41,627 bases of DNA from Bacteroidaceae bacterium (GTDB lineage Bacteria > Bacteroidota > Bacteroidia > Bacteroidales > Bacteroidaceae): NCBI GenBank assembly GCA_017616445.1, contig JAFZYE010000038.1:1-41627 (forward strand), in the 5' to 3' direction. Positions 1 through 41,627 of the stretch are shown here, piece by piece. Position 1 is the first letter of the stretch, and every line of letters begins with the position of its first letter. The position numbers and the translations under genes are program-made. The notes under the pieces are model-generated. The model was not told the origin of the DNA and did not search any database. It worked only from the letters and a program-made list of their open reading frames with translations.

Positions 1-88
1 ATAGTGTCTAAAATTGCCATCCCGACTTTACAAATGCCTGTTTTGCCCATAAATTTCTTGACTTTTTACAAAATAATATAAAAAATAC

Positions 89-119
89 TTTGTATTTTAT
101 TATATATTTTGTAACTTTG
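89..119 (+). promoter_or_regulatory. Bacteroidetes-type promoter of the HU-like gene
   Basis: A TTTG at 89-92 and a TAACTTTG at 112-119 lie 19 bases apart, matching the -33/-7 pair used by the Bacteroidetes primary sigma factor. Transcription would start near 125, which leaves an untranslated leader of about 160 bases before the HU-like gene. The 88 bases before the promoter are AT-rich and show no gene. Confidence 0.75.
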
Positions 120-144
120 CACTACCAAAAGACAGGCACCGAAT

Positions 145-258
145 AATCAGCGGCGAGCAGAGGGGTTGAAAAACGCTCGAAGAGAAACATAGTTTCGCTT
201 GCAGAGAAAAGTAGTTTCGCTCTTAGAGAAAGGCCTTTTCGCTCAAATAACGCTGATT
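145..258 (+). promoter_or_regulatory. Structured 5' leader with four 22-base repeats
   Basis: Four tandem 22-base units occupy 159-180, 181-202, 203-224 and 225-246. Each starts AGAG and carries CGCT at offset 15-18. The last three fold as AGAGAAA pairing with TTTCGCT (one mismatch), giving three small hairpins. In the first unit, CGAGC (154-158) can pair with GCTCG (175-179). An 8-base pairing, AATCAGCG at 145-152 with CGCTGATT at 251-258, can close the whole set into a multibranched structure. It lies wholly inside the predicted untranslated leader and ends 26 bases before the start codon. A regulatory role in mRNA stability or HU autoregulation is inference. Confidence 0.6.
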
Positions 259-284
259 TTCACTAACAAATTGGCCTATTTGGT

Positions 285-1157
285 ATGAAAAACATGGGAC
301 AAATCCAAATCAAGAAGATTGGTCGTAAGGTAGTAACCGGTAAGGTAGGCGAAAACCGCACGAAGGTGCAGAAGACCTACGGAAAGATCATCTACAACGG
401 AACACTGGGGCTGACCGAGATGGCGGCTCACATCGCAAAGCACGGTTCCGTATTCACGGAAGACGTAGTAATCGGTGTCATCACCAAGCTGAAGAACTGC
501 ATCCAGGAGATGCTGGCCGACGGCTACAAGGTGAAGCTCGACGGTATCGGTACGTTCTATCCGGTCGTCACTTCAGAGGGTGTAGCAGACGCTGATGGCT
601 ACAGCACACAGGCAAACATCGTCCGCGTGGGCGTTAAGTTCCTTGCCGACCAGAGCAAGCGTTCGCTCTACAAGGCTTCAGCCATGAAGAACGACACGTC
701 TCTCACGCTCAAGCTCTACAACGAGCTCACTGCAGAGGACGAAGAGGGTGATGGCGAAGGCGGTGATCCTTCGAATGGAGGCTCAGGACAGGGCGGTTCA
801 AGCCAGAACAACGGTTCAAGCAGTTCAAGCGGTAGCGAGAACCAAGGTGGCAGCCAGAACAGTGGCAACAGCGGTTCAAGCTCCAGCGTAGCTGCTCCAA
901 CCATCAGCGGCACGACTCCGTTCGATGACTCCACTCAGGTAACCATCTCAGGTCCTGCAGGTTCAACCATCAAGTACACCACCAACGGAGTAGCCCCAAC
1001 CGCTACGTACGGTAACGACTACGAGGAGCCCATCACCCTCAATGCATCCGCAACCGTCAAGGCCGTAGCCATCATCGATGGCGTAGCCAGCGAAGTAGCT
1101 ACGAAGCAGTTCACTAAGAACGGAAGCCAAGGTGGCGGAGGTGAAGAAGGAATGTAG
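285..1157 (+). CDS. HU-like DNA-binding protein with C-terminal chitobiase-type domain
   Basis: Residues about 1-148 form a Bacteroidetes-type HU/IHF-related DNA-binding domain, including the GIGTFYP strand typical of these proteins, so the expected role is nucleoid binding in the cytoplasm. An acidic stretch (151-160) and a Gly/Ser/Asn/Gln linker (about 160-202) lead to a domain at about 203-283. That domain resembles the CHB_HEX_C-type beta-sandwich, with the signature IKYTTNGVAPT followed by AVAIIDG. This second domain is usually found in secreted proteins, but there is no signal peptide here. A second ATG at 294 is an alternative start (MGQIQ). The gene stands alone behind its own promoter and long structured leader. 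HU-type function is well supported; the role of the C-terminal domain is unknown. Confidence 0.85.
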   Translation: MKNMGQIQIKKIGRKVVTGKVGENRTKVQKTYGKIIYNGTLGLTEMAAHIAKHGSVFTEDVVIGVITKLKNCIQEMLADGYKVKLDGIGTFYPVVTSEGVADADGYSTQANIVRVGVKFLADQSKRSLYKASAMKNDTSLTLKLYNELTAEDEEGDGEGGDPSNGGSGQGGSSQNNGSSSSSGSENQGGSQNSGNSGSSSSVAAPTISGTTPFDDSTQVTISGPAGSTIKYTTNGVAPTATYGNDYEEPITLNASATVKAVAIIDGVASEVATKQFTKNGSQGGGGEEGM

Positions 1158-1163
1158 AAGACA

Positions 1164-1271
1164 GTTAGGAGTTAGGAGTTAGGAGTTAGGAGTTAACAGC
1201 TCCGCTCCTCTCCTGACTGGCGAAACAAAACCTACTAGCCAACTAAACTATTAACCAATTAACCTAATAAC
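1164..1271. repeat. GTTAGGA heptad array and 8-base phased tract
   Basis: Four exact GTTAGGA heptads occupy 1164-1191, starting seven bases after the stop codon of the HU-like gene. Further on, about 1236-1271 consists of words such as TATTAACC, AATTAACC and TAATAACC spaced 8 bases apart, running up to the 3' end of purT. No gene or convincing terminator is visible between the two convergent genes. Confidence 0.75.
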
Positions 1272-2441
1272 CTACTTCCCAACAACCTCTACTTTGGCTG
1301 CGAGTGACTTGCACTTATCACGTAACTCGTCGAGGGGTGTTCCCACCTTGTCGTAACATACGACAACTCCCATACGGCGACCTACATGGGCAACTGGCTT
1401 GCCGAAGATACGAAGATATGTACGAGGTGCGGCACAGACGGCTTCGATACCTGTATAATCAGGATGGTCGGTCTCGATGCCTGAGAGGATAACGGCACTC
1501 GCCCCACTCTTCTCCTGAGTGATCTCTGGAATAGGCAGTCCGAGGACGGCACGACAATGGAGTTCGAACTCACTGAGGTTCTGGGTACCTGCGAGGGTTA
1601 CCATACCTGTATCATGTGGACGTGGAGAGAGTTCTGAGAAGTACACTCCGTCCTGGTTGCTGATGAAGAACTCAACGCCCCAGATGCCGGCTCCTGTAAG
1701 TGCTCCTGTCACCTTGGCTGCCATCTCCTGTGCTGTCTTCAGGTGTTCGGGCTTCATAGGCATCGGTTGGAAACTCTCACGATAGTCCCCACCCTTCTGT
1801 ACATGTCCGACTGGTGCACAGAACAGGGTCTGACCGTTCTTCTGAGTGACAGTCAGCAGGGTGATCTCATAGTCGAAACGAATGAACTGCTCGACAATCA
1901 CTTCCTTGATGTCACCACGTGCTCCCTTGGCTGCGAAGTCCCATGCCTGCTGCAATTCTGCAGGGCTGTCGACTTTACTCTGACCGTGTCCTGATGATGA
2001 CATGAGTGGCTTCACGATGAACGGATAGCCGATTTCGTTGGCTGCTGCCTCGAACTCTTCGAAAGTCTTTGCATATTTGTAGTTGGCGGTCTTCAGTCCC
2101 AACTCTGTATGTGCCAACTCACGGATGGCCTTGCGGTTCATAGTGAAGTTGACGGCACGTGCTGATGGTACTACCTGGATGCCCATCTGCTCACATTCGT
2201 AGAGTTTCTCTGTACGGATTGCCTCTATCTCAGGCACGATGATGTCGGGCTGATGTTTCTTGACGGCTGCCATCAAAGCTTCACCGTCGAGCATAGGAAA
2301 TACTTCGCACTCGTCAGCTACTTGCATAGCAGGGGCGTGCTCGTATGCATCGCATGCTACTACGTACTGACCTTTTCTCTTGCAGGCGATAACAAACTCC
2401 TTACCGAGTTCGCCTGACCCTAAAAGCATGATTTTTTTCAT
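1272..2441 (-). CDS. purT: Formate-dependent phosphoribosylglycinamide formyltransferase PurT
   Basis: A 389-residue ATP-grasp enzyme that uses formate and ATP to formylate GAR to FGAR in cytosolic de novo purine synthesis. The N-terminal nucleotide-binding fold starts [11 protein letters not shown]. The central ATP-grasp region has [17 protein letters not shown] and the metal/ATP segment GVEFFI...[14 protein letters not shown]. Length and motif order match the PurT family throughout. It lies 119 bases downstream of the DUF4301 gene on the same strand. No -7 element is visible directly upstream, so it may be cotranscribed with that gene. Identification is secure. Confidence 0.96.
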
Positions 2442-2460
2442 TGAATATTTGGTTTTTGAT

Positions 2461-2560
2461 GATGAGTCTTATGGGGCTTATAGGCCTTATGGGACGAATA
2501 AGCTTAATGTGGCTAATGGGCCTTATGAGCCTAATAAGCTGTAAGCTGTAAGCAAGCTTC
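2461..2560. repeat. 9-base phased CTTATGGGG/CTTATAGGC tract
   Basis: The gap between purT and the DUF4301 gene holds tandem nonads: CTTATGGGG at 2468-2476, CTTATAGGC at 2477-2485 and CTTATGGGA at 2486-2494. Related units continue at 2513-2539 (CTAATGGGC, CTTATGAGC, CTAATAAGC), then two CTGTAAG-like heptads. The tract is noncoding and lies inside a presumed minus-strand operon. It is another short-word tract of the type seen elsewhere in this window, with period 9 instead of 7. Confidence 0.65.
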
Positions 2561-4081
2561 TTACTGATGCTGTTCCCTCAGCAGATCATTCACCGTCTTT
2601 ACTGGGTTGAAGGTCTCGAGTGGTACTTCGACGAAGATGGTGTTCCAGTCGCTCATGGCTCCGTTCCAGAGTCCTGGGAGCTCAAGGGCTTTCAGTTCCT
2701 TACCGTTCTTGCTCTTTGAAGAGATGAATCCTGTCTGTGGGTCGACATAACGTGGTAGATCGAAGTGGTTACCTTTGTAGTCCTTCACTGCACATACGAG
2801 ATCAACGGGATTGAAGTGTGTGCCGCTCTTGAACATCTTGACATACTCCTCGTTGTTGGTGTCGATCTGTGAACTCTCGAGAATCTGCAGAGAGATGGTG
2901 CCGTCGGGGTTGTATGCAAGGAACGGACCTCCACCTGGTTCCCCTACGTTCTTCACCATACCGCACACACGCATCGGGCGGTTGAGTTTGCTACGCAGAT
3001 AAACGGCCATCTCGGTATCCTCCAGGTTCTTCAGGTTCGGATTCTGACAACAGAGGTCGTTCTTTACGAAACGAATCATCTCAACCAGATCGTCATGGGT
3101 GTACTTACCTGTATCAAGCAGACGGATGTAGTCGAATGCCCGCTGTTGCAGCGATACCAGCACGCCGGCAATGACCTTCTTGAAACGAACGGTAGGTTCT
3201 TTCAGGCGGTCGGGCACCACATTATCTATGTTCTTAATGAAGATCACATCGGCATCGATGTCGTTCAGGTTCTCGATCAGCGCTCCATGTCCTCCTGGAC
3301 GGAACAGAATCGTACCATCCTCATTACGGAAAGGTTCATTCTCGATAGTTGCAGCTACGGTATCTGTGCTCGACTTCTGCTCAGAGAAGCTGATATTGTA
3401 TTTCACACCAAACTTAGCCTCGTATTCGGCCTTCTTAGATTCCACAAGCGACTCAAACAGCGGACGGTGCTCAGGGCTGACAGTGAAATGAACGTTTACC
3501 TTACCATCCTTACCTGCTGCATAGAGCGCACCTTCGACAAGATGCTCCTCGAGTGGGGTACGAACACAATCGTCGTAGGCATGGAACTGCAAAAGGCCCT
3601 TTGGCAGTTTGCCATAGTTCAAACCTTCCTCATCCAACAGACAAGCCACCACAGCTTTGTAGTCGCCCTCATCGATAAGGTCTTCAACGGTCTTACCTTC
3701 GTTGACCACACATGCATCGTTGAGCGCATCATAGAATGCAAAATTGGAGATGTGAGCGAAGAAAACCTTCATGAAATCCGTATCGGGCTCATCAGCCTCA
3801 CCATCGAGAAACTCAAACAGATTCTTGAACATACGTGATGCTGCACCTGATGCAGGAACAAACTTCTGAACGGTGTGAGTGCCTTTCAGATACTCGTCCC
3901 ATGCGTTGAGATAGGTCTCCTGCTGAGCGCCATCTGCTACTGTGATTCCATTACCCGGAGCTGCTGCTCCTGCCAGTTTCAAAAAGGGAAAACCAGACTT
4001 GAATTGTCCAAGCTGTTTGTTAAACAGTTCCTCAGAGATGCCTTTCGACTGAAGGAACTCCTTGTCTTGTTGTGTAAGCAT
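2561..4081 (-). CDS. DUF4301 family protein
   Basis: A 506-residue soluble protein with no signal peptide or membrane segment. The N-terminal region has the VQKFVPASGAASRMFK motif and a later segment TILFRPGGHGALIENLND. Both look like nucleotide- or sugar-nucleotide-binding loops and are typical of the Bacteroidetes DUF4301 family, whose usual length is about 500 residues. The biochemical role of this family is not established as far as I know. It is transcribed away from relA, with its own -7 element at 4116-4123, and purT follows on the same strand. Family assignment is confident; function is unknown. Confidence 0.85.
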   Translation of the reverse strand: MLTQQDKEFLQSKGISEELFNKQLGQFKSGFPFLKLAGAAAPGNGITVADGAQQETYLNAWDEYLKGTHTVQKFVPASGAASRMFKNLFEFLDGEADEPDTDFMKVFFAHISNFAFYDALNDACVVNEGKTVEDLIDEGDYKAVVACLLDEEGLNYGKLPKGLLQFHAYDDCVRTPLEEHLVEGALYAAGKDGKVNVHFTVSPEHRPLFESLVESKKAEYEAKFGVKYNISFSEQKSSTDTVAATIENEPFRNEDGTILFRPGGHGALIENLNDIDADVIFIKNIDNVVPDRLKEPTVRFKKVIAGVLVSLQQRAFDYIRLLDTGKYTHDDLVEMIRFVKNDLCCQNPNLKNLEDTEMAVYLRSKLNRPMRVCGMVKNVGEPGGGPFLAYNPDGTISLQILESSQIDTNNEEYVKMFKSGTHFNPVDLVCAVKDYKGNHFDLPRYVDPQTGFISSKSKNGKELKALELPGLWNGAMSDWNTIFVEVPLETFNPVKTVNDLLREQHQ

Positions 4082-4115
4082 ATAGTAATTTTTTTGGTTT
4101 GCAAGAATTCAACCA

Positions 4116-4123
4116 CAAAGGTA
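4116..4123 (-). promoter_or_regulatory. -7 element for the DUF4301-purT unit
   Basis: Read on the minus strand this is TACCTTTG, a match to TAnnTTTG, 35-42 bases upstream of the DUF4301 start codon. I see no clear -33 TTTG at the usual spacing. Confidence 0.55.
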
Positions 4124-4182
4124 CAAATAATTTACAATTTGACGATTTTTAATTTACTATTTTTTTCTTTTTTCTGCTTTTT

Positions 4183-4258
4183 TTCATTCTTTCATTCTTC
4201 CATTTTTCATTTTTTCTTAACTCTTAATTCTTAATTCTTAACTTTTTTTGTACCTTTG
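4183..4258 (+). promoter_or_regulatory. relA promoter preceded by heptad array
   Basis: TACCTTTG at 4251-4258 is the -7 element. Directly upstream, four heptads occupy 4216-4243 (CTTAACT, CTTAATT, CTTAATT, CTTAACT) where a -33 element would lie. Before those comes an 8-base phased T-rich stretch (TTCATTCT repeated, from 4183). No canonical -33 TTTG is present at the expected distance, so the heptads replace or obscure it. Confidence 0.6.
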
Positions 4259-4284
4259 CACAAGATTTGAAAAGGAGGGGAAAC

Positions 4285-6495
4285 ATGAATGCACAAACAG
4301 AGCAAATAATAGAAACCTTGCAAAGGGTTGAGAAGCTCACAGCTGAGATCATCAACAAGACCGAGCAAGACACCATAAGAAAACTGATTCTTGAAAAGAG
4401 CAAAGAAATCAGCCAGCAGACAGAGATTGAACGAGTATTCGGCCTGAATCCTGTGTTGTTTGACTTGCAGACCACCCTTATCACAATAGAAGAGATAGGA
4501 GTGAGTCGTGCCGTCATCATCAGCACCATGCTCCACGAGTATGTACATCGTGGGGTAATCACGGAAAACGAGATTAGCACGATGTTTGGCGAAGAGGTGT
4601 CGAAAATCATTCATGGTCTCTTGAAAGTGAACGAACTCTATGCGAAAAGCACAAGTGTAAACACAGATAACTACCGCGATCTGATGCTTTCGTTTGCTGA
4701 GGACATGAGGGTTATCTTCATCATCATAGCAGACCGTGTGAACCTCATGCGTCAGATAAAAGACCTGGGTAGTGACGAGGCTCGTCAAAAAGTGGCCAAG
4801 GAAGCCAGTTTCCTCTATGCACCTTTGGCTCATAAACTCGGTCTATACCTGATTAAATCAGAACTTGAAGACTTATCGCTAAAATACTTGGAGACAGAAA
4901 GTTTCTACATGCTAAAAGAGAAGTTGAACGCCACCAAGAAAGCACGCGATGAGTATATCCATAAGTTCATCACCCCTATTGAGGAAAAGTTGCAGGCTGC
5001 CGGACTGAAATTCCATATCAAAGGACGTACGAAGAGCATACACTCCATCTGGCAGAAGATGCAGAAACAGAAATGTCAGTTCGAAGGAATCTACGACCTT
5101 TTTGCCATCCGTATCATCCTCGATTCCAAGCCCGAACGCGAAAAGCAGGACTGCTGGCAGGTGTATAGCATCGTGACAGACATGTATCGCCCGAACCCGA
5201 AACGTCTGCGCGACTGGCTCAGCGTACCCAAGAGTAACGGATATGAGAGCCTGCACACCACTGTGATGGGCCCTGAAGGCAAATGGGTAGAGATACAGAT
5301 TCGTACGGAGCGGATGGACGATATCGCCGAACACGGATTGGCCGCCCATTGGAGATATAAAGGAGTAAAAGATAGCGGAGCTAAGTTGGAGGACTGGCTG
5401 AAAGACGTACGTAGCGCATTAGAGACCCAGGGAACATCGGATGAGCAGATGGTTGACCCGTTCAAGGTGGACCTCTACAGCGATGAGGTATTTGTGTTCA
5501 CGCCGAAAGGCGACCTGTTCAAGTTGCCCAAGGGGGCTACCCTACTCGACTTCGCCTACCAGATTCACACAAATATAGGTTCACACTGTAGCGGAGGACT
5601 CATTAACGGGAAGAATGTGTCCGTACGCACCAAACTCCAGACTGGCGACCAAGTCGAGATTCTCACCAATCCCAACCAGTTGCCTAAACGCGACTGGCTC
5701 AATTATGCCATCACATCAAAGGCACGCAGCAAGATTCGCCAAAGCATCAACGAACAGGAACTGAAGACTGCCACCTATGCGAAGGAGACACTTGAGCGTA
5801 AGTTCAAGAACAAGAAGCTGGAGATGGTGGAACCAACGCTGATGAAGACCATCAAACGACTGGGATTCAAGCATGTGATGGAGTTCTACAAAGCCCTCAC
5901 GGAAGAGGTGCTGGGGGTGGACAAAGTGATTGATGCCTATATTGAGGAACAGAAACGTGAGAACAACGAACTGCCCCTTGCTGAGACCATCAGCGCCGAG
6001 AACTTCCACTTAGACGAAGGAAACGAAAACCTGATGGGTCGTTCCGGTAAGGACGTGCTGCTGATTGGTAATAATATAAAAGGTGTGGAATACAACCTCG
6101 CCAAATGCTGCAATCCTATCTATGGTGACGAGATCGTAGGATTTGTGACAGTGAGCCGAGGTATCACCATTCACAGGAAGAGTTGTCCGAACTGTCGCAG
6201 GCTGCTTGAGCAGATGTCCTATCGTGCCATCGAGGTGAACTGGGCCGAACAGAGCAGCGGCATGTTTGCCATCACCCTGCATATCATCGGAAATGATGAT
6301 GTGGGTATCGTGAGCAACATCACAAGCATCATCGCCAAGGAGAAGAACATCCTGCTTCGCAGCATCGACATCAAATCATCGGAGGACGGCCTCTTCGCCG
6401 GTCACCTCACCATCATGATTGATGACAACAAACGCCTCAATCAACTGATTAAGAAGATTCAAGCGGTGAAAGGCGTAAAGAATGTGACGAGATAG
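4285..6495 (+). CDS. relA: RelA/SpoT-family (p)ppGpp synthetase with degenerate hydrolase domain
   Basis: A 736-residue long RelA/SpoT homolog that makes the stringent-response alarmone (p)ppGpp. Domain order: N-terminal HD-type region (to about residue 190), synthetase (about 230-345), TGS (about 385-445), a Cys-containing linker domain (about 600-655) and a C-terminal ACT domain (about 660-736). Synthetase motifs NGYESLHTTV and EIQIRTE (E336) are intact, and the loop RLRD (307-310) is of the basic RxKD class. In the N-terminal domain the usual HD pair reads H84-E85, the following ED pair is lost, and ADRxHNM reads ADRVNLM. Hydrolase activity is therefore probably absent. The start is ATG 4285, chosen for the strong AGGAGGGG at 4273-4280; an in-frame TTG at 4267 overlaps that site and is rejected. 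rlmH follows. Confidence 0.93.
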   Translation: MNAQTEQIIETLQRVEKLTAEIINKTEQDTIRKLILEKSKEISQQTEIERVFGLNPVLFDLQTTLITIEEIGVSRAVIISTMLHEYVHRGVITENEISTMFGEEVSKIIHGLLKVNELYAKSTSVNTDNYRDLMLSFAEDMRVIFIIIADRVNLMRQIKDLGSDEARQKVAKEASFLYAPLAHKLGLYLIKSELEDLSLKYLETESFYMLKEKLNATKKARDEYIHKFITPIEEKLQAAGLKFHIKGRTKSIHSIWQKMQKQKCQFEGIYDLFAIRIILDSKPEREKQDCWQVYSIVTDMYRPNPKRLRDWLSVPKSNGYESLHTTVMGPEGKWVEIQIRTERMDDIAEHGLAAHWRYKGVKDSGAKLEDWLKDVRSALETQGTSDEQMVDPFKVDLYSDEVFVFTPKGDLFKLPKGATLLDFAYQIHTNIGSHCSGGLINGKNVSVRTKLQTGDQVEILTNPNQLPKRDWLNYAITSKARSKIRQSINEQELKTATYAKETLERKFKNKKLEMVEPTLMKTIKRLGFKHVMEFYKALTEEVLGVDKVIDAYIEEQKRENNELPLAETISAENFHLDEGNENLMGRSGKDVLLIGNNIKGVEYNLAKCCNPIYGDEIVGFVTVSRGITIHRKSCPNCRRLLEQMSYRAIEVNWAEQSSGMFAITLHIIGNDDVGIVSNITSIIAKEKNILLRSIDIKSSEDGLFAGHLTIMIDDNKRLNQLIKKIQAVKGVKNVTR

Positions 6496-6568
6496 CCCCA
6501 TCCTGTCCCAGGAGGGAAAATGTAAAAATAAATAATTATAAAATGTAACAATTCAAGCCGAGTCTTTC

Positions 6569-6600
6569 TCTCCCCCTGGGGGAGACGGAGGGGGCTAGGG
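6569..6600. repeat. G/C-rich palindrome between relA and rlmH
   Basis: TCTCCCCC at 6569-6576, a central T, and GGGGGAGA at 6578-6585 form a perfect odd palindrome, followed by a G-rich run up to the rlmH start. The composition is very unlike the AT-rich flanks. It may be a dispersed repeat or a processing hairpin; it has no U-tract and is not a convincing intrinsic terminator. Confidence 0.55.
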
Positions 6601-6604
6601 GCTT

Positions 6605-7078
6605 ATGAAAATCAATTTGATATTGGTGGGAAAGACCACAAGCAAGACATTTCAGGCCATCATAGATGACTACAGCGAGCGGGTGACACACTACACCCCG
6701 TTCGAAGTGACCGTCATCCCTGAGCTGAAGAACACAAAGGCTATGTCGCAGGAGCAGCAGAAGAAGGCAGAAGGAGAACTGATACTGAAACAACTGCAAG
6801 ACAGCGATTATGTGGTGCTGCTCGACGAGCATGGGAAAGAATTCAGAAGCATTGAGTTTGCCACCTGGATAAGCAAGAAGCAACAAACAGTCAGCCGACG
6901 CTTGGTATTCATCATCGGAGGGCCGTACGGTTTTTCTGCAGAAATCTACCAGCGAGCCAATGAGAAGCTGTCGCTTTCGAAGATGACCTTTTCCCACCAA
7001 ATGGTGCGAATGATTTTTATTGAACAGCTCTATCGAGCCTTCACGATACTTAAAGGCGAGCAATACCATCACGAATAA
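6605..7078 (+). CDS. rlmH: 23S rRNA pseudouridine-1915 N3-methyltransferase RlmH
   Basis: A 157-residue SPOUT-family methyltransferase that uses S-adenosylmethionine to methylate pseudouridine 1915 in helix 69 of 23S rRNA on the assembled ribosome. The knot motifs VFIIGGPYGF and the C-terminal LSLSKMTFSHQMVRMIFIEQLYRAF are the RlmH signatures, and the length is exactly that of the family. It is the middle gene of relA-rlmH-DUF4421; the next gene starts 6 bases after its stop. Confidence 0.96.
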   Translation: MKINLILVGKTTSKTFQAIIDDYSERVTHYTPFEVTVIPELKNTKAMSQEQQKKAEGELILKQLQDSDYVVLLDEHGKEFRSIEFATWISKKQQTVSRRLVFIIGGPYGFSAEIYQRANEKLSLSKMTFSHQMVRMIFIEQLYRAFTILKGEQYHHE

Positions 7079-7084
7079 ACAGGA

Positions 7085-8323
7085 ATGCCTATGGTAAGAA
7101 TACTCATGATTTGCGGCCTCCTGTTCGCCTTGAATGCAGCAGGACAGGAAATGGACGCCATAGGAACTCTTTCTTCACAAAAGAGTGCTCCTACCCTGAA
7201 GGAACGGCTTCGTCAGTTAGAAGACTACCTGGACGACAAAGCTCGCTCCAAGGTTGATTCGCGTTATATAGAGGTGCCCGAAAAACCCTGGAGATTCATT
7301 CTTCGGTATAAGGCAAACGAGGTCGATGTGGAAAGCGACAACCGCATCGTCTCACCCGACACGGATGATTATTCGAAGTGGCAATTGCGGTTCAAGCCCC
7401 CAGTGGCTTCTTCTATCGGTTTCTGGGCAGGCTATCGTGGTACGGGAGTATCGTATTCTTTTTCACTCACCAAGAACGCAGGACGATATTTCTCCATCAG
7501 CACTACTGGCGCAAAGTACGGTTTTAACTTCCGTTTGAGACGGTTTCACACAGACGATGCTTCACTTACGGCTGCCGACTACTTTGCCGACGGAACGCTT
7601 GACGGAGAGGTGATAAAATCAAACGGGAAAATGCCGTCACCTGTATGGATTCGATCAGTCTATATCAACGGATACTATGTGTTCAACGGTCGCCGTTATT
7701 CACAGGCTGCCGCCTATAACCAATCCGTCATCCAGCGTCGTTCGGCAGGATCGTTCCTTGCTGGTGCCACATGGTACCAGTCATCATTCGACTATTCAGA
7801 TGACGCTAACGCCTTTTTCGCATTCATCGGTCACGGAGTGCATCGCATGGAAGTACATCAAGCGAATATCGGTTTTGGATACGGTTATAACTTCGTGCCT
7901 TTCAAAGGCCTTGTCATCAACGCAATGGTCATGCCGACACTCAGCGTTTATAACCGCGTGAAAGTAGATAAATATGACTTCAACTACTACTTCTCGTATG
8001 GTGAAGGCGAGACTGACGATTATGGGAGTTGGGACCCGAAGACTCGCACTTGGGCAAACGGAAAGACCTACAAACCTATAGGATTGGAAAGTGATAATGA
8101 CGAAGAATGGATGTATCAGATTGATTTCTGGGACAAGGGTTCCGAGACAGAGTATAGTGCGCTACGACTCAATGTAGATTTGCGTGTGGGTATTGCCTAT
8201 AACTGGAAAAACTATTTCATCGGTCTGCAAGCCCAACTCAACCGATTCTCCTATAAGGAGGGACAGAATAAAATCAGACTGTACGACGGATATGCACGAG
8301 TTGCATTTGGAACGAGGTTTTGA
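7085..8323 (+). CDS. DUF4421 family outer-membrane beta-barrel protein
   Basis: A 412-residue exported protein. A hydrophobic N-terminus (signal peptide ending near the AGQ at about 20) is followed by many alternating aromatic strands and a final phenylalanine (ARVAFGTRF), as in outer-membrane barrels. Segments such as FWAGYRGTGVSYSFSLTK and GFGYGYNFVPFKGL fit the Bacteroidetes DUF4421 family, for which no substrate is known. ATG 7085 is used; ATG 7091 (MVRILM) is equally possible. It is coupled tightly to rlmH and no promoter is visible between them. Barrel topology is inferred from strand pattern, not proven. Confidence 0.8.
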   Translation: MPMVRILMICGLLFALNAAGQEMDAIGTLSSQKSAPTLKERLRQLEDYLDDKARSKVDSRYIEVPEKPWRFILRYKANEVDVESDNRIVSPDTDDYSKWQLRFKPPVASSIGFWAGYRGTGVSYSFSLTKNAGRYFSISTTGAKYGFNFRLRRFHTDDASLTAADYFADGTLDGEVIKSNGKMPSPVWIRSVYINGYYVFNGRRYSQAAAYNQSVIQRRSAGSFLAGATWYQSSFDYSDDANAFFAFIGHGVHRMEVHQANIGFGYGYNFVPFKGLVINAMVMPTLSVYNRVKVDKYDFNYYFSYGEGETDDYGSWDPKTRTWANGKTYKPIGLESDNDEEWMYQIDFWDKGSETEYSALRLNVDLRVGIAYNWKNYFIGLQAQLNRFSYKEGQNKIRLYDGYARVAFGTRF

Positions 8324-8343
8324 ACACCCGACCCATAGGGGAT

Positions 8344-8517
8344 AAAGTTGATAGTTGATAGTTTATAGTCAGTCGCATGAGTCGAAAAATGAGACATTAG
8401 ACTTTAGACGCTAGACTTTAGACATTAGCGAGTTGAAAGTTTACAGTCGAAAGTAAAGAGTTGCAAGGGAAAAGTGAAAAAAATTATTCATTATACATTA
8501 TAAATTATAAATTATTT
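8344..8517. repeat. Heptad-phased intergenic tract upstream of tRNA-Ser
   Basis: Most of this 174-base stretch is built of 7-base words. It holds GTTGATA, GTTGATA, GTTTATA (8347-8367); five ACnnTAG words (8394-8428); seven words mostly starting AGT (8431-8479); then five ATTATnn words (8483-8517). The first part (8346-8373) is identical over 28 bases to 34741-34768 near apbE. The tract ends one base before the -7 element of the tRNA promoter. No ORF of consequence lies here. Confidence 0.8.
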
Positions 8518-8518
8518 G

Positions 8519-8526
8519 TATCTTTG
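8519..8526 (+). promoter_or_regulatory. -7 promoter element of tRNA-Ser
   Basis: TATCTTTG matches TAnnTTTG, 11 bases before the first base of the mature tRNA, so the primary transcript would have a leader of only a few bases. The -33 position is occupied by the ATTATnn heptad array. Confidence 0.65.
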
Positions 8527-8536
8527 CAGCCTGAAT

Positions 8537-8624
8537 GGAGAGATGCTCGAGTGGCTGAAGAGGCACGCCTGGAAAGCGTGTATACGTCAAAAGCGTATCC
8601 GGGGTTCGAATCCCCGTCTCTCCG
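8537..8624 (+). tRNA. tRNA-Ser(GGA)
   Basis: An 88-base class II tRNA. The acceptor stem GGAGAGA (8537-8543) pairs with TCTCTCC (8617-8623), followed by discriminator G 8624. The anticodon arm CACGC-ctGGAaa-GCGTG places the anticodon GGA at 8571-8573, reading UCC and UCU serine codons. A variable arm (TACG...CGTA) and a T-arm with GGTTCGAATCC are present. The CCA end is not encoded. Confidence 0.97.
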
Positions 8625-8680
8625 CACCCTTTTACTTTCCTTTTTTATTCTTTTTTTCTAATAAGGAGATTATTGGTTTT

Positions 8681-8720
8681 AAAAACCGAGCGGTTTTTCA
8701 AGAAAATGTATCACATTTTC
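8681..8720. terminator. Two adjacent hairpins downstream of tRNA-Ser
   Basis: AAAAACC (8681-8687) pairs with GGTTTTT (8692-8698), and immediately after it GAAAATGT (8702-8709) pairs with ACATTTTC (8713-8720). They lie 56 bases after the tRNA and just before the promoter of the next gene. They could end tRNA transcription, but neither has a clean U-tract on the plus strand. Confidence 0.4.
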
Positions 8721-8738
8721 AAAAAAAGGCGAAAAAAG

Positions 8739-8770
8739 TTTGGTCACTTTATTTAATGTTAGTATATTTG
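8739..8770 (+). promoter_or_regulatory. Promoter of the first DUF4859-like gene
   Basis: TTTG at 8739-8742 and TATATTTG at 8763-8770 are separated by 20 bases, one of the best -33/-7 matches in the window. Transcription should start about 70 bases before the ATG at 8844, so the in-frame ATG at 8784 belongs to the leader. Confidence 0.8.
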
Positions 8771-8843
8771 CAGTGAAAAACAAGTGCTGAATCCACCTTG
8801 TTTAGAATTAACAAAATTAATAACATTAACTCAAAAGTTTCTT

Positions 8844-11315
8844 ATGAAGAAAACAATTACTACACTTATCACGATGGCGGCCATGTTATTTGCCACCAGT
8901 GTACATGCGCAGAAGGAATTTGTGTATGAGTTCACCTCTATTGTGGGTGAGTATTATGAGACATACACTAAGGTTCTGGATGTTGATGCAATTGAAGCAG
9001 AAATCGGTTGCACGCTTGCCGAAGCTACTATCTATGCAGTACAGAGCGACGGCACCCTCGATCCTGATTACCAATTAGGAGAGACAGACGGATGGCGAAA
9101 TGCTGATGGAGACTGGGAGAATTGGGGAAACGATGCACGCATTTGCGTGAAGGCTGAATTCAATCCCCAGCCAGACGAAAACGGCAATACGGCCCCACAC
9201 TTCTATTACATTGGTGGTATGTCGGGGCAGACTGGTGCGCCTGCTACTTTCAAGGCAACCTATCGTATTGAGAATCCGACAGATGCTACAAAGTATTGCT
9301 TTGTGATTGTGAAACTCACTTACGAAGAACTGCCAACCTATAATTTGACAGACCTAAACATCGTAAAGGATTATTCGGTTGTTGCAGAGCAATATCCACG
9401 CTCCAATACCGCTGCTGAGACTTATGCGTTTGCGGTAGAAGACCTCGCCTCATTACTCGGTTATGATGCAGAGATGTTTGCAAGCAAATGGTACAAGTAT
9501 TTTGTCTATGTAGGTCAGTTGGACGAGAACGACCTGAAGAGCAATGAGCTCACAACCCTCAAATACTCTTCGACAGCCTGGATGAACGCGATGATTGACG
9601 AGAACACAGGTGACGAAACTGAGGAGTGCGTACAAGGCACATCGGGCGACCTGTCGAAGTTCCATGTTCACTTCTCTTCAACCGGTTATGATGGCGACAC
9701 CCTGAAGATTCAGGTAGGCCAAAGCGGATCGCTGAAAGTAGGCAACTCTTACTTCGCACATCTTTACATCGTAGGTAAAGAGAATAAAGCAATTAGAATT
9801 GATGTAAGAATCAAGATCATTCCAAAGGAGATAGAAGACCTCCCATGGGCACAGAAAACATGTGTGGGTGGCGAGACAATCTCTCTGAAGCGTGATATTG
9901 ATGCCGGATATGGTACAACTACCATTGCTATCGATATTGACTCAATTGCAAGTCTCTTCAAGCCTGGCACAGTAGCAGCAGACCTGACATTCACCGCATT
10001 GGATTCAGAGGGCAACCCAACAACTTCATCAACGACAGGTGAAGGACAGAGCGGTGCTGCAGCAGGCGGTTTCTGGATGGATATGGAAAGTCATCCAATG
10101 AATTGGAACACTTCTACGAAGAGCTATTTCGTGAACAACTACAACACTTACATTCAGATTGGTCACATGATAGACATCTTTGAAGGTGGTGAAAAGACAA
10201 CAGGTTCGTTGTTCTATGCACTCGACAACGAATACTATGAGCTGAAGATGGATATCCAAATTGGTGACCCTGTTGACACAACGAAAGTAATTACCGGTCC
10301 AGAAGATTGCGACATCGTAGCAACCAAATACTACACCTACCAGATTGTTCCTCATGCTTCAGACTATCAGAACTACGGAAAGAATGCAAACAACGAGACC
10401 GACTACCACTTGATGGACAAACCAATTGATGCAGATATCGCCTTTATTGAAGCACAACTGGGCACAAAAACGCCTACATTCTATGGAGAGGTGATTGATA
10501 CATTAGGAAATGCCACCTATTCAAAGAAGTACTCATGCGATCCAAAACCAGGATTCTGGATGGAACCGGCAGCTAAAGTAGAGAACAAGTCGTCTGTTGC
10601 CACATGGAAGAGCGGTGATACCTACGGTATCTGCTATGCAAACGGTATATTCCAGTTCTTCCAGTATCCAGGTTCACAGTCTACAGGGGCTAAATTTACG
10701 GATAACTTCTACCTCGTCAATCAGGATGCAGGCAAGCAAATCAAGTACGTCATCACAGTAGTATATGTTGATGAGATTGTACCAGAAGCCGAGACAGTTG
10801 CCAGCTACACGTTGAACCTCCCAGCCCGTGATGCAAACGATCAGGAAAACGGAACCTATACCGCATACGACCTGACCCCGATGTACGAAGCATTAGGATG
10901 CTCAGAAGATGAGTTTGCAGAGAACGGTACTTGGATGGCTATCGATGAGAACGGTTCGTTGAGCAACAACTTCGACGAATTGGAAGGCTTTGCATTCGAC
11001 AAAGATGCGAAGGTAACATCAGACGATGCTTCCATCGTTGCTTTGGTTGGTTATGCTGTCGATGAGAGCGGATTCTTCAGCTGGATTATCGACGACTCAA
11101 ACCTCAGCAAGTCATACACCTTCACCATCTATGCATACTACGACAACAAACGCTGTGAGTTCACCATCACAATCGGTGGAACAGATAATGCGATTCACTT
11201 CGTAGAACCCGATGGTGTTAAAGACAAGAATATCTACGACCTGACGGGTCGATTGGTAAAGAACGCGACAAGAGGCATCTACATCCAGAACGGAAAGAAG
11301 TTCATGGTGAAGTAA
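8844..11315 (+). CDS. Large secreted DUF4859-like repeat protein
   Basis: An 823-residue exported protein. The start is ATG 8844, which gives a normal signal peptide (MKKTITTLITMAAMLFA, cleavage after VHA); an in-frame ATG at 8784 would add 20 unsuitable residues. The mature part looks like about five related beta-rich units starting near residues 24, 165, 334, 480 and 648. Recurrent features are GFWM or GGFWMD segments, YxYQIxP-type strands and an acidic 'LG...F' loop resembling DUF4859. The last 32 residues form a tail (YDLTGR...RGIYIQNGKKFMVK) shared in pattern with the next gene and the GH10 protein. It has its own promoter and a strong terminator. A carbohydrate-binding or adhesive role is inference from the neighbouring GH43. 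Confidence 0.75.
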   Translation: MKKTITTLITMAAMLFATSVHAQKEFVYEFTSIVGEYYETYTKVLDVDAIEAEIGCTLAEATIYAVQSDGTLDPDYQLGETDGWRNADGDWENWGNDARICVKAEFNPQPDENGNTAPHFYYIGGMSGQTGAPATFKATYRIENPTDATKYCFVIVKLTYEELPTYNLTDLNIVKDYSVVAEQYPRSNTAAETYAFAVEDLASLLGYDAEMFASKWYKYFVYVGQLDENDLKSNELTTLKYSSTAWMNAMIDENTGDETEECVQGTSGDLSKFHVHFSSTGYDGDTLKIQVGQSGSLKVGNSYFAHLYIVGKENKAIRIDVRIKIIPKEIEDLPWAQKTCVGGETISLKRDIDAGYGTTTIAIDIDSIASLFKPGTVAADLTFTALDSEGNPTTSSTTGEGQSGAAAGGFWMDMESHPMNWNTSTKSYFVNNYNTYIQIGHMIDIFEGGEKTTGSLFYALDNEYYELKMDIQIGDPVDTTKVITGPEDCDIVATKYYTYQIVPHASDYQNYGKNANNETDYHLMDKPIDADIAFIEAQLGTKTPTFYGEVIDTLGNATYSKKYSCDPKPGFWMEPAAKVENKSSVATWKSGDTYGICYANGIFQFFQYPGSQSTGAKFTDNFYLVNQDAGKQIKYVITVVYVDEIVPEAETVASYTLNLPARDANDQENGTYTAYDLTPMYEALGCSEDEFAENGTWMAIDENGSLSNNFDELEGFAFDKDAKVTSDDASIVALVGYAVDESGFFSWIIDDSNLSKSYTFTIYAYYDNKRCEFTITIGGTDNAIHFVEPDGVKDKNIYDLTGRLVKNATRGIYIQNGKKFMVK

Positions 11316-11333
11316 ACCAAGGCGTTTAATCGA

Positions 11334-11368
11334 AAATAAGGTGTATCTGTCATGGATACACCTTATTT
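11334..11368 (+). terminator. Intrinsic terminator after first DUF4859-like gene
   Basis: AAATAAGGTGTATC (11334-11347) pairs perfectly with GATACACCTTATTT (11355-11368) around a 7-base loop. It lies 18 bases after the stop codon and its 3' side runs into T/A-rich sequence. Confidence 0.85.
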
Positions 11369-11381
11369 ATTATATATATAT

Positions 11382-11412
11382 TTTGTGTTTTCGCAAAAAA
11401 GTCGTAAATTTG
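11382..11412 (+). promoter_or_regulatory. Promoter of the second DUF4859-like gene
   Basis: TTTG at 11382-11385 and TAAATTTG at 11405-11412 with 19 bases between them. The leader to ATG 11442 is about 24 bases. Confidence 0.78.
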
Positions 11413-11441
11413 CAGGGTAAAACAAGTAAATCACAAAACAC

Positions 11442-13514
11442 ATGAAAAGAAACATTACGCTTATCATTGCTCTGATGGCAACAATGCTGACCAGCATCGT
11501 TCACGCACAGAATCCAAAATTGTCTGAACTGACCATCGTTGATAAGGTGGAAGTCGCTCTCACGGCTACAGAAGCCCGACACAACAACTCCTCACAAAGA
11601 GTTTCTGTTGACCTTACGGAAGCTTTATCAAAGTTGGGAGGCAGTGGGCTGGGAATGGCACTCCACAAGTTCTACATTGCTCAATATGACTCTATCTCAG
11701 AAGGAAAACTGGACGAACTGACCAGCACATATAACTATCGTGAAGGTTGGTGGTTAACAGAAATCTATGATGAGAACATCGGAGAAATGACAGGTGAATG
11801 TGTGGCAGATACCACCATCCAATCACAGATGTATGTACGTGCCCCACAACTTGACGACAAACAGTTGGATGTAACTATTGGACAAGTTGGTGGACAGTTA
11901 ACGCCAGGAAAGACCTATAGGACTTCACTCTATTATATCAACGGCAATAAGGCGATAGAGATATGCATCAGTCTCACCACACAGGAAGCGCCAGCAATCA
12001 AATTGTCAGAATTGATGAAAGCAGGCGAGGAGAACGCATCATTTAACGTTTACTATAATGGCTCCTATAAGTACCGTCAGCTGCTGCTCAACGCAGATTC
12101 AATTTATCAGGCGCTCTATCATCAATTACCGTTGCCTGACTGTGTGGGCTACGAAGAAGGTCTGAATTGGGGAGAGGCACAAGGTCTTGTTCTCTATGCA
12201 ACGGGTGACGAGAACACCCTAACAGACTACTCTACAGCCAACTATGGTGGCTATTGGTTGAACACAAACGGCTTTGCGTGTGAGTGGGGAGCAACAGGAT
12301 GCGCTATGTTCTGCGAACCCGATTACTATGCAGGTCTGTCTAATCTCCATGTAGGTATTTTTCCCGATCGTTCGCTCATCGACACAACAGTCAAGTCGAC
12401 CCTCTATCTCGTGTGTGGCAACCTCTACTACCAGCTGAACATCAAAGTTGCGATTGGCCCTCAGCCTTCATTCGCGGAGTGTGCAACTGTTGCAGAAATC
12501 AACTATGCAATGGAAATGGTGCCCATCCATAAAGGTGGCGAAGAATTGTTACAAGAGGAATACATGATAGACGCGATTGACCTGACTGACATCATCAGCA
12601 ACACGTTCGAAGCAGACGACATTACTTTCTGCACTCCTGTATTCGTACCTGGTACGGGCTATAGCTTAATGCCTTCTGCGACAAATATTACAGGAACAGT
12701 CATCAGTAATGCTGTAGGTTATATGAACGGTTACCAAATGACCGATATACGCGCTCTTGCTGAAGAAGACAATTCATTCATACATGTTGCAGCTCCATTC
12801 AACCCATCCATTCCAATTCTTACGATTGCGTATGGAATCGGTTATAAAGACGGAAAGCTCAGCTTCTGGCAAAAGGACGGAGTGCGTGAGGTGGGCGACT
12901 ACTACACAGCCGAGTTCTATCTGTACAGCCTTGATGACAAAACAAAAGTGAAGCTGAACATCAACGTCATCTATGTGAGTGAACGCAACCCAGTAGCTAT
13001 CGTGAAGACAACTGACATCACCCTACCAGCATGGAATGCAGATAAAAGTGATTATGCAGCAACGAAATACGACCTGTCAGAGGTACTTGACTCACTCCAG
13101 TGTGACGATGCAGGCAAGATTGTCTGGATGGCCTACAATCAACTATATCAGTTAACCAGACCTTCAGACTATGATGATCTGTATGGATTTGTACTCACCA
13201 GCAACGGTCGTCTGTTACCAGAAGACTTCAACGGAGCAGTATTCAATGTGGGATATACAGACGGAGAGTTCCATTCGTTTGTGCTGAATCCTTCGTTCGA
13301 TTCAGAACTCACGACAGCTATCGTTGCGACCTACAACGGAAAAGGCTACCGATTCGATATCAAAGTAACCTCTGCACCTGATACGGGTATATCAGAGGTG
13401 AGAGGTGAGAGGTTAGAGGTGAGAGACAGCTTCTATAACCTTGCCGGTCAGCACCTATCTGTTCCACAAAAGGGTCTAAATATCATCAACGGAAAGAAAG
13501 TACTAATAAAATAA
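11442..13514 (+). CDS. Second secreted DUF4859-like repeat protein
   Basis: A 690-residue exported protein, probably a paralogue of its upstream neighbour. It has a signal peptide (MKRNITLIIALMATMLTS, cleavage after VHA), about four beta-rich units, and a C-terminal tail SFYNLAGQ...[14 protein letters not shown]. Shared features include units ending in VTIGQVGGQL-like or KLNINVIYVSE strands, and a last unit with LPAWNADKSDYAATKYDLSEVL that matches the corresponding unit of the first protein (LPARDANDQENG...YDLTPMY). The linker before the tail, EVRGERLEVRD, is encoded by a heptad repeat (13395-13422). No promoter is visible before the downstream GH43 gene, suggesting cotranscription. Function is unknown; surface or extracellular polysaccharide binding is a guess. 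Confidence 0.72.
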   Translation: MKRNITLIIALMATMLTSIVHAQNPKLSELTIVDKVEVALTATEARHNNSSQRVSVDLTEALSKLGGSGLGMALHKFYIAQYDSISEGKLDELTSTYNYREGWWLTEIYDENIGEMTGECVADTTIQSQMYVRAPQLDDKQLDVTIGQVGGQLTPGKTYRTSLYYINGNKAIEICISLTTQEAPAIKLSELMKAGEENASFNVYYNGSYKYRQLLLNADSIYQALYHQLPLPDCVGYEEGLNWGEAQGLVLYATGDENTLTDYSTANYGGYWLNTNGFACEWGATGCAMFCEPDYYAGLSNLHVGIFPDRSLIDTTVKSTLYLVCGNLYYQLNIKVAIGPQPSFAECATVAEINYAMEMVPIHKGGEELLQEEYMIDAIDLTDIISNTFEADDITFCTPVFVPGTGYSLMPSATNITGTVISNAVGYMNGYQMTDIRALAEEDNSFIHVAAPFNPSIPILTIAYGIGYKDGKLSFWQKDGVREVGDYYTAEFYLYSLDDKTKVKLNINVIYVSERNPVAIVKTTDITLPAWNADKSDYAATKYDLSEVLDSLQCDDAGKIVWMAYNQLYQLTRPSDYDDLYGFVLTSNGRLLPEDFNGAVFNVGYTDGEFHSFVLNPSFDSELTTAIVATYNGKGYRFDIKVTSAPDTGISEVRGERLEVRDSFYNLAGQHLSVPQKGLNIINGKKVLIK
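13395..13422 (+). repeat. In-frame coding heptad array (GAGGTGA)
   Basis: Four tandem 7-base units inside the second DUF4859-like gene: GAGGTGA, GAGGTGA, GAGGTTA, GAGGTGA. They encode the linker SEVRGERLEVRD between the last domain and the tail. The TGA in units 1, 2 and 4 is out of frame; in unit 3 it would be in frame at 13413, and there the sequence is TTA. Confidence 0.85.
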
Positions 13515-13527
13515 AAGCCATTCTATA

Positions 13528-13562
13528 GATGAGCGTTGAGGCGAACGGTCGCAACGCTCATC
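13528..13562 (+). promoter_or_regulatory. Intercistronic hairpin before GH43
   Basis: GATGAGCGTTG (13528-13538) pairs perfectly with CAACGCTCATC (13552-13562) across a 13-base loop that can itself pair GCG with CGC. It fills the 67-base gap between the DUF4859-like gene and the GH43 gene. There is no U-tract and no new promoter, so it is more likely a processing, stability or partial-termination hairpin than a full terminator. Confidence 0.6.
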
Positions 13563-13581
13563 AGAAAACTACTAATTTAAC

Positions 13582-16500
13582 ATGAAAAAAATGCTAATTG
13601 CGACAACTCTGCTCGCCGCCTCTCTCTCACTAAGTGCCCAGAAATTACAAGAGAATCCAGAACAATGGAACATGCCCGGAAATGGGAATCCATTCATCCC
13701 AGGTTATTTTGCCGACCCAACAATCCGAAAATTCGGCGACACCTTCTACATCTACGCAACGACAGACGGAACAGGTAATGGATATGGTCCTGCTCAGGTG
13801 TGGATGTCGAAAGACTTCGTCAACTGGAGAAATGTAGTCATGAACTGGCCTACAACAGAAGTGGTATGGGCTCCAGAGGTGATTCCAACCAAAGACGGAA
13901 AGTACCGCTACTACTATTGCACCCCATGTCAGGTATATGTGGGTGAGAGCAATTCGCCTGTTGGTCCTTGGACCAATATGCTCGGACGACCTGATGCCGT
14001 CCTTATGCGCGACCGCTATTGCGACCCAATGGCCATTACACTCGACCCACAGGTATTTACCGATGATGACGGTTCGCAATATATGTTTGTGGGGACATGG
14101 GGCATTTATGAAAAGTCAGGTTGCGGATGGGCAAAGCTGGCTCCAGACGGTAAGTCGTTCACAGATAAGGGTCTCGTACCAAACACACAACTGAAAGACT
14201 TCTTCGAAGGTCCCTTCGTCTTCAAGAGAAACGGCATCTATTACTTCACATACTCCTCAGGCAGTTGCCACGACGACACTTACAGGGTACAGTATGCAAC
14301 CAGCACAACTAGTCCGATAGGACCCTACGAATACAAAGGCTGCCTCCTGAAGAGCAATAGCGACGGAACAGTTCATGGACCTGGACACCACTCTATCCTC
14401 GTTGACGGGAATGACTACTATATCGTCTATCATCGTCACAACAACCCACATTCTGTTCATGGATTCAATCGCCAGCTCTGTATTGATAAGATTGAGTTCT
14501 TGTCGAATGGCGACATCTCTCCTGTCAAGCCATCACATACGGGACTTCTACCCTCGTCATTAGTCAAGAAAGCAAGGAAGAATGCTATTCAGAATCTTGC
14601 CTTTCAGGCACGAGTCACCGCATCGTCAGAACTCGGACGCGACTTCCAGGCAACTTATGCAGTAGACGATAACAACGGAACCCTATGGCGTCCGGCAAAT
14701 AATCAAGGAGAGGCTTGGTTACAGATTGACTTGGGCAAACCCACCCAGTTCAACCAAGTTTGGTTGCAATTTGAATATGCTACATTCTTCTATCAATATA
14801 AAGTGGAGACATCTGTAGACGGACAAACATGGAATCTCTATGCCGACAAGACCCAGAATACAGATGCAGGTTCACCAATGATTGAAAAAGGAAACGTGAA
14901 AGCCCGATACATAAAAATCACCATCACAGACACCCAAAAGAACGGACACTTCGGAGCGTTGTGGAATGTGAAAGTCTATAATGCCACGAAGAAAAACGAC
15001 CCTTCTACCCTACTTCCTTCTGTTGAGGGGATGGACTACGAAGCAGTGAATCGAGGCTACCCAAACCTTCACAAGAAAGACGTGAATCCAGAAGAACGGA
15101 AATATTACAACAACGGCCTTGTTGTCGATATCAACGCAAACGATTATGCTCAGGGTAAGGTTGTATTAACAAAGACGGTGAGGAACCGCGCAGGTGGTGA
15201 GTTCACCTCTGAAAAGGATTTGCTTGTCGAAATCATTCAGAACAAATATGCATTCTATTTCGACGGAACGCAACACCTTACAAGCAATTTCGACTGTCCG
15301 AAGAACTTTACATATAATGCAGCATACACCATCTCTGCTTGGGTACTCAATCCAAAAGTGGGCCCAACAGAGTGTATCGCAAGCATCACGCCCAGCACAG
15401 GCGATCTCACGGCATTCCAGTTCAACCACAGCATGAATCGCGAAACGGGTATCATAGATCATGCTGGTTCGTTTGAGAGTGCAGGATTCCCGAACGAAGT
15501 GAGTCAGGGAGAAGGTAAGTGGCAGTATTGGACTGTTACGTTCGATGGATGGAATCAGCGATTCTACCTTGACGGACAACTGATTCACGAGAAGAACAAC
15601 TTCATCATGTTGCGACCAAACGGTCCTATTTCGATTGGTGGAGATGCTTACGGAGGTGATCCTTTCAGCGGATATATCCATTCAATCCGTCTCTACGACC
15701 GCAGCCTTAGTGCAGAGGATGTGAAAGCCGACTATCAGTATAAGTCAGATACTCAGGATAAGATAGAGATTGATTGGAACAATATGGCCATCAAGACAGA
15801 AGTCCTGACACCAACACTTGTGAAAGTCTCCGTGACGGACAAGGAAGGTGCCCCACTCCACTCAGGTCAACTTTATTACTACTATTACGCTACAAGTAAT
15901 CCAAATGAAGCCAATAGTTTTCCTCGTTCAAAACTAAAGAACGACTCCACCAGCAATGCCTCGGTTATGCTCACTATAGACGGTAAGAAAGACCAATATA
16001 TCTATGTAGATGTCTGTGGGCAAGGCGGCACATTAACGTTTAATGAACACGTCACTATCAACCCCAAGGCTTTCAACATCTTCACAGATGATTTCAAGAC
16101 CTTCCGCGAATGGGATGGAAAATATGTTACGAACGACAAGGTGAAATATGAGGCATCAAACGGAATTCTGAAACTCACATCTGCTGATACCGACTTCAAC
16201 GCAAGCGGAAATCCTAAGGTGAACGGACCGATGATTTACAAGGAAGTGAAAGGCGACTTCATCATACAAGTGAAGGTCGAAGACCTCATGGGTTCGGAAC
16301 GTCGTAGCACTCCCGCCTACAACGAGGGAGGACTCATGATTATCTACCCACAGAGTGAAACACGTCAGCAGTTGGTGCAGTTAGGAGTATTCCCTGGTTA
16401 TAATTGTGGAAACATGCTTACGACCATCTTCCGCGGACGTCCGCAGAAAAACAATCAACAAGGATGGAACTACGATCCTTACTTGCAACTCCAGCGTGAA

Positions 16501-16683
16501 GGTCATCTCATCTATGCCCGAACCTCACGTGACGGGAAGACTTGGACTGATATGCCGTCAAGTCCTGTAAGCGCTCCACAGTTCGAAGGACAGACCCTTC
16601 GCGTGGGAATCTTCCAAACGACCTATAGCAACAACTCTGCATGGGTTAGCTTCTCTGACTTCAAATTATGGCAAAAGAAATAG
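13582..16683 (+). CDS. Multidomain GH43 glycosidase (beta-xylosidase/arabinofuranosidase type)
   Basis: A 1033-residue secreted enzyme with a signal peptide (first 19 residues). Residues about 25-335 form a GH43 five-bladed propeller: YFADPT gives the general base D45, DPQVF gives D155, and FFEGPF gives the general acid E209. Then come an F5/8-type-C/CBM32-like module (about 336-468), a LamG-like jelly roll (about 510-720), a beta-rich segment (about 725-830) and a C-terminal DUF1349/xylosidase-C-like lectin fold (about 830-1033). GH43 enzymes hydrolyse arabinofuranosides or beta-xylosides, and the accessory modules suggest binding of branched xylan or arabinan. It lacks the NGKK tail of its neighbours. 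It probably shares a transcript with the upstream DUF4859-like gene. Exact substrate is not predictable from sequence alone. Confidence 0.9.
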   Translation: MKKMLIATTLLAASLSLSAQKLQENPEQWNMPGNGNPFIPGYFADPTIRKFGDTFYIYATTDGTGNGYGPAQVWMSKDFVNWRNVVMNWPTTEVVWAPEVIPTKDGKYRYYYCTPCQVYVGESNSPVGPWTNMLGRPDAVLMRDRYCDPMAITLDPQVFTDDDGSQYMFVGTWGIYEKSGCGWAKLAPDGKSFTDKGLVPNTQLKDFFEGPFVFKRNGIYYFTYSSGSCHDDTYRVQYATSTTSPIGPYEYKGCLLKSNSDGTVHGPGHHSILVDGNDYYIVYHRHNNPHSVHGFNRQLCIDKIEFLSNGDISPVKPSHTGLLPSSLVKKARKNAIQNLAFQARVTASSELGRDFQATYAVDDNNGTLWRPANNQGEAWLQIDLGKPTQFNQVWLQFEYATFFYQYKVETSVDGQTWNLYADKTQNTDAGSPMIEKGNVKARYIKITITDTQKNGHFGALWNVKVYNATKKNDPSTLLPSVEGMDYEAVNRGYPNLHKKDVNPEERKYYNNGLVVDINANDYAQGKVVLTKTVRNRAGGEFTSEKDLLVEIIQNKYAFYFDGTQHLTSNFDCPKNFTYNAAYTISAWVLNPKVGPTECIASITPSTGDLTAFQFNHSMNRETGIIDHAGSFESAGFPNEVSQGEGKWQYWTVTFDGWNQRFYLDGQLIHEKNNFIMLRPNGPISIGGDAYGGDPFSGYIHSIRLYDRSLSAEDVKADYQYKSDTQDKIEIDWNNMAIKTEVLTPTLVKVSVTDKEGAPLHSGQLYYYYYATSNPNEANSFPRSKLKNDSTSNASVMLTIDGKKDQYIYVDVCGQGGTLTFNEHVTINPKAFNIFTDDFKTFREWDGKYVTNDKVKYEASNGILKLTSADTDFNASGNPKVNGPMIYKEVKGDFIIQVKVEDLMGSERRSTPAYNEGGLMIIYPQSETRQQLVQLGVFPGYNCGNMLTTIFRGRPQKNNQQGWNYDPYLQLQREGHLIYARTSRDGKTWTDMPSSPVSAPQFEGQTLRVGIFQTTYSNNSAWVSFSDFKLWQKK

Positions 16684-16785
16684 AAGAGATTCCTATTAAT
16701 CTATACATTTTTCAATTAAATAGACTAAAAAGTACGCAAATAAGACGATTTTTCGTATAAAAACGTAAAAAATGTGCATTTCCTC

Positions 16786-16816
16786 ATTGAGAAATTAAAA
16801 ATGTTTATTAATTTTG
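16786..16816 (+). promoter_or_regulatory. Promoter of the Cys-rich lipoprotein gene
   Basis: ATTG at 16786-16789 and TAATTTTG at 16809-16816, 19 bases apart, lead to a leader of about 45 bases before ATG 16866. The 180-base gap from the GH43 stop is otherwise AT-rich, with only weak dyad symmetry near 16746-16766. Confidence 0.65.
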
Positions 16817-16865
16817 CACTGGTTTTAGAAACATATTACGTTTAACAATTAAATTCAAAAAGGAA

Positions 16866-17075
16866 ATGAAAAAGCTTTTAGTTGCATTTGTTGCTGTTGT
16901 AGCAATTTCATTCGCATCATGTGTGAATGGTAACACTGAAAAGGCTGCATGTGATTCTACTCAGTGTGAAAAGACTTGTGGTGCATGCAAGTGTGATTCT
17001 TGTTCATGTGGTGAGAATCCTTGTACTTGCGAGGCTGCTTGTGACACAACAGCAGTTGATTCTCTTGCAGAATAA
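16866..17075 (+). CDS. Small cysteine-rich lipoprotein, metallothionein-like composition
   Basis: A 69-residue protein with a lipoprotein signal: hydrophobic core at residues 4-17 and lipobox FASC with the acylated Cys at position 19. The mature 50 residues hold ten further cysteines, mostly as CxxC, CxC and CxxxC (CGACKCDSCSCG, PCTC). Such spacing would suit metal binding or disulfides in the periplasm or at the outer membrane. It does not match a family I can name with confidence. It has its own promoter and a strong terminator, so it is a monocistronic and probably well-expressed gene. Metal binding is inference. Confidence 0.8.
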   Translation: MKKLLVAFVAVVAISFASCVNGNTEKAACDSTQCEKTCGACKCDSCSCGENPCTCEAACDTTAVDSLAE

Positions 17076-17085
17076 CTTAAAAAAC

Positions 17086-17118
17086 AATAAAAGGTGTGGT
17101 TGAACCACACCTTTTATT
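17086..17118. terminator. Bidirectional intrinsic terminator
   Basis: AATAAAAGGTGTGG (17086-17099) pairs perfectly with CCACACCTTTTATT (17105-17118) around the loop TTGAA. A T-run follows on the plus strand and an A-rich run precedes, so it can serve both the Cys-rich lipoprotein gene and the convergent Skp-like gene. Confidence 0.9.
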
Positions 17119-17136
17119 TTGAGTAATTGATTTTAT

Positions 17137-17775
17137 TTATTTCTTTTTCTTATCTTCTGATTTCTCCTCTTTCTCTTTCTTTTCAGAAGACTTCGCATAG
17201 CGTTTGTTCAATGCCTTTACAACCTCATCGGTAACATCGTATTGAGGTGCACCATAGAGCACATTATCAATACCACTACTCTTGCAAAGTACGAAGTCAT
17301 ACCCTTTCTCTTTTGCATAAGAAGCTATAAAATTCTTGATGGTGTCAGTCAGAGCAGACATCTCTTTCTGGTATTCCTCCTGAAGAGAGTTTGAAAGACG
17401 TGCCTGAAGACCATCGATGTCTTGCTGCAGTTTCTGCAGACGGGCCTGCTCACTCTCATATTGCTGCTGAGTAATCGCGTTTGACTGCACCTTGCGTTGG
17501 AATTCTTGTACCTGAGCAGAGAAGTTTCTTCCCTTTTCATTGATGGTAGCTTCTGCGTTCGCTTGTTTCTTCTGGAAGTTGTCGGCTGCATCCTTATAGT
17601 ATTCATACTGACTGGTCAGTGTATCAATGAGCACATAGGCAATCTTCAACTCTGGTTTCACGTCTTCTTTTGGTTCTGTCTCGGCAGGTTCTGCTGGTTT
17701 CTGTTCACACGAAGTCATCAAGGCTGCCAAAGCAACCATTACAAGGCTTCCTGAAAGTAAATTCTTGATGTTCAT
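17137..17775 (-). CDS. Skp/OmpH-family periplasmic chaperone, lipoprotein form
   Basis: A 212-residue protein with a lipobox (MTSC, Cys 23) instead of a simple signal peptide, then a Pro/Glu-rich spacer. An OmpH/Skp core follows: IAYVLIDTL, a long Gln/Glu-rich coiled coil (about residues 60-145) and the closing strand YDFVLCKSSGIDNVLYG. Skp-type proteins hold unfolded outer-membrane proteins in the periplasm. The Lys/Glu tail (KKEKEEKSEDKKKK) is low complexity. It is 13 bases downstream of the small membrane-protein gene and likely cotranscribed with it. Confidence 0.85.
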   Translation of the reverse strand: MNIKNLLSGSLVMVALAALMTSCEQKPAEPAETEPKEDVKPELKIAYVLIDTLTSQYEYYKDAADNFQKKQANAEATINEKGRNFSAQVQEFQRKVQSNAITQQQYESEQARLQKLQQDIDGLQARLSNSLQEEYQKEMSALTDTIKNFIASYAKEKGYDFVLCKSSGIDNVLYGAPQYDVTDEVVKALNKRYAKSSEKKEKEEKSEDKKKK

Positions 17776-17788
17776 TTTGTTTTTTTGA

Positions 17789-18013
17789 TTAATCTTTAGT
17801 TGTTTCTTCTACTTCTTTTACGGCTTTTGGATTCTCCATTCTTGCCATTCTGTCTTGACTTTGTGCACATCCGATTCCGCGTGCTCTCAAAGCTTTGTTT
17901 GATGACACGTGAGACTTCGGAAATTCACCTTTTTCTTTCAATACGATGTTTATACACAAAAAAACAACGCAAATAGCAACAATTATTGCTGTAAAGAGTA
18001 TTAGTTCAAACAT
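17789..18013 (-). CDS. Small conserved membrane protein
   Basis: A 74-residue protein with one N-terminal membrane segment (about residues 2-25, LILFTAIIVAICVVFLCINI). A conserved-looking cytosolic or periplasmic part follows: GEFPKSHVSSNKALRARGIGCAQSQDRMAR. I recognise the FPxxHVxxN...RGIxCxxSQD pattern as recurring in short uncharacterised Bacteroidales proteins, but I know no function. It is the first gene of a two-gene unit with the Skp-like lipoprotein. Confidence 0.75.
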   Translation of the reverse strand: MFELILFTAIIVAICVVFLCINIVLKEKGEFPKSHVSSNKALRARGIGCAQSQDRMARMENPKAVKEVEETTKD

Positions 18014-18032
18014 TATTTAGTAAATTTGCTTG

Positions 18033-18040
18033 CAAATATA
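18033..18040 (-). promoter_or_regulatory. -7 element of the small membrane protein/Skp-like unit
   Basis: Read on the minus strand this is TATATTTG, 20-27 bases upstream of the start codon at 18013. The -33 position is poor (TTCG at 18065-18062). Confidence 0.6.
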
Positions 18041-18149
18041 CGAATTAATTATGAAATAGTTCGAATTTTAAGAACTAAAATTGGGTATTTATGCTGAAAA
18101 TAACGTTTATTCACATACAAATCATCAAATCATATAAAGTTTAGATATT

Positions 18150-19598
18150 ATGGAATTGAAACCAAAAGCCGTATTTGATTACTTTGCGGAAATCAACAAG
18201 GTGCCTCGGCCTTCGAAACACGAGGAGAAGATGATTGCATACTTGCAGGACTTCGCTCAAAAGAACCAGCTTGCCTTCAAAACCGATGAAGCAGGTAATG
18301 TTTTGATTGCTAAACCTGCAACTCCAGGGATGGAAGACAGGGAGACGGTCATCTTACAGGGACACATGGATATGGTGTGCGAGAAGACAAGCGACAGAGT
18401 GATTGACTTCGCGAACGACCCGATTGAGGCGTATATCGATGGAGAATGGATGCGGGCAAAAGGAACCACACTCGGTGCCGATGATGGTATTGGTGTCGCC
18501 CTTGCGATGGCTGTCCTTACCGACACGACCATCAAGCACGGACCTATCGAATGTCTCTTCACACGAGATGAAGAGACTGGTCTTACTGGGGCTTTTGCTA
18601 TCCAACCTGGATTCATGACCGGTAAATACCTGATTAACCTCGATAGCGAGGACGAGGGTGAGATCTTCATCGGATGTGCTGGTGGAGTAAATACAGAAAT
18701 CGAATTCGAATACTATGCAGAAAGCATACCGGAAGGATATACAGCCGTTAAGGTAGTCGTTGACAAACTGACCGGAGGACACTCAGGAGACGATATCAAC
18801 AAGAATCGTGCAAATGCCAATAAGCTTTTGGCTCGCTTTCTGTATCAAGTAAACAACAAATACGACCTCTTCTTATGCAGTATTGACGGAGGAAATCTTC
18901 ACAACGCAATTCCACGTCATGCAGAAGCCGTCATAGCGATTCCTGATACTCTGAAGCACGAGATCCGAAGCGACTTCAACATCTTCGCAGCCGAAATTCA
19001 GGATGAGTATCACACAACTGAGCCCAATGCGGAATTCACGATGGAGAGTTGTGAGCTCCCAGATACGGCAATCGACAACATCACAGCATCGAACCTCATC
19101 GCATCACTCAACGCCGTTCATAACGGTGTTTACGAATGGAGTCAGGACATCCCTCAATTTGTGGAGACATCATCTAATCTTGCAAGCATCAAGATGCCTG
19201 AAGAGGGCAAGATTAAGATTGTGACCAGTCAGCGAAGCAGCACCAAGAGTCAACTCGATTGTGTTTGTAATGTAGTCGCATCTGCGTTCTCCCTTGCTGG
19301 AGCCGATGTGCTCATCAACGAAGGCTACCCAGGATGGAAACCCAACCCGAATTCCAAACTGTTGCAACTGACAGTTGAGAAATACAAGGAGCTATTCAAT
19401 AAAGAGCCCAAGGTTCGTGCCATCCACGCAGGACTTGAGTGCGGCCTCTTCTCTGAGAAATACCCAGGACTGGATATGGTGAGCTTCGGACCTACACTTC
19501 GTGGGGTACACTCTCCGGACGAGAAGCTCCTCATTCCTACCGTAGAGATGGTGTGGCGTCATCTTGTTGCCATTATTGAGAACATCCCAACGAAATGA
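18150..19598 (+). CDS. pepD: Cytosolic beta-alanyl/aminoacyl-histidine dipeptidase PepD (M20C)
   Basis: A 482-residue metallopeptidase of the M20 family that hydrolyses a broad range of dipeptides, including Xaa-His, in the cytosol. The dizinc ligands are all visible: H72 in QGHMDMV, D111 in LGADDGIG, E142 next to catalytic E141 in TRDEETG, D165 in NLDSED, and H454 in GVHSPDE. There is no signal peptide. The length equals E. coli-type PepD. The last codons overlap the next start (ATGA). A clear TAnnTTTG is not seen upstream; TAAAATTG near 18076 is a weak candidate. Confidence 0.95.
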   Translation: MELKPKAVFDYFAEINKVPRPSKHEEKMIAYLQDFAQKNQLAFKTDEAGNVLIAKPATPGMEDRETVILQGHMDMVCEKTSDRVIDFANDPIEAYIDGEWMRAKGTTLGADDGIGVALAMAVLTDTTIKHGPIECLFTRDEETGLTGAFAIQPGFMTGKYLINLDSEDEGEIFIGCAGGVNTEIEFEYYAESIPEGYTAVKVVVDKLTGGHSGDDINKNRANANKLLARFLYQVNNKYDLFLCSIDGGNLHNAIPRHAEAVIAIPDTLKHEIRSDFNIFAAEIQDEYHTTEPNAEFTMESCELPDTAIDNITASNLIASLNAVHNGVYEWSQDIPQFVETSSNLASIKMPEEGKIKIVTSQRSSTKSQLDCVCNVVASAFSLAGADVLINEGYPGWKPNPNSKLLQLTVEKYKELFNKEPKVRAIHAGLECGLFSEKYPGLDMVSFGPTLRGVHSPDEKLLIPTVEMVWRHLVAIIENIPTK

Positions 19599-20605
19599 TG
19601 ATGCATCATTTCCATAAAACACAACTTATCTGTTTCCTTGCCGCCCTCTTCATGTTGTGCGGCAAGGTTGTTGATGCACAAACGCTGTTGAAACAGAAAA
19701 ACATCAGCCGTATGGGGATTCCTCCTGGCAACTATAGCGGCATCACACGCATCAACGACACTCTTTATGCAGTCGTAAACGATAAAGAGCAGAGTGAGGG
19801 TTTTCATCTCTTTACCATCGAGATGAATCGTAAGAACGGAAAAATCAGAAACGTATCTGATAGGTTGGTCTGTGCCCCCCACCCTGTCCAGCAAGCTCTT
19901 GATATGGAAGGCATCTGTTATCGCAAATCATCTAACACTTTGTTTATCTCGAATGAAGCCGACCAACGCATTATGGAGTATTCCCTTGAAGGAATCGCTA
20001 CAGGCAAGGAGCTGAATGTACCTGATATATTCAGCATAGACAACATACAACCGAACCGTGGTTTCGAGGCAATCACCTACAACGAGCACACCCGTTTATT
20101 CTGGACCACGACAGAGAGTGAATTGAAGGGCGAAGACTCGCGTCATCCACTCCGTCTGCATCTTCAGTCGTTCGACGACACCATGCAGGCACACAAGCAG
20201 TTCATTTACACGATGGACTCCCCCCAGTTAGCCAAGAAGCGAAACATTCGCAACCACGTCAAGGGTGTACCAGCTTTGATTGCGCTCGATAACGGTGACC
20301 TCATCGTGATGGAGCGTGAGTTGATGGTTCCCCGTCGCCTTCTTGGCACCTGCTGCATCATCAAACTCTTTCTGGTACATCCCAATTCTGCCGACCCCTT
20401 CGTTCCTCTCAGCAAACAACTCATCTGTCAGTTCAAGACATCGTTGAAAATCAGCAGGATGAACTTTGCGAATTACGAGGGGATGTGTCTGGGTCCCCTA
20501 CTGGATGACGGACAACAGACCATCATCCTCATCAACGACTCGCAAAACCGTATGGGAAACTGGATTTACAGACTGAAAGACTATTTGAAAGTCATCATCC
20601 TATAA
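19595..20605 (+). CDS. Secreted phytase-like (esterase-like) protein
   Basis: A 336-residue exported protein: hydrophobic signal (about residues 9-28, ending VVDAQ), then a propeller of the 'esterase-like activity of phytase' family. The diagnostic repeats are DMEGICYR, RGFEAITYN and NYEGMCLGP, plus TLFISNEADQRIMEYS. Members are related to alkaline phytases but most are uncharacterised, so the substrate is open. Its ATG overlaps the pepD stop (ATGA), indicating translational coupling; ATG codons at 19598 and 19601 are alternative starts. Confidence 0.82.
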   Translation: MMMHHFHKTQLICFLAALFMLCGKVVDAQTLLKQKNISRMGIPPGNYSGITRINDTLYAVVNDKEQSEGFHLFTIEMNRKNGKIRNVSDRLVCAPHPVQQALDMEGICYRKSSNTLFISNEADQRIMEYSLEGIATGKELNVPDIFSIDNIQPNRGFEAITYNEHTRLFWTTTESELKGEDSRHPLRLHLQSFDDTMQAHKQFIYTMDSPQLAKKRNIRNHVKGVPALIALDNGDLIVMERELMVPRRLLGTCCIIKLFLVHPNSADPFVPLSKQLICQFKTSLKISRMNFANYEGMCLGPLLDDGQQTIILINDSQNRMGNWIYRLKDYLKVIIL

Positions 20606-20609
20606 AACA

Positions 20610-20658
20610 AAAGCAACCCCCGAAAGAGTTGCTTTGTTAACAAAGTTACTTTTGTTAA
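20610..20658. terminator. Double hairpin terminator between convergent genes
   Basis: AAAGCAAC (20610-20617) pairs with GTTGCTTT (20628-20635), and TTAACAAA (20637-20644) pairs with TTTGTTAA (20651-20658). They lie between the phytase-like gene and the 3' end of carB, and can stop transcription from both sides. Confidence 0.75.
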
Positions 20659-20670
20659 GTATTACTTTGT

Positions 20671-23600
20671 TTATACATATTCCTGCCAGCTCTTGATCTG
20701 GAGGTCTTCCATCTTCTTTTCGGTGAATGCCTCGATGAATGCTTTTGCAAGTCGTGCGTTGGTCATCAACGGGATATTGTGATCAATTGCTGCACGACGA
20801 ATCTTGTAACCATTGGTGAGCTCTCGCTTGGTCTGGTTCTTTGGTACGTTGACGATGAGGTCGAACTGATGCTGTGCAATCATATCGAGTACGTTTGCCC
20901 CTTCTTCGTCTGGCCATGCAACAGCTGTGGTCTCCACTCCGTTTTCGTTCAGATACTTAGCTGTACCATGTGTGCCATAGATATCATATCCTTTGCTTTT
21001 GAGCATCTTACATGCATCGAGAAGGTCCATCTTACCACGGGCACCACCCGATGAAATCAGGATTGATTTCTTTGGCAGACGATAGCCTGTTGCGATGAGT
21101 GCGTTCAGAAGGGCTTCGTTCATATCGTCACCCAGGCAACCGACTTCACCAGTACTGCTCATATCAACGCCAAGTACTGGGTCTGCATTCTGCAGACGAG
21201 CGAATGAGAACTGACTTGCCTTCACGCCAATTCGGTCGATATCGAACTCACTCTTGTCTGGCTTCGTGTATGGAGCATCGAGCATGATTCGTGTAGCTGT
21301 CTCGATGAGGTTGTGCTTCAGAATCTTTGAAACGAATGGGAACGAACGTGAAGCTCTGAGGTTACATTCTATCACCTTCACCGTCTGACCCTTTGCCAGA
21401 TACTGAATATTGAATGGACCAGAGATATTGAGTTCCTTGGCAATCTGACGGCTGATCTTCTTCAGCTGACGGATGGTCGAGTAATAAATCTGCTGTGCTG
21501 GGAATACAAGGGTTGCGTCACCTGAGTGAACACCTGCAAACTCAATATGTTCAGAGATTGCATATTCTACGATTTCACCTTGCTGTGCTACAGCATCGAA
21601 CTCTATTTCCTTCGTGTCCTGCATGAACTGGCTCACTACAACAGGGTAATCCTTGCTGACTTCGGTTGCCATATTCAGGAATCTGTCGAGTTCTTCGTCT
21701 GAGTAGCAAACATTCATCGCAGCACCTGAAAGCACATACGATGGACGAACCAATACAGGATAACCGACTTCCTTAATGAATTCCTTGATGTCTTCATGAC
21801 TGGTAAGTGCACGCCATGCAGGCTGGTCGATACCGAGTTTGTCGAGCATGGCCGAGAACTTGTCGCGGTTTTCTGCACGGTCGATATTCACCGGTGAGGT
21901 ACCGAGAATAGGCACATCCTGACGGTAGAGCTTCATGGCGAGGTTGTTTGGAATCTGACCTCCCACACTTACAATCACACCCCGAGGCTGTTCAAGGTCT
22001 ATGACATCGAGTACGCGTTCGAACGACAGCTCGTCAAAGTAGAGACGGTCACACATATCGTAGTCGGTGGATACGGTCTCCGGGTTATAGTTGATCATGA
22101 TGCTCTTGTAACCGAGCTTGCGAGCGGTATTGATTGCATTCACAGAACACCAGTCGAACTCTACAGATGAACCGATACGGTATGCACCCGAACCAAGTAC
22201 TACAACCGATTTCTCATTGTGGTAGTAGTTCACGTCATAACCCGTTGTACAATACGTCATATAGAGATAGTTGGTCAGTTCAGGGTGTTCACCGCCTACA
22301 GTTTCAATTCGTTTCACAGCAGGAAGCACATTCATCGCCTTACGATACTTGCGTACTTCGAGGTTTGCCTGTTCCATGTTGCCTTTGGGTTTGAGCACAA
22401 AGCGTGCAATCTGGAAGTCGGAGAATCCGCATGCCTTGACCTCACGCATGAGATCTGGGGTGATTTCCTCAAGTGAGTTGAGTGAGAGCAACTGATGTTT
22501 GAGGTCGACGATATGTTTCAGACGTGAGATGAACCAGGCATCAATCTTGGTGAGGTTCTCTATCTTCTCTACGCTGTAACCGGCTTCGAGTGCCTGAGCA
22601 ATCGCGAATATACGGAGGTCGGTCGGGTTCTGCAATTCCTCATCAAGGTTGTCGAACTTCACGTGGTCGTTTCCGACGAATCCGTGCATACCCTGACCAA
22701 TCATACGGAGTCCCTTCTGTATCATCTCCTCGAATGTGCGGCCAATCGACATGATTTCGCCCACCGACTTCATCGACGAACCAATCTGACGGCTGACGCC
22801 TGAGAACTTCGTGAGGTCCCAACGAGGAATCTTACAAATCATGTAGTCGAGCGAAGGTGCCACGTATGCAGAGTTCGGAGTTCCCATCTCGCCAATCTGA
22901 TCGAGGGTATAGCCGAGAGCTATCTTCGCAGCCACAAATGCAAGTGGATAACCAGTTGCCTTAGAAGCAAGTGCAGATGAACGGCTGAGACGTGCGTTGA
23001 TTTCGATGACACGATAGTCGTTGGTCTCTGCGTTGAATGCAAACTGAATGTTGCATTCGCCTACGATATTCAGGTGGCGAACGGTCTTGATGGTGAGCTC
23101 TTGGAGCATCTTGACCTGCTCGTCGGTAAGTGAGCAAGTAGGAGCTACGACTATTGACTCACCCGTATGGATGCCGAGTGGGTCGAAGTTCTCCATCGAA
23201 GCGACTGTGAAGCAATGGTCGTTCTTGTCGCGGATGGTTTCGAACTCTATCTCCTTCCATCCCTTCAGCGATTCTTCTACGAGAATCTGTGGCGCAAAGG
23301 TGAAGGCACTCTCTGCAATGGTCTTGAATGTTTCTTCGTCAGGACAGATACCACTTCCAAGTCCTCCAAGCGCATAAGCCGAACGAATCATGATTGGGAA
23401 TCCAATCTCGTGTGCGGCCTTCAGGGCATCTTCCATATTCTCCACAGCATGGCTTACGGGAGTCTTGATGTCAATCTTATCGAGTTCCTTTACGAAAAGA
23501 TCACGGTCTTCTGTGTTCATGATTGCCTCAGCAGAAGTACCGAGCACCTGAACACCATATTCTTTGAGTGTTCCGTTCGTATAGAGTTCAGTACCACAGT

Positions 23601-23883
23601 TCAGAGCAGTCTGTCCTCCGAATGCGAGCAGAATGCCGTCAGGACGTTCCTTCTTGATAATTTCAGTCACAAAAAAAGGTGTTACTGGGAGGAAATAGAC
23701 CTTATCAGCAATACCTTCACTTGTCTGGATAGTAGCGATGTTTGGATTCACCAAAACAGAACTGATGCCCTCTTCCCGAAGCGCCTTGAGAGCTTGAGAG
23801 CCAGAGTAATCGAATTCTCCCGCCTGACCAATCTTCAACGCGCCAGAGCCGAGAACCAGAACCTTCTTGAGTTGCTTGTCCAT
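20671..23883 (-). CDS. carB: Carbamoyl-phosphate synthase large subunit
   Basis: A 1070-residue enzyme making carbamoyl phosphate from bicarbonate, ammonia (from CarA) and two ATP for pyrimidine and arginine synthesis. It shows the duplicated ATP-grasp architecture: first half opening VLVLGSGALKIGQAGEFDYSG, second half VVVLGSGAYRIGSSVEFDW. Oligomerisation helices lie between, and a C-terminal MGS-like allosteric domain occupies about 935-1070 (SILISSGGARGK...YDIYGTHGTAKYL). Full family length. carA is not in the window, so the subunits are encoded apart or this is one of two large subunits. It is transcribed alone from a promoter at 23985-24015 behind a leader terminator. Confidence 0.96.
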   Translation of the reverse strand: MDKQLKKVLVLGSGALKIGQAGEFDYSGSQALKALREEGISSVLVNPNIATIQTSEGIADKVYFLPVTPFFVTEIIKKERPDGILLAFGGQTALNCGTELYTNGTLKEYGVQVLGTSAEAIMNTEDRDLFVKELDKIDIKTPVSHAVENMEDALKAAHEIGFPIMIRSAYALGGLGSGICPDEETFKTIAESAFTFAPQILVEESLKGWKEIEFETIRDKNDHCFTVASMENFDPLGIHTGESIVVAPTCSLTDEQVKMLQELTIKTVRHLNIVGECNIQFAFNAETNDYRVIEINARLSRSSALASKATGYPLAFVAAKIALGYTLDQIGEMGTPNSAYVAPSLDYMICKIPRWDLTKFSGVSRQIGSSMKSVGEIMSIGRTFEEMIQKGLRMIGQGMHGFVGNDHVKFDNLDEELQNPTDLRIFAIAQALEAGYSVEKIENLTKIDAWFISRLKHIVDLKHQLLSLNSLEEITPDLMREVKACGFSDFQIARFVLKPKGNMEQANLEVRKYRKAMNVLPAVKRIETVGGEHPELTNYLYMTYCTTGYDVNYYHNEKSVVVLGSGAYRIGSSVEFDWCSVNAINTARKLGYKSIMINYNPETVSTDYDMCDRLYFDELSFERVLDVIDLEQPRGVIVSVGGQIPNNLAMKLYRQDVPILGTSPVNIDRAENRDKFSAMLDKLGIDQPAWRALTSHEDIKEFIKEVGYPVLVRPSYVLSGAAMNVCYSDEELDRFLNMATEVSKDYPVVVSQFMQDTKEIEFDAVAQQGEIVEYAISEHIEFAGVHSGDATLVFPAQQIYYSTIRQLKKISRQIAKELNISGPFNIQYLAKGQTVKVIECNLRASRSFPFVSKILKHNLIETATRIMLDAPYTKPDKSEFDIDRIGVKASQFSFARLQNADPVLGVDMSSTGEVGCLGDDMNEALLNALIATGYRLPKKSILISSGGARGKMDLLDACKMLKSKGYDIYGTHGTAKYLNENGVETTAVAWPDEEGANVLDMIAQHQFDLIVNVPKNQTKRELTNGYKIRRAAIDHNIPLMTNARLAKAFIEAFTEKKMEDLQIKSWQEYV

Positions 23884-23940
23884 AAGAATAATGTAATTTA
23901 TCTGTGTTTTGTTCCTTTATGACTGTTGACTGCCGGGCAT

Positions 23941-23983
23941 AAAAAACCCGAAAACCAATCAATCGTATCTTAGTTTTCGGGTT
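23941..23983 (-). promoter_or_regulatory. Leader terminator (attenuator) upstream of carB
   Basis: On the minus strand, AACCCGAAAAC (23983-23973) pairs perfectly with GTTTTCGGGTT (23955-23945) around a 17-base loop, and the 3' arm continues into a T-run (to 23941). This is an intrinsic terminator placed at the very start of the carB transcript, about 60 bases before the start codon. A 7-codon ORF (MPGSQQS) begins right after it at 23938. Attenuation of carB, perhaps by pyrimidine or nucleotide supply, is inferred. Confidence 0.7.
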
Positions 23984-23984
23984 G

Positions 23985-24015
23985 CAAAGTTAAGAATAAT
24001 TTTAGAGTCTGACAA
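23985..24015 (-). promoter_or_regulatory. carB promoter
   Basis: Minus-strand TAACTTTG at 23992-23985 with TTG at 24015-24013, 20 bases upstream. The predicted start is near 23979, within the first arm of the leader hairpin. Confidence 0.7.
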
Positions 24016-24043
24016 TTTTTATTCACATAAATTTCAAATATGC

Positions 24044-24088
24044 AATAAAAATACAGTAAAAAACTGTGAGTTTGATTTTCATCAACTC
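24044..24088 (-). terminator. Terminator after the GH97 gene
   Basis: On the minus strand a bulged hairpin (GAGTTGAT, 24088-24081, with ATCAAACTC, 24076-24068) is followed by ACAGT (24067-24063) pairing with ACTGT (24057-24053) and then ATTTTTATT. It lies 20-65 bases after the GH97 stop codon and before the carB promoter. Confidence 0.55.
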
Positions 24089-24108
24089 TAATTATTCATT
24101 TTTATCGT

Positions 24109-25887
24109 TCACTTCTTCTTGATGACAATCACGAATCCGCCACGTGGCTGACACTTTTGAACCGTCTGAATCGAATTGCCGCGAGTGATGTTCCAAGGGT
24201 TGTTTTTGTCACCACTATCCTGGAACTGTGTCACATACTTACCCAGTCCTTTCAGACGCTTTGTGCTGAAGGTGAGTATCTTCTCTTCATCTGTTCCGTT
24301 GATACCAGCGATATACCATGTCGTACCACTCTTGCGGGCAATAATCGCACTTTCTGCCGGATAGCCGCCTAGGAAGATGGTCTCATCCCATGCTGCAGGC
24401 AACTCACCCAGATAGTTCTGCACTTCCTTTGGCTGGGCGAGGAAACTCTCCGGACGGTCGGCCAGATGTTGCAATCCGCTTTCGAACAAAGCGGTGAGAG
24501 CCAACTCGTGCGCATGACTGGTGATATGAGGATGCTGAGAGTCGCTGAAGGCACAAGGTGTATAGTCCATCGAACCCACTACATTACGAGTATAGGGCAA
24601 GGTTGCATTATGAGCCGCAGCACGGTTCGTAAAGGTCGGCACGTTATTGTACCACTCTGCACCATACACACCCTCCGTACTCAGCAGGTTCGGATAGGTA
24701 CGCATCCAACCGCGTGGGAACGTAGCCCCGTGGAAGTTCACCAGCAAGTGATGCTTGGCTGCACTCTCCATGAGGTCTATGCAATAAGCCATGTTCATGT
24801 TGTTATCACCGCTGAAGAAGTCAATCTTCACACCAGCCACCCCAATCTGCTCACACCATGCGAATTCTTTCTCGCGGTCTTCAGGTTTGTTCAGTCGATA
24901 CTTCGGACCTGGAGCACCGTTCACCCACCCTACTGATGAGTTGTACCATATCATCGGTTTCACTCCCTTCTCCTTCGCATAGTTCACAGCATCTACCACA
25001 CTCTTTCCGTCCTTCATCTCGTCCCACTCTGCATCAATCAGCACGTATGGAAGACCCAATGTGGCAGCCAGGTCAATATATTTCTTGATGATGTTCAGAT
25101 CGTTCGAACCATGATTGTATGCCCAATACACCCACGACACCACACCAGGCTGAATCCAGCTGGTATCTGTCAGTTTGCAAGGTGAACTGAGGTCGGTCAC
25201 GAGGGTCGATTCTACGACATCACTCAGCTCACCAATCATCATCAGCTTCCACGAACTCTGCTTGGCAGCCTTCTCGTTCTGATCGTGTTTGATGTTAAAC
25301 TCCGTCTTGCCGTCCACGCTGTAGAACGACGAAGCAGCCTGATCGTTGCGGATGTCGGCCTCGGTCAGCAGTCCGAATACGTTGTTAGGGAATTCAAACA
25401 GGGCGGGATATGACAGACGGTCGCCTGCCTTGAACGAGCGGTTCTTTGGGTAGAACTCCTCTGCCCCGTCTGTCCATCTCATCATCCAGTTATTAATATA
25501 ATAAGGTATATTGATTTGTACGTCCGTCTCAGCCTTGGCACCAAATTGCTCACGACCCACCTTACGGAAAGCCACACCGTTGTCGTAAACGCGTATGTAG
25601 AGCAGCCCCTGGTCGTGCAGCGCATACACAGATTCCTTACCCTTGTTTACACAATGCTTCCGTTTGCCCGAAATCATCATGTAGTCATCCTTCACATTAC
25701 GTGTATCTCCACCATAGATATTTCCGAACTTCGCCGTGTAGATCTCCTGCCACACCCCGTTCTGCTTATAGCTGACCGTGATGTGGTCGTTAAACTTCTC
25801 CGCTTTCACTTTCCCGTTGGGGGATGTCTGAGCAAATAGGTTGATGCCGCAAACGGCACAAATCATTACTAATACAATTCTTTTCAT
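24109..25887 (-). CDS. GH97 glycoside hydrolase, probably retaining alpha-galactosidase type
   Basis: A 592-residue exported enzyme: signal peptide (MKRIVLVMICAVCGINLFAQ), N-terminal beta-sandwich, central (beta/alpha)8 barrel with WVYWAYNHGSND, YVLIDAEWDE and the segment GVKIDFFSGDN, and a C-terminal beta domain. GH97 contains inverting alpha-glucosidases (SusB type) and retaining alpha-galactosidases; the latter use an Asp nucleophile on the strand that reads GVKID here (D356). That residue favours the retaining alpha-galactosidase group. It acts in the periplasm or outside the cell on alpha-linked oligosaccharides. It is 37 bases downstream of the 502-residue protein gene without a visible promoter, so the two probably form an operon. 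Confidence 0.9.
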   Translation of the reverse strand: MKRIVLVMICAVCGINLFAQTSPNGKVKAEKFNDHITVSYKQNGVWQEIYTAKFGNIYGGDTRNVKDDYMMISGKRKHCVNKGKESVYALHDQGLLYIRVYDNGVAFRKVGREQFGAKAETDVQINIPYYINNWMMRWTDGAEEFYPKNRSFKAGDRLSYPALFEFPNNVFGLLTEADIRNDQAASSFYSVDGKTEFNIKHDQNEKAAKQSSWKLMMIGELSDVVESTLVTDLSSPCKLTDTSWIQPGVVSWVYWAYNHGSNDLNIIKKYIDLAATLGLPYVLIDAEWDEMKDGKSVVDAVNYAKEKGVKPMIWYNSSVGWVNGAPGPKYRLNKPEDREKEFAWCEQIGVAGVKIDFFSGDNNMNMAYCIDLMESAAKHHLLVNFHGATFPRGWMRTYPNLLSTEGVYGAEWYNNVPTFTNRAAAHNATLPYTRNVVGSMDYTPCAFSDSQHPHITSHAHELALTALFESGLQHLADRPESFLAQPKEVQNYLGELPAAWDETIFLGGYPAESAIIARKSGTTWYIAGINGTDEEKILTFSTKRLKGLGKYVTQFQDSGDKNNPWNITRGNSIQTVQKCQPRGGFVIVIKKK

Positions 25888-25924
25888 GTTAAATTCATTT
25901 TTTAGTTATCATTTAATTCAGTTC

Positions 25925-27433
25925 TCAATATTCGTTTGTCAATAACTCAAACACCTTCATATATCTGGTGAAAGACTGCTTGTCATCCACTCCCATGTCG
26001 CCCTCACCCAGTTCGTCGGGAAAATCAATCTTCTCTTCGATACAATGGACGTTTTCATCGAAGTAGTAGCGGAACTCGTACGTCTCGCCCTCCTCCTGAT
26101 CCTGTGTGTACGAGAATATCAGTTTGTGACTGTCGGGAGCAGGCAAATACTCAGCATATTCCTTCGCATACATCGTGTTCATTTGCTTCGAGATGAAGTA
26201 ACAATGGGCAACAGACGCCTCGTCCTTCGAAAGTTGCTCAAAATACATCTTAAAGTCCTTCGTTCCAGGAGGATAATCCTCAGCCAGTTGGTCATGAATC
26301 ACGATTTGTATGTCATGCTGCAAGTCCGACTTGTCGTTTTTCGCAATCTTTTCTTTTGCTTTCGCATACGTGCTACGAATCATCTTCATGCGGTCATTCT
26401 TCGGAGTCGTCTCCACATTCGACTCCTCCCATTGTACATCCTTGTTGTTCACCATGATTTCAAACACATCTTGATACGTCTTGGCCAATTCGAGGTCTAT
26501 GCTGGCATCAAACGGCTCCTGATTTTTCTTCGCCACATCCTTCCCGCCAGCCTTGTCCAACTGTTCTACAAGATGCCCTGTTGCGTCGTAATAGTGGCGC
26601 GACTCTGTCACGAAACCAGCATCGGTTTCTTGACGTGTAAACACGAAAATCAGATGACCCTCCTTAGGGTCGAAAAGCAATTCACGATAGCGTGTATGTC
26701 CATGAGCAGAGAAATTCTCAGTCATGTAGTAGCAGATCGATGTACCATCGATGACGGAGCTTGTCGGCTCGTACTTCTTCTTAAAGTAATACTTCAGTTC
26801 TGTCTCCTCGTTGATGATGAAGTCCTCGTCCACCTCTGTACCATCGTTCAATGTGATGGTCATATCCTGCGGAGCCTTACCCTCCTTTCCATTCGCTGCG
26901 ACCATTTTTTTCGCTTCGGCATACACCTCACGTATATGCTTCACATGAGTCTCAGGCGTCTTAGTCCTTTCTGTACATAACAGGCTCAGGTTTCTCAAAA
27001 TCACAGCATAAGTCTGCTCAGCCAGCTGTCTCGGATGATGCGCCAGCCAGGTTGCATTGATTTTCGACCCGTCCGCATACTCCATATACACCCTGTACGT
27101 ACTTCCTCCCATCATGTCTTCTTCCTGATTATAGTCTTTCAGCTTACCCACATCCAAGTCCTGCAACAGCTGCTGCATCCGTTTCACATCAGCAGCCGTC
27201 ACGTTGTATTCCGTTTTCGTCATGTGTTCCATCCCCGCATCCGTACATTTCACCACTTTTGGAGTTGTACCAGGGTCAGCTACCAGTTCATAAAAGTCCT
27301 TCCCCTTGTCGGGAACCCCATGTGGAGTTTCCGAACAACTACAGTAAATCAGCTGCGCCTTCGGAGTCTCCTGTGCCCATCCGGTCAGACACACCATCAC
27401 GAGTACAATCAGCATAAACAATTTCTGTTTCAT
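25925..27433 (-). CDS. Secreted protein of unknown function with internal duplication
   Basis: A 502-residue exported protein. The start ATG at 27433 is chosen because it gives a proper signal peptide (MKQKLFMLIVLVMVCLTGWA) 35 bases after a good -7 element; an in-frame upstream ATG at 27517 lies before that promoter. After an N-terminal part with two close Cys (YCSCSETPHG), two similar halves follow. One is near IREVYAEAKKMVAANGK, the other near IRSTYAKAKEKIAKNDK. Each continues with a D(I/M)xI strand, a KxYF segment, a LIF-F/Y strand and an E-RYYxD motif. I do not recognise the family. It leads an operon with GH97, so it may help in carbohydrate handling, but that is only context. Confidence 0.7.
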   Translation of the reverse strand: MKQKLFMLIVLVMVCLTGWAQETPKAQLIYCSCSETPHGVPDKGKDFYELVADPGTTPKVVKCTDAGMEHMTKTEYNVTAADVKRMQQLLQDLDVGKLKDYNQEEDMMGGSTYRVYMEYADGSKINATWLAHHPRQLAEQTYAVILRNLSLLCTERTKTPETHVKHIREVYAEAKKMVAANGKEGKAPQDMTITLNDGTEVDEDFIINEETELKYYFKKKYEPTSSVIDGTSICYYMTENFSAHGHTRYRELLFDPKEGHLIFVFTRQETDAGFVTESRHYYDATGHLVEQLDKAGGKDVAKKNQEPFDASIDLELAKTYQDVFEIMVNNKDVQWEESNVETTPKNDRMKMIRSTYAKAKEKIAKNDKSDLQHDIQIVIHDQLAEDYPPGTKDFKMYFEQLSKDEASVAHCYFISKQMNTMYAKEYAEYLPAPDSHKLIFSYTQDQEEGETYEFRYYFDENVHCIEEKIDFPDELGEGDMGVDDKQSFTRYMKVFELLTNEY

Positions 27434-27467
27434 ATTCGATTTGATATCAGTATTTATTCTCAATTTG

Positions 27468-27498
27468 CAAAGGTACAATATTTTCTTGAGAACCCAAT
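27468..27498 (-). promoter_or_regulatory. Promoter of the unknown protein-GH97 operon
   Basis: Minus-strand TACCTTTG at 27475-27468 with TTG at 27497-27495, about 19 bases upstream. It places the transcript start close to 27461 and supports ATG 27433. Confidence 0.7.
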
Positions 27499-27536
27499 GA
27501 AAAACTCCTAAAACCACCCAAATTTTACAATTAATT

Positions 27537-27703
27537 ATCCCAAATCGGTCATAAGCGTTATGATGAAAATAACTTTTGTTTTTGAACAGGTGATTTGTCG
27601 CTCAGAGGGCGCAATGGGGTTCCATTGTAACCGATGAACGATGAAGCCAGATGACAAAAACGAAGTTTGTTAGCGCATAACAGTCTAATGACCGATTTGG
27701 GAT
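27537..27703. repeat. 167-base imperfect palindrome (candidate MITE or structured RNA)
   Basis: The ends are perfect 16-base inverted repeats: ATCCCAAATCGGTCAT at 27537-27552 and its complement at 27688-27703. Pairing continues inward with interruptions (GTTATG, AACTT, GTTTTTG, TCG, TCA) to a terminal hairpin CAATGG-GGTT-CCATTG in the middle. No ORF is present. The rest of this 516-base gap (27434-27949) holds the two divergent promoters, a small hairpin at 27837-27852 and a heptad array. Confidence 0.7.
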
Positions 27704-27836
27704 TATATTTTCTGCTCAAAAAAAGAGATTAAATCCCTATATGGTGTCCTCTACAGAAAAATAGTTAGCAGTTTTGCTTATTATGGGCAATCGTTGAAAA
27801 GGGAAAGGTGAAAAAGAAGTGTTTTTCAGCAGTGTC

Positions 27837-27852
27837 CTCCCCAAAAGGGGAG
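27837..27852. repeat. Short G/C palindrome
   Basis: CTCCCC, AAAA, GGGGAG form a perfect 6-base stem, resembling in composition the palindrome at 6569-6585. It lies about 30 bases upstream of the -33 position of the GH10 promoter. Role unknown. Confidence 0.45.
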
Positions 27853-27864
27853 AAAAACGCAAAT

Positions 27865-27910
27865 AATTGTTAATTTAGAATTGTCAATTATCAATAATTT
27901 ACTATATTTG
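27865..27910 (+). promoter_or_regulatory. GH10 promoter overlapped by heptad array
   Basis: TATATTTG at 27903-27910 is the -7 element, with TTG at 27881-27883 at 19 bases. Five 7-base words (AATTGTT, AATTTAG, AATTGTC, AATTATC, AATAATT; 27865-27899) run through the -33 region and end three bases before the -7 element. Transcript start is near 27916, about 34 bases before ATG 27950. Confidence 0.7.
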
Positions 27911-27949
27911 CAGTTCGAATAGATAATTACCAATTAAAAATTTAAGGAT

Positions 27950-30613
27950 ATGCATCGACTATTACCAATCAAAACCCTGACGAGCGCCATGATTTTGTCG
28001 CTCACTACTTTGACAGCATCAGCTCAGTTATCACAAAACCCAGACAAGTTCTTAGGAAACATCACCACTCGTTATAGTGTCGATGTCTCAGGGGTTGCAA
28101 AGTACTCCACAATGTGGAACCAGATTACCTGTGAGAATGAATCGAAATGGAGTTCAATTCAAGGAAATCGCGGCAGTTTCAATTGGGGCGGAAGCGATAA
28201 TGCGTTCAACTATGCTAAGAATAACAAATTCCCATTTAAGTTCCACGCCCTCATCTGGGGTGCTCAGTATCCTAGTTGGTTACCAAACCTCTCCCCTTCT
28301 GAACGTTATGAGGCCATCGTCACATGGATGGATGCCATCAAGAAGCACTATCCGAAGCTTGAATTGATTGACGTAGTGAACGAAGCTATAGGTATGCACC
28401 AGCAGGGTAACCCCATGATGAAAGAGTCATTGGGCGGCGAAGGTGTGACTGGTTATGACTGGCTTATCAAAGCCTTTGAGTTGGCTTACGAACGATGGCC
28501 GGATGCCATCCTTATCTACAACGACTACAACTCGTTAAATCCTAATAATGGAGATGTAGATAATTACATCAAATTGGTAAAGACATTGCGTGATGCAGGA
28601 GCACCTATCGATGCCTACGGAAATCAGTCACACGATGTGACCAACATCAGTGCAAGCACCTTAAAGTCAGTCATTAAGAAGCAACAAGATGCACTGAAGA
28701 TGCCTATGTACATCACCGAGTTGGATATTGACATTGAGAACGACACTCAGCAAAAGAACCAATATCAAAGCATTTTCCCCGTCATGTGGGAAGCAGACTG
28801 TTGTGCAGGTATCACACTCTGGGGATACATACACGGAGCCACTTGGGTTAGTAACTCTGGACTCATCAAAGACGGTGTTGACCGTCCTGCAATGACCTGG
28901 CTGCGTGATTACATGAAGGAAGATAGGGCCAAGACAGCAAAGAGCCCGTACCCAGGCATGAAGAAGGAAGCGTCGCTCTATGTGAAAGCAGCAGGATGGA
29001 ATGTTCCGAAAAACGACTCTATTCCTATCACCGTCCGTCTGAAGATGCGCACAAAGACTGTTGACCATGTAGACCTCTACATCAGGAACAAGTACTATAC
29101 AACGATGACAGAAGCACCTTACGTAGCTTATTACAAGCCTATCACGCAAGGTACATACGACCTGAAGGCGATTGTGACTTGTACGGACAGCAGCAAATAT
29201 GAGCGTCTGGCAAGTTTCAATGTGACCAACACTACACGCCGACCATTCAACGAGAATCTTGAATTGCCAGGTACTATCGAGGCCGAAGACTTCGATATCG
29301 GTGCAGATGGTCTGACCTATCACGACTCCGACACCAAGAACGATGGTGTTCGCACCTATCGTGCCAATGCAGGTGGTGTGGACATCCTGGCTATCGAAGA
29401 CGGATATGTAGTCGGACACACCCAGAAAGGCGAATGGGTAGAGTATACTGTAAACGTAAAGGAAGCAGGACTGTATAAGTTTGAGGCCATCGCATCAGCA
29501 GGAGCTTACAACTCATCATTCAAACTGACACTCAGCAATTATGACGTTCAGGAAGATCTTACTGACGATGTTCCTGTACAATGTGCCGAGTTGGGCGAAT
29601 GGGACAATTTCATGACTGTTAACGGACGCATGCTCGTTCCACTGAAGGAAGGCAAGCAGAAGATACGTCTCAATATCACAGGCGGACAATGTCATATCGA
29701 CAAAATCAAGTTCTCACGTGTAGATGTTGACGAATCGATAAAGGTAACTGTCAAGGCAGCACCAAGCACGACTGTGACTGTCGGCAACAAAGTGACTGTC
29801 AGGGCTACAGCTACCTCTTCATCCAGCACTATTGCTGCTGTGAAGATCTTCGAGAACGGTGTGCTCGACACCGTCATCACCGAGTCACCTTATACTGCAG
29901 AAATCTATCCTAATTGCAAAGGTACATGCGTGATTTCTGCAATAGCATACAACACAGAAGGTCAGGAATCTGTTATTGCCAAGACAAGTGTGACTGTGAA
30001 GAACAAACGTGTACCATTCGTGGAAATGTCAGTTCCAGGTATCATCGAGGCAGAAGACTTCGACAAGGGCGGTGAAGGCCTTACCTTCCACGACTCAGAC
30101 GAGAAGGACGAAGGCGCAGCTAAGTACCGTAAAGACAATGAAGGTGCCGACATCATCAAGAAGACTGGTGGATATGCACTCGGATATACTGTAGCGAACG
30201 AATGGTATGACTATACCGTCAATGTAACCCAGTCAGAGAAGTTCAGCTTCAAAGCAACTGTAGCATCAAGTGTAGAGACCTCTAAGTTCACCATCAGCAT
30301 GGTCAGAGGTACCACAGTCTATTCGCTGGCTACTGTTGAGATTCCAAAGACTGGTAGCACCTACAAAGTAGTTGAAGGCACATTCAACCGTTCAATGGCA
30401 GTTGGACAGCAGACCATTCGTATCACCATCACAGGTGACAAGTGTAATATCGACAAACTCGAAATTATCGGAACGGATACAGCTATCGATGATATCAATC
30501 TTGATATTCAAGCTAACAAGCCTGCTACCATCTACAACATCAACGGACAACGTCAGAACGGTATGCAGCGAGGCATTAACATCATCAATGGTAAGAAAGT
30601 TCTCGTAAGATAA
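27950..30613 (+). CDS. GH10 endo-beta-1,4-xylanase with two CBM6-like modules
   Basis: An 887-residue secreted enzyme. The signal peptide (about residues 1-25) is followed by a GH10 barrel (about 27-330) with the general acid E145 in DVVNEAI and the nucleophile E257 in YITELDI, so it should cleave internal beta-1,4-xylosidic bonds of xylan with retention. Then come a bacterial Ig-like domain (about 345-430), a CBM6-like module (from 438, [10 protein letters not shown]), a second Ig-like domain (about 600-690), a second CBM6-like module (from 695, [10 protein letters not shown]) and a tail (IYNINGQ...[14 protein letters not shown]). The tail matches those of the two DUF4859-like proteins. ruvC begins 11 bases after its stop. 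Confidence 0.93.
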
Positions 30614-30624
30614 TCAAGCGCCAA

Positions 30625-31197
30625 ATGGTAACTGCCAAAGGGAAACCACAGCCGGAGAAAATCATCATGGGCATTGACCCTGGTTCGAATCTGATGGGAT
30701 ATGCCATCCTTCGTACGAAGGGCAACAAAGCCGAGATGCTGGCATTCGGTGTGATTGAGTTGAGGAAATATGAGAGCCACTACCTGCGACTGGGAAAAAT
30801 CCACGAGCGGGTGACAAGCATCATCGACTCCTACCATCCCGACGAAGTTGCCATAGAGGCACCGTTCTACGGAAAGAATGTACAGAGTATGCTGAAACTG
30901 GGACGCGCGCAGGGAGTGGCCATTTGTGCTGCCATCCAGCGCGACATCCCTATCAGCGAATACGAGCCGACACGCATCAAGGTGGCCATCACAGGTAATG
31001 GTGCGGCATCGAAGGAACAGGTTGCTGCGATGCTGCAACGGATGCTGAACATCAGCGATGAAATCATGCACATTCAGCTGGATGCAACAGATGCGTTAGC
31101 GGCAGCTTATTGCCACTTTATCCAAATGGGGAAGCCTGAGCAATCAGGGAAGAAGACCACTTGGAAAGAGTATGCGAAGAAGCTGGGGAAGATATAG
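30625..31197 (+). CDS. ruvC: Crossover junction endodeoxyribonuclease RuvC
   Basis: A 190-residue Holliday-junction resolvase acting with RuvAB in homologous recombination and repair. Acidic catalytic residues are in place: D18 (GIDPGS), E78 (VAIEAPF), D153 and D156 (LDATDAL). Length is normal for Bacteroidales. The gene follows the xylanase stop by 11 bases with no promoter or terminator visible between, so readthrough from the xylanase promoter is likely. A heptad repeat array begins at the last base of its TAG stop codon. Confidence 0.95.
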
Positions 31198-31266
31198 TTA
31201 GGAGTTAGGAGTTAAGAGTTAGGAGTTAGAAGTTAGGAGTTAGAAGCTAGAAGTTAGGAGACAGGA
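31197..31266. repeat. Ten-unit heptad array filling the ruvC-DUF4199 gap
   Basis: Ten consecutive 7-base units: GTTAGGA (x2), GTTAAGA, GTTAGGA, GTTAGAA, GTTAGGA, GTTAGAA, GCTAGAA, GTTAGGA, GACAGGA. They run from the last base of the ruvC stop to the base before the DUF4199 ATG at 31267. The units carry AGGA/GGAG, so the array may also supply ribosome-binding sequence. Confidence 0.9.
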
Positions 31267-31860
31267 ATGGATTTAGAGTTATTTAAGACGACAAGAGATT
31301 TTGCGATAGAGTACGGAACGGTGTTGGGGGTGATTTGGATTGCCACCTTCTTCACGTTTATGAGCGGAATAACGGGTGGCAACATCCTACTGATGATGTT
31401 TTCGATGGGATTTATGGGATTGACGGTCATCTTTCCCATCTATCTCGCATGGCGCTATAAGCAGCATCTGAATAAGGCGGGCGACCGAGTTCCTTTCGGA
31501 ATAGCGTGGCTCTTCACCATCCTGATGTTCTTCTATGCGAGTGTGATAACCGGTGCAGGCGAGTTCCTCTATTTCCAGTATATGGATCAGGGAAAGTTTC
31601 TTGACTTCTTCATGCGTTTCCTGTCTTCACCAGAGACAGAGGCGCAGTATCAGATGATGGGTGCAAGCGACTTTCTTGAAAAGAGCCGTGTGCAACTACA
31701 GGAACTGGTTAATCTGACCCCACTCGACATCACGCTGAACCTGTTTGTAAACAACATTTTCGTCTCATTGCTCTACTCACCCATTGTGGCTACAGTAGCC
31801 CACAGGAAGTGTCGTATGCTGACGGTGCAAAACATGTACAAAACCCAGAAAAATCAATAA
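31267..31860 (+). CDS. DUF4199 family membrane protein
   Basis: A 197-residue inner-membrane protein with about four hydrophobic segments (near residues 17-37, 39-60, 76-98 and 160-180). The N-terminal FAIEYGTVLGVIWIATF and the spacing of segments are typical of DUF4199, a Bacteroidetes family of unknown function often found beside a GT2 glycosyltransferase, as here. The glycosyltransferase starts 7 bases downstream. Confidence 0.8.
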   Translation: MDLELFKTTRDFAIEYGTVLGVIWIATFFTFMSGITGGNILLMMFSMGFMGLTVIFPIYLAWRYKQHLNKAGDRVPFGIAWLFTILMFFYASVITGAGEFLYFQYMDQGKFLDFFMRFLSSPETEAQYQMMGASDFLEKSRVQLQELVNLTPLDITLNLFVNNIFVSLLYSPIVATVAHRKCRMLTVQNMYKTQKNQ

Positions 31861-31867
31861 CACAATA

Positions 31868-32827
31868 ATGGACATATCAGTTGTAGTACCTCTGTATAAC
31901 GAGGAAGAATCAATAGCGGAACTGCACGCATGGATCAAGCGTGTGATGGACGAACACAAATTCAGCTATGAAGTCATCTTCTGTAACGATGGGTCGACCG
32001 ACCACTCGTGGAAGGTCATCGAAGAACTGGCGGGGAAGTATCCAGAGGTGCACGGAGTATCCTTCCGTCGCAACTACGGAAAAAGTCCTGCTCTGTTCTG
32101 CGGATTCAACCGTGCTGAAGGCGATGTGGTCATCACGATGGATGCAGACCTGCAAGATAGTCCTGACGAGATTCCTGAGCTCTACAGAATGATTCAGGAA
32201 GACGGTTACGATCTCGTAAGCGGTTACAAGATGAATCGCCGTCAGGGCGACCCGCTATCAAAGACCATCCCTACGAAGCTGTTCAATGCGACTGCCCGTA
32301 AAGTGAGCGGCATCCACAACCTGCACGACTTCAACTGCGGACTGAAAGCCTATCGCAAGGAGGTCGTCAAGAGCATCGAAGTCTATGGTGAGATGCACCG
32401 ATACATCCCTTACTTGGCCAAGAACGCTGGATTCACCAAGATTGGTGAGAAGCGCGTACACCATCAGGCACGTCAGCATGGCGTATCGAAGTTCATGGGA
32501 TGGAACCGCTTCGTCAACGGCTATCTCGACCTCATGTCGCTGTGGTTCATCAGCACCTTCGGACGTAAGCCCATGCATGTGTTTGGCTTCCTCGGAACCA
32601 TCATGTTCCTCATCGGACTGATTGCAGCCATTGTTGTGGGAGCCTACAAGCTGATTTGCCTTTACAACGGCAACAATCCAGGACTGGTGACCGACTCACC
32701 TTATTTCTATATATCACTCACAACGATGCTGATTGGTACGCAGCTGTTCCTCGCAGGATTCCTGGGCGATATGATCAGTCGCAACTCTGCCGATCGCAAC
32801 AACTACCTGATAAGTAAGGTGATTTGA
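31868..32827 (+). CDS. GT2 family membrane glycosyltransferase (DPM1/GtrB type)
   Basis: A 319-residue enzyme with a cytosolic GT-A domain: VVVPLYNEEESI at the N-terminus, NDGSTD, the metal-binding MDADLQDSP and the acceptor-side DFNCGLKAYRKEV. Two C-terminal membrane helices follow (about 235-260 and 275-300). Proteins of this layout usually transfer a sugar from a nucleotide sugar to polyprenyl phosphate for envelope glycan synthesis; the actual sugar cannot be read from the sequence. It overlaps the next gene by one base and sits in the ruvC-mntP run. Confidence 0.9.
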   Translation: MDISVVVPLYNEEESIAELHAWIKRVMDEHKFSYEVIFCNDGSTDHSWKVIEELAGKYPEVHGVSFRRNYGKSPALFCGFNRAEGDVVITMDADLQDSPDEIPELYRMIQEDGYDLVSGYKMNRRQGDPLSKTIPTKLFNATARKVSGIHNLHDFNCGLKAYRKEVVKSIEVYGEMHRYIPYLAKNAGFTKIGEKRVHHQARQHGVSKFMGWNRFVNGYLDLMSLWFISTFGRKPMHVFGFLGTIMFLIGLIAAIVVGAYKLICLYNGNNPGLVTDSPYFYISLTTMLIGTQLFLAGFLGDMISRNSADRNNYLISKVI

Positions 32828-33411
32828 TGATGAAGAAACTGTTGTGCATATTAGCTCTCGCTACCCTACTCGCTTGCTCGTCGAACAACTGTCCGTTGAG
32901 CAGTACGGTGCTATGCAACTACTATTTCTACGACCGATCGGGAGTGGCCATCAAGTACGGAGACTCGTTCTCTGTCACTACCTTGCTTCCAGGACAGAAG
33001 ACCGTCTATACCTATCGTAAACTGGGGTATCAGACCGAAACACGTGATGCACGCGATACTACGCTGGTCAATGCCGGCTATGCCGAGACGGTAGGAACCG
33101 CACGCAGGGACACCCTTCTCGTCAACAAGGCATCAAATCGTTCGTACATACAGGTGCCTATGAGCTATTTCAACAAGGCCGACACCTTGATATTCGATTA
33201 CAGCAGCATATCGGGCAACGACACCATCATCGTGGAACACGAAGGATATGCCCATGTCGAACTGCCTGAATGCGGCACACATGTCTACCATCATCTTCGC
33301 TCCGTTCGTGCGACAGATGCCGCTATCGACCACATAGAAATCACAAATCCACTCGTAGATTATGAAGGAAAAGAAAACATCAGGATCTATTTCAACGGCG
33401 TGGTGGAGTAA
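32827..33411 (+). CDS. DUF6452 family lipoprotein
   Basis: A 194-residue exported protein with a lipobox ending LLACSS. The ATG at 32827 overlaps the glycosyltransferase stop (TGATG); the TTG at 32824 is not needed, and ATG 32830 is a further option. The mature part is beta-rich, with motifs such as CPLSSTVLCNYYFYD and a central VPMSYFNKADTLIFDY. This matches the Bacteroidales DUF6452 proteins found next to DUF6048, as here. Function is unknown. Its last 50 bases overlap the start of the next gene. Confidence 0.8.
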   Translation: MMKKLLCILALATLLACSSNNCPLSSTVLCNYYFYDRSGVAIKYGDSFSVTTLLPGQKTVYTYRKLGYQTETRDARDTTLVNAGYAETVGTARRDTLLVNKASNRSYIQVPMSYFNKADTLIFDYSSISGNDTIIVEHEGYAHVELPECGTHVYHHLRSVRATDAAIDHIEITNPLVDYEGKENIRIYFNGVVE

Positions 33412-34165
33412 GACAGTCGTGGCGGCTCTCATGATGGTGTTCACTTCCGCTCTTTCGGCTCAGGACGAACCCGTCGTGATTGTGAACGCATCCGACACCA
33501 TACGTCCCACGAAGTATATCGCCGATCTGATGGAGCAGCCCCCACTACCCTTCTTTCAGGGATTCACCCTCTCGGGCGACATCTTCGGGCCAGCGCTCTA
33601 TCTCTTCGCAGATTACGGCAGCGTGGAAGCAGCTTTGCGGTTGAATCTCAAGAGCACCTACTTCCCGATTATCGAAGCGGGCTATGGTTCTTGCAAGACG
33701 ACCGATGCAGAAACCAACATCTCGTATTCCACTAACGCACCTTTCTTCCGTATCGGTCTCGACTGGAACATCCTCAAGAACAAACTACAGGACAACCGCC
33801 TGTTCGTAGGGACACGCTATGGATTCAGCTCGCTCAAGTTCGACATGAGCGGTCCTAACATGTCCGACCCCATCTGGGGCGGTTCAGCACCTTTCAACTA
33901 CAAGAACGCCGGCTCGAACAGCAGTTGGCTGGAGATTGTGTTTGGTACACAGGTCAAGATTTGGAGCAATTTCCACATGGGGTGGAGTGTACGCTATAAG
34001 CATCAGATCAAAGTCGGACAGCCCGACTATGCAAAGCCCTATTACATTCCCGGCTACGGACTGACCACCGACACCTCTTGTTGGGGTGCTACCTATAACC
34101 TCATATTCGACCTCAACTGGGGAAAGAAGAAATTGAAACAAACCACAAATAAAACAGAGAAATGA
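33362..34165 (+). CDS. DUF6048 family exported protein
   Basis: A 267-residue protein with an N-terminal signal (hydrophobic VVAALMMVFTSALSAQ preceded by a basic stretch), then a beta-strand pattern that suggests an outer-membrane barrel (FFRIGLDWNILKNKL, GTRYGFSSLKFDM, VRYKHQIKVGQP). Its place after DUF6452 is characteristic of DUF6048. ATG 33362 lies 50 bases inside the preceding gene; the next ATG in frame (33431) would cut away the basic part of the signal, so the longer form is preferred. The end overlaps mntP (ATGA). Confidence 0.75.
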   Translation: MKEKKTSGSISTAWWSKTVVAALMMVFTSALSAQDEPVVIVNASDTIRPTKYIADLMEQPPLPFFQGFTLSGDIFGPALYLFADYGSVEAALRLNLKSTYFPIIEAGYGSCKTTDAETNISYSTNAPFFRIGLDWNILKNKLQDNRLFVGTRYGFSSLKFDMSGPNMSDPIWGGSAPFNYKNAGSNSSWLEIVFGTQVKIWSNFHMGWSVRYKHQIKVGQPDYAKPYYIPGYGLTTDTSCWGATYNLIFDLNWGKKKLKQTTNKTEK

Positions 34166-34725
34166 GTATCTTAGAACAACTGCTCATCGCGTTAGCATTA
34201 GCAATGGACTGCTTCAGCGTGAGCATCACGTCAGGCTTAATCATCAAAAGCTACGAAACATCTACCATCCTCGTCATGGCCCTTTGTTTTGGAGCCTTTC
34301 AGGCGCTGATGCCACTCTTCGGATGGTATGGCATCTCTATCTACGGCAAATATGTCGAATCCTACGACCATTGGATTGCATTCGGTCTGCTGGCCATTAT
34401 CGGCATAAAGATGGTGGTCGACCATTTCCGTGGAAGCGGACGCAACTCGTTCGACCCTCGTAAGTTCACCGTCGTTCTGCTGTTGGCAATAGCTACCAGC
34501 ATCGATGCCTTTGCCGTAGGAATCTCGTTCGAGTGTATGGGCATGAAAACCCTCGCTACCATCGCATCACCAATCATCATCATTGGTGTCACCTCGTTCG
34601 TTATGTCCATCATCGGCAGCATCATCGGCGTGTATGTAGGTCAGCGATTCCGATTCCCAGCCAACCTCATCGGAGGTATCATCCTCGTCGCTATCGGAGT
34701 CAAAATACTCGTTGAGCATCTGTAG
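34162..34725 (+). CDS. mntP: Manganese efflux pump MntP
   Basis: A 187-residue inner-membrane protein with six hydrophobic helices, exporting Mn(II) from the cytosol. It shows the internal repeat of the family with the paired Asp motifs ALAMDCFSVSI (D16) and ATSIDAFAVGI (D115). Start overlaps the DUF6048 stop (ATGA), so it is translated as the last gene of the ruvC-to-mntP run. No manganese riboswitch is visible in front of it, as expected for an internal operon gene. Confidence 0.93.
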   Translation: MSILEQLLIALALAMDCFSVSITSGLIIKSYETSTILVMALCFGAFQALMPLFGWYGISIYGKYVESYDHWIAFGLLAIIGIKMVVDHFRGSGRNSFDPRKFTVVLLLAIATSIDAFAVGISFECMGMKTLATIASPIIIIGVTSFVMSIIGSIIGVYVGQRFRFPANLIGGIILVAIGVKILVEHL

Positions 34726-34734
34726 TTTTTTTAA

Positions 34735-34856
34735 GTTTATAGTTGATAGTTGATAGTTTATAGTCAGTTTATAAAGTTGATAGTATAAAGTTTATTATGC
34801 ATTATGAATTGGCTAAAGTCTAAAGTCTAACTCCTAACTTCTAACTCCTAACTCAT
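34735..34856. repeat. Heptad-phased tract and left inverted repeat of the apbE flank
   Basis: Words of 7 bases dominate: GTTTATA, GTTGATA, GTTGATA, GTTTATA (34735-34762), then after short breaks GTTTATA, GTTGATA, GTATAAA, then nine heptads in one phase from 34794 to 34856 (ATTATGC, ATTATGA, ATTGGCT, AAAGTCT x2, AACTCCT, AACTTCT, AACTCCT, AACTCAT). Bases 34753-34810 are the exact reverse complement of 36084-36141. There is no clear promoter for apbE in this gap. Confidence 0.9.
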
Positions 34857-34860
34857 TAAT

Positions 34861-35955
34861 ATGTCAATTCTCAAGAAGCTATACGACGACATGGATCGTC
34901 AACTCGATAAGAAAGCAGAGCCACACAAGATACGTTGGTGGCACATCATCCTCCTGCTCGCACTCATCGCAGGAACCATCTATATCATGAACTCCCCAAA
35001 ACCCAACAAAGGAGGGACAACCGTCGATAAGGAAACATTCCTGAAGTGCGAGGGCGAGGTGTTCGGCACCTTCTACCACATCACCTATCAATACCCCAAC
35101 GACCTGCAAGACAGCATCGAGGCCACGTTGCGACAGGTCGATGGTTCGCTCTCTCCATTCAACAAGGAGTCGGTCATCACAGCCATCAACAACGGCACCA
35201 GCGACGCTACGGATGAGATGTTCCGCGAGGTGTTCACGCTCGCCAAACAAGTGTCGGCAGAGACCGATGGTGCCTTCGACATCACGGTAGCCCCATTGGT
35301 CAATGCATGGGGATTCGGCTTTAAGAACAAAGAGAATGTGACAGACACACTCATCACCCGTCTGCTTACCCACGTGGGAATCGACAAGGTCACCTTGCAG
35401 GACAACCGTCTTGTCAAAGCCGACTCTGCCGTCATGCTCGATTGCAGCGCTATCGCCAAAGGCTATGGTGTCGATGCAGTAGGACGTATGCTCGAATCGA
35501 AACAAATCAGCAACTACATGGTCGAAATCGGAGGCGAAGTCCGAGTACGAGGCCATAACCCACAGGGTTCGTCGTGGAATATCGGCATCATCAAACCCAT
35601 ACCCGACGTGACAGGCACCCAGACAGAACTGCAACAGGTGTTGCACCTCACAGACATCTCGATGGCCACATCGGGCAACTACCGCAACTACTACGAGCAA
35701 GGCAACAAACGCTATGCCCACACCATCGACCCACGTACAGGCTACCCTGTTCAGCACAGCATCCTCTCCAGCACCGTCCTGACCACCGATTGTGCTACTG
35801 CCGATGCCTACGCCACCGCATTCATGGTCCTCGGCCTCGATAGCGCACAAGCCGTACTCAACCGTCATCCCGAACTCAAAGCCTACTTCATCTATTCCGA
35901 TGACAATGGCAACAATGCCACATGGCATACTGAGAACCTTGTAATAGAGGAGTAG
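34861..35955 (+). CDS. apbE: FAD:protein FMN transferase ApbE, membrane-anchored
   Basis: A 364-residue enzyme that attaches FMN from FAD to Thr/Ser of exported proteins, such as Na+-NQR and Rnf subunits. One membrane segment (about residues 28-45) anchors it with the catalytic domain outside. Family motifs are intact: DGSLSPFNKES, DCSAIAKGYGVD, VEIGGEVRVRGHNP, HTIDPRTGYPV and the metal-binding TTDCATADAYATAF. The gene is bracketed by 58-base perfect inverted repeats and mirrored heptad arrays. Its TAG stop is the first unit of the downstream array. No target flavoprotein gene is nearby. Confidence 0.94.
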   Translation: MSILKKLYDDMDRQLDKKAEPHKIRWWHIILLLALIAGTIYIMNSPKPNKGGTTVDKETFLKCEGEVFGTFYHITYQYPNDLQDSIEATLRQVDGSLSPFNKESVITAINNGTSDATDEMFREVFTLAKQVSAETDGAFDITVAPLVNAWGFGFKNKENVTDTLITRLLTHVGIDKVTLQDNRLVKADSAVMLDCSAIAKGYGVDAVGRMLESKQISNYMVEIGGEVRVRGHNPQGSSWNIGIIKPIPDVTGTQTELQQVLHLTDISMATSGNYRNYYEQGNKRYAHTIDPRTGYPVQHSILSSTVLTTDCATADAYATAFMVLGLDSAQAVLNRHPELKAYFIYSDDNGNNATWHTENLVIEE

Positions 35956-36162
35956 GAGTTAGGAGTTAGAAGTTAGAAGTTAGGAGTTAGAAGTTAGGAG
36001 TTAGGAGTTAGGAGTTAGGAGTTAGGAGTTAGGAGTTAGAAGTTAGGAGTTAGGAGTTAGACTTTAGACAATGCATAATGCATAATTCATAATGCATAAT
36101 AAACTTTATACTATCAACTTTATAAACTGACTATAAACTATACACTATCAACTTTACTCAAT
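35953..36162. repeat. Long heptad-phased tract with word switching
   Basis: From the apbE stop codon onward, consecutive 7-base units keep one phase to at least 36127: fifteen TAGGAGT/TAGAAGT units, then TAGACTT, TAGACAA, TGCATAA x2, TTCATAA, TGCATAA, TAAACTT, TATACTA, TCAACTT, TATAAAC. Similar spacing continues to about 36162. This and the next 145 bases form a 352-base gap with no gene. Confidence 0.9.
36084..36141. repeat. Right 58-base inverted repeat flanking apbE
   Basis: Perfect reverse complement of 34753-34810. The pair encloses apbE in a segment of about 1.39 kb. Homologous recombination or a recombinase acting on the pair would invert the gene relative to its neighbours. Confidence 0.9.
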
Positions 36163-36222
36163 AACAATTCAGATGTTAAAAAACGCCAAATATCGTCTCA
36201 TTTAGTCGTTGATGCATTAATT

Positions 36223-36267
36223 ATTATACATTTTACATTATACATTCTACATCTTTTTGTATCTTTG
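36223..36267 (+). promoter_or_regulatory. Promoter of the small secreted protein, preceded by heptads
   Basis: TATCTTTG at 36260-36267 is the -7 element, about 41 bases before ATG 36308. Four heptads (ATTATAC, ATTTTAC, ATTATAC, ATTCTAC) at 36223-36250 cover the region where a -33 element would be; no TTTG is present there. Confidence 0.65.
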
Positions 36268-36307
36268 CAACCGAAGAAACGAAAACAAAACTAAAAATAC
36301 AATCAAC

Positions 36308-36802
36308 ATGAACAGAATTATCGTAACAATCATGATGGTAGCCGCTTCGTCCTACATGACGTTGAGCGCACAGACCCTTTACAAGAAAGTATTTGACAAC
36401 GCAACAGCAGTCGTCAACAATGCTGCATCGAACGATCAGCAGATTCAGATCAACCAGTATAAGATTACTGTCCTCAACTACATCTCCAATCAGGTGAAGA
36501 AACGTGGTCTGACCAAGGACACCTATTTCTATGACTCACAGGCAGTCAATCTCGCATCGTTCATCACCGACTTCGAGACCTATATCATCAAGGCAAGAGC
36601 CATCTCATCCGAGAAGCGCCTCGAGGTCATTGCATGCTATCGCGACGCATCACTCAACAACCCTCTGTTCAACGACTCAGACAAGGAGACCACCTATGTC
36701 TATGTGAACGACAAGCAGACCTACACCCCATTCTCGCTCGACACAGACTGGGAGAAAGCTTACGATCAGGCAACAGAAAAGATAAAGACCATCATCAAGT
36801 AA
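36308..36802 (+). CDS. Small secreted protein of unknown function
   Basis: A 164-residue exported protein. ATG 36308 is taken because it directly gives a signal peptide (MNRIIVTIMMVAASSYMTLS, cleavage near SAQ); the in-frame ATG at 36257 lies before the -7 element. The mature part is mostly helical and polar, with NYISNQVKKRGLTKDTYFYDSQAVN and a C-terminal EKAYDQATEKIKTIIK. I do not recognise the family. It is followed 2 bases later by the Bcp gene, so the two form an operon. Confidence 0.75.
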   Translation: MNRIIVTIMMVAASSYMTLSAQTLYKKVFDNATAVVNNAASNDQQIQINQYKITVLNYISNQVKKRGLTKDTYFYDSQAVNLASFITDFETYIIKARAISSEKRLEVIACYRDASLNNPLFNDSDKETTYVYVNDKQTYTPFSLDTDWEKAYDQATEKIKTIIK

Positions 36803-36804
36803 AC

Positions 36805-37266
36805 ATGAACATAGGAGACCGCATTCCCGAAGTGCTCGGAACAGACCAAGACGGGCGCGAGATAAAAGCAAGCGACTACAAAGGTCGCAAGTTGGTGTTG
36901 TACACCTACCCGAAAGCCAACACAAGTGGTTGTACTGCCGAAGCATGCTCACTCCAGCAGCACAAGGCAGCCCTTGAGGCAGCAGGATATGCCATCATCG
37001 GCGTGAGCAAAGACCGTGCAGAGCTTCAGAAGAAGTTCGCCGACAACTACTCGCTCGAGTTCCCCCTCATTGCCGACACCAACACCACCCTACTCCAGGC
37101 CCTCGGAGCCTGGGGCGAGAAAGTAGCCTGCGGACGTCGTACCATAGGCACCCTCCGCACCACCTATCTCGTCAACGAAGAAGGCATCATCGAGAAAATC
37201 TTCACCCCCAAGGAAATCAAGACCAAAATACATGCCGAGCAGATTCTCAGCTACATCAACAGCTGA
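36805..37266 (+). CDS. bcp: Bcp-type thioredoxin-dependent peroxiredoxin
   Basis: A 153-residue cytosolic peroxiredoxin reducing hydroperoxides with electrons from thioredoxin. The motif YPKANTSGCTAEACSLQ carries the peroxidatic Cys43 and, five residues on, the resolving Cys48, as in atypical 2-Cys Bcp proteins; the usual Pro of TPGC is Ser here. ATG 36805 follows the upstream stop by 2 bases; an upstream in-frame extension overlapping that gene is a shadow. The C-terminal part (TYLVNEEGIIEKIF) completes the thioredoxin fold. Confidence 0.92.
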   Translation: MNIGDRIPEVLGTDQDGREIKASDYKGRKLVLYTYPKANTSGCTAEACSLQQHKAALEAAGYAIIGVSKDRAELQKKFADNYSLEFPLIADTNTTLLQALGAWGEKVACGRRTIGTLRTTYLVNEEGIIEKIFTPKEIKTKIHAEQILSYINS

Positions 37267-37289
37267 TGCCGACAGCGGGTATGATAACA

Positions 37290-37321
37290 AAAACGGACAA
37301 GGAGCAATCCCTGTCCGTTTT
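37290..37321. terminator. Intrinsic terminator between bcp and the BspA-like gene
   Basis: AAAACGGACA (37290-37299) pairs with TGTCCGTTTT (37312-37321), with an inner GG/CC pairing. T-rich sequence follows on the plus strand. It lies between convergent genes and may serve both. Confidence 0.85.
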
Positions 37322-37328
37322 GTTTGTA

Positions 37329-40300
37329 TTAATGGCTTCGGATGAATTCGTAAATCATGAGGATGTCTTGCGTGTCAACCGAGCCGTCACCATTTACGTC
37401 CTCTCTTCCACCATTGGCTTCGCTGCCAACAGTCTTCATGTAGTCGTATATCATGAGCACATCCTGGGTGTCGGTTGTTTCGTCGCAGTTCACATCGCTA
37501 TTGTCGTACTTCCTTTCCGAGAAGTAGCCCGGAGCCTCCGTTCCGCCGTCAAGACGGGCGTAGGTCGCATCAACTTTTGAGCTGTCGAACTTCGTTCCTT
37601 CGTTGCCCACCAGCAGTTTGCAGTTGAAGAACATATTGGTGGTCTGTGCGCTCGTGTTGCTCCAGTCGTTCGTGCAGTAGATGTTCTTCAGTCCCCAGCA
37701 GCCTCCGAACATCATCCGCATGTCCTCCACCTTGCTGATGTCGAACGAAGTGAGGTCAACCGTCTCGAGTGCTGTGCTGCCGCTGAACATTTGGTTCATG
37801 TTCGTTACGTTCTTGGTGTTGAACGATCTGAGGTCGAGCGAAGTCAACGACTGGCACATATAGAACATGCAGTACATATCCGTCACAGTCGAGGTGTTGA
37901 GGTTCTCCAGTCCCTCGATGGTTTTCATCTTATCCAAGATTAGTGATTTCATGTTGTAGCCGCCATAGAACATCTTCCTCATCGATGTCAGCTTGGCATC
38001 CTTCATCGATGGGTCGATGACTGCCTTCACAACCTTGCTCGCATAGCCCTTGAAGCGTGCTGAATCAGGGAGATAGACTTCCACGACACCTGGCCGCTGA
38101 ATCAGCTTGGAGTCGTAGTAATAGGTCAGCGTGCCGGTAGCGAGTTCGAATACTGTTGTTACCACTCCGTCGCCTTTTAAGTATCGAGCCGTCACGACGG
38201 TATTCCCCATGATGGCATCGAACTGCTTGTCCCATCCGATGAAGACGTAGCCCTCGTGTTCAGGCACTTCGGGTTCTGTTGCCGCTCCGCCGTACTCGAT
38301 GTTCTGCGTGTTAATCTCTCCGTCTGTACAGCCGTCCACGAACCGTACCGAATATGTTGCAGTCTTATATTGTGCCGTAACGGTCAGGTCGCTCTGGATG
38401 TTGCTGAAGTCCTTGTCCCAGCCGGTGAAGTCGTATCCTTCGCGTGTCGGGTCTTCGGGTGCTTGAGCAGTCTTGCCTTGCTCCACCTGTTCCGTCTTCA
38501 GCTCCATGCCGTCGTAGTCCTCGAAGGTGACGGTATAGATGGGTTTCATCTCCACGATGCTGAAGTCCTTCCATTTCTCTGCTTTCTGATAGGCCGTGCG
38601 TGTGCCGGCTGGCACATAGAGCGTAATCAGAGCCAGTTCCTCTTTGGTCCAATAGCTGAATGCGTGGGAAAGTCCTGATATATCTACCGGCTGCTGCGTG
38701 TAGCAATAGATGTTCTGCAAGTCAGAGCAATACTTGGTCAGGAAATAGTCCTGAATGGAATATACGGTACTCGGGATGTTAAGCGTCTTGAGCGCTTGCA
38801 TATAGTCGATAGCACCCGCGCAGATACATTCCAGGCCTTCGGGCAGTTCCAGTTTGGTGATGCTATAGTCAGCGTTGGCACCGCAGAAGGCGTATGAAGC
38901 AATCAGGCGCGTGCCTTCCCTCACATGGAAGGTGCCGCTTGTATAGTTCGGCTCGTGATAGAGCAGGCAATCGTCGTAATAGACCGAATGCTGCGCGTTC
39001 ATGTTGTTCGCGAAGAGAGGAGTCCCTTCGAATGCCGTATAAGACAAGTGCTCCAATGTGCCCGGGATGTTGATTTCTTGTAGGTTCGAATTCTTGAAGG
39101 CATAAACATCAATCTCATCCATAATCTTTGGCAGGATAACCTTCGTGACATTCTTGGCGTTGGCAAAGGCGTATGCTCCTACGGCATTCACCTTGTATTC
39201 ATAGCCTTGATACCATACGACATCCTCTACCGTCACTTCGCCGCTCAGATCTTTGTAGTTGTTGGCATCGTTCTCCTTCTCGTAGGTGACTTCTGCTGTG
39301 TAATCCTCATGGATCTGGTAGTACAGGTCGCCGTATTTGATTTTCAGGTTCACGCCTGTCTCGCGGATGTCCTTAAAGTCTTTCCAAACGGCAGCGTTGG
39401 AGTAAGCGTTTTTGCTGCCTCCTGGGACATAAAGGATACATGTGGATTTATGTACTCCGTTGAAAACATTGTTAGTGCCCGATAAATCCACCGGTGTGTT
39501 GCGTTCGCATTTAATAGATTGCAAGCCATTACAGCCATGAAATGCCATTTCTTCAATAGAACTGACATTTGCAGGAATGGTGATGGTTGATAAACTTGAA
39601 CAACCCGAAAAAGCAAAACTCTCAATCTTTGTTACGGCAGATGGTATCTTGACGTTTTTCAGTTGAGCACATTTGAAGAAACAACTATTCGGTATGGTCG
39701 TAATACCTGCCGGTAACCTGACGGAGGTCAAAGCCGCACAATTCTCAAATACACTACTGCCAAGTGAAGACACCGTAGAAGGAAGGGAAATGGATGTGAT
39801 ACCTGTGCCAGCAAATGTAGAGTGTCCTATTTTCTCCAAAGATGCGGGTAGGGTGACGCTCGTTAATGCGGAACAACCACTGAAAGTACGGTTTGGTAGT
39901 TCTGTTATAGTAATTGGCAAAACGGCTTTGGTCAGTTTCGTACAACCCTCAAACACCACTTGATCCATTGCCGTTACGGTATAGGTATATTCTCCATAGT
40001 TAACCGACGAGGGTACTGTCAGTTCGCCGCTCAGGTTCTTGTTGTCGGCGTGCTTTTTGACGGTTGCCGTCAAATCTTCGTGCAGGTCATAATAGAGGTT
40101 GCCGATTTTCTGCACGCCGGTGGTAATGGACGGCACAATCACGATTTCTTCGCTATCTCCTCCTTCTCCGCCAATCTCTTCGCCTTCCTCAACGATAACA
40201 CCGAAATTCTTCCACACTTCTGCGGATTTATACGCAGCCTTGCAGCCCTTGGGGACAATCAGCACACAACCGGCCAAATTCACACCAGAGAACACAGATG

Positions 40301-41126
40301 TATTTGTCGAGGGAGGTACCGTTCGCAGTACTTTCAGTTCTTTCAGACCTGTATTTGCAAAAGCATAGGAACCGATGGAGGCTACTGTAGCTGGAAGCGT
40401 CACTCTTTCCAACAACGAGCAATTATAGAATGCTTTCTGAGCGATTCCGGCCAATGATTTTGCCTTATGTAAGGTAATATTTGACAAGTTAGAACAATTC
40501 GCAAATGCATGTTCTCCTATAAACGTTACTCCATTCGCGCCCCAAACGTTTTTTAAGCTTGTACAACCTTTGAAAGCACTTGTACCTATAGTCGTAACCG
40601 TTGCAGGAATCAAAATCTCTGGCAAAGCACTACAATCTTGAAATGTTCCATATTCTATTCTGTTAAGTGAATTGGGAAGGATGACCTTTTTCAAGCCGGT
40701 ACAATTTAAGAAAGCCGCCTGTCCTAATTTCGATAGACCTTCCTGAATATTTATCCTCGTCAAGCCAGTAGCATTCAAAAACGCATACCCCTCGATTGTT
40801 TTAAGGGTAGTTGGAGTGGTGAGAGAAAACATATTGGATTGCTTTTCGAAAACATTATGATAGATGATTGTAACAGGAACGTTCCTTCCATTATATCTAA
40901 AATAAGCAGGCATTTCAATATCTCCGGACACATTGTACGCTTTTGAAACATACATATTAGGCTCGCGACCATCAATTAATTCATACTTGATTCCATCTTG
41001 AGTCACTCCCCATGCCTTTGCATCCACAGTCGGCAACATCGCCATCACGCAGCATAGTGCTGTAATAATAAATGAGGAAAAACTTTTCATAGTCTTTTTA
41101 TTTGTAGGAGTCATTGTTTTGTTCAT
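37329..41126 (-). CDS. BspA-like leucine-rich repeat surface protein with dockerin-like C-terminus
   Basis: A 1265-residue exported protein. A signal peptide (hydrophobic SFIITALCCVMAMLPTVDAKA) is followed by three large modules (starting near residues 39, 339 and 592). Each has a beta header and then BspA-type leucine-rich repeats (xxIxxxAFxxCxxLxxVxIP), ending in a VP.G...AY....WK.F segment. Two InlB-type B-repeats follow (about 860-985, EGYDFTGWDKDF and EGYVFIGWDKQF), then a DUF285-like region (about 1000-1185, NTSTVTDMYCMFYMCQSLTSL) and a C-terminal pair of calcium-loop repeats (about 1204-1265, DVNCDETTDTQDVL and DVNGDGSVDTQDIL) typical of type I dockerin-like modules. BspA proteins bind host matrix or other bacteria. 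ATG 41126 is used; ATG 41090 gives a more compact signal peptide. Confidence 0.9.
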   Translation of the reverse strand: MNKTMTPTNKKTMKSFSSFIITALCCVMAMLPTVDAKAWGVTQDGIKYELIDGREPNMYVSKAYNVSGDIEMPAYFRYNGRNVPVTIIYHNVFEKQSNMFSLTTPTTLKTIEGYAFLNATGLTRINIQEGLSKLGQAAFLNCTGLKKVILPNSLNRIEYGTFQDCSALPEILIPATVTTIGTSAFKGCTSLKNVWGANGVTFIGEHAFANCSNLSNITLHKAKSLAGIAQKAFYNCSLLERVTLPATVASIGSYAFANTGLKELKVLRTVPPSTNTSVFSGVNLAGCVLIVPKGCKAAYKSAEVWKNFGVIVEEGEEIGGEGGDSEEIVIVPSITTGVQKIGNLYYDLHEDLTATVKKHADNKNLSGELTVPSSVNYGEYTYTVTAMDQVVFEGCTKLTKAVLPITITELPNRTFSGCSALTSVTLPASLEKIGHSTFAGTGITSISLPSTVSSLGSSVFENCAALTSVRLPAGITTIPNSCFFKCAQLKNVKIPSAVTKIESFAFSGCSSLSTITIPANVSSIEEMAFHGCNGLQSIKCERNTPVDLSGTNNVFNGVHKSTCILYVPGGSKNAYSNAAVWKDFKDIRETGVNLKIKYGDLYYQIHEDYTAEVTYEKENDANNYKDLSGEVTVEDVVWYQGYEYKVNAVGAYAFANAKNVTKVILPKIMDEIDVYAFKNSNLQEINIPGTLEHLSYTAFEGTPLFANNMNAQHSVYYDDCLLYHEPNYTSGTFHVREGTRLIASYAFCGANADYSITKLELPEGLECICAGAIDYMQALKTLNIPSTVYSIQDYFLTKYCSDLQNIYCYTQQPVDISGLSHAFSYWTKEELALITLYVPAGTRTAYQKAEKWKDFSIVEMKPIYTVTFEDYDGMELKTEQVEQGKTAQAPEDPTREGYDFTGWDKDFSNIQSDLTVTAQYKTATYSVRFVDGCTDGEINTQNIEYGGAATEPEVPEHEGYVFIGWDKQFDAIMGNTVVTARYLKGDGVVTTVFELATGTLTYYYDSKLIQRPGVVEVYLPDSARFKGYASKVVKAVIDPSMKDAKLTSMRKMFYGGYNMKSLILDKMKTIEGLENLNTSTVTDMYCMFYMCQSLTSLDLRSFNTKNVTNMNQMFSGSTALETVDLTSFDISKVEDMRMMFGGCWGLKNIYCTNDWSNTSAQTTNMFFNCKLLVGNEGTKFDSSKVDATYARLDGGTEAPGYFSERKYDNSDVNCDETTDTQDVLMIYDYMKTVGSEANGGREDVNGDGSVDTQDILMIYEFIRSH

Positions 41127-41160
41127 AATCTTCAGTATTTAATTATTGGTAATACAGGGG

Positions 41161-41192
41161 CAAAGATAGAGATTAATTTTGAAACCACCAAA
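41161..41192 (-). promoter_or_regulatory. Promoter of the BspA-like gene
   Basis: Minus-strand TATCTTTG at 41168-41161 and TTTG at 41192-41189, 20 bases apart: a full -33/-7 match. The transcript would start near 41155, leaving about 28 bases before ATG 41126 or 64 before ATG 41090. Confidence 0.78.
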
Positions 41193-41286
41193 TGTTTTGT
41201 GGAAAAAGTGAAGAATTGAGGATTACTGGTAAAAACCTGTGTTTGGTTTAGAATGCTTTCTGAAAATAACAAAAACACAAAAAACA

Positions 41287-41408
41287 CTTTTCTGTTGTTC
41301 ATGGGCTTCACCCATACGTTTTCAATCCGTCTGCCAAAGACAGTAAGTAAACTTCCTTTCTCTGGCATTCGAATCGAAAACGACCATACGGTCTGAACTA
41401 CAGAAAAG
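41287..41408. repeat. 122-base imperfect palindrome
   Basis: The outer arms 41287-41301 and 41394-41408 are complementary at 14 of 15 positions. Inward, CGTTTTC (41317-41323) pairs with GAAAACG (41376-41382) and TGCCA (41332-41336) with TGGCA (41363-41367). The left arm also contains a side hairpin ATGGG-cttca-CCCAT. It lies in the 501-base noncoding end of the window (41127-41627) and contains no convincing gene. Confidence 0.65.
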
Positions 41409-41433
41409 AAAAACAGAAAAAAGTTGACGTATT

Positions 41434-41460
41434 CACTGTTAACATGCCGCATGGTGTTTT
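41434..41460 (+). other. Small hairpin with T-run
   Basis: CATGC-C-GCATG, followed after three bases by six T (to about 41461), sits between the two long palindromes and looks like a weak plus-strand intrinsic terminator. There is no recognisable gene just upstream; an unannotated small RNA is possible. Confidence 0.35.
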
Positions 41461-41480
41461 TTAGCGTTAGCGGTGTTTTT

Positions 41481-41606
41481 CTTTTGGTCTGGTTGTTATC
41501 CCGTAGGGATTGATGGTGCGGATGTGAAGCAGAGTCTGCGAGCTTGTTCGCATGACCGGATTCGCAGACGTGGCATCAAAGACGACAGTCTTAACCAGAG
41601 CAAAAG
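41481..41606. repeat. 126-base imperfect palindrome
   Basis: CTTTTGGTCTGGTT (41481-41494) pairs with AACCAGAGCAAAAG (41593-41606) with one mismatch. Inside, TTGATG pairs with CATCAA, and GTCTGCGA (41534-41541) with TCGCAGAC (41572-41579). A side hairpin ATCCC-gta-GGGAT (41498-41510) lies on the 5' arm, the same architecture as the palindrome at 41287-41408. The window ends 21 bases later, so the context is cut. Confidence 0.65.
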
Positions 41607-41627
41607 GGTTTTTCAGTGTTTTTGTTA

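Follow-up and report, generated by a model that had tools for sequence, protein, structure and literature searches.

Heptad arrays in intergenic DNA of a Bacteroidaceae bacterium and a candidate promoter slot of about 32 bp

The 7-base periodic run at positions 35953-36162, directly downstream of apbE in the window (the whole analyzed stretch of 41,627 nucleotides), is on balance best explained as an array that grew by units and was partly copied, period 7 being special in this lineage by way of a heptad promoter slot of ~32 bp that replaces the -33 TTTG element. Many likely promoters would carry, upstream of the -7 box TAnnTTTG, an array of ~4.5 heptads (~32 bp) at about -38 to -6 in place of -33 TTTG, and period 7 would owe its standing in the lineage to these arrays. 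The word in the slot appears to be free; length, position, and a TTNNNAA-like register (AATT approximately every 7 bp) recur. Arrays outside the slot may be unconstrained relatives drawn from overlapping words. We observed a species-specific expansion of the word TTAGGAG, the heptad slot itself, exclusion of the -33 TTTG from it, and different words at orthologous boxes.

Sequence data

The genome assembly comprises 81 contigs (2.38 Mb, 70% complete). Our sample of it, 435 kb, was drawn from array-bearing contigs in which TTAGGAG was known to occur, and all densities and rates given for this genome are therefore upper estimates. Genes were called by a simple purpose-made script, and the -7 boxes are motif matches. 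Same-genus genomes and individual loci are denoted by G and L numbers, respectively.

Structure of the array downstream of apbE

The following features surround and constitute the run:

34741..34853, minus strand: inverted copy of the composite array, upstream of apbE, with 58 bases identical to the downstream copy
34861..35955, plus strand: apbE, ApbE family PF02424, between two inverted composite arrays (Pfam, orthologous gaps)
35948..36060, plus strand: stop-adjacent heptad array, TTAGGAG/TTAGAAG (TRF, sequence, lag profile)
36061..36160, plus strand: composite tail with changing words, TTAGACT, AATGCAT/AATTCAT, then AAACTTT/ACTATCA/ACTATAA (sequence, TRF, lag profile)

As described in the sequence-only reading that drew attention to this region, the heptads start at the apbE stop codon (TAG at 35953-35955) and their 7-base period is real: lag-7 identity over 35953-36162 is 0.768 versus 0.22-0.27 at lags 5, 6, 8, 9, and 10, with 0.745 and 0.656 at the multiples 14 and 21. 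In the 352-bp gap between apbE and the next gene (ATG at 36308), the top lag-7 score is 109, compared with a maximum of 13 among 2000 dinucleotide shuffles. TRF reports period 7 with 16.3 copies of AGGAGTT and 93% matches at 35948-36060, an array overlapping the final apbE codons and the TAG stop. In the tail past it (36062-36170) lag-7 identity is 0.578, none of 2000 shuffles equals the score of this tail, and TRF finds 4.4 copies of AATGCAT at 36070-36100 and 3.4 copies of a period-7 unit at 36130-36153; the final 70 bases (36101-36170) are only modestly periodic (0.508 versus 0.341, p = 0.0055). In 28-base blocks, identity declines with distance from the stop codon, with a maximum of 1.00 (36004) and a value of 0.45 at 36144, so that the period is strongest where the word stays constant. 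The tail also contains, with 2 mismatches, a dispersed 20-base core, CTGACTATAAACTATACACT, at 36127-36146.

The sequence-only reading further held that the word changes along the run without loss of phase. For the beginning of the array the word does not change, since the first 16 units are a single word with G/A variants, and their common phase is thus ordinary. For unlike words, we collected from the stretches of this genome adjoining lag-7 arrays, each of at least 14 bases and at most 14 bases apart, whose in-register words differ; five of the 39 junctions found were dropped because their best identity exceeded 5 of 7. Among the remaining 34 junctions, the common register was best or tied in 7 (6.9 expected), and in-register identity averaged 2.0 of 7, versus 1.8-2.3 in the other six registers. 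The claim that phase survives a change to an unlike word thus has no general support, and the junction test speaks against a genome-wide phase code.

Period 7 in intergenic DNA

Both outcomes on which the sequence-only reading had made its claim depend came out in favor of the period in the sampled stretches: shuffled DNA yields no phase runs of comparable length, and the rest of the genome has a 7-base peak, intergenic autocorrelation at lag 7 being 0.320 versus 0.269 in shuffled sequence (z = 43, 10 shuffles) and 0.249 in coding DNA. Lag-7 segments are mainly intergenic, 108 in 74 kb of intergenic DNA versus 6 in 360 kb of coding DNA. The same 74 kb contain 69 segments at lag 14; 20, 8, 11, and 5 at lags 8, 9, 11, and 15; and 0, 0, 1, 0, 0, and 0 at lags 4, 5, 6, 10, 12, and 13, with at most 0.3 in shuffles. 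Seven is the dominant repeat period of the sampled intergenic DNA. Periods 8, 9, and 11 are also over-represented there, and 4, 5, 6, 10, 12, and 13 are near absent. The heptads of the sample fall into 29 canonical words, mostly AT-rich.

Two locations stand out among 135 lag-7 segments of the sample: 34 lie no more than 15 bp past a stop codon, where random placement would put 6.1, and 24 are directly next to a -7 box, where it would put 4.7. Among the 20 listed stop-adjacent TTAGGAG arrays (18 genes), 4 run into the coding end. Two further arrays of the window lie next to stop codons:

1163..1195, plus strand: TTAGGAG array, 5 bp past the stop of gene 285-1157, between convergent genes (TRF)
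31196..31266, plus strand: heptad array filling the gap from a stop codon (ending at 31197) to the next start (31267) (TRF, ORFs)

A separate rule of outward polarity for TTAGGAG (18 of 23 clusters near stops and 19 of 22 near starts, within 100 bp) was rejected; by eye, this polarity seems to be largely explained by the two locations, with the word in sense orientation after stops and on the reverse strand upstream of -7 boxes. G-quadruplexes were set aside because the heptad words, inspected by eye, have no G-runs. Three heptads make two helical turns; lag 21 was likewise set aside as a helical signal, because codon-like periodicity contaminates multiples of 3.

Several other repeats were noted. 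In Paludibacteraceae (7 loci among L103-L137, 13 kb of intergenic DNA), lag-11 segments outnumber lag-7 segments, 7 to 3, hinting that other lineages favor other periods. Heptad arrays of AGAGGTT/AGAGGTG inside reading frames produce 7-residue protein repeats such as EVRGERL; they occur in L160:2353-3306 (gene segment 675-733), whose protein we take to be RibF, and in the window at 13394-13425, near the end of gene 11442-13514. Close to several array ends (L016, L028, L035, L014, L159) there are C-rich and G-rich hairpin-like strings, CCCCCTAAAGGGGGTTGGGGGGTC for example; they constitute another dispersed repeat, possibly a terminator. Finally, positions 37329-41126 of the window (minus strand) encode a protein of 1265 residues in which BspA-type leucine-rich repeats are combined with Listeria-Bacteroides repeats and a dockerin domain.

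Heptad arrays upstream of candidate promoters

The slot was found from the flanks of 59 TTAGGAG arrays, many of which end just upstream of TAnnTTTGC. The promoter of sigma-ABfr, the Bacteroides primary sigma factor, is given in the available excerpt of PMC7366714 as a -7 element TAnnTTTG and a -33 element TTTG; we regard the TAnnTTTGC boxes as candidate sigma-ABfr promoters, a function suggested by the motif and its location. The boxes examined sit ahead of start codons and tRNA genes. By construction, every slot promoter has the -7 box TAnnTTTG, as it was the selection criterion. Noncoding boxes were scored by lag-7 matches in positions -38 to -9, with a threshold of 15 of 23. It was reached by 59 of 174 boxes, versus 1.5 in shuffles; under the identical rule, lags 5, 6, 8, 9, and 10 gave 0, 0, 6, 1, and 0 boxes. 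After removal of the 27 loci that had been chosen for the arrays themselves, 32 of 127 boxes have a heptad slot (0.7 expected from shuffles); these stand on 29 arrays, as three pairs have a common array, and three of the boxes carry the TTAGGAG word. Control sites scored far lower: a set of 209 permuted decoy motifs gave 111 of 2752, and sampled noncoding positions gave 1912 of 41865. One permuted motif, TT..GCATT, was high (12 of 54), and is taken to hit the ATGCATT arrays themselves. ARAGORN detected 11 tRNAs, 7 of them with a box and full upstream sequence; 5 score at least 15, one 13, and one 7, two of the five high-scoring promoters coming from loci chosen for arrays.

In the window the slot and its boxes are represented by:

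4214..4243, plus strand: slot array of TTCTTAA words, with box TACCTTTGC at 4251-4259 and gene 4285-6495 (TRF, slot scan)
8481..8515, plus strand: slot array of AATTATA words, with box TATCTTTGC at 8519-8527, ahead of a tRNA-Ser gene (TRF, ARAGORN)
27865..27897, plus strand: weaker slot array, AATTGTC-like, 16 of 23 lag-7 matches, with box TATATTTGC at 27903-27911 (slot scan)
36222..36254, plus strand: slot array of ACATTNT words, 19 of 23 lag-7 matches, upstream of the gene starting at 36308 (TRF, slot scan)
36260..36268, plus strand: candidate -7 box TATCTTTGC of the same gene (sequence, slot scan)

Position, length, and register of the slot arrays

The 58 slot arrays measured, chosen as ending within 16 bp of a box and with unconstrained starts, begin at a median of -37 (interquartile range -38 to -36) and end at -6 (-6 to -4). 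Their median length is 32 bp (interquartile range 30-33, 10th-90th percentile 26-34); 207 other arrays have a median of 31 bp, a 10th-90th percentile range of 21-54, and lengths of up to 185 bp. The -33 TTTG, sought at -27 to -20 relative to the box, is found at 0 of 59 heptad boxes versus 41 of 115 others (p = 2.4e-9); in the non-heptad promoters it often starts at -24 or -23 from the box.

In slot promoters T is favored at -36/-35, -29/-28, -22/-21, -15/-14, and -8/-7, and A at -31/-30, -24/-23, -17/-16, and -10/-9. This holds for a set of one promoter per in-register word (n = 44), selected from 86 promoters with 30 canonical words in this and related genomes. The phase is coherent from word to word (R 0.58, Rayleigh p 4.5e-7) and also when only relatives are considered (R 0.65, p 1e-5), both statistics ignoring kinship. 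Non-heptad promoters are phase-coherent too, with R 0.37 versus 0.58. The TTNNNAA score is 3.3 for slot words, nearly equal at 3.0 for words of free arrays, and 2.5 for random ones. That units of one slot resemble each other more (2.54 of 3 N positions) than units of different promoters (1.00) follows from the selection rule and proves nothing. The TTNNNAA skeleton reads the same on both strands, in keeping with the finding that L020, L026 (two arrays), L152, and L219 have arrays common to two divergent boxes.

Distribution in the genus, family, and phylum

In stretches from 16 congeners 27 of 224 boxes qualify, two of them on one array, and array density ranges from 0 to 14.6 per 10 kb in these small samples. 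The stretches of G011, G012, G016, G013, and G006 come largely from contigs with a core match, so that their rates, too, are upper estimates. Those of G010, G001, G002, G005, G007, G009, G014, and G015, mostly small, contain no qualifying boxes. In whole genomes, the strict pattern (AATTNNN)4 plus box occurs throughout the 7 drawn from the genus, this one included, at 9 to 84 sites per genome. The counts for G010, G001, G003, G009, and G015 are 9 to 40; thus, as G010, G001, G009, and G015 demonstrate, an empty sample does not equal absence.

The family was searched with at most 3 mismatches and the phylum with at most 2, so that the two sets of counts are not directly comparable. The strict pattern occurs in 47 of 121 genomes of the family (17 of 30 genera), and 20 genomes of 7 genera have at least 9 sites, the maximum being 84; species of one genus differ sharply. 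Reversed-pattern controls are mostly 0 (8 versus 56 sites in this genome), yet there are genomes of the family with as many control matches as sites or more, e.g. 10 versus 3 in G101. In the phylum search this genome has 27 sites (control 4), and 147 other genomes, none of its own family, have 0-2.

Words at orthologous promoters

The upstream regions of four genes, ychF and ribF (names presumed from the protein sequences) and the genes starting at 36308 and 4285, were compared across the genus under the same slot rule. Leaving out 5 loci with incomplete upstream sequence and 11 without a box, a heptad slot is present at 14 of 40 evaluable loci, this genome counted for each gene: 3 of 9 for 36308, 6 of 10 for ychF, 4 of 10 for ribF, and 1 of 11 for 4285. 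At the remaining loci there is a TTTG element, or neither this nor heptads, or a period of 8 or close to 8 (lag-8 matches 18 in G013, 19 in G012, and 14 in G011, of 23).

The ychF slot is filled by TTCTTAA-type words in this genome (19 of 23), a mixture of AATTATG and TAAATGG in G013 (18), AAATAGT in G011 (18), and AATTATG in G012 (20), at proteins 96-98% identical, with box-to-start distances of 27-28 and slot identities of 0.51-0.76. Similarly, the ribF words are ACATTTT here (20), AATTACC-like in G011 (17), AATTATG in G004 (21), where the box is farther from the start, and AAACTCT in G012 (20), and those of gene 36308 are ACATTNT here (19), TAAATGG in G016 (17), and ATTATGA in G012 (16). 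Slot identity averages 0.55 (range 0.41-0.76) in 15 orthologous heptad pairs versus 0.57 in 33 non-orthologous pairs. The 15 pairs draw on 11 of the 14 heptad promoters, leaving out gene 4285, of which only the copy in this genome has heptads, and the ychF promoters of G003 and G015, with 111 and 67 bases between box and start.

Origin of the array downstream of apbE

The run at 35953-36162 would be a recently inserted or expanded period-7 simple-sequence array directly after the apbE stop, which grew as entire 7-base units were duplicated or lost and single bases were now and then substituted, and its word-changing tail would be a copy of a composite array present elsewhere, including in inverted form across apbE. 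The composite exists in two near-identical copies, one on either side of the gene. The 20-base core has 40 occurrences in the genome at up to 2 mismatches, with variable flanks; a further copy, CTGACTATAAACTATCAACT at 8353-8372 on the minus strand, lies within another repeat region of the window:

8346..8428, minus strand: AGTTGAT and AGACATT arrays (TRF, core search)

Doubled TTAGGAG (TTAGGAGTTAGGAG) has 131 overlapping matches in this genome versus 0-2 in 16 same-genus genomes. The orthologous gaps after apbE measure 144 (L059), 149 (L061), and 140 bp (L079), all lacking a stop-adjacent array; the L059 gap is array-free, and those of L061 and L079 have a heptad array of different words further downstream, in the promoter slot. 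The composite with its inverted copy is absent from the orthologous gaps read. Relatives of apbE at 76-84% identity come from metagenome-assembled genomes, mostly rumen, named Bacteroidales, Prevotellaceae, or Bacteroidaceae, which suggests that the organism is Prevotella-like and lives in the rumen. The inverted composites at 34741-34853 and 35948-36160 could support inversion of apbE; neighbor genes have the same orientation in the closest orthologous apbE loci read.

Unit-wise growth with composite copying between sites is the simplest account of this array. Since duplication or loss of whole units and substitution keep the period, a copying mechanism working in 7-base steps, one of two causes put forward in the sequence-only reading, is unneeded for this run. 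The other, selection for a contact every 7 bases, finds support at promoter-like sites and none at the run itself.

Interpretation and alternative explanations

From the sequence we infer that boxes with a heptad slot are working promoters. The slot is presumably held by selection, through contact of RNA polymerase or a partner every 7 bp; most likely, its length, start, and register are held because whatever binds at -38 to -6 benefits from an AATT-like step once per 7 bp. The units within an array would be homogenized by slippage or exchange, and free arrays, including that after apbE, probably draw on the same word pool as the slots. The fuller form of this reading, to which we give slightly less than an even chance, is a Prevotella-like promoter class read by spacing, in which ~4.5 TTNNNAA-like heptads at -38 to -6 replace the -33 element, the words are rewritten blockwise by concerted evolution with period, length, and register kept, and the array after apbE is an overgrowth from the same pool.

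Chance low complexity of AT-rich intergenic DNA, which this DNA indeed is, deserves practically no credence, being refuted by dinucleotide-preserving shuffles that give almost none of these arrays. A purely mutational origin is rather improbable: replication would slip preferentially by 7, as in the polymerase-contact idea credited to Mrazek et al. (2007) in PMC4679880, arrays would persist where harmless, and the slot would be just a tolerated place. That seven dominates outside promoters too, and that free arrays, while varying widely in length, match the slot arrays in median, is what slippage would give; the tightly placed starts of the slot arrays relative to the box and the exclusion of the -33 element are not, and congeners range from none to many arrays in small samples, though their polymerase should be alike. 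Dispersal by descent, with mobile or recombining promoter cassettes and composites whose size and order reflect copying and not function, is unlikely; it would account for the 58 identical bases of the composite inverted around apbE, the 40 copies of the core, near-identical AACTCCT promoter cassettes, and the sudden species-specific expansion of a single word. It does not readily produce 30 canonical words over 86 promoters in one slot, some of them one base apart, or orthologous heptad promoters no more alike than unrelated ones.

Binding of the arrays, independently of RNA polymerase, by a regulator or nucleoid protein whose monomers each contact a single 7-bp unit would agree with the narrow size, the self-complementary TTNNNAA skeleton, and single arrays serving two divergent boxes (L020, L026 twice, L152, L219). 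The many words inside one genome argue against such a protein, and we hold this, too, to be improbable. On balance, a promoter slot with free words is preferred. Promoter recognition is usually described in terms of particular sequences at particular spacings; here, upstream sequences of close species differ widely while the 7-base period and the ~32-bp length recur. This makes it a testable question if periodicity as such can be used by the sigma factor or RNA polymerase of the phylum.

Comparison with known heptamer repeats and promoters

Heptamer repeats as such are already known. The sequence-only reading named those of filamentous cyanobacteria as the only comparable case, which is too narrow: the excerpts available describe heptamer arrays in Xanthomonas (GGGAATC) and in Calothrix and Nostoc (PMC4692102), and in Beggiatoaceae, cyanobacteria, and five Bacteroidetes (PMC4679880). 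The arrays studied here, that after apbE included, resemble the known heptanucleotide simple sequence repeats in having tandem 7-base units in several copies and in being mainly intergenic, and sister species differ in them, as seen in same-genus genomes and orthologous gaps. Likewise, as far as the excerpt of PMC4692102 extends, the Calothrix/Nostoc and Xanthomonas repeats are intergenic tandem 7-base units with variant words, which vary in length and sequence among close relatives and are sometimes inverted between convergent genes. What differs here is the presence of 29 canonical words in the sample of one genome, mostly AT-rich and without G-runs, and of a class that varies little in length and is tied to -7 boxes. 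The excerpt of PMC4679880 credits Mrazek et al. (2007) with the observation that, among the long repeats of most genomes, no class is more abundant than heptanucleotides, and with their explanation by polymerase contact; our results bear on why seven is a favored unit of long bacterial repeats, the subject of that idea.

The TAACTGA direct repeats of Beggiatoaceae, cyanobacteria, and some Bacteroidetes share with our arrays the period and the intergenic location, and other heptamers occur in intergenic regions of some Bacteroidetes; in the same excerpt they are a single word, mostly just upstream of start codons, with a proposed translational role (PMC4679880). Our slot arrays, in contrast, lie upstream of the -7 box, and TAACTGA is absent from the 29 canonical words of our sample. 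The sites of SARP-LAL regulators have a repeat spacing of about 11 bp, whereas the units here abut at 7 bp and their words are free. Common to both are heptamer direct repeats at promoters, in Streptomyces for the former (PMC5930380, in excerpt). The length of our slot arrays is narrow across words and species, unlike that of the phase-variable repeats of Haemophilus influenzae. The hmw promoters of this bacterium contain heptamers. Tandem repeats in promoters are again the common feature, being phase-variable there according to the excerpt of PMC2651432.

Among the literature matches listed on Bacteroidetes or Prevotella heptad promoters and arrays, no description of a heptad promoter slot with free words was found. 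Also among the closest known systems is the canonical sigma-ABfr promoter (PMC7366714, in excerpt), with which our candidates share the -7 box and, in the non-heptad promoters, often a TTTG at -24/-23; the heptad promoters differ from it in having, in place of the -33 TTTG (0 of 59), about 4.5 heptads.
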